A program made the position numbers and the translations under genes. Source: Hyphococcus sp. (GTDB lineage Bacteria > Pseudomonadota > Alphaproteobacteria > Caulobacterales > Parvularculaceae). From it: DNA of 64,000 nucleotides. Shown piece after piece: positions 1-64,000 of the stretch (position 1 is its first letter; every line of letters starts with the position of its first letter). A model generated the notes under the pieces. The model worked only from the letters and a program-made list of their open reading frames with translations. It was not told the origin of the DNA and ran no database searches. The stretch lies in contig JAJFGF010000047.1 of assembly GCA_021776245.1 (NCBI GenBank), positions 62,001-126,000 of the forward strand. The letters run 5' to 3'.

Positions 1-852
1 TCTGATCTTCTTGGGGCGCTTTCCGAATACCAGACGCGAAATTCCATCTTAAAGATTGCGAAAGCGCGGGCGGCCGGCGCCCGTGACTTTGCGAACATTG
101 CGGCAAAGCGGGCCCGCGCCGGCGATCTTGGCAAATCCGAACTATTGACTGCGCAACTGACGCTTTCACAGGCCCTCGCAGAAGAATCCATCGCACGCAG
201 CGAGTTTTCATCGGCGCGCCAAAGTCTCGTTGGGCTGGTCGGCGAAGTGCGCCCGTCATGGCCGTCGCTTCCCGAGCCGCCAATCGCAATCCCTGCGATC
301 GATCTTGCAAATGTGATGATATTGCCGGAAGTTCGCGCTGCGCGGGCCCGTTCGGAGGCTTTGCGCGCTCAGGTCCGGGTTGCAAAAAAAGAGCGCGCAC
401 CCGATCCAACAATCGGCGCCAGCTATGGTCGTGAAGGATCGGCCGATTTTGCCGGGGTTCGTTTCTCGGTGCCGATACCTGTATTTAATTCCGGAAAAGC
501 CGAAGTTGTCGCCGCCCGCGCCGACAGGCTTGCCGCTGAACTCGCCATTCGTGATCAGATCCGGAAAGCGGAAGCGCGGCTAACGGAAAGCGGTGTTCGC
601 TATGCTGTCGCCATGCGCAGCTGGAGCGACTGGCGCAACACCGGCATCGGCGCGCTCGATGAACAACGCAATGTGCTGGACCGTCTTTGGCGCTCCGGCG
701 ACATAAACACCGTCGATTATCTTGTGCAGCTCGACCAGACCTATGACGCGGAACGCGCTGGCATTGAGCTTTTCGGATCAACCTGGGCGGCCTGGGCCGA
801 CTGGCTCGACGCGTCGGGAACATTGTTTGATTGGATGGAGGCTCTCTCATGA
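1..852 (+). CDS. Outer-membrane efflux factor (TolC/CzcC-like), 5' end missing
   Basis: The reading frame is open from base 1, so the N-terminus with its signal peptide lies outside the window. The visible 283 residues are long, alanine- and arginine-rich helices (heptad-like stretches around KIAKARAAGARDFANIAAKR and the PEVRAARARSEALRAQVRVAKKE segment) followed by a beta-strand-like GVRFSVPIPVFNSGKAEV motif. That helix/strand alternation is typical of the second repeat of outer-membrane efflux proteins that form the trans-periplasmic channel of RND pumps. Its stop overlaps the start of the adaptor gene by ATGA, and the inner-membrane pump follows, so it is the outer-membrane partner of a tripartite metal exporter. 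Family call is firm; the metal cannot be told from this fragment. Confidence 0.85.
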   Translation, partial: SDLLGALSEYQTRNSILKIAKARAAGARDFANIAAKRARAGDLGKSELLTAQLTLSQALAEESIARSEFSSARQSLVGLVGEVRPSWPSLPEPPIAIPAIDLANVMILPEVRAARARSEALRAQVRVAKKERAPDPTIGASYGREGSADFAGVRFSVPIPVFNSGKAEVVAARADRLAAELAIRDQIRKAEARLTESGVRYAVAMRSWSDWRNTGIGALDEQRNVLDRLWRSGDINTVDYLVQLDQTYDAERAGIELFGSTWAAWADWLDASGTLFDWMEALS

Positions 853-2027
853 CTTCGCTATTGAAAAATCGCGCGAGCGCTATCCCTGTTTTTGCTCTCA
901 TCGTTGGCGTCGCTTTTTTTAGCTGGCGCGCAATAAGCGCGGGCGACACTTCGCCCGCCGCAGAAGTCCATGCAGACGCCGGTGAGGAGCACGGCGAAGA
1001 GGAGGGCGAAAGCCATGTTGAAATGTCCGCCGCGGAGCGCAAGGCGCAAAGCATTGAATCAGTGACGCTCCAGCTGCGGCGCCTGTCCGGCGAAATTGTT
1101 GTTCCCGGCGAGATTACCGCCAACCGTTATCGAACCTCACAGGTCACTCCCCGGATTAGCGCTCAAATCGTCGCGCGCAGCATTGTGCGCGGTCAGGATG
1201 TGGAGGAAGGAACGCCTCTATTGACATTGTCGAGCGTCGAAATGGCGCAGGCACAGGGCGCGCTTTTGATTGCAGACAAGGAATGGCGCCGCGTGCGCAA
1301 TCTGGGCCGCGATGTCGTGTCCGAAAAACGTTATCTTGAAGCTGAAGTCGCACGGCAACAGGCCTACGCCAAGCTGCTGTCATACGGAATGGCCGAAGCT
1401 GAAATCGCTGAGTTGCTCAAGGCTGGCGATGCAAGCAAAGCGACGGGACAATTTATCCTGTTTGCGCCGCAGGCCGGCACCATTGTGCGCGATGATTTTA
1501 CGCTCGGCGAATTTACCGAGCCCGGCGCAATGCTGATCGAGATCAGCGATGAATCGACGGTCTGGGTCGAGGCGCGCCTCTCCTCTGAACAAGCCGCACA
1601 GATCGATATTGGCGCCGCCGCGCGGGTAAAATCGACTGCCGGTCATTCGGAATCCGGCAGCGTCATCCAACTTCAGCATGCGCTTGACGAAACCACCCGC
1701 ACCCTGATGGCGCGGGTCGAAATCGACAATACCGACGATGATTTTCACGCTGGCCAGTTCGTTGACGCCGCCATCGCAACCAAGGAAAGCGAAGAAGTGC
1801 TGGCCCTGCCGGAAGAAGCTGTCATTTTGATGGATGGCTCGCCGACAGTTTTTGTCATCGAGGGCGATGAACTCCACCCAACCGCAATAAAGACGGGTGC
1901 CACGCGCGGCGGCTGGATCGAGATTTCCGCCGGCGTTTCTGCCGGCGATGAGATTGCCGTCACGCAACTCTTTCTTCTCAAATCGCTCATCCAGAAATCG
2001 AAAATGGGCGAAGGCCACGGGCACTAG
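849..2027 (+). CDS. RND efflux periplasmic adaptor (CzcB/CusB-like)
   Basis: Membrane-fusion subunit linking the inner-membrane pump to the outer-membrane channel. The ATG at 849 is chosen because it overlaps the previous stop (ATGA) and has GGATGGAG upstream; a TTG at 831 in the same frame is less likely. The protein (392 aa) starts with one membrane anchor (residues about 10-27), then a histidine/glutamate-rich stretch (HADAGEEHGEEEGESH) and ends in GEGHGH, both plausible metal-binding tails. A lipoyl/barrel-sandwich pattern (GEIVVPGEIT, GTIVRDDFTLGEFTEPGAML) and a beta-barrel with VWVEARL follow the HlyD/CzcB layout. The third gene of the operon starts 74 bases on. Confidence 0.92.
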   Translation: MTSLLKNRASAIPVFALIVGVAFFSWRAISAGDTSPAAEVHADAGEEHGEEEGESHVEMSAAERKAQSIESVTLQLRRLSGEIVVPGEITANRYRTSQVTPRISAQIVARSIVRGQDVEEGTPLLTLSSVEMAQAQGALLIADKEWRRVRNLGRDVVSEKRYLEAEVARQQAYAKLLSYGMAEAEIAELLKAGDASKATGQFILFAPQAGTIVRDDFTLGEFTEPGAMLIEISDESTVWVEARLSSEQAAQIDIGAAARVKSTAGHSESGSVIQLQHALDETTRTLMARVEIDNTDDDFHAGQFVDAAIATKESEEVLALPEEAVILMDGSPTVFVIEGDELHPTAIKTGATRGGWIEISAGVSAGDEIAVTQLFLLKSLIQKSKMGEGHGH

Positions 2028-2101
2028 ATTTTTAACAGCGCGCCGAACTACGCGAAAAACCAGTATCCACTTTTTCGCCCGGCGCCATAGGAACGCATGT
2101 C

Positions 2102-5100
2102 ATGTTAAACAAACTCGTTGAATTTTCTCTCCAGTACAAATTTTTGGTGCTGATCATTTTTGCGGTCGTCGGATTTCTCGGCTGGCGCGCCGTAACGACC
2201 ATTCCGATTGACGCTTTTCCGGACGTAACGCCGGCCCAGGTCAATATCTATACGGAATCGCCAGGCCTTGCGGCCGAAGACGTCGAACAATTGCTGACCT
2301 TTCCCGTCGAATCGGCGATGGCGGGTCTTCCCGATGTCAAGGAAATCCGGTCGGTCAGTCTCTTTGGACTTTCCTATGTCGCCGTCTATTTCAAAGACAA
2401 CATGGATATCTATTTCGCCCGCCGCCTCGTCATGGAGCGGCTGGCGGAAGTCCGTGACCGTATTCCGGAGGGATACGGCTCGCCGGAAATGGGGCCCAAC
2501 GCTTCCGGTCTCGGCCAGGTGTTCTGGTACACGCTTGAGCGCACCGATGAAGCGCTCAAAGACGATATTAGCGATATGGATCTGCGCACGCTGCAGGACT
2601 GGAACGTACGGCTTATTCTTCGCACGGCGCCCGGCGTCGATGATGTGATGTCCTGGGGCGGTCAGGAGCGGCAGTTCCAGGTCAAGATCGATCCCTTGCA
2701 GCTAATCAAATATGAATTAGGGTTTTCCGAAATCGTTACGGCGCTGGAAGCCAATAACAGGCAAGTCGGCGGGCAATATATTGATCAGGGGCCGGAGCAA
2801 TATCTGGTGCGGGGACTTGGTCTTGTCCGCGATACGCGCGATATCGGCAATATCGTCGTCAAAGTTAAAGACGGAACGCCGGTTTATGTGCGCGATGTCG
2901 CAACAGTTGAGCAAGCACCAGCGCTGCGTTTCGGCGCCGTGACGCGCGATGGCAAGGAAGTCGTGCTCGGCATGGCTCTGGCGCGCATCAATGAGAATGC
3001 CAAACAAGTCGTCGATGCGGTCAAGGAAAAAGTCGAGATCGTTGAACAGGCGCTGCCGGACGGGGTGACCGTCAAACCGATCTACGATCGCACGGAACTT
3101 GTCGAAAAAGCGGTCGGCACGGCGGAAAGGGCATTGATCGAGGGCTCGATCCTCGTCGCTATTGTCCTCTTTTTGTTTCTTGGTGAATTGCGGTCTGCAC
3201 TGGTTGTTATTACTGCGCTTCCCCTCGCCATGCTTATTGCGTTCATTTTTATGAATGAAGCGGGATTGTCGGCGAACCTTATGTCGCTCGCGGGGCTCGC
3301 CATCGGCATCGGCATGATGGTCGATGGCGCCGTCGTCATGGTCGAAAACTCATTTCGGATTATGGCGGAACGCCGTGAAAAAGGTGGAGAGGTCAACCGC
3401 ATGGCGGCAGTGCTGACGGCGGCGCGCGAGGTGGCCAATCCGATCGCCTTCGCGATCATCATCATCATCGTTGTGTTTTTACCGCTATTTAGCCTTGAAG
3501 GTCTTGAGGGAAAACTCTTCAAACCCATGGCGTTTAATATCAGCTTCGCCATGGCTGGGTCTTTAATTTTGACCCTGACAATCATTCCCGTGCTTGCCGC
3601 GCTTATCTTAAAACCAAAGGAAGAGCGCGACACGATACTGGTCCGCACAATCAAGAACCGCTATGTGCCGTTTCTCGCCTGGAGCCTCGACAACAAGAAA
3701 AAAGTTGTGATGACAGCGTCGACTTTGCTCGTCGCAAGCCTCGCGCTCTTTCCCTTTCTCGGCAAGGAATTCATGCCGCAGCTACAGGAAGGATCAATCA
3801 TGTGGCGGGTGACGTCGATCCCTTCGACGTCGCTTGATCAATCCATTCAGGTGTCAAAAGATATTGAGTTGGCGCTGTCGGAATATCCCGAGGTCGAAAC
3901 CACACTGGCGATGATCGGACGCGCTGAAAAAGGCGAGACCGCCGACGTCAACTATATGGAGATATATACGGCGTTGCATCCGCAAAGCGAATGGCCGCGG
4001 AAGCGATCAATCGAATCTCTCGCCGACGACATGCGCGAAACGCTCGAGGAGGTCGCGCCCACATCCATCGTCGCCTTTACCCAGCCGATACAGATGCGTG
4101 TCGAAGAACTGATTTCCGGCGTGCGTGCGACACTTGCGGCCAAAATCTACGGACAGGACCTTGGCGAACTCGACCGCTTGAGCCAGGAGATCAAGGAGGC
4201 GATTTCCGGCGTGCCGGGCGCGGCTGATCTATCGCTCGAAGCCAATATCGGCAAACCGCAAATCCGCATTCAGGTCGATCGCAACGAATTGGCGCGATAT
4301 GGCATGAACGCGGATGATGTCTTGAACGTTGTCCGCACCGGGATTGGCGCTGAACCCGTCGGCACGCTGATCGATGGCGTCCGTCGGTTTGATATTACGG
4401 CGCGCCTTAAAGACGCATCGAAAGCGTCGATGGAAGCCATCCGCAATATTCCATTGCAGACGGCTGACGGCGCCATCATCCCGTTGGGCCGCGTTGCAAA
4501 CGTATCAGCGGCGGAAGGCTATTCGTTTATTCGTCGTGAACAATTGCAACGCTATGCGGTCATTCAGATGGATGTGCGCGGTCGCGATGTTGACGGTTTT
4601 GTAAAAGACGCCAACGCGGCCATCGCGAACCAAATCGATTTGCCGCCCGGTTACTGGATTGAATGGGGCGGCGCGTTTGAAAATCAACAGCGCGCATTGA
4701 CAAAGCTCTCGGTGATTGTGCCGGTCACAATTTTTTTCATCTTTGTTCTCCTCTATACGGCGTTCAACTCGATGAAATTTGCCGCGCTGATTATCGCCAA
4801 TGTTCCTTTTGCCGCGAGCGGCGGGCTGATTGCGTTGTTTGCCACCGGACAATATCTCTCGGTGCCATCGGCAATCGGCTTCATCGCGGTTTTCGGCGTC
4901 GCGATGCTCAACGGGATCGTGTTGGTTAGCTTCATCAATGAGCTGCGAGAAAAGGGCATGAGTACGCCCGAGGCGGTTCGGCGCGGGGCGGAACTGCGGC
5001 TGCGTCCGGTTCTGATGACGGCGAGCGTTGCAATCCTCGGCCTCGTTCCGATGCTTTTGTCATCAGGCGTCGGCGCTGAAACCCAGCGTCCGCTTGCGTC

Positions 5101-5248
5101 TGTCGTCGTTGGCGGGCTCATTACCTCGACATTGCTGACACTCGTACTGTTGCCGGTGATTTATGAATGGATGGAAACCCGCGCCGCAAAAGATGCTCGC
5201 ATATCGGGGAAATCGAAACCAGAGCCGCTGGCGGCGGCGGCTGAATAA
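2102..5248 (+). CDS. Heavy-metal RND efflux pump (CzcA/CusA family)
   Basis: Proton-driven inner-membrane exporter of metal cations, 1048 aa, the usual length for the HME-RND family. The N-terminal helix and DAFPDVTPAQVNIYTESPGL segment, the GSILVAIVLFLFLGELRSAL helix and the GIGMMVDGAVVMVENS helix IV are characteristic. Helix IV carries the VDG...VEN signature, but the DFG aspartate expected in Co/Zn/Cd-type CzcA proteins is replaced by GIG, so the substrate is left open. The ATG at 2102 has AGGA a few bases upstream; another ATG at 2097 is out of frame. It belongs to the operon with the adaptor before it and the PII-like gene 52 bases after it. Confidence 0.93.
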   Translation: MLNKLVEFSLQYKFLVLIIFAVVGFLGWRAVTTIPIDAFPDVTPAQVNIYTESPGLAAEDVEQLLTFPVESAMAGLPDVKEIRSVSLFGLSYVAVYFKDNMDIYFARRLVMERLAEVRDRIPEGYGSPEMGPNASGLGQVFWYTLERTDEALKDDISDMDLRTLQDWNVRLILRTAPGVDDVMSWGGQERQFQVKIDPLQLIKYELGFSEIVTALEANNRQVGGQYIDQGPEQYLVRGLGLVRDTRDIGNIVVKVKDGTPVYVRDVATVEQAPALRFGAVTRDGKEVVLGMALARINENAKQVVDAVKEKVEIVEQALPDGVTVKPIYDRTELVEKAVGTAERALIEGSILVAIVLFLFLGELRSALVVITALPLAMLIAFIFMNEAGLSANLMSLAGLAIGIGMMVDGAVVMVENSFRIMAERREKGGEVNRMAAVLTAAREVANPIAFAIIIIIVVFLPLFSLEGLEGKLFKPMAFNISFAMAGSLILTLTIIPVLAALILKPKEERDTILVRTIKNRYVPFLAWSLDNKKKVVMTASTLLVASLALFPFLGKEFMPQLQEGSIMWRVTSIPSTSLDQSIQVSKDIELALSEYPEVETTLAMIGRAEKGETADVNYMEIYTALHPQSEWPRKRSIESLADDMRETLEEVAPTSIVAFTQPIQMRVEELISGVRATLAAKIYGQDLGELDRLSQEIKEAISGVPGAADLSLEANIGKPQIRIQVDRNELARYGMNADDVLNVVRTGIGAEPVGTLIDGVRRFDITARLKDASKASMEAIRNIPLQTADGAIIPLGRVANVSAAEGYSFIRREQLQRYAVIQMDVRGRDVDGFVKDANAAIANQIDLPPGYWIEWGGAFENQQRALTKLSVIVPVTIFFIFVLLYTAFNSMKFAALIIANVPFAASGGLIALFATGQYLSVPSAIGFIAVFGVAMLNGIVLVSFINELREKGMSTPEAVRRGAELRLRPVLMTASVAILGLVPMLLSSGVGAETQRPLASVVVGGLITSTLLTLVLLPVIYEWMETRAAKDARISGKSKPEPLAAAAE

Positions 5249-5300
5249 TGCGCCGCCTTGGCGCGCAACAGGAATTCAGATTATCAAGGAGAAAATCAAG

Positions 5301-5609
5301 ATGAAAGAAATCAAAGCGTTCATCCATCGCAATCGCGCGGCCGATGTCATTCGATCGCTTCGCGATGACGGCTTTTCAAAAATCACCGTCGTCGATGTGA
5401 AGGGCATTCTTCATGCGCTTGATCCGAAGGACCAGGAATATTCGACCGAACTGGGCGCGCGCGTGATGACAGAGGTGAAAGTTGAGCTTGTCTGCGACGA
5501 GGACGAGCTTAACAAAGCTGTCAGGCTGATCCGCGAAAATGCCAAAACTGACCAGCCGGAGTCCGGCTATATCTACGTTAGCCACATCGAATTGATCATA
5601 TCTGTTTGA
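5301..5609 (+). CDS. PII-like signalling protein linked to the RND pump
   Basis: A 102-residue protein with the alpha-beta ferredoxin-like pattern of PII/CutA proteins: MKEIKAFIHRNRAADVIRSL at the start, VKVELVCDEDELNKAVRLIRENAKT in the second repeat, and GYIYVSHIELIISV at the end. The T-loop region lacks the classical GlnB/GlnK YRGAEY uridylylation tyrosine context, so it is not a normal nitrogen regulator. The ATG at 5301 is set by a strong AAGGAG at 5286-5291; an in-frame start at 5163 inside the pump gene is rejected. Small PII-like proteins of this type are known next to metal and carbonate transporters, where they are thought to bind ligands and tune transport. That role here is inferred from position. 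Confidence 0.85.
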   Translation: MKEIKAFIHRNRAADVIRSLRDDGFSKITVVDVKGILHALDPKDQEYSTELGARVMTEVKVELVCDEDELNKAVRLIRENAKTDQPESGYIYVSHIELIISV

Positions 5610-5778
5610 GCGTACACTTTTGTTTTGTTGGTGGGCAATCTCGCGCCCAGCATCAATGCGGCGAGTCACATACAAATATTCTGAACCGACAAGAATAATA
5701 ACCTAGCGAATCGTACGATGCGTCGAGAATATCATTTGCGCAACGCGGGAATGAAAAAGAAGAGGCAATCGAGGTTTA

Positions 5779-5806
5779 TCCGGGCGCGGCTGAAACGGCG
5801 CCCGGA
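5779..5806. other. Strong stem-loop after the metal-efflux operon
   Basis: TCCGGGCGC (5779-5787) and GCGCCCGGA (5798-5806) form a perfect 9-bp stem with a 10-base loop. It lies 170 bases after the PII-like stop. No T-run follows on the plus strand, so it is not a textbook intrinsic terminator; it may still end the operon or be part of a small structured RNA. Confidence 0.45.
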
Positions 5807-5869
5807 TGAAACAACATACTAACTTGGAGACTCACGACTGTGCAAAGGACACGATGCAAACACAGCTGA

Positions 5870-5983
5870 GTCGTCGTGGTCGAAAGCCCGACATCGAAAG
5901 AGAATATGAAAGCGATGTTCGACGAGCTGGACGCGGTGCTCAAAACGCATCCGGAGATTGGCGCGTATAATCAGAAGATTTAG
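5870..5983 (+). other. Short open frame in a 386-base gap, possible gene remnant
   Basis: The gap 5610-5995 holds no normal gene. One frame is open from 5870 to the TAG at 5981-5983 and ends with MKAMFDELDAVLKTHPEIGA and six further residues, which looks protein-like (amphipathic helix) but is only 26 residues from the ATG at 5906. A second overlapping frame starts at ATG 5854. No ribosome binding site stands out. It could be the 3' tail of a deleted gene or a tiny real gene; I do not recognise it. Confidence 0.2.
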
Positions 5984-5995
5984 GCGGCGGGCAGA

Positions 5996-6769
5996 CTACT
6001 TCTTCATCGCCTCAACAATCGGCGTTAGAAATTCAGTCAAATTATCGGCGATCACGGCGGCGCCGTCCGCTGTTGGGTGCAGACCGTCGCTCTGCAACAG
6101 ATCAGGATGATCGCGTACGCCTTTCAGCATCGCCGGAAAAATCGGCGTATCATAAGCAGCGGCAAGGTCCGGATAGATCGCGCCATAAGCTGCGCCGCGT
6201 TGATCCGCCGCCGCCGATGACCGTGGCGCGATGCCCACAAGCGCGACGTCAATGCCCTCACCCTTTGCGCGCTTGATGATCGCTTCGAGATTTTGTTTTG
6301 CCCGTTCCGGCGCCACGCCGCCGAGATAATCATTGGCGCCGAGCGCCACGACCAGAAGGTCTGGCTTTGCCGACGCGATGCTCCAGTCGAACCGCGCAAG
6401 GCCGCCCGCTGTCGTATCGCCGGAAACGCCTGCATTGATGATTTTAACGCCATGCCCGCCGCCGCGCAGGCGTTTTTCAATCTGCGCCGGCGGCGCATCG
6501 TTGTCGCTAAGCCCGAATCCAGCCGTCAGGCTGTCGCCTAGCATGACGATAACAAAGTCGCCGCCGTCTGCCTCATTCGTCAAGGCTGCGTCATCAGCGG
6601 CATTGAGCGCAGGAGCGGCGCTGTTCGTCGCATTCAACTCGACGCCTTGCGTCTTTTCGATAGTCTCCGCTTTCGGGTCCGCGGCGGTGTCCGATTCGCC
6701 GCTGCATGCCATTAATGCCCCGAAGAGCGCAATTGCAGCGATCACAGATAAGTTATGCGGGTATCCCAT
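5996..6769 (-). CDS. tesA: Arylesterase / TesA-type GDSL hydrolase, lipoprotein
   Basis: An SGNH/GDSL esterase (257 aa) hydrolysing acyl esters or thioesters in the envelope. Block I is VMLGDSLTAGFG with the nucleophilic serine, block III is GANDYLGG, and block V is DGLHPTADG with the catalytic Asp-His. The N-terminus is a lipoprotein signal with the lipobox LMAC, followed by a low-complexity linker of about 50 residues rich in Ala, Asn and Asp before the catalytic domain, longer than in E. coli TesA. It is divergent from the YbbA/YbbP ABC genes starting 60 bases away, the same neighbourhood as tesA-ybbA-ybbP in enterobacteria, which supports the name. Confidence 0.88.
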   Translation of the reverse strand: MGYPHNLSVIAAIALFGALMACSGESDTAADPKAETIEKTQGVELNATNSAAPALNAADDAALTNEADGGDFVIVMLGDSLTAGFGLSDNDAPPAQIEKRLRGGGHGVKIINAGVSGDTTAGGLARFDWSIASAKPDLLVVALGANDYLGGVAPERAKQNLEAIIKRAKGEGIDVALVGIAPRSSAAADQRGAAYGAIYPDLAAAYDTPIFPAMLKGVRDHPDLLQSDGLHPTADGAAVIADNLTEFLTPIVEAMKK

Positions 6770-6829
6770 TGCGATCCTCTACTCAAATCAGCAAATCATC
6801 GCACTCAATGAAGGAAACGTGAGCCCTAA

Positions 6830-7492
6830 ATGCAAGCATTATCGCTGGAAGATATTTTTCTCACGCTTCCTTCAGCCTCGGGTCCTGTTGAAATTCTCAA
6901 AGGCGTCGATTTTGCCGCCGATGCGGGCGAAACCGTCGCCATTGTCGGTCCGTCCGGTTCCGGCAAATCTTCGCTGATTTCTGTTGCCGCAGGTCTTGAG
7001 CGCGCGACATCAGGCGCAGCGACGCTGTTGGGAACCTCGCTGACCGGGCGGAGTGAAGACGATCTGGCGCGGTTGCGCCGTGGCCGCGTCAGCCTGGTGT
7101 TTCAGTCCTTTCATCTTTTACCGACCATGACGGCGTTCGACAATGTCCGCGCTGCTCTGGAAATTGCGCAGATTGCGGACGCCGATGCGCGCGCCAGAAG
7201 CGCGCTTGACGCGGTCGGCCTGTCCGCGCGCCTCAATCATTATCCCGGTCAATTATCCGGAGGCGAGCAGCAACGGGTCGCTGTTGCGCGGGCGCTGGCG
7301 CCCGGCCCGGATATCATATTCGCCGATGAGCCGACCGGCGATCTCGACAGCGTCAGCAGTGCAGGTGTTGCGGATTTATTATTCGGTAATATCGAGAAAA
7401 CAGGCGCAACACTGGTTCTCGTCACGCATGATCTTGAAATCGCAAAACGCGCTGACCGCACGCTGGAAATGCGCGACGGACATCTTTCATGA
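6830..7492 (+). CDS. ybbA: ABC transporter ATP-binding protein (YbbA-like)
   Basis: ATPase subunit (220 aa) of a MacB/LolD-type mechanotransmission ABC system. Walker A GPSGSGKSS at about residues 43-51, Q-loop VFQSF, signature LSGGEQQR, Walker B IIFADEPTG and the H-loop histidine in VTHD are all present. Its stop overlaps the permease start (ATGA at 7489-7492), so the two are translationally coupled. Neighbourhood with a TesA-type esterase on the other strand matches the ybbA-ybbP-tesA arrangement. The substrate of this family is not settled. Confidence 0.9.
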   Translation: MQALSLEDIFLTLPSASGPVEILKGVDFAADAGETVAIVGPSGSGKSSLISVAAGLERATSGAATLLGTSLTGRSEDDLARLRRGRVSLVFQSFHLLPTMTAFDNVRAALEIAQIADADARARSALDAVGLSARLNHYPGQLSGGEQQRVAVARALAPGPDIIFADEPTGDLDSVSSAGVADLLFGNIEKTGATLVLVTHDLEIAKRADRTLEMRDGHLS

Positions 7493-10020
7493 AGTCGCTC
7501 TCATTGAAAATTGCCTTGCGCGAACTTGCCGGCGGTTTTAACGGCTTTCGCGTCTATCTTGCATGTCTTTGCCTTGGCGCTTTTGCGATTGCCGCAACGG
7601 GATCGGTGACGACAAGTTTCAATCGCGGCCTTGCCGCCGAACAACGCACGCTTCTCGGCGGCGATATCGCGTTCACTGTGGTCCAGAGGCGGGCGACGCC
7701 TGACGAACGGCGCTGGATGGAGACACGCGGCGCAATCTCGGAAAATGTAACGCTCAATGTCATGGGTGACGCCGGCGGCGTCAGACGTCAGGTCGATCTG
7801 CGCGCGGTCGATAATGCCCACCCGTTAATCGGCGCGCCGGAACTTTCAGGCGGAATCGACACTCTTTCAAAAGCGCTTGCCTTTCAGGACGGCGCGTGGG
7901 GCGCCGCCGTCAGCGCCACCACACTAGAACAGTTTGACCTCGAGATTGGCGACAAGATCCGCCTCGGCCCCGTTGATTTTGAAATCCGCACCCGGCTCGA
8001 TCGCGAGTCTGACGGTCTCGGCGCAGCCGGCGCTTTCGGGCCCGCCGCGACGGTCAGTCTTGGCGCCTTGATCGAAGCCGGGCGGCTGACCAATGGCCAG
8101 TTGTTTCGCGCTTCCTATCGTATGCTCCCGGCATCGGCGTCACTGGCTGATCTCGACGCAATTGCAGCAGACGCGGAAGCTGCGTGGAGCGAAAATGGCC
8201 TTCGCGTGCGCCGCCAGGAAGACGCCGTTGACGGGCTGCAAAATCTGCTCGCGATGCTCAACAGCTTTTTGTCGGTCATTGGCGTTGCAGCGCTGGTCGC
8301 CGGCGGCGTCGGCGTCGCGCAAGCGACATCGGCGTTTCTTTCAACACGCGTTCAATCGATTGCGGCCTTTAAAGCGCTGGGCGCAAATATCGGCTTGATC
8401 CGATCGGCCTATGCACTGCAACTTGGCGCACTCGCAGCCCTCGGCGCGCTGATCGGCGTCGCGCTTGGCGCAGCGGCGCCGTTTGCGCTCTTTGCAGTTG
8501 CCGGCGACCGCATCCCGTTGCCGCAAATATTGAGTCTTTATCCCGCGCCGCTGGTGCAAGCTTTTGCGCTCAGTCTTATCGCCGCAGCCCTGTTTGCGTT
8601 GCCCGCCTTTGGACGCGCCAGCGCGACTTCACCCGCGGCCTTGTTCCGTAGCCTGACGGAGGTGACAAAACCTCCTGTCCCGAGACTGGAGCGCGCGTTA
8701 ACCGCCGTCGCCGCTGTCGCGCTGGTCGCCATCGCTGCTGCAACCAGTCCCCGCCCCTTAGTTACGTTAATGCTGCTCGGCGGCGCTGGCGGCGCCTATC
8801 TCGTGTTGATAGGCGCCGCCTGGCTCATCCGCCGCGCCGCGCGACATATCTCTCCCAAACTGCAAGGGCTGCGCCGCATTGCGATGGCAAATCTTGGCGG
8901 CCCCGGATCGCTGGCGCCAACGATTGCGCCGGCGCTCGGGCTTGGCCTCGCACTCCTGACGCTTGTCGCGTCGGTTCAAGACAATTTATTGCGGCAGGTG
9001 CGGGAAACCGCGCCGGCAAATATTCCTTCCCTCGTGTTTTCGCAAATTCCTGGCGATGCGTTTGAAGTCTTTGACGAAATTCTTGTGCGCGAAGGCATAG
9101 ATATCACCGACCCGGATATCTATCGCCGTGCGCCGCAAATGATCGGACGCGTCATCAGCCTCAAGGGCAAACCACTGGTCGAAGAAGATGTCGCCGAATC
9201 TGAACGCTGGGTCGTGGACGGCGAAATCGGCCTGACCTATATCGCCGCAAAACCACCCGTAGCGGAATTAAGCGAAGGCGACTGGTGGCCGGAAGACTAT
9301 GATGGGCCGCTGCTTGTTTCGGTGGAACATGACGCAGCAAAGGGCCTTGGTCTTGGCGTCGGCGACGCCATTGGCTTTAGAATATTTGGCCGCGAGATCG
9401 AGGCGAAGGTCGCGTCCCTGCGCCGCGTCGATTGGGGCGGCTTCGGCGCCAACACAGCCTTTATTTTGTCGCCGGGCATGCTTGATGCGGCGAACCCTCC
9501 GCATTTCGCCGTCGCGAAAGCGAACGCTGCGAGCGAACGCGCGATCATCAAAACGCTTGGCGAAATCCTGCCCGATGTGGTGGTTTTTCAGACGCGTACA
9601 TTTCTTGCGGTCGCCGCACGCCTCCTTGGCAATATTGCCATCGCCGTCAATGCGGCGTCCGGCATTGTCACCGCCGCAGGGCTGCTGGTTTTAATCGGCG
9701 CCTTTGCCGCGATGACCCATAAACGCCGCAGCGAGGCAGCGCTTTTAAAAACCTTTGGCGCGTCAAAAAATGAAATCCTCGCGCTTTACGCCAGCGAATT
9801 TGCTGTCGCCGGCGCGGCCGCTGCATTTCTCGGCGGGGTGATGGGCGTCGGCGCCGCCTATCCCGTTGTCATCAATGTCTTCGAAGCCCAATGGCATTTT
9901 CCATGGACGACGATATTGAGTATTTCGGCTATTGCGATCTTCGCAGCCGCAATCGGCGGCGCGATCACCGGCGCCGGCGCCCTGGCGCAATCGCCCGCGC
10001 AGGTTTTAAGGGCGCGCTAG
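7489..10020 (+). CDS. ybbP: FtsX-family ABC permease (YbbP-like)
   Basis: Large inner-membrane permease (843 aa) with two FtsX-type transmembrane modules. An N-terminal helix (GFRVYLACLCLGAFAIAATGS) is followed by a periplasmic region, a first helix group with the typical AFKALGANIGLIRSAY loop (about residues 290-305), more helices, a second periplasmic domain (about residues 500-700), and a C-terminal FtsX module with the matching KRRSEAALLKTFGASKNEIL loop. This ten-helix duplicated architecture is that of YbbP/LolE-like proteins rather than MacB. It pairs with the ATPase it overlaps. It converges on fabH with only 37 bases between them. Confidence 0.9.
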   Translation: MKSLSLKIALRELAGGFNGFRVYLACLCLGAFAIAATGSVTTSFNRGLAAEQRTLLGGDIAFTVVQRRATPDERRWMETRGAISENVTLNVMGDAGGVRRQVDLRAVDNAHPLIGAPELSGGIDTLSKALAFQDGAWGAAVSATTLEQFDLEIGDKIRLGPVDFEIRTRLDRESDGLGAAGAFGPAATVSLGALIEAGRLTNGQLFRASYRMLPASASLADLDAIAADAEAAWSENGLRVRRQEDAVDGLQNLLAMLNSFLSVIGVAALVAGGVGVAQATSAFLSTRVQSIAAFKALGANIGLIRSAYALQLGALAALGALIGVALGAAAPFALFAVAGDRIPLPQILSLYPAPLVQAFALSLIAAALFALPAFGRASATSPAALFRSLTEVTKPPVPRLERALTAVAAVALVAIAAATSPRPLVTLMLLGGAGGAYLVLIGAAWLIRRAARHISPKLQGLRRIAMANLGGPGSLAPTIAPALGLGLALLTLVASVQDNLLRQVRETAPANIPSLVFSQIPGDAFEVFDEILVREGIDITDPDIYRRAPQMIGRVISLKGKPLVEEDVAESERWVVDGEIGLTYIAAKPPVAELSEGDWWPEDYDGPLLVSVEHDAAKGLGLGVGDAIGFRIFGREIEAKVASLRRVDWGGFGANTAFILSPGMLDAANPPHFAVAKANAASERAIIKTLGEILPDVVVFQTRTFLAVAARLLGNIAIAVNAASGIVTAAGLLVLIGAFAAMTHKRRSEAALLKTFGASKNEILALYASEFAVAGAAAAFLGGVMGVGAAYPVVINVFEAQWHFPWTTILSISAIAIFAAAIGGAITGAGALAQSPAQVLRAR

Positions 10021-10057
10021 ACGCATTTGGCCGCGAAACCGAAGAGGCAACTGGAGC

Positions 10058-11035
10058 CTAATACCTGACCAGCGCCGAGCCCCAGGCGAGACCGCCGCCA
10101 AGGGCGGCAAAGACCAGCAATTGGTCGCGCTGGATGCGTCCGTCATTAATGCCCGCTTCAAGGGCGAGCGGGATTGACGCCGACGATGTGTTTGCATGCT
10201 TGTCGATGGTGACGACGACCTTGCTTTCATCGAGCTCGAGTTTTTTGGCGCAGGACTGGATGATGCGAATATTGGCCTGATGGGGCACAAACCAGTCGAT
10301 CTCATGGCGGCTGATTTTCGCGCGTTCGGTGACTTCAAAAACCGCGTCAGAAATTTCCTGAACCGCGTTTCTGAAAACTTCCTTGCCGTTCATGCGCACC
10401 TTGCCCACGGTGCCGGTCGAGGACGGGCCGCCATCGGCGTAGAGATGTTCTGCAAGATTGCCGTCCGCAGCCAGATAGGTGGCCAACACGCCGCGAGGCC
10501 TGCGCGCAGTGCGCGGCGGCTCGCCGCTGAGGACAACGGCGCCGGCGCCGTCGCCGAACAAAACGCAGGTTGCGCGGTCTTCCCAGTCGAGAAAACAGGA
10601 CAGCGTTTCAGCGCCGATGATCAGCGCGTGTTTGACCTGGCCGGTAGAAATGAAATTATGCGCAATATTGAGACCATAGATAAATCCCGCGCAAGCCGCT
10701 GACACGTCGAATGCAATGCCGGTTGGAACGCCGAGTTTTTTCTGGACGTAAACGGCAGTTGACGGAAACGTGTTATCAGGCGTCACGGTGGCGACAATAA
10801 TCAGGCCGATGTCACGCGGCTTTAATCCCGCTTTGTCGAGCGCCTTCCAGGCGGCGTTGGTCGCAAGGTCAGAGGTCACTTCGCCGTCGGCCACAAAATG
10901 ACGCTGGCCGATGCCGCTGCGTGAGCGGATCCATTCATCGGTCGTATCGACTTTCTTGGCGAGATCGTGATTGGTGACGACGCGCTCCGGCAAATAACCG
11001 CCGACGCCGGAAATTACGCACTCGATATCTGTCAT
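10058..11035 (-). CDS. fabH: 3-oxoacyl-ACP synthase III (FabH)
   Basis: Condenses acetyl-CoA (or another acyl-CoA) with malonyl-ACP to start fatty acid synthesis. Length 325 aa is standard. The catalytic triad is visible: Cys115 in DVSAACAGF, His252 in WFVPHQANIRI and Asn282 in KHANTSSASIP; the GDGAGAVVL and C-terminal GGGLAWGSALVRY motifs also fit. It is not in the common plsX-fabH-ihfA context: upstream on the same strand are the TSUP and dusA genes, about 100 bases away. It may be the housekeeping copy or a second KAS III; this cannot be decided from the window. Confidence 0.93.
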   Translation of the reverse strand: MTDIECVISGVGGYLPERVVTNHDLAKKVDTTDEWIRSRSGIGQRHFVADGEVTSDLATNAAWKALDKAGLKPRDIGLIIVATVTPDNTFPSTAVYVQKKLGVPTGIAFDVSAACAGFIYGLNIAHNFISTGQVKHALIIGAETLSCFLDWEDRATCVLFGDGAGAVVLSGEPPRTARRPRGVLATYLAADGNLAEHLYADGGPSSTGTVGKVRMNGKEVFRNAVQEISDAVFEVTERAKISRHEIDWFVPHQANIRIIQSCAKKLELDESKVVVTIDKHANTSSASIPLALEAGINDGRIQRDQLLVFAALGGGLAWGSALVRY

Positions 11036-11138
11036 TACGCCTGCCCGCCAGCCTTATTACGATCAATCCCGCCAGAACCACTGACTGTTGCATTGTTTTT
11101 TGTGCATTGCACCTAAAAATCCGGACGGTTTTGACGCA

Positions 11139-11972
11139 TCAGGCGGCAAAAACATCCATGACGAGGCCAATTGCAGCGATCAGGACATATGCGCCGAACA
11201 GTTTGGACAAGATTTCTCCTCTCACCCGGTGTGCCGTCAGCGCGCCCAGAGGTGCGGCAATTCCCGCCATCAGCGCCATGGCGGCAAATGCCGGCGCGTT
11301 GAAATAGCCGAGCGAGCCCGGCGGCAGCGCCAAGTCTGCGCGTCCCGCAAGGATGAAACCGATGACGCCGGGCCCGGCCACGGCGACGCCAAAGCCAGCT
11401 GAGGTGGCGATCGCCTGATGGATCGCGCGGCCGGACGCCGTCATGACGAGGACGCCAACGGCGCCGCCGCCCAGCCCCATCAGGCTTGAGAAAAAGCCGG
11501 TGCCGAGACCGACCGGAATTTTCACATTGCCATGCAGCAGATGATGAGAAGTCCCTGATTTCTTTTTGCCGCCGCCGGCGAGCCGACGCCAGGCAATATA
11601 AAGGGCGCCGCCGGCAAAAACGATCGTTAACAATTCAACCGGCGCCCATTTGGCGACGAGCCCGCCGCCGCCGGCGCCCAGAGCGATCCACGGAGCCCAG
11701 GCGCGCAGAATCTCGCCGTCTACATGGCCGGCGCGATGATGGGTCATCAGGGCGCGGATCGATGTGACGATGATGACGCCGAGCGAAGTGCCGATGGCTG
11801 TTTTGAAGCTTTGCGCTTCATCGACGCCAATTGCTGTAAAGACCGCATAGAGCGCCGGCACGGTAATGATCCCGCCGCCAATGCCAAAAAGGCCGCCGGC
11901 AAATCCCGCGGCAAACCCTGCGGCCAGCACGCCGGCAATCAACAAAGGATTGGATGTTATGAATTCGATCAT
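11139..11972 (-). CDS. TSUP-family (TauE/SafE) anion exporter
   Basis: Membrane protein of 277 aa with about eight helices in two related halves. The hallmark GFAAGFAGGLFGIGGGIITVPAL occurs in the first half and GTGFFSSLMGLGGGAVGVLVM in the second. Family members export sulfite, sulfoacetate or related anions, but the substrate here is unknown. It starts 8 bases after the dusA stop on the same strand, so the two are probably co-transcribed. A second, more distant TSUP gene is at 50865-51626. Confidence 0.88.
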   Translation of the reverse strand: MIEFITSNPLLIAGVLAAGFAAGFAGGLFGIGGGIITVPALYAVFTAIGVDEAQSFKTAIGTSLGVIIVTSIRALMTHHRAGHVDGEILRAWAPWIALGAGGGGLVAKWAPVELLTIVFAGGALYIAWRRLAGGGKKKSGTSHHLLHGNVKIPVGLGTGFFSSLMGLGGGAVGVLVMTASGRAIHQAIATSAGFGVAVAGPGVIGFILAGRADLALPPGSLGYFNAPAFAAMALMAGIAAPLGALTAHRVRGEILSKLFGAYVLIAAIGLVMDVFAA

Positions 11973-11979
11973 GGGCGCA

Positions 11980-12960
11980 TCATGGGAGCGCCGCCGCCGG
12001 CGTCATATGATCCAGCGCATGATCGAGCAAATCATCGCGCGCAGCGCCCGCATTTTCCGACAGGAAACGCCGCCAGCGCCGGGCGCCTGGCGCGCCATGA
12101 TAAAGACCGATCATATGCCGCGTGATCGAATGCGGGCGAACGCCATGAGCGAATTGTTCTTTCAGATAGGCCGACATTTCCAAGGCAACGCTTTCGCGTG
12201 ACGGCGGCGCCGTTTCATCGCCGAAAATCTCCCTGTCCACATTGGCCAGCATATAGGGCTCGCCATAGGCGGCGCGGCCAAGCATGACACCGTCAAAACG
12301 CTCGAGCACTTGCGATGCTTCGCCGAGGGATGAAACGCCGCCATTGAGAATGATCGTAAGATCAGGCCGTTCGCGTTTCAGCCGCGCAACAAGATCATAA
12401 TCGAGCGGCGGAACGGTCCGGTTTTCTTTCGGCGACAGACCATCAAGCCAAGCCATGCGCGCATGGACGATGAAAATTTCACAACCAGCCTCCGCAACCA
12501 CATCTGTGAATTCAAAAAGACTGACTTTCGGGTCCTGATCGTCAACGCCGATGCGGCATTTGACCGTCACCGGAATTGCGACAGCATCGCGCATTGCTGC
12601 AACGCCCTGCGCCACCAGTGCAGGGCTTTTCATCAGACAGGCGCCAAAGGCGCCGGACTGCACCCGGTCCGATGGGCAACCGACATTCAGGGTGATTTCG
12701 TCATAGCCAAACTCCGCGCCGATGCGCGCCGCCTCAGCGAGCCTTGCCGGGTTGCTGCCGCCAAGTTGCAGGGCAACGGCGTGCTCGCTCGGATCAAAGC
12801 CGAGCAGATATTCCCGGTCGCCATTGATGATCGCCTCAGCGGTAATCATTTCTGTATAAAGCCGCGCGCGTTTCGTCATCAGCCGGTGAAAATACCGGCA
12901 ATGGCGATCGGTGCCGTCCATCATCGGCGCGACGCAGAATCTGTGTGACGCGTTGCTCAT
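11980..12960 (-). CDS. dusA: tRNA-dihydrouridine synthase A
   Basis: FMN- and NADPH-dependent reduction of uridine 20/20a in tRNA D-loops. Motifs: FCVAPMMDGTDRHCRYF at the N-terminus, VALQLGGSNP, the catalytic-cysteine segment NVGCPSDRVQSGAFGACLM, VKCRIGVDD, FIVHARMAWLDGLSPKENR and NGGVSS, all in the order expected of DusA. The ATG at 12960 places the first motif about eight residues in, as in relatives; an in-frame GTG at 13005 has a better AAGGA but adds 15 unmatched residues, so the start is not certain. Head of a dusA-TSUP(-fabH) minus-strand group. Confidence 0.92.
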   Translation of the reverse strand: MSNASHRFCVAPMMDGTDRHCRYFHRLMTKRARLYTEMITAEAIINGDREYLLGFDPSEHAVALQLGGSNPARLAEAARIGAEFGYDEITLNVGCPSDRVQSGAFGACLMKSPALVAQGVAAMRDAVAIPVTVKCRIGVDDQDPKVSLFEFTDVVAEAGCEIFIVHARMAWLDGLSPKENRTVPPLDYDLVARLKRERPDLTIILNGGVSSLGEASQVLERFDGVMLGRAAYGEPYMLANVDREIFGDETAPPSRESVALEMSAYLKEQFAHGVRPHSITRHMIGLYHGAPGARRWRRFLSENAGAARDDLLDHALDHMTPAAALP

Positions 12961-13681
12961 CGCTTCAGAAGCATCGGCACAAAACAAGAGCAGGGGCCGT
13001 TGCACATATCCTTCGCAATTTGTCCCGCAATTTTATTCTCCAACCGCCCAGATTCTCGAGCCGCTCACTGCGAATGCAATGGCCGAAGCGTTTTAGTATC
13101 CTATAAAGTCTGTACATACACGACACATAATCAGTTATAATTTTTGGCCAGGTTTCAACCCGCACCGCTGCGAGAAAAAAACGCCGTGAAAACCAACGGC
13201 GCGCTGGATCCTGGTTCGTTAATGATCGGCGATCAGGCAATGAGTTTCGCTTTAAGCCCTTGTTTTAGAAGCCACAAGAGGAATTTTGGGAAATTACGCC
13301 GAACCCTGCTTTCCGATCCAAGCGCACGCGACAACCGCAATCATTCGGAATATCGGCAAAAATTACCCGGGAATTTGACAGGGTTGATGCAGCTAAACCG
13401 GTCAGTGTTACAAAACACTGTGCATTTGCCGCTCGGGATTCAGCAATACACTTTTGCTATTTAGTAGAAACGACCTCGACAAAATATCGAAGTTGGTCAA
13501 TATTTTTGGTCGCGCAACCTTCGGCGATTTTTGCCTGCTGAATTACAAGAGCAATTCTCGCCGCAACGCATCTGGAATATTTGTTTTTGAGTTTTGCGCC
13601 TGGTGGTAACCGCGTGGAGGACTGGAACAACGGTATTTGTGGCGGGGCTCTGGCAAATACGCCAAGCTTGGAAAGAATACT
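12961..13681. other. Long intergenic region between dusA and the SARP regulator
   Basis: About 700 bases separate the divergent dusA and the regulator gene. An open frame at 13144-13464 has no recognisable product or good start and is not called. The region is AT-richer than its surroundings and contains one perfect palindrome, described separately. It probably holds the promoters of both genes. Confidence 0.5.
13403..13420. promoter_or_regulatory. Perfect palindrome upstream of the SARP regulator
   Basis: CAGTGTT (13403-13409), spacer ACAA, AACACTG (13414-13420): a 7+4+7 inverted repeat about 260 bases before the regulator start. Its size and symmetry fit a dimeric repressor or activator site. 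No binding protein can be named. Confidence 0.35.
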
Positions 13682-14569
13682 TTGGGGGAGAAAGCATATA
13701 TCAAGATGCTGGGGCCGCCGCAGGTCGCAAACGCCGCCGCGCGCCCGGTAGCATTTCCGACTCAACGGTCGCGAAACCTTCTATTTATTCTGATTTTGGA
13801 GCATGGGCGCGCTATGTCGCGCGAAAAGATCTTCGAGCAATTGTGGTCCAACAATACGCCCGCCCAGCCTAAACGCGCCTTCAACAGCGAGCTTTGGCGC
13901 TTGCGAAAAACGCTCGCTTCCGCAGGACTGGACGGACAAAAACTGGTCGTCAGCGATGCGGAAACTGTCGCCTTCAAAACAGACCTAAATGTCGATATTG
14001 ATCTCTATTTGTTCGATCAGGCGGCTGCAAAGGCGATTAACGGCAGTGACAACGCCCAGACAACAACCAGGGAAATTGAGCGTCTTTACCAAGGCGAACT
14101 TCTGGCCGGCATCTATGACGATTGGTGCCTGACCTTTCGCGAAACCTATCGCGGCTATTTTCTTGAGGCGATGGAAAACCTTTTGACGGCGCAAATCAAC
14201 AACCGCTGCTGGCGAGACGCCATTCGCATTGGCCGCCGAATCGTCAAAGAAGATCCACTATTGGAACATGTGCACCGCGAGATCATGCGCAGCTACGCAC
14301 ATCTCGGTGAACGCGCCGCGGCAATCCGCCAATATGAGGATTTGTGCGCGAGGCTCGATAAAGAATTGGGGGTTGCGCCGTCATCAGAGTCAGCAGCGCT
14401 GCGCGACGCTATCATATCGGACGAAAAACCGGATTTCAGCCAGCTAAAATTGCGCAGCAAGACCCTCGACGAACTCAAGACCCATATATCCGACATCTCT
14501 GCAGCTTTGCGGGATGCAGAAAACGCGCTTGAGCGCCTGAGCGACTCGCTCAGCCAGACCGCTGAATAG
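13682..14569 (+). CDS. SARP/BTAD-type transcriptional regulator
   Basis: N-terminal OmpR-like winged helix (around GRAMSREKIFEQLWSN and PKRAFNSELWRLRKTL) followed by a bacterial transcriptional activator domain of TPR-like helices (WCLTFRETYRGYFLEAMENLL, WRDAIRIGRRIVKEDPLLEHV, GERAAAIRQYEDLCARLDKELG). There is no NB-ARC or kinase domain, so it is a short SARP, plus a C-terminal helical tail of about 45 residues (TLDELKTHISDISAALRDAE) that could be a coiled coil. The start is uncertain: TTG 13682 has GGAAAG at a good distance, but TTG 13637 and ATG 13706 are possible. It directly precedes seven plus-strand genes and is the likely regulator of that operon. Confidence 0.82.
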   Translation: MGEKAYIKMLGPPQVANAAARPVAFPTQRSRNLLFILILEHGRAMSREKIFEQLWSNNTPAQPKRAFNSELWRLRKTLASAGLDGQKLVVSDAETVAFKTDLNVDIDLYLFDQAAAKAINGSDNAQTTTREIERLYQGELLAGIYDDWCLTFRETYRGYFLEAMENLLTAQINNRCWRDAIRIGRRIVKEDPLLEHVHREIMRSYAHLGERAAAIRQYEDLCARLDKELGVAPSSESAALRDAIISDEKPDFSQLKLRSKTLDELKTHISDISAALRDAENALERLSDSLSQTAE

Positions 14570-14668
14570 TCGAGGCTGCGCGCGTCAAACAAACCAAATG
14601 ACGAGTCACGAAATGCGCCGGAAATCATGGCCCCGCTTCCGCGCAACGTCCATTTGATATCATCTTGA

Positions 14669-14721
14669 GACCGGTCTGCGTCCGTCCTGTGACCGGCGTC
14701 CGTCACAATGACGGCAATGAC
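14669..14721 (+). promoter_or_regulatory. Direct repeats before the seven-gene operon, possible SARP operator
   Basis: GACCGG occurs at 14669-14674 and 14691-14696, exactly 22 bases apart, each followed by CGTCCGTC (14679-14686 and 14697-14704). Two copies of CAATGACN follow at 14706 and 14714. SARP regulators characteristically bind short direct repeats spaced by helical turns in front of target promoters, so this tract, lying between the regulator and the first operon gene, is a reasonable operator. The promoter itself is not clear. Confidence 0.4.
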
Positions 14722-14744
14722 CAGAAAAACCGGGAGATATTTTA

Positions 14745-14996
14745 GTGACAACTGCGCAGCGCCGCGCAACGTCCGCTCGATTCATTCTCACCTACCGACG
14801 CGAAAAACCGGATGTTCCGACAGGCGACGCAGAATGGCGCGGTTGGGTGGCGCGCGTACCGGATGCAGACGAGACCCGCACGACCGGCGAACCAAATCAG
14901 AAATGGTTCGGCTCACTGGCGCAATTGCCTGAAATAATACGCGGAATGTTGGGCGAAGAAGATCAAGGACCGAACCGCAAAAAAGAATTGAGATGA
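14745..14996 (+). CDS. Small uncharacterised protein, first gene of the SARP-linked operon
   Basis: An 83-residue protein starting at GTG 14745 with GGGAGAT upstream. It has no signal peptide or membrane segment. Visible features are FILTYRREKPDVP, WRGWVARVP and KWFGSLAQLPEIIRGML, a pattern of beta strands ending in an amphipathic helix that resembles small single-domain proteins rather than a leader peptide. Its stop overlaps the next start (ATGA at 14993-14996), so it is translationally coupled to the operon. Function unknown. Confidence 0.65.
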   Translation: MTTAQRRATSARFILTYRREKPDVPTGDAEWRGWVARVPDADETRTTGEPNQKWFGSLAQLPEIIRGMLGEEDQGPNRKKELR

Positions 14997-16069
14997 AGCT
15001 TTTACCGACAGGACTGGAGCGCATAGCGATGAGCGAATTTTCAATTGGACAAGATACGCTGCAGACGCAGTCCGTTTTCCCACGGCTCCGCCGTTCCAAT
15101 TCTACATTTAGTGAAGCTGCTCAGACCGAAACAAGTTGTCAATGCTTTGCCGAAGATTTGGATGCGGAAACGTTTTATGATGAAAATTTCGAAGACGAGG
15201 ATTATGAGGATTTCGAAGACGACGAAGGTTTTGATGACGGTGAATTAATCGAAGCCTATCCGAGTGACGAAGAGGATTATGAACTCTATGACGATGTAGA
15301 CAAAGACCTGTATGAAACGCTCCTTGCCGAAGCTGCCGCACTGTCGGACATGCCCGAGGAACTCAAACAATTTCCGGAATGGCGCGAAGCCTATGCCGAT
15401 GGAATCACCTATCAGGACGCCGTTCGCATGGCGATGGGGCCGGAGTATGCGTCGCTAACCGATCAGGAGGCTGAAGAAATACTTCACGAGGCTGTGTCCG
15501 GCATGTCGCCGGAAGAAGCGGAAGGCTTTTTCAAATCGCTGGGCGGTTTTGTGAAAAAGCTTGCGCCGAAAATCCTGCCTTTGGCTGGCGGCGCCCTGGG
15601 TACGCTCATTCCAGTTCCCGGCGTCGGGACGGCGCTGGGCGCCGCCTTGGGCGGACTTGCGGGCAAAGCCATTTCCGGCGCCGGGCGACGCCGGCGCCCG
15701 CGCCGCGCCCGACATTTTCGCGCTCAACGACAAGGGCGTCGCCGGCCAAGGGCGCGTCGCAGCGGCTCAACGCAGATGCGCACTGAGTTAATGCGCCTTC
15801 TGCAAAACCCACAGCTTTTACAATCGCTCACCGGCTCGCTGTTGGGAGGACGCGGCGCAGTGAGGATCGGAGACAGCCTGCAAGAAGTCAATCTCGGCGC
15901 ATTCCTGGAGACCCTCCAATACTACGCCCAGGAAGCGGCCGCTGAAGCGCATGCTGAAATGGTCGGCGAAACAACGCTGCACGACACCGACCTCGACGAC
16001 AACATCATGGATTCTTCTGCTCGGGCCGAAACACTGATGGACATGCTCGACCAGGCATCCGCGTATTGA
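14993..16069 (+). CDS. Acidic protein with glycine-zipper segment
   Basis: A 358-aa protein with no recognised family. Layout: N-terminal 50 residues; a very acidic block at about 54-108 (FEDEDYEDFEDDEGFDDGE); a helical region around EEAEGFFKSLGGFVKKLAP; a hydrophobic glycine-zipper at 195-231 (GGALGTLIPVPGVGTALGA, then ALGGLAGKAISG); an arginine block at 232-257; and a C-terminal helical region. Glycine zippers of this kind occur in membrane-inserting or oligomerising proteins. The start at 14993 overlaps the previous stop; ATG 15029 is an alternative. The next gene overlaps its stop. No signal peptide, so any export would be non-classical. Confidence 0.75.
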   Translation: MKLLPTGLERIAMSEFSIGQDTLQTQSVFPRLRRSNSTFSEAAQTETSCQCFAEDLDAETFYDENFEDEDYEDFEDDEGFDDGELIEAYPSDEEDYELYDDVDKDLYETLLAEAAALSDMPEELKQFPEWREAYADGITYQDAVRMAMGPEYASLTDQEAEEILHEAVSGMSPEEAEGFFKSLGGFVKKLAPKILPLAGGALGTLIPVPGVGTALGAALGGLAGKAISGAGRRRRPRRARHFRAQRQGRRRPRARRSGSTQMRTELMRLLQNPQLLQSLTGSLLGGRGAVRIGDSLQEVNLGAFLETLQYYAQEAAAEAHAEMVGETTLHDTDLDDNIMDSSARAETLMDMLDQASAY

Positions 16070-16095
16070 AAGAAGGAAACAAAGGAAAAGCGTTC

Positions 16096-16584
16096 GTGAC
16101 CGCATCGACAGAAACCGACACGACGGCCCTGCTATCGCAATTTGCCGGTGATCCGCGGGCAGCGCAACTGGCCCAGCTGATGACCGCGCTGAACGGCGGC
16201 GACCGCGCAACTGATAATGCGGACATCAAGCGCCAATATAAAAAAACGCTGGAGCGTTTCAAGTCGATTGTAAAAGACTTTAAGCGCGAGAACAGGCGGC
16301 TTCGAGAAGTCAACAACGGTCTACTTGCCCACAGCGAGCTGTTGGCTGGCGCCGTCGGCGCATGCCCGGAATGCTGGGGCGAAGATCGGGCTTGCGAATT
16401 TTGCGAGGGCGATGGGGGTCCTGGCGCATTTTTTCCGGAAAATGAGTCCTTTGAGGAATTCGTAAAACCCGTTCTTCGGATGGTTCGCGAAAACATGAGC
16501 CGAAAACGTCAAAAGCAAAACACTGAAACGACAATGACTTCTACAACTCAACCGCCGGCAGAATATGAGGAGCAAAAACCATGA
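16096..16584 (+). CDS. Coiled-coil protein with paired CxxC zinc knuckle
   Basis: A 162-aa protein of unknown family. Residues about 43-75 (IKRQYKKTLERFKSIVKDF onwards) form a charged helix likely to coil; then come Cys90, Cys93, Cys100 and Cys103 in CPECWGEDRACEFCEGDGG, two CxxC knuckles with glycines that resemble half of a DnaJ-type zinc finger and probably bind one zinc. A basic then proline/glutamate-rich tail follows. GTG 16096 is preferred because AAAGGA lies about ten bases upstream; a TTG at 16066 overlapping the previous stop would add ten residues. Its stop overlaps the next gene (ATGA). A structural or chaperone-like role is possible but unproven. Confidence 0.7.
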   Translation: MTASTETDTTALLSQFAGDPRAAQLAQLMTALNGGDRATDNADIKRQYKKTLERFKSIVKDFKRENRRLREVNNGLLAHSELLAGAVGACPECWGEDRACEFCEGDGGPGAFFPENESFEEFVKPVLRMVRENMSRKRQKQNTETTMTSTTQPPAEYEEQKP

Positions 16585-17363
16585 GTGTAACCGAACTTGA
16601 AACCGCCTACGCAGAAGACTTCGACGATGACGAAGATTACTTCGAGGATTTTGACGATGATGAATCATTGCTCGAAGAAAACGACGAACTGGAAAGCCTT
16701 TTCGCGGATGATTTCGACGATGACGATGAAGATTTCGATGATGACGAAGCGTTTGACGATGATGACGAAACGCTGTCGGAGAGACGGTTTCGACGTCGAG
16801 GACGCCGGTTTCCGCGGTTTCGCCGGGGCCGGACTCGCTATCGATCACGCGGCCGGCCGCGCTTTCGGCGTACGACAGGGCGTCGCACCGCCCGTGTCCG
16901 CACACGTTCCGGGCGAACGACAAAAGTGCGGCTAAACCAATCCTTCGCCACCGCGAAAGACCTGAATGCATTTAAGGTTGAAACAAAAAAAGCAATCGCA
17001 AATGCGCGAAAAGAGACGAAAGACAATTTCACCAAACTTGACACGCGCCTTAACAAATTCACGAAAACGCTGGATAAAAAAATTAATTCGGTTGACGCCG
17101 ATCATCGAAAAACGCGCAGCCGCGTCAGGAAGATCGAAAGTTCTTCGCGCATGTCGAGCCTGATGCCCCTGTTGATGGGCGATCCAGAAGTAAATACGAT
17201 CACCTTCACCGATGTACCGACAGCCGACAAGAAAACGGTCAGCGCAAAAGTCGATTACAAAGACAATAACAATATGATGTTGCCGCTGCTCCTTATGTCC
17301 GGATCGGGCGGAGGCGGCGGGATGAACGATTCAGCGCTCATTGCGTTTGCATTAATGAAATAA
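16581..17363 (+). CDS. Charge-segregated acidic/arginine-rich coiled-coil protein
   Basis: A 260-aa protein whose first 66 residues are almost entirely Asp/Glu with a few aromatics (EDFDDDEDYFEDFDDDES), followed by an arginine block at about 67-117 (RRFRRRGRRFPRFRRGRTRY), a lysine-rich helical stretch at 125-195 predicted by eye to coil, and a C-terminal MMLPLLLMSGSGGGGGMND hydrophobic/glycine tail. The same acid-then-base order occurs in the 358-aa protein two genes upstream. No family is recognised. The ATG overlaps the previous stop. A polyelectrolyte scaffold or packaged cargo is conceivable. Confidence 0.72.
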   Translation: MSVTELETAYAEDFDDDEDYFEDFDDDESLLEENDELESLFADDFDDDDEDFDDDEAFDDDDETLSERRFRRRGRRFPRFRRGRTRYRSRGRPRFRRTTGRRTARVRTRSGRTTKVRLNQSFATAKDLNAFKVETKKAIANARKETKDNFTKLDTRLNKFTKTLDKKINSVDADHRKTRSRVRKIESSSRMSSLMPLLMGDPEVNTITFTDVPTADKKTVSAKVDYKDNNNMMLPLLLMSGSGGGGGMNDSALIAFALMK

Positions 17364-17391
17364 TTTGGCAGCTCAGAGAGGAGAATAACCC

Positions 17392-17724
17392 ATGACCAAC
17401 GGCATTAATGCAAACATAATCTCGGCGGCGTTCGCAAAAAAACGCGGCATGCCTTCAAATGTTGTAACCAATACTGCGATGCGCGGATTGCTTGGCGGCG
17501 GCATCGCAAGCGCCGTCATTGACGACAAGACCTTTAAGGAAGTCAAGGACGTCATAGATGAACGCGATGCGCTGCGCATAGAGCGCGATATTCTCAGACG
17601 GGAAAGAGACGCATGTAACGATGCGTGGATCAAACTCCGGAACAGTCCAGCCGCCGACGTCAGAAAAATATTTGGCGAGTTCGCCGGCAAAGGCATGCAA
17701 TTTCATGATTCAAAGGGAAAATGA
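17392..17724 (+). CDS. Small helical protein of the SARP-linked operon
   Basis: A 110-aa protein with AGAGAGGAG at a good distance before ATG 17392. It has a glycine-rich hydrophobic stretch (AMRGLLGGGIASAVIDD, about residues 29-45) followed by a strongly charged helix (DERDALRIERDILRRERDA) likely to form a coiled coil. No domain family is recognised. It lies 28 bases after the previous gene and 12 bases before the next. Confidence 0.68.
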   Translation: MTNGINANIISAAFAKKRGMPSNVVTNTAMRGLLGGGIASAVIDDKTFKEVKDVIDERDALRIERDILRRERDACNDAWIKLRNSPAADVRKIFGEFAGKGMQFHDSKGK

Positions 17725-17736
17725 AGGTGAGCGATT

Positions 17737-18093
17737 ATGACTGCGGAACAATCGACATTGTCGCAGATTTCTGACGAAGAACTTATGCGTGAGCTTGAAG
17801 CCAGCATAAAGCAGGACAGCACTGACGATTCTGTTCTAGACGATATTGATAAAACCATTGATCCTGGCGACCAGAGCCGCCTGCTTGATCTTCTAATGAA
17901 GACAGAAGAAAAGCGATTTGACATGCGCTCTGAGACCAACGAGCAACTGAAAGCGCTTGTAGGGGTTGGAACTACGCTCTGCGAGATATTTTCTGAATTG
18001 AATATTACGATACAGCGGGCGCTAAACGAAATGGCGCGCACCGCCGCCGAGTCAATCGATGAAAAACAATCACAGAAGAGCAGTAAATCATAA
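17737..18093 (+). CDS. Small acidic helical protein of the SARP-linked operon
   Basis: A 118-aa protein, ATG 17737 preceded by GAAGGTGAG. The N-terminal half is acidic (SDEELMRELEASIKQDSTDD), the middle and C-terminal parts are amphipathic helices (SRLLDLLMKTEEKRFDMRSE and TTLCEIFSELNITIQRALNE), ending in a polar lysine/serine tail. It has no signal peptide and no known domain. Its size and helical nature suggest an accessory or assembly partner of the neighbouring proteins. Confidence 0.68.
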   Translation: MTAEQSTLSQISDEELMRELEASIKQDSTDDSVLDDIDKTIDPGDQSRLLDLLMKTEEKRFDMRSETNEQLKALVGVGTTLCEIFSELNITIQRALNEMARTAAESIDEKQSQKSSKS

Positions 18094-18158
18094 GCGCCAC
18101 AACAAATGGACTCACCACCTATTGAGATCAGAAACACAAAAGCAACAGGTCGCACGCA

Positions 18159-21100
18159 ATGGATCCCGCCCTGCAAGAACTCATCGAGGGCGACGTTGAT
18201 GACGTAATTGAAGCGGTCGTCAAACTGAACGACCCCGCGCGCACGCCTTCGGGCTTCAAAACTGTCAGTCAATTCGGCGCGGTCGCCACAGGCAGGCTGG
18301 CCCGGCGCGACATACGCCGCATTTGGGCCGACCCTTCCGTCCACTCTCTCAAAGCCGCGCGGTTGTTACAAGTCGAAGACGCGAATTTTGCCGCCGACGA
18401 AGCGCTTCATAGCCCGCGCGCGGCGGACATAAGGCGGCCGCACGGTATTCAGGAAACCGGCGCCGGATGCGTCGTCGGAATCATTGATTGGGGCATAGAT
18501 CACGACTGTGCTGCCTTTAAGACCCGTGACGGCGCATCGCGTATCCTTAGCCTGTGGGATCAGCGCGGAACGCAAGGGGCCGGCGTGGCCCGTCGGTACG
18601 GATATGGGCGCGCTTTTTCACAAGCAGACATAAACACTGCATTGCGAGAGCGCCGGCCCTATGATGCATTGGGGTATCATCCTGGCGAAAGCGCGCCGAA
18701 CGGCGCTGCTCATGGGACGCATGTTACCGATATCGCCGCCGGCAACGGTTTTCATGGCGGACCGGTGGGAATGGCGCCGGATGCGGAACTCGTCTTTGTA
18801 CATCTTTCCGCCGGCGCATTAGGGGGGCTCGCCAATCTTGGCGATTCCGTTCGAATTCTCGAAGCAATCGATTATATTGACAAAGTCGCGGGCGCCCGGC
18901 CCTGCGCGATCAATATGAGCGTGGGGCGCCACGCAGGACCGCACACCGGAAAAACGCTCCTTGAGCAAGGCATCGACGCGCTGCTCGCCGCAAGGCCCAA
19001 TCGCGCAATTATCATGTCGTCTGGAAATTATCACATGGCGCGGGTGCATGCGTCCGGACGCCTCGCGCCGGGCCAATCCCAAACGCTTACATGGCAGATT
19101 AGCGACGCAGATCGTACGACCAACGAGCTCGAAATCTGGTACCCAAATAAGGATGTCTTTTCCTTAGGACTATCGCCTCCCGGCAGTCGCGAATCGATTG
19201 TCGCCAGGATCGGTGAAAATAAAGCGATCACTATCGGCAGAACTGAAGTCGGCAGGTTCTATCATCGTGCGAACGATCCAAATACGCCCGACCATCATAT
19301 CGATATCTTTCTATATCCGTCGGCGCCTACCGGTGAATGGCGTGTTATGCTCAAAGGAGAGAAGGTTCTCGATGGCCGTTTTCATGCGTGGATCGAACGC
19401 GATTCCGCACGCCGCGGCCAGCAATCTCATTTTTCCAAGCCTGACGCAGATCCATCCCATACGATTGGCAGCATCTGTAATGGTTTTTTGTCGATTGCCG
19501 TTGGCGCCGCGAACATGCGCGGAGGAAAACTCGGCATTGCGAATTTCAGTTCGGAGGGACCGACACGCGATGGAAGACAAAAGCCGGATATTGTCGCGCC
19601 AGGCGTTTCGATCATCGCCGCCGCCAGCCCTCCCCTTGGCGAGACCCGTTCGTCAAACGCATTAGCGCGCAAAAGCGGCGCATCGCAGGCGGCGCCGCAC
19701 GCTGCTGGCGCCGCAGCGCTGGTGTTTCAAGCCGCAAGGCGCCCCCTGTCAATTAACGAAATGCGGCGTGCACTGATCGGCACAGCCCACAAAAGTGATT
19801 TTTCCAAAAAAGACGAGCGGCGGTTTGGCGCTGGCCTCCTCGATGTGAAAGCGGCAATTCGTTCGGTCAAGCCCCCGCACGCAAGAGGTGTCCAATTTGC
19901 CGGCCGGCGACCGCACCGTAATAGAAACGAAGGCGTTGTCATGTCTCATGAAACATTAAATGAAGCTCGAATGGATGATGGTCCCCTGCTATGTGATGCG
20001 GAGGAAGTGAAAGACAGCAGCTTTATTGACGCCGCCCTTGGCGAAGCCGCTGGGCACATGCCGTCAGCTGGGGTGCAATCGACCGCTGCGGATTTATTTG
20101 ACTCCATTGCCTGTGGCGCCGGCGATCCGCGCGGTTTTACAGATTTGTTCGACGTCGTCACCCTCCCCGACGAAATTCTAACGGAAGCGATCTATCCCGA
20201 TGACATCGTCATCTTGAGGGGCCTTGCCGATGGCAATCGCGCTGACATGCGACGCGCTCAGGGTCATCCATTACTGGCGCCAAATTCAGCCGGCGCGACA
20301 ACATTCGGAACCCTTGCACCCGGCGCCCGTGTTCCGCCAAATATTCTCGTCCTCCGCCAGCGATCGCGAAATGTTGGAATACGCGTTCCAGAAACATTAT
20401 TGAATACATGCCTGCCGGGCGAAGGGCCGCCCGCAGCGCTCCCCGATCCCGAGCGCCGCGGACTTCATCCGCTGGTTTATCGGGGCACATCGCGCCGGCG
20501 GTCGAGGAATCCGACTGTCGGCGACGCACAAGAGCTGCTCAATAATTTTCTGGGCCTGCTCGATCCCCTGTTTGCATCCTGCACCTTTACTACGCCAGGC
20601 GCTGCGCAACGGGTTCGCCAATATCTGAACCTTCTTCGCGCCGCCGGCCAAAATCCGCTGGTTGTAGATTGCCGGTTTGGACCGAGCACTGACCGCGCCA
20701 CGCGCATCTTTCAACTTTGCAAAGGGCTGACTGAAGACGGCAAGATCGGCCCGATCACCTGGGCGGCCCTGGAAACATTTCGGACGCGAACGCCAGTTAC
20801 GCCGCCGCCTGTCATTCCACCGATCATCCCGCCGACGCCGATTACACCGCCGGCAACACGTCTTAATCCGCCAAGATGGCGGCCAATCCTCAGGCGCGCC
20901 TTCCGCACAAGCCCGGCTCTGCACACCAATAATGCCGTGAAATTTCTTATCGACGGGCGCGACACTTTTCGGGAAATGGTCGCCGCTATACGTTCAGCGC
21001 AAAATCGCGAACATTATATCTATCTGTTGGGATGGGTTCTGGTTGATAATTTCCAGATGGTCCGGGGCGATCCTGATTCAACCGTCAGGCGCCTGTTCCA

Positions 21101-22331
21101 GGAGGCGTCGCGTCGCGGCGTCCAGATACGCGTTATGTTGTGGGATCAGGTCGGTACGGTGAATTCGGCCGAAGTAAGGCGCATCAATGCGCTGCCGAAT
21201 GGCGGCGCGATCTTGGATGATGATACGGGCACGCGCATCGCAGCCCATCATCAAAAAGTACTTGTCGTCAGAGGCGCCGAAGGACTGGTCAGTTTCTGCG
21301 GCGGCATTGATATCAACGACGACAGAGTTCGCGCCGTAAGTGGAGGACTTTTGTCCGGCGGCATTGGCTCTCCCCTTCACGATGTGCACTGCCGCATTGA
21401 AGGTCCATCTGCGCATGACCTGCTGCAGACATTTATCAATCGCTGGAACCACCATCCAAAGCATACTCGTATCGATCGAAACAAGGGCGCCCTGCTTGGC
21501 GCCAGCGAGCCAAGGCCTGCGCCGCTTGCGCGCACCAGCTCTTCCAATTCAAGCGTGCCGCCGCGAACCTGCAGCGTCGCCATTGCACGAACATTTCAAC
21601 CGCGCCACCGTGTTATCGGCATCAGAAGGGAATGTGACATTCGCTCGCTATTGCTCGCATCAATCGCCGCAGCGCAGCGTTTTATTTATATGGAAGACCA
21701 ATATCTTATTTCCCAGGAAGCGGCGGCGGCGCTTAACAGAGCCGCGCGGCGGCTACAGCACATCACAATATTGATCTCTTCATCGGAAACTTCTTCGGAG
21801 CTTATTTGTCCATGGGAGCTTCGCCTGCGATTCATCAACACGCTTTTGCGCGGCCTGAGCAATGCCGCCAGAGCGAAAATAAGAATCTTTCATCGCATTG
21901 ATCCCGGCGCCAGGCCGACCCGTCAAACCGGTCCGCATACAAAGATTCATGCAAAAACCTGGGTATTCGATGATGAAATGGCCGTCATCGGCAGCGCCAA
22001 TTGCAATCGCCGGGGCTGGCAGTCCGACAGCGAAGTCAACGCATTTGTATTTGACGACGCTGCATCGATCGCGCGCACGCCTATCACACCTTCGCGCCCA
22101 AGTTTTGCGCAGAAAATGCGCATGCGCTTATGGTCGGAGCATCTGACCATTCCACAGTCGAGACTTGTGGATGGCGTTGCCAGCGCCCGGCATTGGCTGT
22201 CCCTTCCAGCATCGGCGCAAGTTGAAGTTTATAACCCCACGGCGAGCAGTGGGAATGTTGTAACCTGCGGCACAAATTTCGCGCTCAATCGGGTCAGAAA
22301 TACAGTCGATCCAGCGGCGTCCTGTCCATGA
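18159..22331 (+). CDS. Subtilisin-like protease / peptidoglycan-binding / PLD-like fusion protein
   Basis: A 1390-aa multidomain protein. Residues about 100-570 are an S8 peptidase: Asp110 (GIIDWGID), His185 (AAHGTHV), oxyanion Asn290 (MSSGN) and Ser509 (SGASQAAPHAAG, where GTS is replaced by GAS). Residues 785-875 include a PG_binding_1-like domain ending GLTEDGKIGPITWAALE. A Pro-rich linker (875-900) leads to a PLD-like module at 920-1320 with two HKD motifs: His1031/Lys1033 but Arg instead of Asp in the first, and a complete His1264/Lys1266/Asp1271 in the second, followed by IGSANCNRRG. No signal peptide is visible. An in-frame ATG at 19941 with GAAGG upstream could give a separate C-terminal product. 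Last and largest gene of the operon. Confidence 0.85.
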   Translation: MDPALQELIEGDVDDVIEAVVKLNDPARTPSGFKTVSQFGAVATGRLARRDIRRIWADPSVHSLKAARLLQVEDANFAADEALHSPRAADIRRPHGIQETGAGCVVGIIDWGIDHDCAAFKTRDGASRILSLWDQRGTQGAGVARRYGYGRAFSQADINTALRERRPYDALGYHPGESAPNGAAHGTHVTDIAAGNGFHGGPVGMAPDAELVFVHLSAGALGGLANLGDSVRILEAIDYIDKVAGARPCAINMSVGRHAGPHTGKTLLEQGIDALLAARPNRAIIMSSGNYHMARVHASGRLAPGQSQTLTWQISDADRTTNELEIWYPNKDVFSLGLSPPGSRESIVARIGENKAITIGRTEVGRFYHRANDPNTPDHHIDIFLYPSAPTGEWRVMLKGEKVLDGRFHAWIERDSARRGQQSHFSKPDADPSHTIGSICNGFLSIAVGAANMRGGKLGIANFSSEGPTRDGRQKPDIVAPGVSIIAAASPPLGETRSSNALARKSGASQAAPHAAGAAALVFQAARRPLSINEMRRALIGTAHKSDFSKKDERRFGAGLLDVKAAIRSVKPPHARGVQFAGRRPHRNRNEGVVMSHETLNEARMDDGPLLCDAEEVKDSSFIDAALGEAAGHMPSAGVQSTAADLFDSIACGAGDPRGFTDLFDVVTLPDEILTEAIYPDDIVILRGLADGNRADMRRAQGHPLLAPNSAGATTFGTLAPGARVPPNILVLRQRSRNVGIRVPETLLNTCLPGEGPPAALPDPERRGLHPLVYRGTSRRRSRNPTVGDAQELLNNFLGLLDPLFASCTFTTPGAAQRVRQYLNLLRAAGQNPLVVDCRFGPSTDRATRIFQLCKGLTEDGKIGPITWAALETFRTRTPVTPPPVIPPIIPPTPITPPATRLNPPRWRPILRRAFRTSPALHTNNAVKFLIDGRDTFREMVAAIRSAQNREHYIYLLGWVLVDNFQMVRGDPDSTVRRLFQEASRRGVQIRVMLWDQVGTVNSAEVRRINALPNGGAILDDDTGTRIAAHHQKVLVVRGAEGLVSFCGGIDINDDRVRAVSGGLLSGGIGSPLHDVHCRIEGPSAHDLLQTFINRWNHHPKHTRIDRNKGALLGASEPRPAPLARTSSSNSSVPPRTCSVAIARTFQPRHRVIGIRRECDIRSLLLASIAAAQRFIYMEDQYLISQEAAAALNRAARRLQHITILISSSETSSELICPWELRLRFINTLLRGLSNAARAKIRIFHRIDPGARPTRQTGPHTKIHAKTWVFDDEMAVIGSANCNRRGWQSDSEVNAFVFDDAASIARTPITPSRPSFAQKMRMRLWSEHLTIPQSRLVDGVASARHWLSLPASAQVEVYNPTASSGNVVTCGTNFALNRVRNTVDPAASCP

Positions 22332-22388
22332 CAAAGTTTCGCGCCAATCTATTCGCGCCGTGAACCAAGTTTGAAGCCAAACGCAGTA

Positions 22389-22500
22389 TTAAGTGCGCTG
22401 TGATTTCAGCGCGCAGCCAACCCTGGGCGCTGCTTCCTCCAGTTCATAGACGACCTTGAGGATCGCCGGTTCACTACTGGGCGTAGCGGCGAAAGTCTTG
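22389..22500 (-). pseudogene. C-terminal remnant of an amidase gene
   Basis: On the minus strand, bases 22500-22389 translate to AATPSSEPAILKVVYELEEA followed by APRVG and a stop. This matches the C-terminus of the intact amidase at 24083-25558 ([24 protein letters not shown]) residue for residue over most of its length, and the DNA is also visibly similar. Upstream in this frame there is no amidase-like sequence, so only the last 35 or so codons remain. It sits in the 240-base gap between the S8/PLD gene and cbpM, converging with the former. Confidence 0.7.
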
Positions 22501-22573
22501 ACCGGATCGACTGGGGGTTCCTTCTGATAAAAGGAATTTTACGAACGAGGTTGATCAAGGTCAGTTTCCAGGC

Positions 22574-22900
22574 CTATGGAAGCCTCTCATCGAAAATACG
22601 CCGCAATTCGTTGCGCAATTCGTTTGGCTGCGCTTCAAGGGCGTTATCGAGTGCTTTTACAAATGCACGCAATTCATGCAGTTGATCGACGAGCGAAAGT
22701 ATGACCGGTATTGCCTCAATGCCGACGGCAAGGTCATTTTCCAGAGTTTTCAGCAGGCGCATGCGCGCGAGGTCTGCCTCGTTAAATAATGGACGGTCAT
22801 CACTATGCGCCGGTATTATCCATTCCTGTTCAACCCACAACCGAAGCTGGTGCGAACTAAGGCCGGCAAGTTGGTCGAGAACTTTCTCTTCGCTAATCAT
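22574..22900 (-). CDS. cbpM: Chaperone modulator CbpM, MerR-like
   Basis: A 108-aa protein with a MerR-like helix-turn-helix (SSHQLRLWVEQEWIIPAHSD, then LFNEADLARMRLLKTLENDL) and a C-terminal helix. This is the size and pattern of CbpM, which binds and inhibits the co-chaperone CbpA. The ATG at 22900 follows GAGG and comes 8 bases after the cbpA stop on the same strand, the standard cbpA-cbpM order. Confidence 0.88.
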   Translation of the reverse strand: MISEEKVLDQLAGLSSHQLRLWVEQEWIIPAHSDDRPLFNEADLARMRLLKTLENDLAVGIEAIPVILSLVDQLHELRAFVKALDNALEAQPNELRNELRRIFDERLP

Positions 22901-22907
22901 GGGTGCC

Positions 22908-23810
22908 TCATAGATGCGCGCGCGGATTATATGAATGTGCTGCCCGCCAGCTTTCCATAAACGTCCGCAGATCATCATCAATCTTTGCTGGCGAAACGAT
23001 TTTGATGATGCATTTTTGGTCGCCGTGTTTATTCCCGCCGCCGCTTTTAACGCCCTTATGTCGAAGCCGGAGCGTCTGACCGGAACTTGAACCTTCGGGG
23101 ATCGTCACTCGAAGCCGTCCGCTGATCGTCGGCGTCTCAACTTTCGCGCCGAGCACCGCTTCGTCCAATGTAACGGGCAAGTCCATGACAATATCATCAC
23201 CGTCCCGGCGAAAAACGGGATGAGGTAAAACGGCGATTTCAACGAAGGCGTCGCCAGCGGGTCCGCCGTTTACCCCTGGCTGTCCCTTACCCCGCAACCT
23301 GATTGACTGGCCGTCTTTGACCCCTTCCGGAATTTTCACATCAAGCGGCGCGCCTTCGGGCAGCGTGACCCTTTTCGTTGCTCCGTTCACCGCTTCAAGA
23401 AATTCTATTGCAAGCTTGTAGCGGACATCGCCGCCGCCGATTTTGAAATCTGGTCTGGCTCCCCCTCTGTGGCGGCCGAACAAATCCGAAAATATGTCGC
23501 CCAAATCATCAACGCCCGCATCGGTGCTGTAACGCCCTGCGTCATGAGTCCCGGCATATTCCTTGTAGAATTTATGCTCCTGCCGTTCCGCGCCGCTAGC
23601 GTCAATTTCTCCCTTATCGAATTTCGCGCGCTTTTCAGCATCCCCAAGAAGGTCATAAGCCGCCGAGACTTTTTTGAATTGTTCTTCAGATTTTTTATCG
23701 CCCGGGTTCAAATCGGGATGTAGTTTCTTTGCAAGTTTTCTGTAAGCGCGACGAATCTCCTCTTCGGAAGATTCCTTTTTGACCCCAAGGATTGCATATG
23801 GATCGTCCAT
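22908..23810 (-). CDS. cbpA: DnaJ-class co-chaperone CbpA
   Basis: A 300-aa type II J-protein. The N-terminal J domain begins DDPYAILGVKKESSEEEIRR and carries the HPD motif (KKLHPDLNPG, about residues 32-34) needed to stimulate DnaK. A short linker leads to the C-terminal substrate-binding domains (LEAVNGATKRVTLPEGAPLD, VKIPEGVKDGQSIRLRGKG, HPVFRRDGDDIVMDLPVTLD). There is no zinc-finger region, which separates it from DnaJ. Followed by cbpM. Confidence 0.92.
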   Translation of the reverse strand: MDDPYAILGVKKESSEEEIRRAYRKLAKKLHPDLNPGDKKSEEQFKKVSAAYDLLGDAEKRAKFDKGEIDASGAERQEHKFYKEYAGTHDAGRYSTDAGVDDLGDIFSDLFGRHRGGARPDFKIGGGDVRYKLAIEFLEAVNGATKRVTLPEGAPLDVKIPEGVKDGQSIRLRGKGQPGVNGGPAGDAFVEIAVLPHPVFRRDGDDIVMDLPVTLDEAVLGAKVETPTISGRLRVTIPEGSSSGQTLRLRHKGVKSGGGNKHGDQKCIIKIVSPAKIDDDLRTFMESWRAAHSYNPRAHL

Positions 23811-24082
23811 TCAGAAATGGCCTTCATTTTTTTGCTGCCCAGACATAACAACTGCCCTCGGCGCCTAATTCTCTCGCCGCGCTGCGGGCGGGGACATATC
23901 ATCGACTTGTGCCGGATATTGCCCGTAATCTGAAGGGCCCGGATTGCTCCAGTTCAAGGTTCACTCATCTCGGTCCTTTGAAACAGCATCATCGCAATTG
24001 TCTTACCGCACAAATGCTCGAGGGAAAATGCGGGCGGCTCACGCCTTCGTCACCGAAAGGCAAGCCTGATGCACTTTACGCG

Positions 24083-25558
24083 CTATAATTTTGGCGTGCG
24101 GCCGGCCCAGGGCGCTGCGCTCTCCAGTTCATAGGCAACCTCAAGGATGGTACGTTCATTGCCGGGCGCCGCAGCGAGTTGCACGCCAATCGGCAATCCG
24201 TTTTCAGACATCGCGGCAGGCAGCGACAGCGCTGGCGCGCCGGAGATGTTCATAAATTGCGTAAAACAGACAAGTTCCGTGATGCGATCGAGAATAATTG
24301 GAAATGCCTGGCTTGGCGCCAGATAGCCGATCGGCGGCGGCGGTCCCGCCAGCGCCGGCGACAGGATCAAATCGATATTGGCAAAGACGCGCGTATAATC
24401 CCGTTCAAACGATTGCAGGCGAGTAATTATGCCGTCCAGCGTATGCCGCCGCGCTTCGTAATAATCGATGACGCCGTAAGTCCAGGGCTCAAAGTCGCCA
24501 TAACCGGCTTTGCGGCCGGTCTTGCGCTCCCAATTTGCAACCGCTTCGGCGGCGCCAGCGCCCCAATAAAGCGTGAAGTCCTGCAAAACGCCGGCGTCAA
24601 ACGGAGACTTAATCTCGCTCACTTCATGACCAAGTTCTTCCAGCGCCTTTGCCGTTTCTTCAACCGCTGTGACCACTTCAGGATCAACGCCAGCGCCCAC
24701 AGGCGAGTTGGTGTAAAAAGCAATTTTTCGGCGTTGCGCCGCCGGCCCTTCGACAAATCCGACGTCCGGCAGATCGCTCGCAACTTCCATCATCGCAAAA
24801 AACGCCGCCGTGTCGCGCACTGTCCGCGTTTCGACGCCATGTTGAGCGATTTCAATTGGCCGGCCCGCAGGGCCGTCGGGCCGGGGCATGCGGCCGCGCG
24901 AGGGTTTCAAGCCGACCACGCCACAACAGGACGCCGGTATTCGGATCGATCCGCCGCCATCAGATGCATGCGCCGCCGGAACAACGCGCGCGGCGACGAG
25001 CGCCGCCGCCCCGCCAGACGATCCGCCAACGCAATAATCCAGATTCCACGGGTTGCGCGTCGGCGCGCCGATCATCGGTTCCGTTGTCGCCGTCAGGCCA
25101 AATTCCGGCGTTGCGCTTTTTCCAAGACTGATCAGCCCATTGGCGAAAAATGCATCGATGAACGGGGATTGTTCCGACGCAACATTATCTTCAAAAGCCC
25201 GCGAGCCATAAGTCGTGCGCTGGCCAATGACATTATTCAAATCCTTGACGAAGGTCGGTACGCCATACCAGGCGCCCTCGCCCGCAGCAGCGGCGCGCTC
25301 GCGCGCGGTGTCGTAATAGGGAGTAACGATTGCGTTTATTTTTTGATCGGCCGCTTCAGCCCGGTCAATCGCTCCATTGACAACTTCTATTGCCGTGACG
25401 GCGCCGTTCCTGATCGCCCGCGCTGTCTCAATTGCGTCCATCCCGGCAAGATCGCTTGCCGATGAAGGCCCGCCGGACTCCTGTGAACAGGCAAAACCGG
25501 CAAATAACCCCAAGGCCGCTGATGATTTCAAGGCTGCACGCCTCGATAATGCTGTCAT
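24083..25558 (-). CDS. Exported amidase (amidase-signature family)
   Basis: A 491-aa amidase-signature enzyme. Catalytic Lys lies in PTFVKDLNN, the cis-Ser/Ser pair in the signature [19 protein letters not shown] followed by [14 protein letters not shown]. The N-terminus has a twin-arginine-like [20 protein letters not shown], so it is probably exported by Tat; the cysteine at 24 could also be lipidated although the lipobox is poor. The substrate (amide, carbamate or acyl amide) cannot be told. It is the last gene of the minus-strand catabolic group, about 270 bases after the amidohydrolase. A degraded C-terminal copy is at 22389-22500. Confidence 0.88.
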
Positions 25559-25828
25559 TCAAATTCTCCCCATTTGAAACGCCCAACGATACTCGTCCGG
25601 CAATTGATTGTGTTGCGGCGCCTTAAAGGTATTTCTTGTGTTTTGTAAGCCCTTTTATTGTCACTGTTAACAATCGTACTTTTCCTTATGTTGCTAATTA
25701 CCGCTCTCTTCATGATTTCACATCCGAAACCGGATATTCCGGATGATCACGGGATAGACGCCGCTTGTTCAGATTTCTTGTCTGCGCCGCAGACGGCAAT
25801 TTTTTTGTCGATAACGAAAATCGCTTGT

Positions 25829-27595
25829 TCATTGTGCAGGATATGCGCGGCCTTTAAAAACCACGCCCCAGACGCCGATATCATTCAGCGCGCTCGCGCC
25901 CAGCTGATAAGGGTCTGCATCCAGAACCGCAAAATCCGCGCGCTTGCCCGCCTCGATCGAGCCGATTTCCTCCTCAAGGCCCAGAACATAAGCTGCATCG
26001 ATCGTGACTGCGCGCAATGCCTTGTCGAGGGACAACCGTTCCTCCGGCGCCATAACTGAACCTTCCATGGTTTTGCGATTGGCGGCGATCCAGGCGAGGA
26101 ACAGAGGATCGACTGGCGCCATGGTGAGATCTGAATGAAGCGCCAGCTTTATGGACTTGTCCTCAAGCGAGCCGAGCCGGGAGATTTGCGAGGCGCGCTC
26201 ATATCCCAATCCGCGTTCGGCATATTTATCACTTAAGACATAGACATAATTTGGTTGCGCCGAGACCAGCACACCAAGCGCGGCGATGCGGGTATTTTGA
26301 TCCTCACGGGAATAGCCAAGATGTTCCAGCGTCAAACGGTGATCGTCGCGCGGCGTCTCCGTTTGCAGCGCTTCCACCACATCGAGAACAGCGTCGAGAC
26401 CGGCGTCTCCATTGACATGCCAATGGATCGTAACGCCGGCGTTCCAGAATGCGCGCGCATATTCTTCGAATTCCTCCGGCGGGTTGATCCATTTGCCCTG
26501 ATGACCGTCATCATAGCCCGGCGGCCCCATCTGCATATATTGCGAGAAAAACGCGCCGTCAGCGAACAGCTTGATACGGTTGTTGACGAAAACGCGCCTC
26601 GATTTATCGCGCGCTTGCGCGGTAACGTAATCAACGGCGGCCGCGACGGAACCGGCTTTTCTGATGACCGAATTTGCATCGGGGACGAGCATCACCCGCG
26701 CCGGATTTCCCGACGCTTCGCCGAAGGCGGCGTCAATGAGTGCGCGCTCGGGTTCAAATCCGGCGAAAAGGCCCGTCGCCATATCCGCAATCATGGTGAC
26801 CCCGTTTTCCCGCATCATTTGTTTCATCGCGTCAAAGCCCGCGTTCAAGCGCATCGGCGATAGAATATATGGCCGCATTGGCGGCAGTGCGGCGGCAAGG
26901 CCGGTTTCGAAAAAATGCCCCTTGTCAAAATCACCATGCGCGGGATCCGCGCCGGAATCGCGCATCGCCAGATCATAGGCCTCGCGTGTATCGAGACTGA
27001 ATAATTTCATCGCCGCGCTGTTGAGTATGACTTCGTGAAACGACCGGTGCCAGACAATAACCGGACGCGCCGGCGCAATTGCATCAAGCGCCGTCCGGTC
27101 AATGGGACCATGCCAAAGCTGGTGGTAGCCCCAGGTGAAAAACGGCGTTGTCGCCTCATCGGCGCCAAGCGCGGAACTTAACCGCGCATGATAGTCTTCC
27201 GGATTGCGCGACGGCGCCGATACGCCCGACGGCAAGTCCCAGCCCTCCGGCGTGATGAAATGCATCGGCAATAAAAACGCCATCATGGGATGGAGATGCG
27301 GGTCGATCAGCCCCGGCATGAGCACTTTGCCGGCAAATTGCCGATCGAACGTGAAGGCCGCGCCGTCCAGCGCGCTCGATATTTCCTCAATCGACGCACT
27401 GACCGCCAAAATGCGCCCATCGCCCGTCGCAACATAGCGGGCGCGCGGCTGGTCCGGATTCATTGTGACGATTGTTTCCGCTTCATAGACAGTGATTTCG
27501 AGGCCAGCGTAGCCGTCGGCGTGGCTCGTAGTCTTGTCTTGCGTACAGGCTGCAAGTAGCGACAAGGCGCCAATCGCCAACAAGCAGATGCGCAT
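25829..27595 (-). CDS. YtcJ-like amidohydrolase, lipoprotein
   Basis: Metal-dependent hydrolase of the amidohydrolase superfamily (588 aa). Metal site motif MPGLIDPHLHP near residue 90, later HWHVNGDAG and LALHSDLTMAP, and the family tail GSIEAGKRADFAVLDADP are present. The ATG at 27595 is chosen because it overlaps the stop of the upstream sulfatase (TGATG) and starts a clean lipoprotein signal ending LLAAC; a GTG at 27619 would add eight residues. YtcJ-like enzymes act on varied N-substituted substrates; the natural one here is unknown. Confidence 0.88.
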   Translation of the reverse strand: MRICLLAIGALSLLAACTQDKTTSHADGYAGLEITVYEAETIVTMNPDQPRARYVATGDGRILAVSASIEEISSALDGAAFTFDRQFAGKVLMPGLIDPHLHPMMAFLLPMHFITPEGWDLPSGVSAPSRNPEDYHARLSSALGADEATTPFFTWGYHQLWHGPIDRTALDAIAPARPVIVWHRSFHEVILNSAAMKLFSLDTREAYDLAMRDSGADPAHGDFDKGHFFETGLAAALPPMRPYILSPMRLNAGFDAMKQMMRENGVTMIADMATGLFAGFEPERALIDAAFGEASGNPARVMLVPDANSVIRKAGSVAAAVDYVTAQARDKSRRVFVNNRIKLFADGAFFSQYMQMGPPGYDDGHQGKWINPPEEFEEYARAFWNAGVTIHWHVNGDAGLDAVLDVVEALQTETPRDDHRLTLEHLGYSREDQNTRIAALGVLVSAQPNYVYVLSDKYAERGLGYERASQISRLGSLEDKSIKLALHSDLTMAPVDPLFLAWIAANRKTMEGSVMAPEERLSLDKALRAVTIDAAYVLGLEEEIGSIEAGKRADFAVLDADPYQLGASALNDIGVWGVVFKGRAYPAQ

Positions 27596-29598
27596 CAGGG
27601 AGACACCACGTCGAACCAAAGATCGAACTGATCATGGGTCTGCAGGAATTGCACAAACTCGAGCGGATTGCCGTCTACCTTGATCGCGCCTCTTGCCAGC
27701 TTTCCCTGAAACGTCGCATCGCCCAAAGTGATTTCATCAAGATCGGCGCGCTTTAAGTGCACAACAATCGTGGCGTCGTCATAATGTGACGCCTGTTTTT
27801 GCACCGCGATGCCGTTTTCGATGCGTATGCCAAAGATCTCCTGTGTATCGTCGAAGGAAAAATTCACGACATGGTCGCGTTTTGCTTTTTCCGGGTTGAC
27901 CCGTACCGCCAGCGCATCAAAATAATCAGCTGACGGGATCGCTTGAACGAAATCGCGATTGGCGATGTTGACCGCATCATCTTTCTTGACGCCGTCGCGC
28001 AACTCCATCGCCGCCGCCAGATAGTAGTTGCGCCAGATTGAGCTTTCCGATTGAAAGCCAAGCTGCTCATAAGCGCCGGCTAAAAACGCACGCGCGGTTT
28101 TGTTTTTCGGTTCAGCAAAGACAAGATGGTTCATCAAGGTCGCAACCCAGCGATAGTCGCCTTTTTCATACGCCGCGCTTGCGTTGGCAATCATCGCATC
28201 CGCACCGCCCGCCAGTTCAACAAACCGCTTTGCCTGTTCTTCCGGCGGATGTGGATTGAGATTGGCGGGATTGCCGTCCCACCAGCCAAAATACCGCTGA
28301 TAGGTCGCTTTGGCGTTGTGATTGACGGTCCCGTAGTAACCGCGTGTCGAAAAATCCTCAGCCATGAATTGCGGCTCGCCAATCATGTCTGCGATCTCGT
28401 GCATCGTATAGCCAGCATTGGCGAGGCGCATGGTTTGATCATGAACAAAACGATAAGCGTCGCGCTGATGTTCAAGATAAGTCCGCACATTATCTGCACC
28501 CCAGGTCGGCCAGTTATGAGAAGCAAGGACAACATCGGATTTGTCGCCGAACATTGCGAGCGCTTCATCGAGGCGTTTTGACCAGGCAAGCGCATCGCGC
28601 ACTTTGGCGCCGCGCAGCGTCAGGACATTATGCATGGTCCCCGTCGCAAGCTCTGCAGTGTGCAGCGCCCGAAATTGCGGCAGATAGAACATGAACTCAG
28701 CCGGCGCTTCAGTGTCGGGCGCGTTGATAAAGACAAATTCGACGCCATCGATAACAAGGCGCGCGCCTGTTTCGTTTACCGTTTCTGTGGGACGCATAAA
28801 ACCGACAACACCGGATGAAAGCGCTTTGCCGATCCCGGAATCGACCTGGCCCGCCGGTCCCGCCGGAAGATCATTGCCGAACTGAAAGCCTGCCCGGCGC
28901 GCCATCGCATTACCGGCCAGCACATTTTCACTGATCGCGGATTCTGAAAATCCTTCCGGCGCGATAATGCGCACGGCGCCGGCCGCGACCTCATCGTCCG
29001 AAATAACGCCGCGTACCCCGCCAAAATGATCCCCGTGACTGTGCGTAAAAAGCACTGCCGTGACCGGGCGCGGGCCCAGTTCCCGCTGCAACAGCGCAAG
29101 CGCCGCTGCAGCCGTTTCTTTCGTCAGCATTGGATCGATCAGGATCCAGCCGGTTTCGCCGCGGATCGCGGTCATCACCGACAGATCATAACCTCGTAGC
29201 TGATAAACGCGGTCTGTAACCTCAAATAGACCATGAATGGAATTGAGTTTTGCCTGGCGCCACAAGGATGGGTTCACGGTCGCCGGCGCGTCGCCGTCAA
29301 GGAAGTGATAGCGCGCCTGATCCCAAACCACGCGGCCGTCCGCGTCATTGATAACGCCGTCTTCAATTGCCGCGATAAATCCCCGGCGCGCATCTTCAAA
29401 ATCGCATTGCTCGTCAATCGGCAGATTTGCGCCAAAGCGTTCATTGGCTTCGCGCGTCGCGGCAGTTGCTGCAAAGGCTTCAGGCAAGCGTATCGCCACG
29501 TCGCCGGGAGCAATATTTGCGATCTCGCTCTGCTCCTCACCGCTGCACGCTGCGATCAACAAAAATGTGAACGGCAAAACCGCATGCTTCAAGCGCAT
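27595..29598 (-). CDS. Alkylsulfatase of the SdsA/BDS1 type, lipoprotein
   Basis: A 667-aa class III alkylsulfatase: metallo-beta-lactamase domain with the zinc motif THSHGDHFGG (His186, His188, Asp190, His191), a helical dimerisation domain (AYEKGDYRWVATLMNHLVFA, then AEPKNKTARAFLAGAYEQLG) and a C-terminal SCP2-like domain. The family cleaves primary alkyl sulfates such as dodecyl sulfate to alcohol and sulfate. The signal ends in lipobox IAAC. Its stop overlaps the amidohydrolase start and it begins 22 bases after the PQQ dehydrogenase stop, so all three share an operon. Product alcohol would suit that dehydrogenase. Confidence 0.9.
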   Translation of the reverse strand: MRLKHAVLPFTFLLIAACSGEEQSEIANIAPGDVAIRLPEAFAATAATREANERFGANLPIDEQCDFEDARRGFIAAIEDGVINDADGRVVWDQARYHFLDGDAPATVNPSLWRQAKLNSIHGLFEVTDRVYQLRGYDLSVMTAIRGETGWILIDPMLTKETAAAALALLQRELGPRPVTAVLFTHSHGDHFGGVRGVISDDEVAAGAVRIIAPEGFSESAISENVLAGNAMARRAGFQFGNDLPAGPAGQVDSGIGKALSSGVVGFMRPTETVNETGARLVIDGVEFVFINAPDTEAPAEFMFYLPQFRALHTAELATGTMHNVLTLRGAKVRDALAWSKRLDEALAMFGDKSDVVLASHNWPTWGADNVRTYLEHQRDAYRFVHDQTMRLANAGYTMHEIADMIGEPQFMAEDFSTRGYYGTVNHNAKATYQRYFGWWDGNPANLNPHPPEEQAKRFVELAGGADAMIANASAAYEKGDYRWVATLMNHLVFAEPKNKTARAFLAGAYEQLGFQSESSIWRNYYLAAAMELRDGVKKDDAVNIANRDFVQAIPSADYFDALAVRVNPEKAKRDHVVNFSFDDTQEIFGIRIENGIAVQKQASHYDDATIVVHLKRADLDEITLGDATFQGKLARGAIKVDGNPLEFVQFLQTHDQFDLWFDVVSP

Positions 29599-29620
29599 TT
29601 CAATTCCTCCCTAGTAATTT

Positions 29621-31813
29621 TTATTGCGATGCGTTTCTTACGTCTTGCGTGATCTGTTCATAGAACGCCTCGTCAAAGCCGCTATTGGCTTCGGAGATAA
29701 CATAAGCGCGGATCGCTTCCGATTGTTCGCGGTCAAGTATCGAGCCAAAATTTCCCATGCCCAACGTCGCGCGTGCGCCCTCACGCACGACCGCGTTCCA
29801 GGCGTCGGCATCGCCAAGCAAAGGCGAGTAGCGCAAATTTGGAATCAGACCCGAAGATTGCGCCTGATCCCCGTGACAGGTGACGCACAAATTTGCATAG
29901 GCGTGAACGCCGGCCGCAACCGTTTCTGCGGAGGCCGTTGCACGGGGCGGCCTTGGCGCGATTGCTTGAGGGTTGGCGACCGCCGGCAAGGCGCCGTTCG
30001 CGCCAATTTTAAAGACCAGGACGCGGCCGACATTGGGCGTACTGCCAGTGGGCAGCGGACCGCCAAAGCCAAGCACGAATGACCCGCCCCAGCCCGCAGC
30101 GACGGCGACATATTGCTCACCGTCCAGCGCATAGCTGATTGGCGCTGCGACGATCCCGGTCTGCGAAAAATACCGCCATAATTGCGCGCCGCTATCGGCG
30201 TCATAGGCGGCAAAATGCGCATCCGCCGTACCCTGAAAAATCAGTCCGCCAGCTGTTGAAAGAACCCCGCCATTCCATGGGCCGCCATGTTCGACGGACC
30301 AGGCCGATTCCTGCTTTACCGGGTCCCAGGCCAAAAGGCGCCCGCGCACCATGGAACGCAGCGCCCGGAATTGCGCTTCATCGCCTGGCAATATCGCGAG
30401 GGAAAAATCTGACCCTGTGTTCCAGACGCCTTGCCGATATTCATAGGACTGATCGTCGGCGTAAACCCACGGCGCTTCCTGGGCTGGAATATAGACGAGG
30501 CCGGTTTCGGGATTAAACGACATGGGATGCCAATTATGCGCGCCCAGGGGTCCCGGCAATTGCAGATAAGGCGCCTTGCCCGGCCAGCGCGCATCCGCGA
30601 TTTCGACAGGGCGCCCTGTATCCGGATCAATATGCGTTGCCCAGTTCACCGGCACGAAATTCTTCGCTGAAATGAATTCACCGGTTTCACGATCCAGGAC
30701 ATAAAAGAAGCCGTTTTTCGGCGCCTGCATGATGGTCTTGCGCATCACGCCGTCGATTTCGAGATCGGCGAGGATCATATGCTGGGTCGCGGTGTAGTCC
30801 CAGGTCTCGCCCGGCGTCGTTTGATAATGCCAGACATAGTCGCCGGTATCCGGCCGCAGCGCGACGATCGATGAGAGGAATAGATTATCGCCGCCGCCGG
30901 GGCTGCGTATTTCCTGGTTCCAGGGCGAACCGTTGCCAACGCCGATATAAAAAAGATCAAGCTCGGGGTCATAGGCCATTGAATCCCAGACCGTGCCGCC
31001 GCCGCCGGCTTTCCACCACTCGCCGTTCCATGTGGTCATGGCGTTCGCCATCACGTCGTTTTCCGGATTCTTCGAAAGATCGCCGGGCACTGTATAAAAC
31101 CGCCAGGCAATTTTGCCGGTATCGGCGTCATAAGCCGTGACATAACCGCGAACGCCAAGTTCGGCGCCGCCATTGCCGATGATCACGTTGCCTTTGACGA
31201 CGCGCGGCGCGCCGGTGACCGAATAGGGTTTGGAAAGATCGACCGTCTGAACATCCCAGCGCATTTCGCCGGTTTTGGCGTCAAGGGCGATCAGCCTTCC
31301 GTCGATCGTCCCGGTGAAGATTTTATCGCCCCATAAAGCAACGCCGCGATTGACAATATCGCAGCACATAAACGCTGCGCGCGACCGGTCCACTTGCGGA
31401 TCGTAGCGCCATATTTCTTCGCCGGAGCGCGCATCAAGCGCGTAGACAATATTCCAGCTGGCGGTAACATACATGACGCCGTCATGAACAATCGGCGTTG
31501 CTTCAATGCCGCGGCTTGTTCCAAGATCGAAAGACCATGCAAGGCCAAGCCCGTTGACATTGTCGCGGGTAATTTCTGCAAGCGGCGAAAATCTCTGTTC
31601 CGAATAGGTGCGTCCATGGCTGAGCCATTCGCCGGGATTTGCATCTGCATTTATGATTGCGTCGGCTGGATCGGCGGGGGCCGGGATTTGCGCCGCGCCT
31701 TCTGGCGGCAGCGCCGCTTGACCCGGCGCGCCGTCTTCGCCGCTGCATCCTGATAATATTCCGGCAAGAGCGCCAATAGCGAAAAGCGCCTTCAGCCTGA
31801 TTGCGCCGGCCAT
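29621..31813 (-). CDS. PQQ-dependent quinohaemoprotein alcohol dehydrogenase
   Basis: A 730-aa periplasmic dehydrogenase: lipoprotein signal (GILSGC), an eight-bladed PQQ propeller and a C-terminal cytochrome c domain with CVTCH. Vicinal cysteines (FMCCDIV) form the active-site disulfide ring of this class; tryptophan-docking blades such as GEIVW-like GKIAWRFYTVPGD and LYWD-type GGGTVWDSMAYDPELDLFYI with the catalytic Asp region are present. It oxidises primary alcohols and passes electrons through haem to the respiratory chain. First gene of the dehydrogenase-sulfatase-amidohydrolase operon. Confidence 0.92.
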   Translation of the reverse strand: MAGAIRLKALFAIGALAGILSGCSGEDGAPGQAALPPEGAAQIPAPADPADAIINADANPGEWLSHGRTYSEQRFSPLAEITRDNVNGLGLAWSFDLGTSRGIEATPIVHDGVMYVTASWNIVYALDARSGEEIWRYDPQVDRSRAAFMCCDIVNRGVALWGDKIFTGTIDGRLIALDAKTGEMRWDVQTVDLSKPYSVTGAPRVVKGNVIIGNGGAELGVRGYVTAYDADTGKIAWRFYTVPGDLSKNPENDVMANAMTTWNGEWWKAGGGGTVWDSMAYDPELDLFYIGVGNGSPWNQEIRSPGGGDNLFLSSIVALRPDTGDYVWHYQTTPGETWDYTATQHMILADLEIDGVMRKTIMQAPKNGFFYVLDRETGEFISAKNFVPVNWATHIDPDTGRPVEIADARWPGKAPYLQLPGPLGAHNWHPMSFNPETGLVYIPAQEAPWVYADDQSYEYRQGVWNTGSDFSLAILPGDEAQFRALRSMVRGRLLAWDPVKQESAWSVEHGGPWNGGVLSTAGGLIFQGTADAHFAAYDADSGAQLWRYFSQTGIVAAPISYALDGEQYVAVAAGWGGSFVLGFGGPLPTGSTPNVGRVLVFKIGANGALPAVANPQAIAPRPPRATASAETVAAGVHAYANLCVTCHGDQAQSSGLIPNLRYSPLLGDADAWNAVVREGARATLGMGNFGSILDREQSEAIRAYVISEANSGFDEAFYEQITQDVRNASQ

Positions 31814-32059
31814 ATCTCTCCCTTTCAGGCGGTTCGCCCGCCCATCTATGTTTTTGGGACTATATGAAGGCGATTGAATGGACCGCGCCAGTGTAAATGG
31901 CAGTCACCCGGGCGACAATTGGGAACCGCTGCCGCCACGCGCCAATGCCCGGGGGCTTTGCGCCATGCATGGGGCCTGGCGCGGTGATTGGGCGGAACGC
32001 CGATAGTTTCGGCCAGTTTCACCGCTCTCGGGTTTGGCGAAGATGAACCGGCGCCGGGC
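31814..32059. other. Intergenic region before the PQQ dehydrogenase operon
   Basis: About 245 bases between the dehydrogenase start and the end of the Crp/Fnr gene, both on the minus strand. It should hold the operon promoter. Frames open here (for example 31846-32118 minus) show no protein-like signal and overlap the regulator's end. Confidence 0.4.
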
Positions 32060-32779
32060 CTATTTGGAAGAGGTAACCCTATCGGCCTGCGCGGCAAGCT
32101 TGCGCAGAGCGGCCACATCGATGATCGTCACTGCGCCATAAGAAGTTTTCAATACGCCAAGCTTTTGAAGTTTGGATAATACCTTGTTGATGGCCTGACG
32201 CGAAGCGCCAACCATCAGGCCCAATTCCTTTTGCGGTATCGTTAGCCGTTCTACTGATTCGCCCCTCGCCTTGGCGCTTGCCGCAAGCCAGGCAAGGCGC
32301 GAAGCCACCCGCGCTTCAAGCGTAAAGACAGCGATCTCTTCGATAAATTGCAGCGCCGTCCGCGCGACGCGTGTCATGTTGTCGAGCAGAATCGCATCCA
32401 TTGCCGGATATTTTTTTCGCAACATTTTGAGTTTTTCGGGCGACAAAACCCGGAGTTCGCAATCCGTATGCGCTTCAGCAAAAAGCTCATAGGGCTTTCC
32501 GTCCACGACCGCGATATCGCCAATACATTCCGTCGGGTAAAACAGCTTCAACACCAGTTCGCGGCCTCCAGGCGTCAAGAAGAAAAGCCGGACGCTGCCT
32601 TTTTCGAGTCGGAAAACCCCTTTCGACGACGCGCCGCGCCCATAAAGCAATGCACCGGCGGGCGCCTTTAACGGCCTCATTTCGGCAATTACCGCAGAAC
32701 GTATCTCCGTCGGCAATGCGCCTATCCAATCAAGTATTTCTGCCCCTTTCGGCACAGTCTTTCCCCCATTGATCGTCAA
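32060..32779 (-). CDS. Crp/Fnr-family transcriptional regulator
   Basis: A 239-aa regulator: cyclic-nucleotide-binding-like beta roll (APAGALLYGRGASSKGVFRL, GELVLKLF-like GGRELVLKLFYPTECIGDIA), a dimerisation helix, and a C-terminal winged helix-turn-helix (LTIPQKELGLMVGASRQAIN). There is no N-terminal cysteine cluster of Fnr, so it is not an iron-sulfur oxygen sensor; the effector is unknown. It lies directly upstream of, and on the same strand as, the PQQ dehydrogenase operon and divergent from the aldehyde dehydrogenase, so it is placed to control both. Confidence 0.9.
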   Translation of the reverse strand: MTINGGKTVPKGAEILDWIGALPTEIRSAVIAEMRPLKAPAGALLYGRGASSKGVFRLEKGSVRLFFLTPGGRELVLKLFYPTECIGDIAVVDGKPYELFAEAHTDCELRVLSPEKLKMLRKKYPAMDAILLDNMTRVARTALQFIEEIAVFTLEARVASRLAWLAASAKARGESVERLTIPQKELGLMVGASRQAINKVLSKLQKLGVLKTSYGAVTIIDVAALRKLAAQADRVTSSK

Positions 32780-32882
32780 GTCAGCGACACTCTAAACCGT
32801 TTTAAACACACATAAAAGCCGGGTCGCACTTTAAAAAACCCGGAAAAGTTTTTCGGCGCACGCGCGAGCAAACGAATCGATT

Positions 32883-32909
32883 TTGCGCCTCGCGAAACAC
32901 TAATATAAT
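32883..32909 (+). promoter_or_regulatory. Possible promoter upstream of the aldehyde dehydrogenase
   Basis: TTGCGC at 32883-32888 and a consensus-like TATAAT at 32904-32909, 15 bases apart, about 190 bases before the gene. The spacer is short and alphaproteobacterial promoters vary, so this is weak. The 320-base gap (32780-33099) also contains CCGGGT/ACCCGG arms at 32819 and 32838. Confidence 0.25.
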
Positions 32910-33099
32910 AAGCGATCAGAAATCGGCTGGCGGCGAAATTCAATGCGGCGTCCTGATATATTATCGGCCGCGATACGCTGCCTGCCGTGACTGCTTTTCA
33001 GGCTGTCTCATGAACAAAAACGGCGATAATATGGCCGACATGATTGTATGTGCGGACAATGCATAAGTGCTGTAACGAGAAATCCATAACGGAGACCCT

Positions 33100-34527
33100 A
33101 TGCGCAACCTGACAAAATTCTATATCGACGGCGCCTGGACAGCCGCGGCCGGCCGGCCGGTTCTTGAAATCATCAATCCTGCTGATGAAACCGCGTTTGC
33201 GCAAATTTCCCTCGGCAATGCTAACGACGTCGATGACGCCGCCATCGCCGCCCGGAACGCCTTTGACCGCTACGCACAATCCAGCCGCCAGGACCGGCTC
33301 AGCCTTTTTGAACAAATTCTCGAGGCCTATCAGGCCCGCTATGCGGAACTCGCGGCGGCGATCAGCGAAGAAATGGGCGCGCCAATAAAACTCGCAATGG
33401 AAGCGCAGGCGGCGACCGGCCTTGCGCATTTTCAAACCGCGATGACCATACTAAAGGACTACAAATTCACTGAAAATCGCGGCGCTTTTGACCTCATCAG
33501 GGAACCGGTCGGCGTTGTCGGCCTGATCACCCCATGGAACTGGCCGGTGAACCAGATCGCCTGCAAAGTGGCGCCCGCCCTGGCGGCGGGCTGTACGATT
33601 GTCCTCAAACCATCGGAAGTGGCGCCGGTCTCGGCCTGTATCCTGACGGAAATTTTGGATGCGGCCGGCGTGCCCAAAGGCGTTTTTAATATGGTGAACG
33701 GCACAGGGCCGGAAGTTGGCGCAGCGATTGCCGCCCATCCGGAAATCGACATGGTCTCGTTTACCGGCTCCACCAGGGCCGGCGTTGAAGTCGCCAAAGC
33801 TGCGGCGCCGACAGTGAAACGCGTCGCCCAGGAACTCGGCGGCAAATCCGCAAATATCATCCTTGACGATGCAGATCTAAAACAGGCGGTCAGTCACGGC
33901 GTCATCGCCTGCATGATGAATTCAGGCCAATCCTGCAATGCGCCGACACGCATGCTCATCCCCGCGGCAAAAATGAACCAGGCCGCCGAAATTGCAGAAG
34001 CCGCCGCCGCAACGGTCAAAACCGGAGACCCGAAAGACGAAGCGACAATGATCGGCCCCGTCGCCAGCGCGCAGCAATGGGCCAAGATACAGCGAATGAT
34101 CGATCAGGGTCTCGCGCAGGGCGCCAGGCTGGTCGCCGGTGGGACCGGCAAGCCGGAAGGCCTTGAAAAAGGCTATTATGTAAAGCCGACAGTCTTTGCC
34201 AATGTCACGAATGATATGACGATAGCGCGGGAAGAGATATTCGGACCGGTCCTGTCAATGATTGCCTATGCGGATGAAGACGACGCCGTGGCGATCGCTA
34301 ATGACACGCCTTACGGGCTTGCCGCCTATGTCTTCAGCGGCGATCTCGGCCATGCGGAAAAAGTCGCCAAACGATTGCGCGCCGGTCAGGTTCAGCTCAA
34401 TGGCGCGGGCGTTGATTTTTCAGCGCCGTTTGGCGGTTACAAACAATCGGGCAATGGACGCGAATGGGGCGAATTCGGCTTCGAAGATTTTCTCGAGACC
34501 AAAGCTGTCATTCGACCGGCGGGATGA
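33100..34527 (+). CDS. NAD(P)-dependent aldehyde dehydrogenase
   Basis: A 475-aa member of the aldehyde dehydrogenase superfamily. Catalytic Cys279 (NSGQSCNAPT), general-base Glu245 (QELGGKSANI), oxyanion Asn147 (TPWNWPV) and the cofactor motif FTGSTRAGVE are all present. ATG 33100 follows ACGGAGA. It oxidises an aldehyde to the acid. Being divergent from the Crp/Fnr gene and the alcohol dehydrogenase/sulfatase operon, it may finish oxidation of the alcohols they make; this is inference. The DUF3604 gene follows 41 bases later. Confidence 0.92.
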   Translation: MRNLTKFYIDGAWTAAAGRPVLEIINPADETAFAQISLGNANDVDDAAIAARNAFDRYAQSSRQDRLSLFEQILEAYQARYAELAAAISEEMGAPIKLAMEAQAATGLAHFQTAMTILKDYKFTENRGAFDLIREPVGVVGLITPWNWPVNQIACKVAPALAAGCTIVLKPSEVAPVSACILTEILDAAGVPKGVFNMVNGTGPEVGAAIAAHPEIDMVSFTGSTRAGVEVAKAAAPTVKRVAQELGGKSANIILDDADLKQAVSHGVIACMMNSGQSCNAPTRMLIPAAKMNQAAEIAEAAAATVKTGDPKDEATMIGPVASAQQWAKIQRMIDQGLAQGARLVAGGTGKPEGLEKGYYVKPTVFANVTNDMTIAREEIFGPVLSMIAYADEDDAVAIANDTPYGLAAYVFSGDLGHAEKVAKRLRAGQVQLNGAGVDFSAPFGGYKQSGNGREWGEFGFEDFLETKAVIRPAG

Positions 34528-34568
34528 ACCGTCAAACACGCAATCGACAATGAGGGACTTAAACAAAG

Positions 34569-36536
34569 ATGGGCCATTCCAGCAGGCGCCGGACAGCATA
34601 TGCCGCCGCAAAAACACTTTCTGCCGCAGCAATCATTTGCGCCTCGCTGTTTGGCGCCGCCGCCGCTCAGGAAAATCCCGAGCAACTTCTTTGGGGCGAC
34701 ACGCATCTTCACACCAACCGTTCCGTCGATGCGTATTTTCTCGAAAATCGTTCCGCCGATGCTGATACGGCCTACCGCTTTGCCAAGGGCGAGCCGGTTG
34801 TTCATCCCTATCATCGCGCAAAAGTACAGATCGAAACACCGCTTGATTTTCTAGCTGTCACTGATCACGCAGGAATGCTCGGCGTCCCTTACAGCCTGTT
34901 AACGCTGAAAGATAAACGGCTGGCGCAAACGCGCCTCGGCCGGCGCCTGATCCAGCTTGATGAGTCGGGCCGCAGATTTGACGCCTTTGGTTTGTTTTTG
35001 ATGGGCATTAACACTGTCGGCCTCGACGATTCCGAGCGTCCGCCAAAAATCGGCGCCCTCACCGCCCTGCGCTGGCGCATCGCCGATCTTTTCATGCCTG
35101 CCGACAATACAGCGCGCGCCGTACGCTGGCTCTCATCGGACCCGACGCTGTTTGACGATCTTGTCGTCGAGGAGCTGTTTCGGTCCCATTGGGAATTTAA
35201 TGTTGCGGCCGCCGAACGGCACAATGAGCCGGGAAAGTTCACGACGCTGATCGGCTGGGAATATACGCCGACAACGGACGGCGCCAATCTGCACCGCATC
35301 ATTATGACACCGGCAAGCGGCGACACGGCAAAAACCTTCCTGCCTTTTTCCGCCAATGACAGCGCCAATCCCGAAGATTTGTGGGCCTGGCTTTCTGAAA
35401 CAAACGAGGCGACCGGCGCTGATTTTGTTTCGATCCCGCATAATTCAAACATTTCCAAAGGCGAAATGTTTGCGCGCGTCACCACCGCCGGCGAGCCAAT
35501 CGATGAGGGTTATGCGCGCCTGCGGTCAAGATGGGAGCCGGTCGCGGAAGTTACGCAAATCAAAGGCACCTCGGAAACCCACCCTCTGCTGTCGCCCGAC
35601 GATGAGTTTGCCGGATTTGAATTTTTTAACGCGCTGATTGACGTCCGCGGAGATACGCCGCCGCCGCCCACGGTAACTGAAGGTGATTATGTGCGCGCGG
35701 CGTTAAAGACCGGACTGGAATTCGCAGAGCAGCTGGGCGTCAATCCCTACAAACTCGGCATGATCGGATCGACCGACAGTCATTCGGGATTGGCGACGGC
35801 GGAAGAAAACAATTTCATGGGCAAAATGGCCCTCGACTCAATTCCTGAGAACAAAGAGGAAGGATTGGGCGGTCTTCCCGGTTGGGAAATGTCGGCGTCA
35901 GGACTTGCCGCCGTCTGGGCCCGGGAAAACACCCGCGACGAAATCGTCGCCGCTTTTAAGCGCCGCGAAGTTTACGGCACGACGGGCCCGCGCATGGCTG
36001 TTCGGTTCTTTGGCGGATATTATTTTGCCGGCAGCGATCTCGATGCGCGCAATCTTGCAAGGATCGGATATTCCAAAGGCGTTCCCATGGGCGGCGATCT
36101 TTCCGCCGCACCGCAAGCGCCGTCATTTCTTGTTCATGCGGTGAAAGACCCTTTAGGCGCCAATCTCGACCGCGTGCAGATCGTCAAAGGCTGGCTTGGC
36201 GCTGACGGCAAGGCTCGGGAAAAGGTTTTCGACATTGTCTGGTCCGGCAAGCGCGATCCCGATACAAACGGCAAATTGCCGCCGGTCGGCGACAGCGTTG
36301 ATCACGAGACTGCGCTTTATGAAAACGCCATCGGCGCTCCGGAACTTGCTGCGGTCTGGCGCGATCCGGAGTTCGACGCCGATGCGCGCGCTTTTTATTA
36401 TGTCCGCGTGTTGCAAATTCCGACACCGCGCAATTCGCTTTATGATTCCGTCGCTATGGGCGTTGCGCCGCCAATAGGCTATCCTGAAGTCATTCAGGAG
36501 CGCGCCTACACGTCGCCGATCTGGTATACGCCGTAA
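34569..36536 (+). CDS. DUF3604 exported protein
   Basis: A 655-aa protein with a cleavable signal (about residues 15-34, ending GAAAAQ) and the DUF3604 pattern: LLWGDTHLHTNRSVDAYF at the start, FLAVTDHAGMLGV, TTLIGWEYTPTTDG, FVSIPHNSNISKG and GMIGSTDSHSGLATAEENNF. The paired histidines and aspartates resemble a PHP-like metal hydrolase site, so it is probably a metal-dependent hydrolase of the envelope, substrate unknown. It leads an apparent operon with a PpiC isomerase and a HupE-like protein, a trio that recurs in other proteobacteria. Confidence 0.88.
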   Translation: MGHSSRRRTAYAAAKTLSAAAIICASLFGAAAAQENPEQLLWGDTHLHTNRSVDAYFLENRSADADTAYRFAKGEPVVHPYHRAKVQIETPLDFLAVTDHAGMLGVPYSLLTLKDKRLAQTRLGRRLIQLDESGRRFDAFGLFLMGINTVGLDDSERPPKIGALTALRWRIADLFMPADNTARAVRWLSSDPTLFDDLVVEELFRSHWEFNVAAAERHNEPGKFTTLIGWEYTPTTDGANLHRIIMTPASGDTAKTFLPFSANDSANPEDLWAWLSETNEATGADFVSIPHNSNISKGEMFARVTTAGEPIDEGYARLRSRWEPVAEVTQIKGTSETHPLLSPDDEFAGFEFFNALIDVRGDTPPPPTVTEGDYVRAALKTGLEFAEQLGVNPYKLGMIGSTDSHSGLATAEENNFMGKMALDSIPENKEEGLGGLPGWEMSASGLAAVWARENTRDEIVAAFKRREVYGTTGPRMAVRFFGGYYFAGSDLDARNLARIGYSKGVPMGGDLSAAPQAPSFLVHAVKDPLGANLDRVQIVKGWLGADGKAREKVFDIVWSGKRDPDTNGKLPPVGDSVDHETALYENAIGAPELAAVWRDPEFDADARAFYYVRVLQIPTPRNSLYDSVAMGVAPPIGYPEVIQERAYTSPIWYTP

Positions 36537-36755
36537 CCACGCATCATGGCGGAATTTCAGCTGACCCCATCCGGCAACCACGCAGCAGTCATCGCCGGAC
36601 TTGTTCCGACGATCTCAGGCGGCGGAGGGCCAAAGGCGAATAAATCGGAAAGAATACGATTATTTCCTGAGATACTCGAAATAAATCCGCGTATGACCGC
36701 ATGTTGTTTGGACCTCTCCTTCAACCGCATATTGTGATTTCACGGGCGCCCGGCG

Positions 36756-37652
36756 ATGATGAATTTTCTAAAAGACCCCTTGATGCATTTTCTTGTCGCC
36801 GGGGCCGCGCTTTTCTGGGGCATAAGTATTTTGACGCCGCCGGAAGCGCCCGACCGCATCATTGTCGATCGCGCAGCCCTTCTCTCTTTCATTCAATATC
36901 GGTCCAAAGCGTTTGAGCCAGAAACCGCGGCGGCGATCCTTGACGCCATGAATGAAGGGAACCGCGAGCGGCTGATCAACGACTATATCAGGGAAGAGGC
37001 GCTCTACCGCGAAGCGAGGAAAATGGGTCTTAACGAGGGCGATTATGTCATTCGCCAGCGGATGGTTCAAAAATTTGAGTTCATGACCCAGGCGGCGTCA
37101 ACGCCCGCCGAACCTGACGCAGACGCGCTTGCGGCCTATTACGAAGAAAACAAGCAGGATTATTTCATTCAGCCGGGGGCGACATTTGCCCATGTATTTA
37201 TTTCGGCCAAAGAAAACCCGGCAAATGTTGAGGCGAAAGCTGAAATCCTGCTCAACGCGCTGCGCCAGACCGGCGCAGAATTCGAAGATGCAACGCGCTA
37301 TGGCGATCGCTTTTTGTTCCATACAAATTACGTGGAGCGCACTTACGCCTATATCAAAAGCCATTTTGGCGAGGAAGCGACAGAAGTCATTTTTGCCGAA
37401 ACAACGCCGCTTGGCGTCTGGGCCGGCCCGGTATTTTCAAAACATGGGGCGCATCTGATCTTTGTGACGGCGCGCATGCCGGGACATATTCAACCATTTG
37501 AGGAAGTCAAATCCGTCGTCGCCGCCGATCTAATCGGCGCCGGGCAGCGCGCGACGAATGAAAGGCTCATCGACGCACTGATCGAAGATTACGCACCCGT
37601 GATCGATCTCGATGATATTACGTCTGCGCCGCCCGAGGCCAGAGACGAATGA
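36756..37652 (+). CDS. Membrane-anchored peptidyl-prolyl isomerase (PpiC/parvulin-like)
   Basis: A 298-aa periplasmic foldase: one N-terminal anchor (HFLVAGAALFWGISIL), a helical chaperone region (EREYR-like NDYIREEALYREARKMGLNE) and a C-terminal parvulin domain (YFIQPGATFAHVFISA to GPVFSKHGAHLIFVTARM). Its stop overlaps the HupE-like gene (ATGA at 37649-37652), so the two are coupled; it may help fold or insert that protein or the DUF3604 product. The gap before it (36537-36755) shows no gene. Confidence 0.85.
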   Translation: MMNFLKDPLMHFLVAGAALFWGISILTPPEAPDRIIVDRAALLSFIQYRSKAFEPETAAAILDAMNEGNRERLINDYIREEALYREARKMGLNEGDYVIRQRMVQKFEFMTQAASTPAEPDADALAAYYEENKQDYFIQPGATFAHVFISAKENPANVEAKAEILLNALRQTGAEFEDATRYGDRFLFHTNYVERTYAYIKSHFGEEATEVIFAETTPLGVWAGPVFSKHGAHLIFVTARMPGHIQPFEEVKSVVAADLIGAGQRATNERLIDALIEDYAPVIDLDDITSAPPEARDE

Positions 37653-38653
37653 AGGCGCTCGGCACAATTGCGCTGTTGGTGTTAACCGCCGGGTTTTTTC
37701 TGTCGAGCCCGGCGCGCGCCCATGACAGCCGCCCTCTGTTTATTGAGCTCGGGGAAATCAGCGGCGGCCGGGTCGCGCTTAACTGGAAAACGCCGCGTTC
37801 GGTTGCGGCAAATAACACACCGCAGATCACCCTGACGGCGCCCTGTTCAATCATTCAGGACATGCAGCAACAGAATGGTCTTGAAGGCGCAGCACATTAC
37901 GCCTGCGCCGAAGGATTGTCGGGCGCCTCGCTGTCGATCACTTACCCCTATTATAACCCATCGCTTTCGACCCTTGTCCGGATCAAGTTTGAAAGCGGGG
38001 AGAGCAAATCGGCAATTCTCGATCCCGCACAAAGCATCTGGGAAATCCCTGCGCGGACATCTTTCTCCGGCGTCGCCGCCAGCTATCTGATGATCGGCGT
38101 CCGGCATATTCTCTCCGGGCTCGACCATCTCTTGTTTCTTGCAGGGCTTTTATACATTGCGCGCACGCCGCGCCGCATCATTGTGACAGTAACCGGCTTT
38201 ACCCTCGCCCACTCTCTGACGATATTTCTCACGGCCTTTAATGTCGTTCGCTTTTCCGTGCCTGCGGTCGAAGCGGTGATCGCCCTGTCGATCGTATTTC
38301 TCGCCAGCGAAATTGCCCGCAATAATCGCGCAAGCCTTGCCTGGCGGCGGCCGGTGCTGGTCGCCGGCGGATTTGGCCTGGTGCACGGCGCCGGGTTTGC
38401 TGCAGCGCTCGCCGAAATCGGCTTGCCGCAATCCGAAAAGATCGGCGCGCTTGTTTTCTTCAATCTCGGCGTTGAAGCCGGACAGTTCGCGGTCATCGCG
38501 CTGATCTTTGGCGCCGCTTACGCCGCGTCGCATTTAAAAGCCCTGCAATTGCCCAGCCTTGATGACACAAGATTGCGCAACGTCTATGCCTACGGATTAG
38601 GGATCATCTCCGCTTTATGGTTTTTTCAACGCCTGGCAAGTGCGCTGGCGTGA
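37649..38653 (+). CDS. HupE/UreJ-family membrane protein
   Basis: A 334-aa protein with a signal peptide ending in ARAHD, an extracytoplasmic N-terminal domain of about 130 residues, and a C-terminal membrane part with six or so helices. The conserved GVRHILSGLDHLLFLAGLLY carries the His/Asp metal ligands typical of HupE/UreJ proteins, and GGFGLVHGAGFAAALAEIGL is the second signature. The family is linked to nickel uptake, but this long HupE_2 form in DUF3604 operons has no established substrate. Last gene of the trio. Confidence 0.85.
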   Translation: MKALGTIALLVLTAGFFLSSPARAHDSRPLFIELGEISGGRVALNWKTPRSVAANNTPQITLTAPCSIIQDMQQQNGLEGAAHYACAEGLSGASLSITYPYYNPSLSTLVRIKFESGESKSAILDPAQSIWEIPARTSFSGVAASYLMIGVRHILSGLDHLLFLAGLLYIARTPRRIIVTVTGFTLAHSLTIFLTAFNVVRFSVPAVEAVIALSIVFLASEIARNNRASLAWRRPVLVAGGFGLVHGAGFAAALAEIGLPQSEKIGALVFFNLGVEAGQFAVIALIFGAAYAASHLKALQLPSLDDTRLRNVYAYGLGIISALWFFQRLASALA

Positions 38654-39055
38654 CAACGTTACGCTGAGCCGCTCCCAATTCCGCCTCACCGGAGATTAGA
38701 TTTTTCCGGCTTCGTCACGATGGCCGACTGGTTGCGCCGAGGTGATTGGCGAGCGTCGATTCTGGTTGCTCCCCTCACGCTTCTACAACCACATCCGGCC
38801 CGAAACTCACGGCTTCCGCCGCCAAATCTCGTCCGGTGATCAGAGGCGCAGACACAAATGCCGGTTGCGCCCCTCTGAACATCGCATCCGCCGCAGGCGT
38901 CGCCAACGCACGATCTTCCGCTTTTGTGCAATGCAAGATGATGGCGGTGCCGATGGCGAAGGCGCCAGAATCATCCGCATGTGGCGTTTTTGGCATTTTG
39001 GCTTTGTGTGATCTCTGATAGGTTTCGCGCCTTTTTGAAAATTGGGAGTTGATTG
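38654..39055. other. 400-base region without a convincing gene
   Basis: The longest protein-like frame is on the minus strand (38996-38775, 73 codons; contains ALATPAADAMFRGAQPAFVS and ends FGPDVVVEA). Its composition is coding-like, but it has no clear ribosome site and matches nothing I recognise; it may be the tail of a lost gene. Confidence 0.3.
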
Positions 39056-39316
39056 ATGACGAAGTGTTTTATGCTAGCCCCGGCAGCATTGCTGTTATTT
39101 TCCACAAGCGCTCTTGCAGGAGATGATTGGGATCTCGAAACAGCGTGCCACGCCTATGTTGCCGAAACGCCGGAATCCACGCTGGATTGCGGATGCCTTG
39201 TCGATAAGACGGGCGACGACGAAGATCTGTTGGCAAGCTACAAAGCTGCAGACACAGAAGATGCTGAGCTGACTGAAGAAGCCGGCGCCGTTTTTGGCGA
39301 ATGTTCAGCCGCCTAG
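39056..39316 (+). CDS. Small exported cysteine-containing protein
   Basis: An 86-residue protein with GGGAG before ATG 39056. A clear signal peptide (MTKCFMLAPAALLLFSTSALA) precedes a mature part of about 64 residues, acidic, with four cysteines (TACHAYV, LDCGCLVD, FGECSAA) that could form two disulfides. It resembles small periplasmic proteins of unknown role. Stands alone on the plus strand. Confidence 0.7.
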   Translation: MTKCFMLAPAALLLFSTSALAGDDWDLETACHAYVAETPESTLDCGCLVDKTGDDEDLLASYKAADTEDAELTEEAGAVFGECSAA

Positions 39317-39529
39317 CCGTAAACGCTCTTTAATTTAGCATCCATGAAGATGATGCGCCGACGCCGGACTGTCCAATTGTTTTGCGTATCCGGCGGCGGC
39401 GTATCACCGCTTCAATGTCCCGCCTTTCGTCCGTTTGGCGGATGCAACGATATCGGCAACTTTTCTCTTGGACCTTATCACAAGCAATTCGGTTTCCACT
39501 CTGAAGGGAAACGCACAGATTGTTGGTCT

Positions 39530-40902
39530 CTAACTTGGCACGGCGTCCAATTCGTCGTCATCGACATGTTTTCCTACATCGCCTTCCTGGACGTCTTCCG
39601 AAACGGCGGCTTCCCGCTCTAACTCTAACTGAATCGCTGCCGTCGAGACGTCGGCGGGTTCGGTTTTGCCGCTAAGTTTCGGCGCGGGCGCCGTCCATGC
39701 TCGTAAATGCTGCCCTACATGTTCATAAAAGTCAGGAACGGCTTCTTCTAATCGTTCAATAAATGTTTTCGGGCCAGAAAACTTGCCGCTCAGTTCGCGC
39801 ACGAACAACACGTCAAATGACGTAAGCGCCATCTTCCGGTCGCACCCCTTTGTGAGGGCGGACTTTTCTTCACGGATCTCTGCAAGCGTGGCCTGAGTGG
39901 CTGGCGCCTTTCCCGGCCAAATTGCGCGAATACGAACCTCGTCGGATTGCGTTTTGCCAAGCTGGCGCAGAAGCCAGGTAATTCTTGCTTCGGATGATTT
40001 TTTGTCGCCTGGGGCCGCAAGCCGCATCGAAATGAAAATTGACCTCGTACGCAAATCCGCCTCAATTGTTATCGTGTTCGCCGTATCCGGAATATCCAGA
40101 TTGCACTTCAGTCTTTTTTTCGAGGCAAGAAACTCACAATCATGAGTCAATCTCTCTTTGGGGTCGGTCCGTTGATTGCGGGAAGCCTTACGTCTACAGG
40201 TGTGTGCAGCAATCGGCTCATAATAAGACACAAATCGCGCACTTCCTGATGCCAACCTTCGATTACTTCTTTTACTTCAGAAGAATTTTTCTTGATGGGC
40301 GCGTCACCGCGCGCAGATTTCACCAAATTGGACCAAACGGACGGCATTCGTTCGAACCCGCGTACACCGGTGCTGGGATGAGAAAGAAACCGCACGAGTT
40401 CCTCAAGAACATTTATTTGATCATCATCGGTCACAGACTTGGCGGAAAGAAGCAACATTGCTTGCGTCATCACGAACATCCATGACCAGTGGAACAATGC
40501 AACTTTTCGTATAACGGTTTTAGGCGGAGATAATGGGTGATGATTGGACTGAGCAGTGAACTGATTTGATAGTGTAATCACCGCATCAATGCCATTTGCG
40601 CGCGCCAATTGGAGATATGACTCTATTTGCGGCAGATCGAGCTCCGCATTTCCAACCTTGGCCTCAACAAGAGCCGTCCACTGACGTTTACCGGTCGTAA
40701 GGACGATTAGCCCGTCCGGACGAACATTGGATTCCGAATTGGCAAAGACCACTTCGGTATAAACATCCACCTTGGTGCGTATTCCCTTGCGCTGACCAAT
40801 AGATGCAAACAGCGCTGCACCAAATTCTTCCACGAACGCGACAGACGACAATACGACAGAAAGTGTCCGGCCCTCCTTTTTTTCAGGCGTGGAATTTGCC
40901 AT
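39530..40902 (-). pseudogene. Frameshifted PD-(D/E)XK nuclease-like (stress response) protein
   Basis: Two minus-strand frames form one protein of about 457 aa: residues 1-249 from ATG 40902, and the C-terminal half in the -1 frame down to 39530. The N-terminal half has Asp63 (RPDGLIVL), Glu80/Lys82 (ALVEAKVG) and Gln92, the PD-(D/E)XK order, and continues LFHWSWMFVMTQAMLLL and WHQEVRDLCLIMSRLL. The C-terminal half begins PKERLTHDCEFLASKKRLKC. From memory, intact relatives annotated as stress response proteins run through this point as one chain. The frame change falls at CCCAAAG (40162-40156), so it is either an indel (mutation or assembly error) or programmed -1 frameshifting. Confidence 0.7.
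40156..40162 (-). promoter_or_regulatory. CCCAAAG slippery heptamer at the frame junction
   Basis: On the minus strand the zero-frame codons ACC CCA AAG read C CCA AAG, the X XXY YYZ form used in -1 ribosomal frameshifting. A slip gives CCC AAA and enters the frame of the C-terminal half; the zero frame stops six bases later at 40149-40147. Without slipping only the N-terminal half is made. Confidence 0.4.
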
Positions 40903-41138
40903 ATTACTGTCAGATTTGCCACCTATTCAATGCGAGCAAGTACTATATTGAACCTGTTTCGTATTGGCTTATGTCCTTTTACCCCGGCCGACGCGCATTT
41001 TTATTTGATCGCCGCTCCTCGCCCCTCCCCAACCTAATCCCGCCCAAGCGGCATAATGTACTCTGCAAGCTGGTCTAAATCTTCGCGGTGAACCGATGGG
41101 TTTTTGTGGCAGTCCACTCTTTTATTTTCAAATCATTT

Positions 41139-41158
41139 ATGTAAATGTACGTTTACAT
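41139..41158. promoter_or_regulatory. Imperfect palindrome, probable TetR-type operator
   Basis: ATGTAAATGTACGTTTACAT: 18 of 20 positions are symmetric (ATGTAAA/TTTACAT arms around GTAC). It lies 22-41 bases before the ATG of the DUF4199-like gene, and a TetR gene is the next locus. Size and symmetry fit TetR-family operators. Confidence 0.5.
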
Positions 41159-41179
41159 TTTTGCATGGAAGGAAGGCTC

Positions 41180-41656
41180 ATGGGCACAGCGCTGAAACAT
41201 GGCGCCTATCTGGGCGGCTTTCTCGCCGCCTATGGATTGGCCTTCAGGCTATTAAACCTCGGTCACACCTCGCCCCTTGCATGGGTTTTTTACCTCGCCC
41301 TGCCGATCGCCGCCTTTTTGTCGCTCACCCGGCAGGCTAAACGGCAGCCACAGACCTTTTTGCAAGCGGTCATGCGCGGCAGCGTGACGGTGCTCGCCGG
41401 ATCGGCGATTTACGCGATCTATGTCTATGGTTTTAACGCCTTTATTGACGATACTCTTATCACGACCGTACGCGTTGAGCAGCTTGCTGAAATTGACGCG
41501 AGCGATCCGAAGGCGGAAAAGCGAACCGCCCGGGTTAACGCGCTGACGACGCCGCCGGGATTTGCCGCCGCAATTTTTCTGCAGCTTTTGGCGACCGGCG
41601 TTACGCTTGTCTTTTTTATTGCGCCATTTACGCGCGGGCGAAAAGCGAGGGCTTAA
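41180..41656 (+). CDS. DUF4199-like membrane protein
   Basis: A 158-aa protein with four predicted membrane segments (GAYLGGFLAAYGLAFRLLNL, LAWVFYLALPIAAFLSL, VTVLAGSAIYAIYVYGF, FAAAIFLQLLATGVTLVFFI) and a short polar loop between helices three and four, the DUF4199 layout. GGAAGG at 41168-41173 supports ATG 41180 over the ATG at 41165. The probable operator just upstream and the TetR gene overlapping its 3' end by four bases suggest repression by that regulator. Confidence 0.75.
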   Translation: MGTALKHGAYLGGFLAAYGLAFRLLNLGHTSPLAWVFYLALPIAAFLSLTRQAKRQPQTFLQAVMRGSVTVLAGSAIYAIYVYGFNAFIDDTLITTVRVEQLAEIDASDPKAEKRTARVNALTTPPGFAAAIFLQLLATGVTLVFFIAPFTRGRKARA

Positions 41657-42312
41657 TCCGCACGTCGCTTCAGCCAGCTGACCAGCATCAGCGCAAGGTC
41701 TTTGATAAACTGCCGATCCGATCCGCCAAGCGCTGCTGCGGGAAGATTTTCAGGATAAAGCGCTTTTTCAGCAACCGAAGAAATCAGAACATGTCCCATC
41801 ATCTTGACCTGCGCCGGCTTAACGCCGCCGATCTCGTCACGGTAATGGGCGAGGATGCCGTCAAGCGGCGCAAATTCCCGGTTTTCCGATCCGCCCACGC
41901 TGGCCATGCGCTGCTCCGGATGCAGCCGTCCGAAAATATGAACCGTGCGGAAAATATGATCGTTCTGTTTAAACGTCTTAAAGGTTTCACGGACGACCAT
42001 CTCGATCGCTTCATCCAGCGAGCCGGTTCTTTCCAGAACCGCAGCGGCGCTGAGCCGGCCGATCCATGCGCCGAGGATCAGACGATAACGGTCAAATATA
42101 TGCGGCAGCAGCGCTTCCTTGTTCTTGAAGCGTCGATAAATCGCACCGGGCGTCAACTTGGCTTCTTCGGCAATCTCCACCATCGTCAACTGATCAAAGC
42201 TTTTGCGCTCAAGCAATGCCTCGACCGCATCGACAATGCGGCGCGCTGTTTCCTGGGATCGTTCCTGTTTTGCCGGCAAAGCGCCGACCGGTTGCAACTG
42301 GTCCATGGGCAT
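41653..42312 (-). CDS. TetR-family transcriptional regulator
   Basis: A 219-aa regulator with the TetR DNA-binding domain at residues about 18-65 (RRIVDAVEALLERKSFDQLT, IAEEAKLTPGAIYRRFKNKE). The C-terminal ligand domain is not diagnostic. It is divergent from the CPBP protease gene across 47 bases and converges with the DUF4199-like gene; palindromes are present in front of both. It probably represses one or both. Confidence 0.9.
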   Translation of the reverse strand: MPMDQLQPVGALPAKQERSQETARRIVDAVEALLERKSFDQLTMVEIAEEAKLTPGAIYRRFKNKEALLPHIFDRYRLILGAWIGRLSAAAVLERTGSLDEAIEMVVRETFKTFKQNDHIFRTVHIFGRLHPEQRMASVGGSENREFAPLDGILAHYRDEIGGVKPAQVKMMGHVLISSVAEKALYPENLPAAALGGSDRQFIKDLALMLVSWLKRRAD

Positions 42313-42334
42313 ATTTGGCCTGATCGCCCGGCTT

Positions 42335-42345
42335 TGACAATGTCA
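42335..42345. promoter_or_regulatory. Short palindrome between tetR and the CPBP gene
   Basis: TGACA-A-TGTCA, 5-bp arms around one base, in the 47-base divergent region. It differs in sequence from the 41139 palindrome, so one regulator need not bind both. Confidence 0.3.
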
Positions 42346-42359
42346 TTGGAGGCGCCGCG

Positions 42360-43145
42360 ATGAATTTTGACCGGCGGCCGATTTTCTGGACCTTGTTTTC
42401 GCTTGCATTTGTTGCAGGGAATTTTTTCCTCTTTCGCGCATTCCTGGCGCCGCATATCAAAGACATGCACGAGCTTGTCATCTTGCTTTCCGAAAAAGGC
42501 ATTATTGCATTTCTGCTGGCCGGCATTTTCACGATAAGCGGCGGTTGGCGCGCGGCAGGTTTTGTCAAACCACGAGGCCGGTTCTGGCTGTTGATGGGCG
42601 GCCCGATCTGGATCGGGATTATCGGCGCCGCCCCCGGCGGCGCGATGTTTGTGTTGAAAGAGCCTCTCCTGGCGTTTGCCTATGGCGCGGTTGCGTTACT
42701 CGTCGCTTTTGGGGAAGAAGGCGTTTTTCGCGGCGTGATGCTGAAAGCGCTGGAGCGCCGGTCGATCTGGGCCGCAGCGCTCATTTCTTCATTTTTATTC
42801 GGCGCCGTCCATCTGTTGGCGCTCAGCCATGCGCCGCCGGAACTTGTCGTCTTTTTCATTGGTCAGGCCGGGGTCGCCATGGCGATCGGCCTGTTGATGG
42901 CCGGCTTGACGTTCCGATATCATTCGATTCTGCCAGCTGTATTTTTTCATTTTCTTTTAGACGCGATGCAATTCTGGAACGCAGGCGGCGTCGGCGCCGC
43001 CGTGAAAAAGACGCTCGAATCCCTGTCGGATTATCAAATCGCCGCCGGCATCGTCATAGGAATGGTTCTGTTCGGCGGCTGGGGCGCTTTCTTGACCGCA
43101 GGCGCGGCAAAAAAAGCCCGCCTCAATCCCACAGGAAACGGATAA
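42360..43145 (+). CDS. CPBP-family intramembrane glutamic protease
   Basis: A 261-aa membrane protein with seven or eight helices and the three CPBP/Abi motifs: EExxxR in FGEEGVFRGVML, FxxxH in FLFGAVHLLAL, and the third histidine in VFFHFLLDAMQFWN. These line the active site of Rce1-like glutamic endopeptidases. ATG 42360 follows GGAGG. Its target is unknown; divergence from TetR suggests regulated expression. Confidence 0.88.
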   Translation: MNFDRRPIFWTLFSLAFVAGNFFLFRAFLAPHIKDMHELVILLSEKGIIAFLLAGIFTISGGWRAAGFVKPRGRFWLLMGGPIWIGIIGAAPGGAMFVLKEPLLAFAYGAVALLVAFGEEGVFRGVMLKALERRSIWAAALISSFLFGAVHLLALSHAPPELVVFFIGQAGVAMAIGLLMAGLTFRYHSILPAVFFHFLLDAMQFWNAGGVGAAVKKTLESLSDYQIAAGIVIGMVLFGGWGAFLTAGAAKKARLNPTGNG

Positions 43146-43183
43146 TAATATCCATCCGCACATTCATCCGCATCGTCGCCCAA

Positions 43184-44638
43184 TCACCCCGCACTCACCA
43201 CATCGCGCCCATGGCGCACCACATCTTTCGCAAGCTGGTCTAAATCCTCAATCCGTGTGCGGTGATTGGTGATGCAGACCCGGATCGCGAAATTGCCATC
43301 GAGGATTGTCTGGGACGGGACTGCCGAGCCGCTTTCCTGAATGCGCAAAAGAATTTCTTCGTTCACGGCGTTCCAGTCGGCGTCATCCTCATGCCGGCAA
43401 TAGCGAAAGCAAACAATATTGAGCGAAACGGGCGCAAGCACTTCCAGGTCGTCGTCAGCGCGAACAAGTCCCTCAAGATATTTCGCCTGATCGATATTTT
43501 GCTGAATGAGCCGGCCGATTTTTTGCGCGCCCTGTTCCTTCAGGGACATCCAGACCTTAAGCGCGCGAAAGCTGCGCGATAATTGCACGCCTTTGTCGGC
43601 AAAATATGTTGTTTCGACCGACAGGCCTCTCGTTGTCGAACTCAAGTAAGACGGCGTCTGTTTGAAGGCGGCTTCGTGAACGCCGGTATCGCGGACAAGC
43701 ACGCATCCCACATCATAAGGCATATAGCCCCATTTATGCAGATCAAAAGCGATGGAATCGGCCTGGGCTTGCGCTTCTACGAGCGGCCGCGCTTGCGGGC
43801 TTAACGCGGCAAGCGATCCAAAGGCGCCGTCAATATGAAACCACAAATCAAATTCATCGGCGAGCGCGCGCAAACCGGCAAGATTGTCGATGGCGCCAGT
43901 GTTCACGGTCCCCGCCGAACCGAGAAGGCAAAACGGTTTATCGCCATTTTCGATATCCTGTTTAATCGCCGCGCGGCAGGCGTCAATGTCGATTTGATAA
44001 GCGTCATTGACGGGCGCCGCGCGATACGCATCCCGGCCAAGCCCCATTAATTCACAGGCTTTCAATATCCAGTTATGTGTCTCCACGCTCCCGTAAAGGC
44101 GCAGTTTCGGGGCGCTTTCATGCTGCAAGCCTCGTTCGCGAATATCAAAACCGGCTTTTTCATTTCGCGCGACCGCAAGCGCGTTAATATTCGCCATGGT
44201 CGCGCCAGTCACCAGCAATCCTGACGCGCCGTTGGGGTAACCCATAAGTTCTGCGAACCATGCAATCACCTGGCGCTCAACCAAAGCCGCCGCCTGATCA
44301 TAACCGCCCACATGGGGGTTCATGCCCGACGCCAGCATATCTGCGAGCATGCCCGTCACTGTGCCATTGCCCATCACCCAGCCGAAAAAACCCGGATGAA
44401 GATTGCCTGTCGGATAAGGAAGCACATGCGTTTTGAATGTGTCGTAGACCTCGCTGAGCGGCGCACCGTCCATTGGCGCCGGTTCATCAAGCGCTGTTTT
44501 CGTCTCGCCGGGAACGCTGCGCCACGCCGGTCGCTCGCGCACGGTTATTAGATAATCAAGCATGTCGTCGATCATCAGATGGCCGACGCGGCGGGCTTCT
44601 TCCCAATCATCGGGATCAAGGGTTTCTTCTGGTTTCAT
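43184..44638 (-). CDS. Group II PLP-dependent decarboxylase (aromatic amino acid decarboxylase-like)
   Basis: A 484-aa fold-type I PLP enzyme. The PLP lysine is in SIAFDLHKWGYMPYD, the cofactor Asp in WFHIDGAFGSLAAL, and the substrate-binding HPGFFGWVMG segment near residue 82 matches aromatic-L-amino-acid decarboxylases. HIDGAFG instead of the HVDAAY common in animal enzymes points to a bacterial subgroup with uncertain substrate (tyrosine, tryptophan, or a carbon-carbon lyase). Not in an evident operon. Confidence 0.87.
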   Translation of the reverse strand: MKPEETLDPDDWEEARRVGHLMIDDMLDYLITVRERPAWRSVPGETKTALDEPAPMDGAPLSEVYDTFKTHVLPYPTGNLHPGFFGWVMGNGTVTGMLADMLASGMNPHVGGYDQAAALVERQVIAWFAELMGYPNGASGLLVTGATMANINALAVARNEKAGFDIRERGLQHESAPKLRLYGSVETHNWILKACELMGLGRDAYRAAPVNDAYQIDIDACRAAIKQDIENGDKPFCLLGSAGTVNTGAIDNLAGLRALADEFDLWFHIDGAFGSLAALSPQARPLVEAQAQADSIAFDLHKWGYMPYDVGCVLVRDTGVHEAAFKQTPSYLSSTTRGLSVETTYFADKGVQLSRSFRALKVWMSLKEQGAQKIGRLIQQNIDQAKYLEGLVRADDDLEVLAPVSLNIVCFRYCRHEDDADWNAVNEEILLRIQESGSAVPSQTILDGNFAIRVCITNHRTRIEDLDQLAKDVVRHGRDVVSAG

Positions 44639-44813
44639 GAGTGCGTTTCCAATCGGCCCGGCATCGGCAGATTGGCGACTATAGCGGCGCCTCCACCCAA
44701 TGCGAAGGCAGGATTGCTGCCAATGATTGTCAGATTATCTTTCCTAACGGCGCATCGCGTTGCGTCATCGCCAAAATTGCGGCTTTATGAAACTGGAACC
44801 GGTTGACTACGCT

Positions 44814-45749
44814 CTATTCGCCCCGTGTCTGCTCCGTATAGAACGGCACAAGCTTTTCCGAGATAGCCAGTATTTCCGGCTTATCCTTTCGTAAAGACAC
44901 CTTCCCGCCCGCAAATACTTCCCAATCTTCCGACACGTGTTCAGCTAGGCCAAACGCTTCGATCAACGCATCCCGCACGCGATTTTCTTCCTGCTTGCCC
45001 GTCAGTATCCACACCAGTTCCAATACGCCGTCGCCAAAAACCGCCTCGAATTTTCGTGGGAAACCAGCATAATCATACCCAAAGCAATTTATCTGGATTT
45101 GTTTTGCCGGTTTATTGGGCAGCCAGACATTTTCAATCTCTTCAATATTCATGATCGGACAGGCCGCTTCAAACTTTGGCTTCAGTATTTCAACATCGGT
45201 TCCAAATTCAAGAAGGTCTGGAAGCGCAGCGGATTCTTCATAGACTGGCGTCGCTGCATCAGGTTCATCCAGAAAAGGGTTTGACCAGGTGAACAAATTT
45301 GGATGGAGCGCCTCTTTACTCAAAAACCAGACAGTGTCTGCTTCGGCGCTGGAAAATATCCCTCCCTGTTCGAACACTTGATATTTGAGATATTCCATCG
45401 CCTCATCGTCACGCGACTCAATCAGTGCACTCACAGCGCCGCCCCGCGCCTCAATCATTTTCAGTTGATCATCAGCAACAACAAACGCTGCAGACGCGAT
45501 CGTGTCTGTAGACAGGCCCAACCCCTTGCACAAAAAGTGCTTTTCTGACCTGCTGGCGAGCGGAAACTGGACCGGATCAGCATCTACGACCTTTATGTCA
45601 TCGCAAACGTCTTGCAGTTGTGATTGCACTAATGCGCTGTTCGCGCCCCAATTTAGCCCAGCAATAACGTCATACCGATCCGTTGCGCCGGCGGATTCGA
45701 TGAGCGCAATGACCGCAATAGCCGAATAAAGAACTCGGTCAAATGTCAT
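44814..45749 (-). CDS. Exported protein with an internal two-fold repeat
   Basis: A 311-aa protein of unknown family. ATG 45749 follows GGGG and begins a signal peptide (about residues 1-22, ending SAGA). Two halves look duplicated: Cys49 and Cys74 in the first (LQDVCDD ... KHFLCKGLGL) and Cys197 and Cys222 in the second (FEAACPI ... IQINCFGYDY), with the same 25-residue spacing and a following aromatic/Asp-Leu stretch, suggesting one disulfide per repeat. Probably periplasmic. An upstream in-frame start at 45851 is rejected. Confidence 0.68.
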   Translation of the reverse strand: MTFDRVLYSAIAVIALIESAGATDRYDVIAGLNWGANSALVQSQLQDVCDDIKVVDADPVQFPLASRSEKHFLCKGLGLSTDTIASAAFVVADDQLKMIEARGGAVSALIESRDDEAMEYLKYQVFEQGGIFSSAEADTVWFLSKEALHPNLFTWSNPFLDEPDAATPVYEESAALPDLLEFGTDVEILKPKFEAACPIMNIEEIENVWLPNKPAKQIQINCFGYDYAGFPRKFEAVFGDGVLELVWILTGKQEENRVRDALIEAFGLAEHVSEDWEVFAGGKVSLRKDKPEILAISEKLVPFYTEQTRGE

Positions 45750-45854
45750 AAATCCCCTTTTTTGAGTTGAGAAACTCACCGCTGGTATCGATACGTGAAT
45801 TAATCGACCATCGACAGTTATTTGCGACGAAATGAAAGAAACCGCCGACATACG

Positions 45855-46529
45855 CTAGGGCCCCATCGACACACGGGCGATCGCATCGACATGGATCTGC
45901 GCAGAGTCAACAATCGGATATCCATGATCCTCCTCGCCGAAAGCCAGGAAGAGATCGGTGCCGCCGAGGACAATCAGCTCTGCGCCTTTTTCTTCGCAGA
46001 GTTTTCGTCCAGCCTGGTTGAAATAGTGTTTTTGCCGGTCAGTGGCAAAACCCGCCATCGCCATGGCGATATATTCCTGGTGGGCGATTGCGATTTCTTC
46101 CTGCGGCGGTGCGATCACTTCAACCGATGAGACCCCGCCATAGAATTTTGTTTCCATGACGACGCGTGATCCGAGAACGCCGACGCGTTTAATGCCTGCC
46201 TTCGCGAAATAAGCGTCCATCTCCGGGATCGCATTCAACACCGGCAACGGCGATATTTTTTCAAATTCGTTGATGCAGAAATGGCCGCCCATAGACGTAA
46301 CGACAACAATATCGCATCCGCCGGCTTTCAGCTGTTTGGAATAGCCCGCAAAGATTCGCGCCTGTTTTTCATTCTCTCCGGCTTCCATATTGGCGACCAT
46401 CTCACGCGTATCCGCATGCGCAATCGTCAGCGCCATTTTGCGGCGCGCGGCGCTATAAGCTTTGACGAGCCCGCGATAATAAAACTCCGTCGCCGCCGGG
46501 CCGATCCCGCCGATCAATCCGATATGCAT
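45855..46529 (-). CDS. Aspartate/glutamate racemase-like protein without the usual cysteines
   Basis: A 224-aa protein with the two-domain fold signature of Asp/Glu/hydantoin racemases: MHIGLIGGIGPAATEFYYRG, LKAGGCDIVVVTSMG, KAGIKRVGVLGSRVVMETKF and GAELIVLGGTDLFLAF. In typical members the catalytic cysteines sit in a C/TNT.H motif and in GCTE; here these read TSMGGHF and GGTDLF, so both thiols are missing at the expected places. It may be a lyase or isomerase with other chemistry, or inactive. Confidence 0.78.
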   Translation of the reverse strand: MHIGLIGGIGPAATEFYYRGLVKAYSAARRKMALTIAHADTREMVANMEAGENEKQARIFAGYSKQLKAGGCDIVVVTSMGGHFCINEFEKISPLPVLNAIPEMDAYFAKAGIKRVGVLGSRVVMETKFYGGVSSVEVIAPPQEEIAIAHQEYIAMAMAGFATDRQKHYFNQAGRKLCEEKGAELIVLGGTDLFLAFGEEDHGYPIVDSAQIHVDAIARVSMGP

Positions 46530-46665
46530 CTGATCATGTTCCTTCTGTTTTTATGGACGCGCTTCCAATTGGCAGGTATCGGCAGCACAGGATTTATAAT
46601 GATGTTTCCAGATGACGCGAACACATCTTTTGTGATGAAAGATGTTAGATTTTCTGTTGTTGGGA

Positions 46666-46699
46666 TCATCCCGCTGACTGATTGAATTCAGCGGAATGA
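46666..46699. repeat. Stem-loop between the racemase-like and BNR genes
   Basis: TCATCCCGCTGA (46666-46677) and TCAGCGGAATGA (46688-46699) pair with one mismatch around a 10-base loop. The GCGGAATGA/TCATTCCGC core resembles the REP-like palindromes scattered between genes in many proteobacteria. No T-run follows in the minus direction, so terminator function is unsure. Confidence 0.5.
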
Positions 46700-46707
46700 C
46701 GGGCTTG

Positions 46708-49422
46708 TCAGGGCAGCGCAACATCAATTCGCCGCGAAAAATTATTCGCTTCGCTGGCTTCGGCGACGCGGCATTCGGCGGGCATGAATTCATCGCCGGA
46801 GCAGCTGTCGGCTTCGATGCGAATTGAAATTGACGCCGACAGACCGTTCCGCAACGCCACCAACTCGCCGTCAATGGTCCAGGTCTCACCGGGCTGCAAC
46901 GGCGTGCGGCGATAAGGGTAAAAAGAGTCTGTCGTTTCCGGCGATAAAAGGCTCATGACAAATTCTGACGCCGGCGCGCGCGCAAGACCGGTGAAATAAG
47001 CCGCCGCCTTGAACGGACCCGACGCTGGCGCTGTTCCGCGATTGACGATTTTAGCAATCGCCGGGATGTGAATGAACTCGGCGCCGCCGCGTGTTTCCAC
47101 CCGTGCAGGACCGTCAATGTGAAATTCTTTTACCGCAAGATCGACGCATGGGCGGTCCGCAACGCACAGATCATCCGTCGCGGCCTTGACGCGCCACACG
47201 CCGGAACCGATCGATGCGATGTAAAGATCGGTCTCAAGACCCGGCCGCACGCCGTCGAAATAGACATCGCGCGGGCGCGGTATCGCAGGCCTTGCCGCGC
47301 GCGGCGCAACCGCATTCGATACTTCCGTCCAGCTTGCGCCGCCATCCACCGACAAATGAACCCCTCCATCATTGGCGCCGGCGACGATCATGGCGCTGTC
47401 AAACGGGCTGACGCCAATGAGCGAAGGCTGCGGATAACCGTCATTGGCCTGGGGAACGACATGACCGCTTACATTCCACGGCGCAAACACGCCGCCGCCA
47501 GTCAACGCCGCATCGAGTGTCGGCATTGGCGTCCAGCCGCCGCCGCCGTCGCTTGTTTCAACCATTTCAACCGCGCCGCCATTGAGATCAGCGGCGATGA
47601 TCCGCTGCGGATTATTGGGATCGGCGCCAAAGACGCCGAACTGGCTGACGCCGCCGCGATTAATGCGCCGCCAGCCGGCGGCCGGCGCCGTACTGTCATA
47701 GCGATAGAGCGGAGCTGCAATATGTGCGGCGCAATAGCGATTGCTGACATCGGGCGAGAGCGCAAAAAGCGTCCAGCCGCCGCCGGGTCCATGGGAAAGC
47801 GTCAAGGCGCAAAGATTTGACGGCGCCCCGCCGCCGGGGAGCCGCGTCCAAACCACAGCAGCGGCCATATCGCGCAGATCGCTGGAGAGGAAGACGCCCG
47901 CATCCGTCGAAACTGCGACAACGCCCGGCGATACCGTCACCAGCAAATCGCGCTCACTGAAGGCGCGGAAAACGCCTGGCGGCGCTGGAATAAGGGCGCC
48001 GGTCAACGGCGTTGCGAGCGGCGCGCGCGATAAACGCGCCGGCGGACCGGAGAGTTTCAAGACGTAATTCTCACCAATTTCTGATTCAAAATTATCGCCT
48101 ATGCCGATGTGATCCCAGGCCGGCAAGGCCGCTGCGGCGTCAGGCGCGAGGATCATGCCATTATCCTGCAGCGATACGCTGATAAATTCCGTATTCGGAT
48201 CATCGTTTGAGCGTCCGGCAAGATCGTATATGTGAAGCGCCCGCGCCGCATTGTCGGCTTCCCGCCATGCCGGCGCATGACAGGCGGGCGCGCCCGCATG
48301 GGTTTCATAATAAAGCCCCCCGTCGCTCGCATGAGCGAGCGGACACGCGTCAACACTGACGCCCGGATCGAACACGATCGTACTGGGATCTGCATGGCCG
48401 CCGTCGCGCCGTTCTATCCAGCTTGTGACGGGCGCGCAGCTGGGATCGGTCGGCGATGCGAGCGCCGGCAGATCAACGCATTGCGCCTGCCTCAAATGAA
48501 TGCCGGAAAACCACAGATCATAAGCGGCGCCGCTGCGATTATTGGCTGCGAGATGGCCCGGGCGATAAATATATTCAAGCGGCGGATATTCGATCGGCCA
48601 GGTCAGCCCGCCATCGCGGGATTCCTTGACCAAAGATCCGCTGATCCCGCTCGTGAAAATGACGTCCCGATTTTTCGGCGATCGAACAATCGAGCAATAA
48701 CGGCCTATGGCATAAGGATAGGACGGCCATGACCAGCTGGCGCCGCCGTCAGTGGAGCGTTGATGGCCGCTGTCGCCGCAAATATCAATGGCGCCGCCGC
48801 CGGCGATCACATCATAGACGACTCGGGCGCGCGGCGATGAGGGCGATGGATTGATATAGGACCAACTGGCGCCGGCATCGCGGCTGACCGCCAGACCGCA
48901 GCTTGTGGCTGCGTAAACATTCGCCGGCGCATCGGGATCAAACGCGACCCCATAGCCGCGCGTTTCGGTTTGCGCTGCGCTATCCGCGCAAAAGCCTGGC
49001 GGCGGCGTTACCGAGGCGGGGCGCGTCCAGGTGGCGCCGCCGTCGGTGGTAATGTTAATCCCGGCGCCGCTTGTCATGCGTCCGTCAAAAAATGATGTTG
49101 CAATCACCCGGTTCGCATCCGCCGGATGGACCGCAACCGCCCATGCGACATTGGGCCGGTGGTCATGGAGCTTCACCCATGTTCGTCCGCGATCGGTCGA
49201 TTTATGAACGCCGCCAAATTCCGTCGTTGCGTAAAGAATGTTACGGTTGCTTGGGGCGACGCTGATATCCGTCGCCCGCCCGCCGGATGCGCCGGCCCCG
49301 GATATCGATCGCGTGAACGGCGTCGTTGCCGGGCTGATATTTTTCACGCTGACGATTTGCGCGACGGCCGGGCCCGCCGCCAACAGGAACGCGATGATTA
49401 AGGATGCGATCTGCTTAATCAT
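46708..49422 (-). CDS. Secreted BNR/sialidase-like beta-propeller protein
   Basis: A 904-aa exported protein. The start at 49422 is favoured by GAGGG; a start 12 bases earlier is also in frame. The signal peptide ends AVAQ. At least seven BNR Asp-box repeats can be read (KSTDRGRTW, NITTDGGATW, VSRDAGASW, RSTDGGASW, ESRDGGLTW, TSDGGGGW, HLSVDGGASW), defining a large propeller like those of sialidases and VPS10-type glycosidases. The last 150 residues look like an immunoglobulin-like module (FHIDGPARVETRGGAEFIH). No sialidase arginine triad was identified, so binding or hydrolysis are both open. It overlaps the end of the upstream exported-protein gene. Confidence 0.83.
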   Translation of the reverse strand: MIKQIASLIIAFLLAAGPAVAQIVSVKNISPATTPFTRSISGAGASGGRATDISVAPSNRNILYATTEFGGVHKSTDRGRTWVKLHDHRPNVAWAVAVHPADANRVIATSFFDGRMTSGAGINITTDGGATWTRPASVTPPPGFCADSAAQTETRGYGVAFDPDAPANVYAATSCGLAVSRDAGASWSYINPSPSSPRARVVYDVIAGGGAIDICGDSGHQRSTDGGASWSWPSYPYAIGRYCSIVRSPKNRDVIFTSGISGSLVKESRDGGLTWPIEYPPLEYIYRPGHLAANNRSGAAYDLWFSGIHLRQAQCVDLPALASPTDPSCAPVTSWIERRDGGHADPSTIVFDPGVSVDACPLAHASDGGLYYETHAGAPACHAPAWREADNAARALHIYDLAGRSNDDPNTEFISVSLQDNGMILAPDAAAALPAWDHIGIGDNFESEIGENYVLKLSGPPARLSRAPLATPLTGALIPAPPGVFRAFSERDLLVTVSPGVVAVSTDAGVFLSSDLRDMAAAVVWTRLPGGGAPSNLCALTLSHGPGGGWTLFALSPDVSNRYCAAHIAAPLYRYDSTAPAAGWRRINRGGVSQFGVFGADPNNPQRIIAADLNGGAVEMVETSDGGGGWTPMPTLDAALTGGGVFAPWNVSGHVVPQANDGYPQPSLIGVSPFDSAMIVAGANDGGVHLSVDGGASWTEVSNAVAPRAARPAIPRPRDVYFDGVRPGLETDLYIASIGSGVWRVKAATDDLCVADRPCVDLAVKEFHIDGPARVETRGGAEFIHIPAIAKIVNRGTAPASGPFKAAAYFTGLARAPASEFVMSLLSPETTDSFYPYRRTPLQPGETWTIDGELVALRNGLSASISIRIEADSCSGDEFMPAECRVAEASEANNFSRRIDVALP

Positions 49423-50020
49423 TTGCGCCCTCATCGTGACCGGGACAGGTCGTCACCACGCAATAGGCCTCAAGAGAACCGGCTGGCGATTTCGCCTTGA
49501 ACGCCTCCAGCTGCAGATAATAAGACGTCTGTGGATCAAGGCCATCAATCGCAATTGCGTAATTGGCGCGATTGCGGCCGCGCGGCGCATTAAACTCTTC
49601 AACATGGCCGATCTTTAAATCAGTGAATAAGCCTGCTGCGGAAAACGGCTTGCTTTTGACCTTCCAGTTTGCGCCTGCCTTTGGCAGTTTGTTGTAGCCG
49701 CTGCTCAGCTTTTGCACTTTCTGCGCGCGCCGTATCATGTCGATCACCAGCCCGTCGCTTTTGGCATCTAAGGCGTCTGCTCCGGACGACAGATAAAGCC
49801 GATAATGGGTGTCGGGTTTCTTCAGCGACGGCCACGAGACGTAAAGCGTTGCGGCGCCGCCAGCCGGCGCCGCACAATAAGACCGGCAGTCAAGGCTTTG
49901 TTGATCCGGCGCCGCATTTTGCGCCGCTGCGCCACCGGTCGCGAGCAGGAGCATTGCTGAAAAAACCGCTCGTGATATTTTTTTATGAAGCACGACGTCC
50001 CCCAAACGAAGCTGCGCCAT
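49415..50020 (-). CDS. Exported fibronectin-III-like protein
   Basis: A 201-aa protein with a signal peptide (AVFSAMLLLATGGAAAQ) and a beta-rich mature part ending with the FN3-like IDGLDPQTSYYLQLEAFKAK and two cysteines near the C-terminus. The start has no strong ribosome site; an initiation a few residues later is possible. The stop overlaps the BNR gene by 8 bases, so the two are co-expressed and both go to the envelope or outside. Confidence 0.7.
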   Translation of the reverse strand: MAQLRLGDVVLHKKISRAVFSAMLLLATGGAAAQNAAPDQQSLDCRSYCAAPAGGAATLYVSWPSLKKPDTHYRLYLSSGADALDAKSDGLVIDMIRRAQKVQKLSSGYNKLPKAGANWKVKSKPFSAAGLFTDLKIGHVEEFNAPRGRNRANYAIAIDGLDPQTSYYLQLEAFKAKSPAGSLEAYCVVTTCPGHDEGAND

Positions 50021-50219
50021 AAATTGTATCGATCCGGAAATCCCATGTCCAGCGATCGCCCGCGCCGTATCTCACCGATCTGCAATCCGGCGCCATTGAT
50101 TGAACGTTTTCCGGTCAGTCAGTCAAATTCGTCGCCCGCGCATATGCATTAGAATCCGCGATGACCGGTCTGTGAATGGCTGATATGCGTTGCCGCAGAA
50201 GCAATGTTCCACACCGTCC

Positions 50220-50789
50220 TCACTCCAGCATCTTTTCCGCCAGGGCGAGATCGGCAGGCGAATTGATGTTCATCAGCGCGGCGCCCAACGTATATCTCGA
50301 GCGTCTTACTTTACATTGCGCCGCGAGCGCATAGAGCGGAGCGCCTTCGCCATTTTTCAACAATTGAAGCGCCGGCATGAGAACGGCCACAGACCAATAG
50401 GCAAATGTCGGATGATCGCCGCTATCATCTGTTGCGATCGCGCAACCGCCGTCGGCGCTTAGTTTCTCAAAGAGATCGTCGGGAAGAAACGGGCCGTCTA
50501 CCGGCGCTGTCAAAAATCCCGCCGCTTGTGGTTCATGTTCCAAAATCCAGTGCGCCGCCGACCACAATGCCGCTGCAGGTCCGGCGGGACCGTCACGGCG
50601 ATCGGCGACAAAATCACAATCGAGACCATAGCTCGTTGGCCCGGCGATCAAAAGGCGATCAATTTGCGGTGTGAGCTTCGCCGCCACGTGATCCACAAGC
50701 CGCCGCCCGCCAAGGTTAAGCGCGCCCTTGTCATCGCCGCCCATGCGCCGCGACGCGCCGCCCGCGAGTATAACCCCGATCCGGGTCAT
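50220..50789 (-). CDS. mobA: Molybdenum cofactor guanylyltransferase
   Basis: Adds GMP to molybdopterin to form the guanine dinucleotide cofactor. The N-terminal nucleotide motif IGVILAGGASRRMGGDDKGA and the TAPVDGPFLP metal-binding Asp segment identify MobA. The ATG at 50789 (189 aa) puts the LAGG motif at the very start as in relatives; an earlier in-frame start at 50828 is rejected. Divergent from the TSUP gene and next to the moa genes. Confidence 0.9.
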   Translation of the reverse strand: MTRIGVILAGGASRRMGGDDKGALNLGGRRLVDHVAAKLTPQIDRLLIAGPTSYGLDCDFVADRRDGPAGPAAALWSAAHWILEHEPQAAGFLTAPVDGPFLPDDLFEKLSADGGCAIATDDSGDHPTFAYWSVAVLMPALQLLKNGEGAPLYALAAQCKVRRSRYTLGAALMNINSPADLALAEKMLE

Positions 50790-50864
50790 CGCTTGTTGCC
50801 TTCGGGCACCAATTGCCTGAATTTGCACAAAATCCAGCTTATCGGCATCTCACTGGAACCATTC

Positions 50865-51626
50865 ATGGCGCCCCTCGCCTTCGCCTTTTTTATCACTGCG
50901 CTCTTATATGCATCCGTCGGTTTTGGCGGCGGCTCAACTTATAATGCTCTTTTGGTTCTGAGTGGCGCTGATTACCGCATTCTTCCGGCGATTGCGCTTC
51001 TTTGCAATATCATTGTCGTTTCGGGCGGCGTTTGGCGCTTTGGCGCGGGCGGCCACATTGATATCCGGAAGATCGCGCCATGGATTGCAGCGTCTGTTCC
51101 TTTTGCCTGGATCGGCGGGCGCCTGCCTGTCTCTGAAGCCGTCTTTATTGGCCTTCTTGGCGCCGCGCTCGCAGCCGCCGGACTACGCATGATGTTTCAG
51201 CGCGACCCGGCGCCAATTGAACAAATGCGCGCTCAGCCGGCCTGGCTGGCCGCGACGATCGGCGCAGGTCTGGGATTTCTCTCCGGCCTTGTGGGCATTG
51301 GCGGCGGCATCTTCCTTGCGCCCATCCTCTACATTATGCGCTGGGACACGCCCCGGGCTATTGCAGGGGCTTGCGCCCTCTTTATTCTGGTCAATTCAAT
51401 CAGCGGCCTCGCCGGACAGACCGCGAAGCTGGGCGATATGGCGCTGATCGCCGAATTTGGCGCCTATTGGCCGCTTTTCCCCGCAGTCCTGATTGGCGGG
51501 CAGATCGGCTCACGGCTTGGTTCCGCCGGCTTGTCAGAGACGCTTTTACGTCGCATGACCGCCATTCTCGTGCTTTATGTGGCGGCCCGCTTGCTGCTAC
51601 GGTGGACGGGCATGTTTTTGAATTAG
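50865..51626 (+). CDS. TSUP-family anion exporter, linked to molybdopterin genes
   Basis: A 253-aa membrane protein of the sulfite exporter family: YASVGFGGGSTYNALLVLSG at the N-terminus and LGFLSGLVGIGGGIFLAPIL in the second half. ATG 50865 gives a normal length; the open frame runs further upstream but overlaps mobA on the other strand. moaA begins 10 bases after its stop. Sulfite or another anion relevant to molybdoenzymes is a reasonable but unproven substrate. Confidence 0.86.
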   Translation: MAPLAFAFFITALLYASVGFGGGSTYNALLVLSGADYRILPAIALLCNIIVVSGGVWRFGAGGHIDIRKIAPWIAASVPFAWIGGRLPVSEAVFIGLLGAALAAAGLRMMFQRDPAPIEQMRAQPAWLAATIGAGLGFLSGLVGIGGGIFLAPILYIMRWDTPRAIAGACALFILVNSISGLAGQTAKLGDMALIAEFGAYWPLFPAVLIGGQIGSRLGSAGLSETLLRRMTAILVLYVAARLLLRWTGMFLN

Positions 51627-51635
51627 GATACGCAG

Positions 51636-52691
51636 TTGAGCGAAGTGATTGAGAAACCGCCTGTGGCGCTGAAAAGCGCACCGCTTGCCGCAGATGGCGC
51701 GCTGGTCGATCCCTTTGGCCGGCGGATTTCCTATTTGCGCGTCTCGGTCACCGATCGCTGCGATCTGCGCTGCGTTTACTGCATGCCCGAGCGCATGGAA
51801 TTTCTTCCGCGTAAAGAAGTTTTATCGCTTGAGGAGCTCGAGCGCCTGATCCGCGCCTTTATGCGTCACGGCGTCCGCAAGGTGCGTCTGACCGGCGGCG
51901 AGCCGCTGGTGCGCAAGGGCGTTTTTACGCTGATCGACAATCTTGGAGACGCGGCGCGGCGCGGCGATCTTGACGAAGTAACGCTGACAACCAATGGCAC
52001 GCTGCTGGCGGAGAATGCGGCGCGCCTTTCTGACGCCGGCGTCAAACGCATCAATCTTTCTCTCGACACGCTCGATCCCGATCGCTTTCAACGCATTACC
52101 CGGCGCCGCAAGCTTGATGATGTCCTGAAGGGGATCGACGCTGCGCAAAAAGAAGGCCTCGCGATCAAGCTCAACACGGTCGCCATGAAACAGGAAAATG
52201 CCAGCGAAATTCCGACGATGATCGAATGGGCGCATGGACGCGGTATTGATTTAACGCTGATTGAAATCATGCCTCTGGGCGAAGTGGATCAGGATCGCAT
52301 GGATCAATATCTGCCTTTGACCCAGGTGCGCGAAGATCTGGACCGGCGCTGGACCCTGTCGCCGATCGGTCTTCGCACCGGCGGCCCGGCGCGTTATGTG
52401 CGCGTTGAGGAAACCGGCGGGAAACTTGGATTTATTTCGCCGCTGACCAATAATTTCTGCGATGATTGTAATCGCGTGCGCCTCACCTGCACCGGCCAGC
52501 TCTATATGTGTCTCGGCCAGGACGACAATGCGGATTTCAGAAGCGTGATGCGGTCCGGCGCCGATGACGCGGCGCTTGATCGCGCTATCGCCGCGGCGAT
52601 CACCCGCAAACCCAAAGGTCATGATTTTGCAATCCGCGAACGCGGCGCGGCCCCGGCGGTGTCGCGGCGCATGTCAGCGACCGGAGGCTGA
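51636..52691 (+). CDS. moaA: GTP 3',8-cyclase MoaA (radical SAM)
   Basis: First step of molybdopterin synthesis: radical SAM cyclisation of GTP. The N-terminal cluster cysteines are Cys42, Cys46 and Cys49 (RCDLRCVYC); the second cluster is in NNFCDDCNRVRLTCTGQLYM; the C-terminus ends in GG as required. 351 aa. The start is TTG 51636 with AGGATA upstream; no ATG fits better. Heads moaA-moaD-moaE-moaB-moaC-moeA. Confidence 0.95.
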   Translation: MSEVIEKPPVALKSAPLAADGALVDPFGRRISYLRVSVTDRCDLRCVYCMPERMEFLPRKEVLSLEELERLIRAFMRHGVRKVRLTGGEPLVRKGVFTLIDNLGDAARRGDLDEVTLTTNGTLLAENAARLSDAGVKRINLSLDTLDPDRFQRITRRRKLDDVLKGIDAAQKEGLAIKLNTVAMKQENASEIPTMIEWAHGRGIDLTLIEIMPLGEVDQDRMDQYLPLTQVREDLDRRWTLSPIGLRTGGPARYVRVEETGGKLGFISPLTNNFCDDCNRVRLTCTGQLYMCLGQDDNADFRSVMRSGADDAALDRAIAAAITRKPKGHDFAIRERGAAPAVSRRMSATGG

Positions 52692-52693
52692 CC

Positions 52694-52948
52694 ATGGCGA
52701 CGCGCATTTTGTTTTTCGGTAAGCTCAGGGACACAGCGGGCGGCGCAACCCGCGAGGCTGATCTTCCCGGTGAGATTACCGACGGCGCCGCGCTGATCGA
52801 CTGGTTGTGCGCCGATGATGAGGCGTTGCGCGCAGCGCTTGCGGGCGTCGGCGTCCGGCTGAGTGTTGATCAGACGATTATTTCGGTCGATACGCCCTTT
52901 AACAACCCTAAGGAAATTGCGTTCCTGCCGCCATTCAGCGGAGGTTGA
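52694..52948 (+). CDS. moaD: Molybdopterin synthase small subunit MoaD
   Basis: An 84-aa ubiquitin-fold sulfur carrier that starts ILFFGKLRDTAGG and ends FLPPFSGG; the terminal Gly-Gly is the thiocarboxylation site. It begins two bases after the moaA stop and works with MoaE to insert the dithiolene sulfurs. Confidence 0.94.
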   Translation: MATRILFFGKLRDTAGGATREADLPGEITDGAALIDWLCADDEALRAALAGVGVRLSVDQTIISVDTPFNNPKEIAFLPPFSGG

Positions 52949-52952
52949 ACCG

Positions 52953-53447
52953 ATGAACGCGAGCGCGCCCGCAACTGTGCTCATTAGCCCGGAACCGTTT
53001 GACCCGGACGAGGAAATGCGCGTTTTTCGCCGCCGCTATGGCAATGCCGGCGCAATCGCCTCATTTCTTGGTCAGGTGCGCGGCGAGGCTGAGGGCGGCG
53101 CGGTAACATCGCTCCGGCTTGACCATTATCCAGGCTTTGCCGAACGGATGATTGAAGATTTTGCCGGCCGGGCGAAGGCTCGCTGGCCGCTGATTGGCCT
53201 TCGGATTGTACATCGCGTCGGCGCGCTTCATCCTGGCGATCCCATTGTCCTTGTTGCGGCGGCGGCGGCGCATCGCCGCGCGGCGTTTGAGGCGGTTGAT
53301 TTTCTGATGGATTATCTCAAAACCGAGGCTCCGTTCTGGAAACAGGAAACGACCAGCGCCGGCGCGCGCTGGATTGAGCCGCGCGCGGGCGATTATGCCG
53401 ATCGCGGACGCTGGCGCGAACCAACAGATGAAAAGCGAGAACAATAA
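52953..53447 (+). CDS. moaE: Molybdopterin synthase large subunit MoaE
   Basis: Catalytic subunit (164 aa). GAIASFLGQVRGEAEGG, LRIVHRVGALHPGDPIVLVA and the C-terminal HRRAAFEAVDFLMDYLKTEA PFWKQE lysine segment identify it. ATG 52953 is four bases after moaD with GGAGG upstream; the open frame extends further upstream but inside moaD. Its stop overlaps the moaB start (TAATG). Confidence 0.94.
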   Translation: MNASAPATVLISPEPFDPDEEMRVFRRRYGNAGAIASFLGQVRGEAEGGAVTSLRLDHYPGFAERMIEDFAGRAKARWPLIGLRIVHRVGALHPGDPIVLVAAAAAHRRAAFEAVDFLMDYLKTEAPFWKQETTSAGARWIEPRAGDYADRGRWREPTDEKREQ

Positions 53448-53977
53448 TGCATGGGATTAACGACAAGCTTGCCTTTGTCCCCGTACGGATTGCTGTCCTG
53501 ACAGTTTCCGACACGCGAACCGCTGATAATGACACATCCGGCGACGCCATTGCTGAGCGGCTGACCCAGGCCGGTCATGTCCTCGCCGATCGCGCCCTGT
53601 TGCGCGACGATGTTGTCGCGATCCGTGAGCGTGTTGAAGCGTGGATCGACAATAAGGAAATCGATGTTGTCATTTCCACCGGCGGCACTGGCCTTACCGG
53701 CCGGGATGTAACGCCGGAAGCGCTGCGCCCGATGTTCGACAAGGAAATTGAAGGTTTTTCGGTCATCTTTCATCAGGTGAGCTTTCAGAATGTCGGCCTT
53801 TCAACCTTGCAGTCCCGCGCCTGCGCCGGGCTGGCCTGCGGCAAGTTCATCTTCATGTTGCCGGGCTCGACGGGCGCTGTAAAAGACGGCTGGGACCATA
53901 TTATCCAGTACCAGCTCGACTCGCGTTACCGGCCCTGCAATCTCGTTGAACTCATGCCGCGCCTTTTGGAGAAATAG
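53447..53977 (+). CDS. moaB: Molybdenum cofactor biosynthesis protein MoaB
   Basis: A 176-aa MoaB/Mog-type protein that adenylylates molybdopterin. RIAVLTVSDTRTADNDTSG, STGGTGLTGRDVTPEA and MLPGSTGAVKDGWD are the family motifs. ATG overlaps the moaE stop; moaC follows directly after the stop. Confidence 0.93.
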   Translation: MHGINDKLAFVPVRIAVLTVSDTRTADNDTSGDAIAERLTQAGHVLADRALLRDDVVAIRERVEAWIDNKEIDVVISTGGTGLTGRDVTPEALRPMFDKEIEGFSVIFHQVSFQNVGLSTLQSRACAGLACGKFIFMLPGSTGAVKDGWDHIIQYQLDSRYRPCNLVELMPRLLEK

Positions 53978-54475
53978 ATGGCGGAAAATCCGAAAGACGG
54001 ACTCACGCATTTCGACGCAGGCGGGCGCCCGCGCATGGTTGATGTTTCAGCCAAAACACCGACCATGCGCATGGCCCGGGCATCGGGTTTTGTGCGCATG
54101 TCAGATGCCGCCCTTGATCTGGTGCGTGAGCGCGCGAGTAAAAAAGGCGATCCCGCGGCCGCCGCGGAACTTGCCGGCGTCATGGGCGCCAAACGCACTG
54201 CCGATCTCATTCCCCTGTGCCATCCCTTGTCGTTAAGCGCCGTTAATGTTGATGCATCGGTCGATGCGGGAAATGGCGGCGTATCGGTCACCGCAAGCGT
54301 CAAGACGACCGGCCCGACCGGCGTCGAGATGGAAGCCCTGACCGCAGTCACGGTCGCCTGTCTCACGCTTTATGACATGCTCAAGGCCATCGATAAGGAA
54401 ATGACCATCGAAGATATTGCGCTGATGGAAAAAACCGGCGGCGTCTCAGGCAATTACAAACGCAACGATTCATGA
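53978..54475 (+). CDS. moaC: Cyclic pyranopterin monophosphate synthase MoaC
   Basis: Acts with MoaA to make cyclic pyranopterin monophosphate. 165 aa. AGGRPRMVDVSAKTPTMRMA, AGVMGAKRTADLIPLCHPL and KTTGPTGVEMEALTAVTVAC are diagnostic, and the C-terminal KAIDKEMTIEDIALMEKTGG is complete. Starts at the base after the moaB stop and overlaps moeA by ATGA. Confidence 0.95.
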   Translation: MAENPKDGLTHFDAGGRPRMVDVSAKTPTMRMARASGFVRMSDAALDLVRERASKKGDPAAAAELAGVMGAKRTADLIPLCHPLSLSAVNVDASVDAGNGGVSVTASVKTTGPTGVEMEALTAVTVACLTLYDMLKAIDKEMTIEDIALMEKTGGVSGNYKRNDS

Positions 54476-55662
54476 TTTCGGTTGACGAAGCCAGAAAACT
54501 GATCCGCGAGAACCTTTCTCCTCTCGGCGCAGAAATCTGTTCTATCGAAGACGCGGCAGATCGAATATTGGCGAAGCCGACTGCCGCACTACTCAACCAG
54601 CCGCCTTTCGCCGCTTCCGCCATGGACGGCTATGCGGTGCGTTTTGAAGATGCGCGCGGGACAGGCGCCAAACTCAACGTCACCGGCCTGTCCGCTGCTG
54701 GCGAACGCTTCGACGGCGCCGTTGGCGCCGGCTGCGCGGTTCGGATTTATACGGGCGCGCCGGTTCCAGACGGCGCCGATCATGTCATCATTCAGGAACA
54801 TGTGAAGCGCGACGGCGATGTCATCACGATCACAGAAGCGCAAAAAGCACCGCGACACATCCGCCCTGCCGGCATAGATTTTAAAGAGGGTGAGGCCTTG
54901 CTCACGCCGGGGACCCGCCTCAACGGACCGGCGCTTGCACTTGCCGCCGCCGCTAATCACGCCCGCGTTTCGGTGCGGCGGCGCCCGCGCATCGCCCTGA
55001 TCGCCAATGGCGATGAATTGACCGCGCCCGGCGGCGCGCCGGCGCCGGACCAGATCATCAGTTCCATTCCCTATGGACTGACGCCGATGATCGCGCACTG
55101 GGGCGGCGTCGCCGATTTTTTGGGGATCGCCCCGGACGATCCCGCTGCGATCAGCGAAATCGCGCAGCGTGGTTTTGACTATGATCTGATCGTCCCCATT
55201 GGCGGCGCCTCGGTTGGCGACAAGGATTATATGCGCGGCGTCTTTCAAGATTTTGGCTTTTCATCGATCTTTGAAAAGGTTTCGGTCAAGCCGGGCAAGC
55301 CCGCCTGGTTCGGCGCGGTCAAGGACACACATATCATTGGCCTGCCCGGTAACCCGGCGTCAGCGATGGTCACCGCCATGTTATTCGTCAGGCCGGCGAT
55401 TGAAGCATTGCTTGGCGTTAGAGACAGCGCCAACGTATTTACCGCGCCGCTGGCAACGCCGCTTGCCGCCAACGGCCCGCGCGAAAGCTATCTGCGCGCG
55501 CGCCTGTTGCACGATCATCAGCATCGCCAAAGCGTCGCGCCCCATGGCAATCAGGACAGTTCACTGATGTCGGTCTTTGCAAAATCCGATGTGCTGGTGC
55601 GGCGCCTGGCAAATGCACAAGCAGCGCGCGAAGGCGACAGGGTTGAGTGCCTTGTGATTTGA
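54472..55662 (+). CDS. moeA: Molybdopterin molybdotransferase MoeA
   Basis: Inserts molybdate into adenylylated molybdopterin. 396 aa with FAASAMDGYAVRF, GAPVPDGADHVIIQEHVK, IALIANGDEL, GGASVGDKDYM, KPGKPAWFG and GLPGNPASAMVT in order. Overlaps moaC, closing the moa operon. A degraded partial copy lies at 62342-62481, 7 kb away. Confidence 0.95.
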   Translation: MISVDEARKLIRENLSPLGAEICSIEDAADRILAKPTAALLNQPPFAASAMDGYAVRFEDARGTGAKLNVTGLSAAGERFDGAVGAGCAVRIYTGAPVPDGADHVIIQEHVKRDGDVITITEAQKAPRHIRPAGIDFKEGEALLTPGTRLNGPALALAAAANHARVSVRRRPRIALIANGDELTAPGGAPAPDQIISSIPYGLTPMIAHWGGVADFLGIAPDDPAAISEIAQRGFDYDLIVPIGGASVGDKDYMRGVFQDFGFSSIFEKVSVKPGKPAWFGAVKDTHIIGLPGNPASAMVTAMLFVRPAIEALLGVRDSANVFTAPLATPLAANGPRESYLRARLLHDHQHRQSVAPHGNQDSSLMSVFAKSDVLVRRLANAQAAREGDRVECLVI

Positions 55663-55766
55663 ATTGCCGTCACTGTTGCGGGAACAAACCTTCAAGTGGA
55701 CGCCGGCAGGATCAGCACTGCGCGTGTTGTCCCAAACCCTAACCTCTGACTATCGAGGCCCTCGCT

Positions 55767-55985
55767 TTACATAAACCGCCGCAAGAAGGGCGTGCGATCC
55801 GCCGCCTCTCGATCATCTGCCGGCGTCGTCTCGTCGCCAAAAATCTCCACAGTCCTTACACAATAGGATCGCCTGCCAGTCAGACTCTCGGCGAGGCTGG
55901 ACGCCACAAAATCGTAAGCCGCTTTCTTTTCATAAAACGCGCATAGCGGCCTTTCATTTTCAAGCACCAAATAAATATTCGTCAT
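55767..55985 (-). CDS. Small uncharacterised protein after the SET gene
   Basis: A 72-aa protein (MTNIYLVLENERPLCAFYEK...) without signal peptide or known domain; AGGGG lies upstream of its ATG. It begins 10 bases after the SET-domain gene stop on the same strand and so may be the last gene of the kamA-type operon. It converges with moeA. Confidence 0.5.
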   Translation of the reverse strand: MTNIYLVLENERPLCAFYEKKAAYDFVASSLAESLTGRRSYCVRTVEIFGDETTPADDREAADRTPFLRRFM

Positions 55986-55994
55986 ATGCGACCC

Positions 55995-56435
55995 CTACTT
56001 CCTCGCGGAGAACCACAAGGGGCATTTGTAACTATACGTAATTTCTTCGCCGGAATTGATGGCGCGCCGCGCAGTAAGATCCGCGATCCATCCAAGATCC
56101 TCGCTTTGGAAAAATGTTACATCCGCATTGGCAATGTCCGCGTGATTACAAATACTCATAAGGCCAAACGCCATAAGGCCCGCTTTTGGAACCTGCGGAT
56201 GTGCAAAGTAGAAATCCCCGATCGGCCGCATCCTGTCGAGGTCCTCGGACTGGCTGGCGCCGATATCGACACAAACGGCGCGGTCGATCAGTTCGCGCTC
56301 TGCGATCGGTGCGATCGCAAACAGGCCTCTGCCGCCCAATGCGCTGGCGCGCGGCGCAGCGAGACTGGGCCGGCGGCGCCAAAAATCGCTGGTATCCGGC
56401 CCTGACGGAACCGCCATCATAGCGTCATGGTTCAT
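55995..56435 (-). CDS. SET-domain protein
   Basis: A 146-aa single SET domain: GGRGLFAIAPIAERELIDRA at the start, SICNHADIANADVTFF carrying the N-H motif, and INSGEEITYSYKCPLW with the GEE.TY.Y motif that holds the catalytic tyrosine. SET proteins are lysine methyltransferases. ATG 56435 follows GGAGGG and overlaps the 3' end of the GNAT/deacetylase gene by 11 bases; an open frame extending to 56843 lies inside that gene. No pre- or post-SET zinc cluster. In this operon a lysine-type substrate would be consistent, but that is inference. Confidence 0.82.
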   Translation of the reverse strand: MNHDAMMAVPSGPDTSDFWRRRPSLAAPRASALGGRGLFAIAPIAERELIDRAVCVDIGASQSEDLDRMRPIGDFYFAHPQVPKAGLMAFGLMSICNHADIANADVTFFQSEDLGWIADLTARRAINSGEEITYSYKCPLWFSARK

Positions 56436-58695
56436 TGGGAATTTCCCTCCTGAAGATAATTTTGTTATCGCCGGGACGGTAAAAATCAGATATTTCGGCG
56501 ACCTGTTCAAAACCGGAAGTTTCATAAAAAGCCCGGGCGTTTGCGTAAGGCTCTGTTGAAGAAGTCTCGGCAATGAGATGCCCGCCGCCAAGTTTCCCGA
56601 TCGCTGTGTACACCTTTTGAGCCAGGCCACGGCCGAGCCCAACTCTCCGCCAGGCGGGATCGACCACCAGCCAGTAAAGGTCAAACATGTTCTCGGTACC
56701 CGGTGTTTTCCCGTAGCAGGCATATCCTGAAACGCTGTTTCTGTCATAAGCGAACACAAACCGGTAACCGGAGCCGCGTCCCTGGGCGATGCGTTCGGCG
56801 GCCAGTTCCTCCGCAATGGTGATTTCTTCCGATGAAAAAACATTGGCTGCGATCACCAGACGGCGGATCTCGGCAAGATCACCCGGCCTCACCGCCTCTC
56901 GCCAGTTCAGCGCAGCGGCGGAAGGCTCCGTTCGTTTGCGGCGTTTGGGAACAGGCGCCTCATCCAGCGGCGACAAGCCTTGTGAAAAGCCTTCGAAAAA
57001 CCTGCGCGCATTGGCGCCCAGACTGCGTACGCGATAACCGCCTTCCTGGACGAAAACCGTTTGCAGGTCGGCGCTCGCGATCAGCTCGCCCATTTTGAAA
57101 AAATCAGCGGCGCGATATGACCATGATCCGGTCGGATCGCCCTTGGCCGCATCCAGCCCGAAAGCAACAACCAGATAGGCGGGGTTAAATTCTGCGATGC
57201 GGCTTAGCGCGCCCTTCAGGGCCTCGCGGTGTTCTTCCGGCTCGATCGCTTCATCCATCGGGATATTGAGGTTGAATCCCGCACCGGGTCCGCGGCCGGT
57301 TTCATCTTTGAAGCCCGAGAAATAGGGATAGGCAAAGCTCGGGTCGCCGTGAACCGATATCGTCAGGACATCGCCGCGCTGATAAAAAATGTCCTGGGTG
57401 CCGTTGCCATGATGATAATCCACATCAAGAACCGCAACGCGTCCGTAGTTTGACAGAAAATGGGCGGCGACCGCAGCGTTATTGAAGTAGCAAAATCCGC
57501 CAAACGCTTTCGCTTCGGCGTGGTGGCCCGGCGGACGCACCAGTGCGTAAGCGGCGCGGGCGCCGTTCAAAACTGCATTCGCTGCGGTCAACGCACAATC
57601 AACGGCGCCGCGGGCCGCCGGATAAGCGTTCCTGTTAATTGGCGTGAAGGTGTCGATGCACCAATAGCCAGCGAGCACCGAGCGATCCTTCGGCATTCGC
57701 TGTGCATTCCTGAGCGGAAACACATAAGGATAAACGGATTTGCCGTCAGGCGCGTCAGCGCAGGCTCGTTCGATATAGTCTACAAGGCGCGGGTCATGTA
57801 CCGCCTTGATGTAATGGTCGCCAAAATGCCTGGCCTGAACTGACTCAAACAACTCGGTCTTCTCCAGTTCCGCGAGGATTGAGCTAATCCGCACCGGCGC
57901 TTCAACATAGCCGCGCTCGCGAATATGGTGAATGTCGTGCTTGTCGTTGACGACCAGCGGAAATTTCTTCACCGCGACATCGGATGTTTTTTGGCGCGCT
58001 TTGGCGGAATATCGCGGCGGGCGCAATCCCAGAGTTTTGTTGTCAACAGATGTGACAACGCGTTCGATATAGCCCGGCGAGCAAATATGAGCATATTTAC
58101 GCTCGAGGATCGCGCGGATAATCTTTTTGAGCTTTGCCGCCTTGGGCAGGGAGAATTCCCCTAATCCGTCAAACATTATATAAAGACTATCCGGCGTTTC
58201 CGGATCCACGGGCGTTTCATATTCCGTACCGGTAATCGGATAGGCCGCAAAACGTTCGTAAAATTTAAGGCGCGCGATATTCTGTGTTCGAATGGCGGGA
58301 TCAGGACTAAGCGCAGCATCGTCCGGCAAACATTCAAAATAGAGGCCCTCAAGTTTTTTCGCACGGGCCTTTTCACGGACCTGTTCGTAAAGCGCTGCGC
58401 CAACGCCGCTTCCGCCGCCAAGTTTGCTCACCGAAATCAATTCCAAAAAGCCAAAGCGCATCGCCGGGTCTACAAGCAACATCGCAAAGCCCCGGATGCG
58501 GCCGCGACCATCTTCCGCCACCATCACTTTTGTCACAAATTGATGGGCCACAGGGTCGCTGATCTGTTCGGGTATTTTTTCAATATCCCGCGCCGGCATA
58601 TCCGGAAACTGATCGCGAATGATCTCCTGTATCTCCGAAATCGCTCGAGCGTTCGCCGGCGCGACCGCGTCGGTCAGGGTGCGTATACGAAACAT
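56425..58695 (-). CDS. GNAT acetyltransferase - deacetylase - GNAT triple fusion
   Basis: A 756-aa protein combining opposing activities. Residues 1-175 are a GNAT domain (LISVSKLGGGSGVGAALYEQ acetyl-CoA loop). Residues about 245-575 are a class II histone-deacetylase/acetylpolyamine amidohydrolase domain with RPPGHHAEA (His391/392), DVDYHHGNGTQD (Asp426, His428), GLDAAKGDPTG (Asp520) and EGGY (Tyr554), so zinc ligands and catalytic tyrosine are intact; HGDPSFAYPYFSGF is typical of acetylpolyamine amidohydrolases. A basic linker (VPKRRKRTE) leads to a second GNAT domain (about 595-750, VVDPAWRRVGLGRG). It starts immediately after the ATP-grasp stop. A switchable acetylation of lysine- or polyamine-like amines is implied. 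Confidence 0.9.
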   Translation of the reverse strand: MFRIRTLTDAVAPANARAISEIQEIIRDQFPDMPARDIEKIPEQISDPVAHQFVTKVMVAEDGRGRIRGFAMLLVDPAMRFGFLELISVSKLGGGSGVGAALYEQVREKARAKKLEGLYFECLPDDAALSPDPAIRTQNIARLKFYERFAAYPITGTEYETPVDPETPDSLYIMFDGLGEFSLPKAAKLKKIIRAILERKYAHICSPGYIERVVTSVDNKTLGLRPPRYSAKARQKTSDVAVKKFPLVVNDKHDIHHIRERGYVEAPVRISSILAELEKTELFESVQARHFGDHYIKAVHDPRLVDYIERACADAPDGKSVYPYVFPLRNAQRMPKDRSVLAGYWCIDTFTPINRNAYPAARGAVDCALTAANAVLNGARAAYALVRPPGHHAEAKAFGGFCYFNNAAVAAHFLSNYGRVAVLDVDYHHGNGTQDIFYQRGDVLTISVHGDPSFAYPYFSGFKDETGRGPGAGFNLNIPMDEAIEPEEHREALKGALSRIAEFNPAYLVVAFGLDAAKGDPTGSWSYRAADFFKMGELIASADLQTVFVQEGGYRVRSLGANARRFFEGFSQGLSPLDEAPVPKRRKRTEPSAAALNWREAVRPGDLAEIRRLVIAANVFSSEEITIAEELAAERIAQGRGSGYRFVFAYDRNSVSGYACYGKTPGTENMFDLYWLVVDPAWRRVGLGRGLAQKVYTAIGKLGGGHLIAETSSTEPYANARAFYETSGFEQVAEISDFYRPGDNKIIFRREIPNEP

Positions 58696-59661
58696 TTATC
58701 GTCTCCGCGAACGCCGGGCGGCATTGACGATGGCTTCGACGCCGTCTTCGTATTCGAATCCGGCTTCTTTCAACGCCGCTGCGAAGCCCGCGTCAGGCGC
58801 AAGGCAGGGATTTGCATTGATGTCAATAATGTAACTCTTGCCCATGGAATCGACTCGAAAGTCGATGCGGCCATATCCGCTGAGCTCCGCCGCCGCCCAA
58901 CATTTTAATGTCAGGCTCTTCAACCGCTCCGCCAATTCAGGATCGTGTTCCTCAACTCCGAAGCGCCGCTGTGTGACGCTGTATTCCTGGCTCGCCGTGT
59001 CCCATTTTGCGGCGTAGTCAACAATCGGCAACATGTCGTCGGGCCGGCCGTCAAAACGCATCTCCGCAATTGGCAAAACATGCGGTCCATCATCAAGTTG
59101 CAGGACGGACACGTTAAATTCTCTGCCATGAACATATTTCTCGGCAAAAAATCGTCCGCCGAAGTGCTTTTCGCGAAACATGATTTCGCGGCTCGCGGAC
59201 CTGCCATCAACCACAGAGTTTTGGTCTATGCCGAACGAAGCATGTTCATAGACAGACTTGATAATGACTTTCTTTCCGGCCGGCACAGCCCGAGTCCACC
59301 ATTCAGGAGCCGGCAGGTTCGCCGCCTGCAGGAGGATTTTTGTCAGGATTTTTGAGGTGCTTTGATAATACGCTGTTTCGCCCGCTCCCGTATGAGCGAG
59401 ATTGCAGTGTTCCAGCATGGCGCAAGCCAGATAGCCAAGACGGCCATTGCCGCGAAGCCCCTCAACGAGATTGAAGACAACGAGGGGTTGCCGGGCGGCA
59501 AGCGCCTCGAAAACAGTTAAATCCAAATCAATCGGCGTAATATCGGTTTGATAGCCACGGGCTTGTAACGCCGCCGCAATGGTTTCGGCGTTGCGGAACG
59601 TATCGGCTTCGTCGGGCCGGTCGGCGGCAACCCCGTGGATAATTGGGACCAGGTTTGACAT
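58696..59661 (-). CDS. ATP-grasp ligase (D-Ala-D-Ala ligase-like), second copy
   Basis: A 321-aa ATP-grasp enzyme: N-terminal Rossmann-like domain (VVFNLVEGLRGNGRLGYLAC), lid (KKVIIKSVYEHASFGIDQNS), and metal/ATP residues near RIDFRVDSMGKSYIIDINAN and PCLAPDAG. ATG 59661 lies 7 bases downstream of the stop of the first ATP-grasp gene; a start at 59736 inside that gene is rejected. It differs clearly from its neighbour, so the two probably ligate different acceptors or act in sequence. Its stop abuts the acetyltransferase/deacetylase start. Confidence 0.87.
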   Translation of the reverse strand: MSNLVPIIHGVAADRPDEADTFRNAETIAAALQARGYQTDITPIDLDLTVFEALAARQPLVVFNLVEGLRGNGRLGYLACAMLEHCNLAHTGAGETAYYQSTSKILTKILLQAANLPAPEWWTRAVPAGKKVIIKSVYEHASFGIDQNSVVDGRSASREIMFREKHFGGRFFAEKYVHGREFNVSVLQLDDGPHVLPIAEMRFDGRPDDMLPIVDYAAKWDTASQEYSVTQRRFGVEEHDPELAERLKSLTLKCWAAAELSGYGRIDFRVDSMGKSYIIDINANPCLAPDAGFAAALKEAGFEYEDGVEAIVNAARRSRRR

Positions 59662-59668
59662 TACATGC

Positions 59669-60667
59669 TCACGCCGCCAGCTTTTGTGGCGCCTTGATGT
59701 TGTAGCGTGCGCATGCGGATCGGATGATCTCGCCAATTAGCCACTGATAGCTGCGGCCCGCTTTCCCTGTTAATATCGGCAGGTCGGAATGGGTTGGATG
59801 CAATCCCGCGATCGGATTAACTTCAAGGAACTGCGGTGAGCCGCACGCATCCGATTTTAAATCAACGCGGCCGGCATCGCGGCAGCCGAGCGCCCTGTAT
59901 GCAGCAAGCGCACGCGTCGCGGCCAATCTGGCTTCTTTGTCGTCGGCGAGATCAAGCACGACAAAGCGCTCCCAGTTCTCCTTGATTTCTAACGAATAAA
60001 CCCCGCCGTCAGCATCCGGGCGCACAGCGATTTCCATGACCGCGATGATTTCCGCTGCATGACCGGTCCCGATGACGCCGACCGTGAATTCGCGGCCGGG
60101 CAGAAAACTCTCGACGATCAGCGGCTGACGAAATGCATCGTACAGACGGGCCGCCTCCAATCGAAGGAGGTCCGGCCCGTGAACGAGGGATTTCCCCGTG
60201 CATCCCTTGCCGGTCCCTTCAGCGACGGGTTTGATAAAGGCAGGATAGTCGATGTCGGGGAGCGGCGAACTGGCGTTTTCGATCACGACAAACGGCGCGG
60301 TTGGAATTCCATGATCTCTGATGATGCGTTTTGCGATCTCCTTATCAAGCGTTGCGGCCATGGTGAGCGGATCAGAAAAAGCATAAGGCTGTTTAAACAT
60401 CTCGCAGAGCGCCGGAACTTGCGCCTCTCGCGATCGCCCGCTCAATCCTTCCGCAATCGAAAACACCAAATCGAACCGGTCGCCGGCGACAAGGCGGCGA
60501 GCCAGGTCGGCGCCGCGGCCAACGCGACGCACGTCCCATCCCAGGGACTGAAATACATCACTTAACGCCTCGATAGTTGCAAGCGAATCGAATTCGGCAG
60601 TTTCCTCTTCGGAGTAACCGAGCGCGCGATAGCTGTCACGGAGATCGAAAACAAAACCGAGTTTCAC
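59669..60667 (-). CDS. ATP-grasp ligase (D-Ala-D-Ala ligase-like), first copy
   Basis: A 332-aa ATP-grasp enzyme starting MKLGFVFDLRDSYRALGYSE. Visible elements: VFSIAEGLSGRSREAQVPAL (N-domain loop), YPAFIKPVAEGTGKGC (ATP lysine and glycine loop), LIVESFLPGREFTVGVI, and RVDLKSDACGSPQFLEVNPI, AGLHPTHSDLP with metal-binding acidic residues. This is the D-Ala-D-Ala ligase fold, but location beside an aminomutase rather than mur genes argues for another carboxylate-amine ligation. ATGA overlap with the aminomutase gene. Confidence 0.88.
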   Translation of the reverse strand: MKLGFVFDLRDSYRALGYSEEETAEFDSLATIEALSDVFQSLGWDVRRVGRGADLARRLVAGDRFDLVFSIAEGLSGRSREAQVPALCEMFKQPYAFSDPLTMAATLDKEIAKRIIRDHGIPTAPFVVIENASSPLPDIDYPAFIKPVAEGTGKGCTGKSLVHGPDLLRLEAARLYDAFRQPLIVESFLPGREFTVGVIGTGHAAEIIAVMEIAVRPDADGGVYSLEIKENWERFVVLDLADDKEARLAATRALAAYRALGCRDAGRVDLKSDACGSPQFLEVNPIAGLHPTHSDLPILTGKAGRSYQWLIGEIIRSACARYNIKAPQKLAA

Positions 60668-61974
60668 GATAATTTTCCATCAACGGTTTGGAAAGCGCCG
60701 ACTGTTCCGCCGGCGTCAGAATAGCGATACTCGCCGCCTTCATAGTTGCGCAGGATAAGATCATCCCCATCCCGGCCCACGATATAGTCTGGCGACAGCG
60801 GAATTTTTCCGCCGCCGCCGGGCGCATCGATGACAAAAGTCGGCGACGCATAACCCGTTGTATGCCCGCGCAAGCCCTCGATGATTTCGAGGCCGCTGGC
60901 GACCGGGGTCCGGAAGTGCGAAGAACCGGTAATCGGGTCACATTGATAAAGATAGTAGGGTTTAACCCGTCGTTTTAAGAGACCGTGCATCAACGGTTTT
61001 ATGATCGCAATGTCGTCATTGACGCCCTTCAGGAGTACTGTCTGGCTGCCTAACGGAACACCGGCATCGGCGAGCCGCGCGGTTGATTCCGTAACCTCAG
61101 GCGTCAGTTCGTCCGGATGCGTAAAGTGAATGCTCATCCACAATGGGTGATGCTTTTTCAGGATGGCCGTCAGCGATGGCGTAATCCGCATGGGAAGCAC
61201 AACGGGAACTTTCGTTCCGATGCGAATAAACTCCACATGCGATATCGCACGCAAACGGCCTAACAGATAATCAAGCCGCTCATCGGAAAGTGTCAACGGA
61301 TCACCGCCCGAAATCAGGACGTCACGAATTTCCGCGTGGGCGGCGATATATTCAAGCGCCCGTTCCCATTGCGACCTGGAGAATTCATATTCACCCCCTG
61401 GCTCGCCAACCATGCGCGAGCGGGTGCAATAGCGGCAATATGTCGAACAGAACCCTGTTGCGAGAAACAAGACGCGGTCAGGATAGCGGTGCACAAGTCC
61501 GGGAACGGCCGCGTCATGGTCTTCGCCAAGCGGGTCGTCGGCTTCACCGGGGGTTTTTACGAATTCGTCTCCGACAGGAATATGCGTGCGGCGCAATCCT
61601 TGCGACGGATCATCGAGACTCATCAGACTTGCGTAATACGGCGTGACGCCCATCGGGAGGGCGCCGGACCGCTGCGCAACGGCCTGACGCTCGTCAGCAC
61701 TCAACTCAAATATACGGTCGAGCTCGGCGAGAGACTTGATGCGGTTGCGAAGCTGCCAGCGCCAGTCAAGCCAGTCGGCGTCCGCCGCCTGCGCAAAGAA
61801 CCGGTCCCGGAACGCACGTGAGCGTTCAGAAAACGGAAACCCGGTTGTCTGCTCGCCGCTGACGCTGTTCGTTACAATATGTGGAAATGGCTGAAAATCG
61901 ACGCTGTGTTTTGAGCGACGACTGGGAGGCTTAGCGGCCTCCCTGGCCGCTTGCCTCGAATATTTGAGATGCAC
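60664..61974 (-). CDS. Lysine 2,3-aminomutase-like radical SAM enzyme
   Basis: A 436-aa KamA-family protein. Radical SAM cysteines 176, 180 and 183 (GFCSTYCRYC), SGGDPLTLSD, KVPVVLPMRIT, and all substrate/PLP residues known for clostridial lysine 2,3-aminomutase are kept: Asp346 in YQCDPITGSSHFRTP, Asp383 and PLP-lysine 390 in VIDAPGGGGK. This fits a true L-lysine to L-beta-lysine mutase rather than an EpmB, which also lacks this operon context. The start at 61974 is GTG and may be too long by 20-25 residues. It begins the operon with two ATP-grasp ligases and the acetyl switch protein. Confidence 0.88.
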   Translation of the reverse strand: MHLKYSRQAAREAAKPPSRRSKHSVDFQPFPHIVTNSVSGEQTTGFPFSERSRAFRDRFFAQAADADWLDWRWQLRNRIKSLAELDRIFELSADERQAVAQRSGALPMGVTPYYASLMSLDDPSQGLRRTHIPVGDEFVKTPGEADDPLGEDHDAAVPGLVHRYPDRVLFLATGFCSTYCRYCTRSRMVGEPGGEYEFSRSQWERALEYIAAHAEIRDVLISGGDPLTLSDERLDYLLGRLRAISHVEFIRIGTKVPVVLPMRITPSLTAILKKHHPLWMSIHFTHPDELTPEVTESTARLADAGVPLGSQTVLLKGVNDDIAIIKPLMHGLLKRRVKPYYLYQCDPITGSSHFRTPVASGLEIIEGLRGHTTGYASPTFVIDAPGGGGKIPLSPDYIVGRDGDDLILRNYEGGEYRYSDAGGTVGAFQTVDGKLS

Positions 61975-62341
61975 CTATGAAAGGTCTCCGGGCCGGGAGG
62001 AACCGTCGCGCGATCATCGTCGTTTCTGTCGTTGCGCTCCCAGACGCAAAAAGAATTGGTCCATTGTTCGAAGAATTCAAGTGAAATCTACGATCCAAGA
62101 GAAATTAGTATTCGGTTCGTCGCGACCGCGTCGTTTCAAGCGTGCACGCCCGCCGCCGCCAGTCAGGGAACCGACAGTTGCCGCCGCCGCCGCTGCCTGC
62201 CAGGCGTCGCCCGCGAGGATATCAGCCGGCGCCCATCGCGAATCGAATTTGTCCTTGTACAGGCGCGCAGGATGTAGGCGCGCAGGCCGTTACGCCCTGA
62301 ACATGCCCTCCTCTCGCATAGATGAACCCGCCAGGGCGCGC

Positions 62342-62481
62342 CAACCGCCCTTTGCCGCGTCCGCCATGGACGGCAATGGCAGTTCACTGATGTCGGTCTT
62401 TGCGAGGTCCGATGTGCTGGTGCGGCGCCGTGCACCTGCACAAGCGGCTCGCGAAAAAGGGTTGAGTGTCTGGTGATTTGA
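62342..62481 (+). pseudogene. moeA remnant with internal deletion
   Basis: Bases 62342-62373 encode QPPFAASAMDG, the N-terminal motif of moeA (54598-54632); immediately afterwards GNGSSLMSVFARSDVLVRRR and APAQAARE match the moeA C-terminus (55547-55662). About 900 bases of the middle are missing, joined at a shared GGC, and the last codons are out of frame relative to moeA (the moeA-like stop is at 62479, the actual one at 62474). DNA identity is high, so the copy is fairly recent. The rest of the gap 61975-62341 shows no gene. Confidence 0.75.
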
Positions 62482-62496
62482 GCAATTGTGAATGCG

Positions 62497-62739
62497 TCAT
62501 GCCGCTGAATGATCGCGTGTCTCGGGCCCTTGTTTTGCCCGACGTTTCTGCCGCTGCAGGCTTTTCACAATCCAGCCAAGCGCAAGGCCGACGCCAAAGG
62601 TCATTATGATGACAAAAAAACGGCTGGTTTGAAACGTCCAGAATAACACTCTCACCTCAACTGTCGTCATGTTCTGGACGGCAAAAAGCGCGAGAAACGC
62701 GCCCAGCGCGACAGCAAGCCAAAAACGGAATTGTTGCAT
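62497..62739 (-). CDS. LapA-like small membrane protein (DUF1049)
   Basis: An 80-aa protein with two membrane helices (RFWLAVALGAFLALFAVQNM and RFFVIIMTFGVGLALGWIVK) and the family motif FAVQNMTTVEVRVLFWTFQT between them, then a basic tail. ATG 62739 follows GGAGG; a start five codons earlier is also in frame. The family assists lipopolysaccharide assembly in E. coli (LapA); the role here is not shown. Confidence 0.82.
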   Translation of the reverse strand: MQQFRFWLAVALGAFLALFAVQNMTTVEVRVLFWTFQTSRFFVIIMTFGVGLALGWIVKSLQRQKRRAKQGPETRDHSAA

Positions 62740-62889
62740 CTGATTTTCCTCCATTCTGCATAGTCAGCCGATCCGAATAAAATGCGTTGATATCAATCAA
62801 CCGGCCGGCGCAATCGCGTCGCGCCAACCGCGCAGCAAGCGCTTGATCCGGCTATGTCGCTGCTGTTTCTTCCACCGCCGGGGCAGCCG

Positions 62890-62929
62890 GCGGTAATAAA
62901 AAGCGGCAGCCGGTGTTTCCGGCTGCCGC
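62890..62929 (-). terminator. Rho-independent terminator of the lipoprotein gene
   Basis: Read on the minus strand, GCGGCAGCCGG and CCGGCTGCCGC form a perfect 11-bp stem (62929-62919 and 62913-62903) with a 5-base loop, followed by TTTTTATT. It lies about 95 bases after the stop of the 63024 gene. Confidence 0.85.
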
Positions 62930-63023
62930 CCCGCGATTTGTCATCAGGCAAGGCGGGCGGGCGTCAATAGAACGCAAACCACACCCAATTGCACCTGGCC
63001 TTCCTGCAAACCGCTGTCCGGAG

Positions 63024-63608
63024 TTATTCGATGGGCGGTATGTCCGCTGTTTGTGCGCCGCCAGTGATTAATGTGCGGGCTTCAACACCGCGCATTTGTT
63101 CCCGGCCTTCGGCGCTCATATTTTCGCCCTTGCGTTTTTTCGAACGACCATCCGCGAGGTCTTTCTCGCCGTCCTTAATCAGCTTTTCTCCACGCGCCGC
63201 CATATCCAGACCGTTGTCCCATTTCTCGGCGATGTCGCGAAGTATCTTGATCTCCGCTTTTAGCTGTTTTGGGGTCGTCGCAACGCCAATCGCTGTCGCA
63301 GCCTGCATATAAACTGTTTTCTGCGCGGCAATTTGGGCGGCGCCGGTGCTGACGAGGCTCTCGCCTTCACGGATTTTCTGGTCGCCGCCAGCGAGAAGCG
63401 TGTCGCCTTCAGTAACAAGCTTCAATCCGCGGGCTTCACGTTTTTGACCATTTTCCCAGGCCTTTCCAAGAACGACAGCATCGCCGCCCGGATTTTGGAT
63501 CTGCTGCGCAAAGTCGACGTCTTTACCGCCTGACGCGCATGCGGCCAGGAGCGCAACAGCGGAGGCGATCAGCGCGGCTTTGGCGACTTTGACCGTTTTT
63601 CGGTTCAT
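63024..63608 (-). CDS. Helical lipoprotein
   Basis: A 194-aa exported protein: signal with lipobox LLAAC, then a polar, lysine/glutamate/glycine-rich body with repeated short units (EARGLKLVTEGDTLLAGGDQ, KIREGESLVSTGAAQIAAQK, AARGEKLIKDGEKDLADGRS) that look like tandem helices. ATG 63608 follows AAGGA; an earlier in-frame start is unlikely. Family not recognised. Monocistronic, with a strong terminator; divergent from the LysR gene. Confidence 0.75.
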   Translation of the reverse strand: MNRKTVKVAKAALIASAVALLAACASGGKDVDFAQQIQNPGGDAVVLGKAWENGQKREARGLKLVTEGDTLLAGGDQKIREGESLVSTGAAQIAAQKTVYMQAATAIGVATTPKQLKAEIKILRDIAEKWDNGLDMAARGEKLIKDGEKDLADGRSKKRKGENMSAEGREQMRGVEARTLITGGAQTADIPPIE

Positions 63609-63730
63609 TACCCATTCCTTTCTACATCGGGCGCAGTTTTCTGCGCGATTCAACCGGAATATGGGGGTTGGATTAATTCATTCAAACAGATATATTTGCA
63701 TGATATAATCGATAAACCCGAATTGTTACT

Positions 63731-64000
63731 ATGGACATCACGCAAGCAAAAACCTTTCTCGCCATTGTCGAGGGTGGAAACTTTCTCGCCGCATCCAAAC
63801 GCGTCAATGCAGCCCAGTCTACGGTCAGCGCCCGCATCAAGGCGCTCGAAGAGGAACTTGGAAAGCTGTTGTTCACGCGCTCGAAGGCGGGGTGCGATCT
63901 GACGCCCGCCGGCCATCAATTCTATCGCTACGCCCGCTCTCTGGTGCGGGTCTGGGAAGAGGCAAAGCATCAAGTCGCGGTTCCGAAAGGTTTTGACGAC
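63731..64000 (+). CDS. LysR-family regulator, 3' end outside the window
   Basis: The first 90 codons are visible: MDITQAKTFLAIVEGGNFLA, then AASKRVNAAQSTVSARIKAL and EEELGKLLFTRSKAG, the standard LysR winged helix with its linker helix beginning. The frame is open to the window end. It is divergent from the lipoprotein gene, about 120 bases away, which it may regulate. Confidence 0.9.
   Translation, partial: MDITQAKTFLAIVEGGNFLAASKRVNAAQSTVSARIKALEEELGKLLFTRSKAGCDLTPAGHQFYRYARSLVRVWEEAKHQVAVPKGFDD

What the first reader, a model, noticed from the sequence alone, without database searches (positions are those of the whole stretch)
55767..61974. Aminomutase - two ATP-grasp ligases - acetylase/deacetylase fusion - SET operon
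Six minus-strand genes are packed with overlaps or near-zero gaps: a KamA-type lysine 2,3-aminomutase with intact lysine-specific aspartates and PLP lysine, two different D-Ala-D-Ala-ligase-like enzymes, a GNAT-deacetylase-GNAT protein, a SET-domain protein and a small protein. Known chemistry suggests beta-lysine formation, carboxylate-amine ligation and reversible N-acetylation. A beta-lysine-containing dipeptide, an acetylated osmolyte (compare N-epsilon-acetyl-beta-lysine) or a lysine modification of protein or peptide are possible products. I know of no described pathway with this full set.
Basis: partly seen in the sequence, partly recalled or inferred. Interest (0 to 1): 0.88.

Follow-up and report, generated by a model that had tools for sequence, protein, structure and literature searches.

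The report
Widespread beta-lysine peptide-making gene cluster
A compact set of genes that appears to turn lysine into beta-lysine, join it to other building blocks and acetylate the result sits together in bacteria from about ten phyla, and I found no description of it, so it probably makes a small cell metabolite that nobody has yet identified.

Summary
The operon is real at the stated coordinates. KamA, two divergent D-Ala-D-Ala-ligase-like ATP-grasp enzymes (here ATPg1, ATPg2), a GNAT-deacetylase-GNAT fusion and a SET protein follow each other with overlaps or gaps of at most 7 bases. The small last ORF matched nothing.

Of 80 named loci fetched by similarity to ATPg1, 75 hold KamA (one doubtful), 70 ATPg2 and 55 the second GNAT; of 37 with nearly full 7-kb flanks, 36, 34 and 32. 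KamA-ATPg1-ATPg2 occurs in 10 phyla by record title. GNAT1-deacetylase (12 of 37) and SET (3 of 37, one broken) are add-ons. Gene fusions link the steps.

KamA keeps lysine-type residues in 92 of 92. Both ligases keep the ATP/Mg residues but not the complete Ddl substrate triad; a normal Ddl lies elsewhere.

Best explanation: an NRPS-independent pathway for an N-acetylated beta-lysyl peptide. A compatible-solute role is plausible but unproven: no ectoine association, no Na+ or c-di-AMP riboswitch found, mixed habitats. No product is shown.

The parts
60664..61974 (-). KamA-type radical-SAM/PLP aminomutase, first gene; predicted lysine 2,3-aminomutase
   Evidence: Pfam LAM_C and Radical_SAM; best NCBIfam AblA 470.6 bits, under its 525.4 cut-off; only PDB match 2a5h, 448 bits; key residues 92 of 92, window included; the only KamA match in its genome
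59669..60667 (-). ATPg1: D-Ala-D-Ala-ligase-like ATP-grasp amino-acid ligase
   Evidence: Pfam Dala_Dala_lig_C; Ddl model 124.5 bits, under its cut-off of 243; AF2 model pLDDT 95.3, the 50 PDB rows shown are all Ddl-type ligases; ATP/Mg residues invariant, Leu282 of Ddl replaced by Asp295 in 105 of 105
58696..59661 (-). ATPg2: second, different Ddl-like ATP-grasp ligase with an NANPC motif
   Evidence: Pfam; Ddl model 106 bits, under its cut-off of 243; AF2 model pLDDT 95.5, the 50 PDB rows shown are Ddl-type ligases; residue comparison with E. coli DdlB, 73 sequences
56425..58695 (-). GNAT1-HDAC-GNAT2 fusion protein, 756 aa
   Evidence: Pfam; a GNAT1-HDAC-GNAT2 ORF of 756-767 aa also in 9 relatives
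58000..58695 (-). GNAT1 domain (residues 1-232)
   Evidence: Acetyltransf_1 27.2 bits; no convincing PDB relative
56926..57999 (-). HDAC domain, acetylpolyamine-amidohydrolase-like (residues 233-590)
   Evidence: nearest PDB chains are acetylpolyamine amidohydrolases 9gkz, 6phr, 3q9b; tandem His, Zn ligands and Tyr in 24 of 24, window included
56425..56925 (-). GNAT2 domain (residues 591-756), the conserved core acetyltransferase
   Evidence: 2r7h 140.1 bits over nearly its whole length; in one ORF with ATPg2 in 12 other loci
55995..56435 (-). small SET-domain protein, 146 aa
   Evidence: Pfam SET 31.1 bits; vSET 1n3j and SETD7 weak matches; 54% and 52% identical SET stretches at the same place in L098 and L099
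55767..55985 (-). small ORF, 72 aa, doubtful member
   Evidence: open frame only; no family and no tblastn match listed in relatives

Best explanation
An NRPS-independent pathway, probably cytoplasmic, for a small N-acetylated beta-lysine-containing peptide. Step 1: KamA converts L-lysine to beta-lysine (inferred; active-site residues shown). Step 2: ATPg1 activates a carboxylate with ATP and joins it to an amine; its kept acceptor-carboxylate serine and the invariant Asp where Ddl has Leu282 suggest a cationic acceptor such as beta-lysine (inferred). Step 3: ATPg2 makes a second amide bond on that product (inferred from gene order, one ATPg1-ATPg2 fusion and frequent loss of the Ddl acceptor serine). 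Step 4: GNAT2 acetylates the substrate or product of ATPg2 (inferred from the recurring ATPg2-GNAT2 fusion). Optional: GNAT1-HDAC adds and removes an acetyl group, perhaps on a side-chain amine, so that the product can be recycled; the SET protein of some Alphaproteobacteria may methylate an amine. No transporter is a constant partner, so the product probably stays inside the cell; a compatible solute or stress metabolite is its likeliest role, by analogy with N-acetyl-beta-lysine and NAGGN.
For: Conserved neighbourhood: KamA in 75, ATPg2 in 70, GNAT2 in 55 of 80 named loci, and 36, 34, 32 of the 37 with nearly full flanks; KamA+ATPg1+ATPg2 in 68 of 80 and with GNAT2 in 53 of 80. In the class sample KamA in 25, ATPg1 in 26, GNAT2 in 20 of 26 neighbourhoods. 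Fusions: ATPg2-GNAT2 in 12 loci, ATPg1-ATPg2 in L112, GNAT1-HDAC with or without GNAT2. KamA residues 92 of 92; ligase ATP/Mg residues; deacetylase residues 24 of 24. Distances of the four core families correlate, r 0.40-0.75, 0 of 999 permutations as high. KamA sits beside an ATPg1 relative in two virus-collection contigs. The genome's canonical Ddl scores 388.2 bits on the model where the two ligases score 124.5 and 106.
Against: No product, substrate or phenotype is known. KamA is below the AblA cut-off. Ligase substrates are guessed from a few positions; Ser281 remains in 13 of 73 ATPg2, and a conserved Glu one column from E15 in ATPg1 may be the Ddl donor residue after all. Distance correlation also follows from shared host history. 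Ectoine synthase: 1 of 27 cluster genomes, 35 of 358 others, p 0.49, a weak test in both directions. No Na+ or c-di-AMP riboswitch in the window or 21 loci. Titles name fen and groundwater as well as marine sources. Transporter genes do occur in small groups: MFS upstream on the same strand in 3, EamA in 4, cation efflux in 4 of 106 loci. Six of 26 class loci had no GNAT2 match, one of them cut off inside the fusion gene.
Confidence: 0.6

Rival explanations
1. The cluster makes plain N-epsilon-acetyl-beta-lysine (KamA + GNAT2 acting like AblA + AblB), and the two ligases do something peripheral.
For: KamA + GNAT is the N-acetyl-beta-lysine gene pair; PMC3543383 (passages) proposes such a pair in Pelobacter carbinolicus.
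Against: AblB family TIGR03827 has no match in the genome, and neither GNAT domain matches it. ATPg2 accompanies ATPg1 almost as often as KamA does, 34 against 36 of 37. GNAT2 is in one ORF with the ligase in 12 loci.
Confidence: 0.1
2. The enzymes modify a protein: beta-lysine is attached to a protein or peptide as in EF-P, then acetylated; HDAC and SET act on protein lysines.
For: HDAC and SET domains are best known on protein lysines; EpmB/EpmA put beta-lysine on EF-P (recalled; abstracts).
Against: The HDAC is nearest to acetylpolyamine amidohydrolases; the EpmB model scores lowest of the six KamA-family models; no gene that could be a target is widely shared beside the core; Ddl-type ligases act on free amino acids (recalled).
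Confidence: 0.12
3. A secreted antibiotic, toxin or metal-binding metabolite, like other aminomutase + ATP-grasp clusters.
For: A table of PMC8473136 (passage) lists a KamA-like protein, an ATP-grasp ligase and two MFS transporters in the Pbo cluster of Pseudomonas syringae; a Thioflavicoccus plasmid has KamA, an ATP-grasp gene and diaminopropionate genes. Distribution is patchy: no close match in any of 10 sampled congeners. An MFS gene lies upstream on the same strand in 3 of 106 loci.
Against: Transporters are rare and of different kinds; the same short core is spread over many phyla.
Confidence: 0.15
4. Homologues brought together by chance, or an annotation artefact.
For: SET is rare in relatives (3 of 80) and the small ORF was not found.
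Against: KamA-ATPg1-ATPg2 together in 68 of 80 loci of 10 named phyla, with several gene fusions.
Confidence: 0.02

Closest known systems
N-epsilon-acetyl-beta-lysine pathway (AblA/AblB)
   Same: Lysine 2,3-aminomutase followed by an acetyltransferase (PMC3543383, PMC9337991, passages only)
   Different: Here two ATP-grasp ligases stand between them, the GNATs do not match AblB, KamA is under the AblA cut-off, and a deacetylase module is often added
NAGGN dipeptide osmolyte pathway (AsnO/Ngg and an aminopeptidase)
   Same: Acetylation and peptide-bond formation of a non-ribosomal dipeptide by one protein, Ngg; a hydrolase in the operon (PMC8070244, passages only)
   Different: No asparagine synthase in the operon; ligases are Ddl-like; domain order in the fusions is ligase-GNAT (the order in Ngg is recalled as the reverse); a KamA supplies a beta-amino acid; no Ngg model matched two ATPg2-GNAT2 fusions at E 1e-6
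D-alanine-D-alanine ligase
   Same: Fold and ATP/Mg residues
   Different: Scores 124.5 and 106 on a Ddl model with cut-off 243, where the genome's own Ddl scores 388.2; Tyr216 replaced in both; Leu282 replaced in both
EF-P beta-lysylation (EpmB/EpmA)
   Same: A KamA-family enzyme making beta-lysine (recalled)
   Different: EpmB model scores far lower than AblA (250.3 against 470.6 bits); no EpmA-like gene among the operon's family matches
Acetylpolyamine amidohydrolase
   Same: Zn and catalytic residues, nearest solved structures
   Different: Fused between two GNAT domains and inside a biosynthetic operon
Pbo cluster of Pseudomonas syringae (pboF/pboG)
   Same: Neighbouring KamA-like and ATP-grasp ligase genes (PMC8473136, one table passage)
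   Different: One ligase in the passage seen, plus MFS transporters and a dioxygenase; sequences not compared here

Membership tests
Lysine 2,3-aminomutase | CxxxCxxC cluster, two substrate aspartates (293, 330), PLP lysine 337, Arg134 | tested here: met
   All in 92 of 92 cluster KamAs, window included; roles recalled
Lysine 2,3-aminomutase | AblA equivalog score of at least 525.4 bits | tested here: not met
   470.6 bits; still the best of the six KamA-family models
Lysine 2,3-aminomutase | Activity on L-lysine | not testable with these tools
   needs an assay
N-acetyl-beta-lysine pathway | AblB-type acetyltransferase TIGR03827 | tested here: not met
   no match in the own genome at E 0.001, while 5 of 14 control genomes rang; not listed for GNAT1 or GNAT2 at E 1
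D-Ala-D-Ala ligase | ATP and Mg residues K97 K144 E180 E187 K215 R255 D257 E270 N272 | tested here: met
   in all 105 ATPg1 and 73 ATPg2, except Asp for E270 in 5 ATPg2 and in the window's own ATPg2
D-Ala-D-Ala ligase | complete substrate triad E15, S150, Y216 | tested here: not met
   Y216: Glu in 85 of 105 ATPg1, Trp in 73 of 73 ATPg2. S150: Thr in 98 and Ser in 7 ATPg1; Ala in 62 and Gly in 11 ATPg2. E15 uncertain: ATPg1 has a conserved Glu one column on, ATPg2 mostly Asp in the column
D-Ala-D-Ala ligase | acceptor residues S281 and L282 | tested here: not met
   ATPg1 Ser 105 of 105 but Asp for Leu 105 of 105; ATPg2 Ala 53, Ser 13, Gly 6, Cys 1, then Gly 73 of 73
D-Ala-D-Ala ligase | curated model score (NF002378, cut-off 243) | tested here: not met
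   124.5 and 106 bits; canonical Ddl of the same genome 388.2
NAGGN pathway | Ngg acetyltransferase-ligase and AsnO | tested here: not met
   no Ngg model listed for window proteins (for ATPg1 25 of 31 hits were shown) or for two ATPg2-GNAT2 fusions; no asparagine synthase in the operon
Zn-dependent deacetylase (HDAC/APAH) | tandem His, Asp-His-Asp zinc site, Tyr | tested here: met
   24 of 24, window included; roles recalled
SET methyltransferase | NH motif and C-terminal tyrosine motif | tested here: met
   CNHAD and GEEITYSY in the window protein; motif roles recalled
Compatible-solute pathway | salt-induced expression and accumulated product | not testable with these tools
   indirect tests gave no support:

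The most novel reading that the evidence does not exclude
An undescribed class of intracellular beta-amino-acid peptide, built without ribosome or NRPS by KamA and two Ddl-derived ligases, shared across ten or more phyla as a movable cassette, with its charge tuned by reversible acetylation and, in some Alphaproteobacteria, by a SET enzyme that methylates a small molecule instead of a protein.
Probability: 0.3. Interest if true: 0.88.

Novelty: new variant of a known kind. Interest (0 to 1): 0.72.

Why it matters
A four-gene core conserved over so many phyla without a known product points to a common but unseen cell metabolite. It would add a beta-amino-acid branch to peptide-type solutes, two new substrate specificities to the Ddl ligase family, and a metabolic role for a deacetylase and perhaps a SET enzyme. 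The gene order makes it directly testable: express the core and look for one product that needs every gene.

Tried and rejected
Rejected: the roughly 30% ATPg2 matches in the order as members; four such neighbourhoods had no KamA match, and in the two whose ORFs I listed (L036, L037) the partner is a metallopeptidase-like gene (that name is by eye). Cell-wall Ddl role: the genome's canonical Ddl lies next to MurB. AblB: absent. A conserved extra gene was sought in the flanks of 106 loci: the largest group, an ABC-type ATPase, reaches 13 loci and never lies within 300 bases; transporters form groups of 3 or 4. The first gene calls were spoiled by shadow ORFs and replaced. Salt signals: none.

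Limits of the counts. L114's KamA is a 28% match over 85 residues; L156's KamA falls in two pieces; L107's SET is in three out-of-frame pieces. L103/L104 are near copies and L083/L123 have contigs of the same length and look like one genome. Phyla are read from record titles; the ten Myxococcota rows are titled Deltaproteobacteria and are doubtful, and bins can hold stray contigs. HDAC presence needs 17 changes on a quick ATPg1 tree of 81 rows, but many loci are cut by contig ends, so I do not lean on that. GNAT1 gave no PDB lead.
Full report
What is there. The finding lies on the minus strand of a 4.14-Mb, 76-contig genome. KamA, ATPg1, ATPg2, a 756-aa GNAT1-HDAC-GNAT2 protein and SET run with overlaps of 4 and 11 bases and gaps of 7 and 0; a 72-aa ORF follows after 9 bases. 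Pfam names all but the last. I shorten ATPg2 to 321 aa and start SET at 56435.

Is it a unit? Within the order, only the window's genome carries a close ATPg2. Of 150 genomes searched 119 match at E 0.001; after the window's own, the best reaches E 5.3e-31 at 32% identity, and the best of 10 congeners 5.4e-11. Four of those weaker neighbourhoods had no KamA. In the class, 27 of 385 genomes, own included, pass E 1e-40. I fetched the other 26 neighbourhoods: ATPg1 in 26, KamA in 25, GNAT2 in 20, HDAC in 5, SET in 3; in L095 and L096 the orientation differs. Among these KamA occurs in 75, ATPg2 in 70, GNAT2 in 55, HDAC in 22 and SET in 3; among the 37 longer than 14.9 kb 36, 34, 32, 12 and 3. KamA+ATPg1+ATPg2 stand together in 68 of 80 and with GNAT2 in 53. 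Titles give 12 phylum names and six rows without one; the three-gene core is in 10 of the 12, not in the single Cloacimonadota and Caldifarciminota loci.

How the parts belong together. ATPg2 and GNAT2 are one ORF in 12 loci and ATPg1 and ATPg2 in one, L112. GNAT1-HDAC occurs as an ORF of 574-599 aa, or with GNAT2 as one of 756-767 aa in nine relatives. In some Bacteroidota, Planctomycetota and Acidobacteriota loci GNAT1-HDAC sits between KamA and ATPg1. Pairwise distances of the core proteins correlate, r 0.40 to 0.75 over 44 to 67 loci, none of 999 permutations as high; shared ancestry of the hosts contributes to this. Of four virus-collection contigs with an ATPg1 relative, two hold KamA directly beside it, and no ATPg2 in the stretch fetched, which ties ATPg1 to the KamA product.

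Chemistry. KamA is 53% identical to the 2a5h stretch; C125, C129, C132, R134, D293, D330 and K337 are kept in 92 of 92. AblA is the best model though under its cut-off. That these aspartates read the lysine amine is recalled. Both ligases are modelled with high confidence and fall among Ddl enzymes, yet they score 124.5 and 106 on a Ddl model with cut-off 243, on which the genome's own Ddl, beside MurB, scores 388.2. The ATP and metal residues are kept throughout, apart from Asp for E270 in five ATPg2 and the window's. Tyr216 of the D-Ala triad is replaced in nearly all; Ser150 is mostly Thr or Ala; E15 cannot be settled by this alignment. ATPg1 keeps Gly276 and Ser281 and has Asp for Leu282 in 105 of 105; ATPg2 has Cys for Gly276 in 68 of 73, Ala at 281 in 53 and Ser in 13 of 73, and Gly at 282 in 73 of 73. 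So they are probably amino-acid ligases with changed substrates. The HDAC part is nearest to acetylpolyamine amidohydrolases and keeps six of six catalytic residues in 24 of 24. GNAT2 matches 2r7h over nearly its whole length; its depositors called it a putative D-alanine N-acetyltransferase.

What it probably does. From order, fusions and residues: lysine to beta-lysine, two ligations, acetylation, with optional reversible acetylation. Each reaction is inferred; only the residues and the conservation are shown. No transporter is a constant partner, though MFS, EamA and cation-efflux genes flank 3, 4 and 4 of 106 loci, so an internal metabolite is likelier than an exported one, not certain. 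A solute role is the best analogy, with N-acetyl-beta-lysine (PMC3543383 and PMC9337991, passages only) and NAGGN (PMC8070244, passages only), but my tests gave it no positive support: ectoine synthase in 1 of 27 cluster genomes against 35 of 358, no riboswitch in the window or in 21 loci, and mixed sources in the titles. PMC9337991 does report a Na+ riboswitch on an ablA gene of Dehalobacter (passages); I saw none on this cluster.

History. The operon lies between an intact moeA and a worn moeA fragment at 62345-62481; its G+C is 0.561 against 0.565 for the window; sampled congeners lack it. Arrival by recombination at a moeA duplicate is my inference.

Literature. Ten searches of the open-access library ran. 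Four gave no paper; of the long lists I saw 15 of 85, 20 of 56 and 8 of 125. None of the papers listed is, by title and abstract start, about this set. Two papers hold both 'aminomutase' and 'ATP-grasp': one seen as a listing only, the other the Pbo cluster paper, one table passage. PMC2922099 (12 of 20 passages) predicts other peptide systems with ATP-grasp and GNAT enzymes; the passages do not show this one. The 2009 amidoligase survey that I wanted is not held.

Verdict.

Noticed in passing
window 62345-62481 (+) and 54472-55662 (+): A degraded fragment of moeA (85% identity over 106 bases of the 3' end, plus 30 bases from the 5' part) lies on the far side of the operon from the intact moeA, as if the operon had landed at a moeA duplicate.
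   Followed up: partly
L179 1811-4026, L180 2977-5098: Two virus-collection contigs carry KamA next to an ATPg1 relative; L179 also has a phage-type DNA polymerase. The three L180 neighbours tested matched no phage family.
   Followed up: partly
L043 4632-10113: Plasmid pTHIMO01 of Thioflavicoccus mobilis holds diaminobutyrate transaminase, SbnA, an ornithine cyclodeaminase-like gene, a Ddl-like ATP-grasp gene and a KamA: perhaps a related diaminopropionate pathway.
   Followed up: partly
L045 4595-7068: A separate GNAT and a histone-deacetylase-family gene lie side by side next to a 3-keto-5-aminohexanoate cleavage gene on a Pararhizobium plasmid.
   Followed up: no
L132 5284-5532 and relatives in 6 loci: A small protein of about 80 aa is encoded upstream of the core on the same strand in six loci, within 300 bases in four; no Pfam match.
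   Followed up: partly
L079 8503-9087, L089 8750-9325: A cysteine-rich protein of about 190 aa overlaps the end of ATPg2 in two class loci that lack a GNAT2 match; no Pfam match for the L079 copy.
   Followed up: partly
L042 7905-8912, L044 7962-8960: Single ATP-grasp genes, 26-34% identical to the two ligases, recur on plasmids of nodule bacteria.
   Followed up: no
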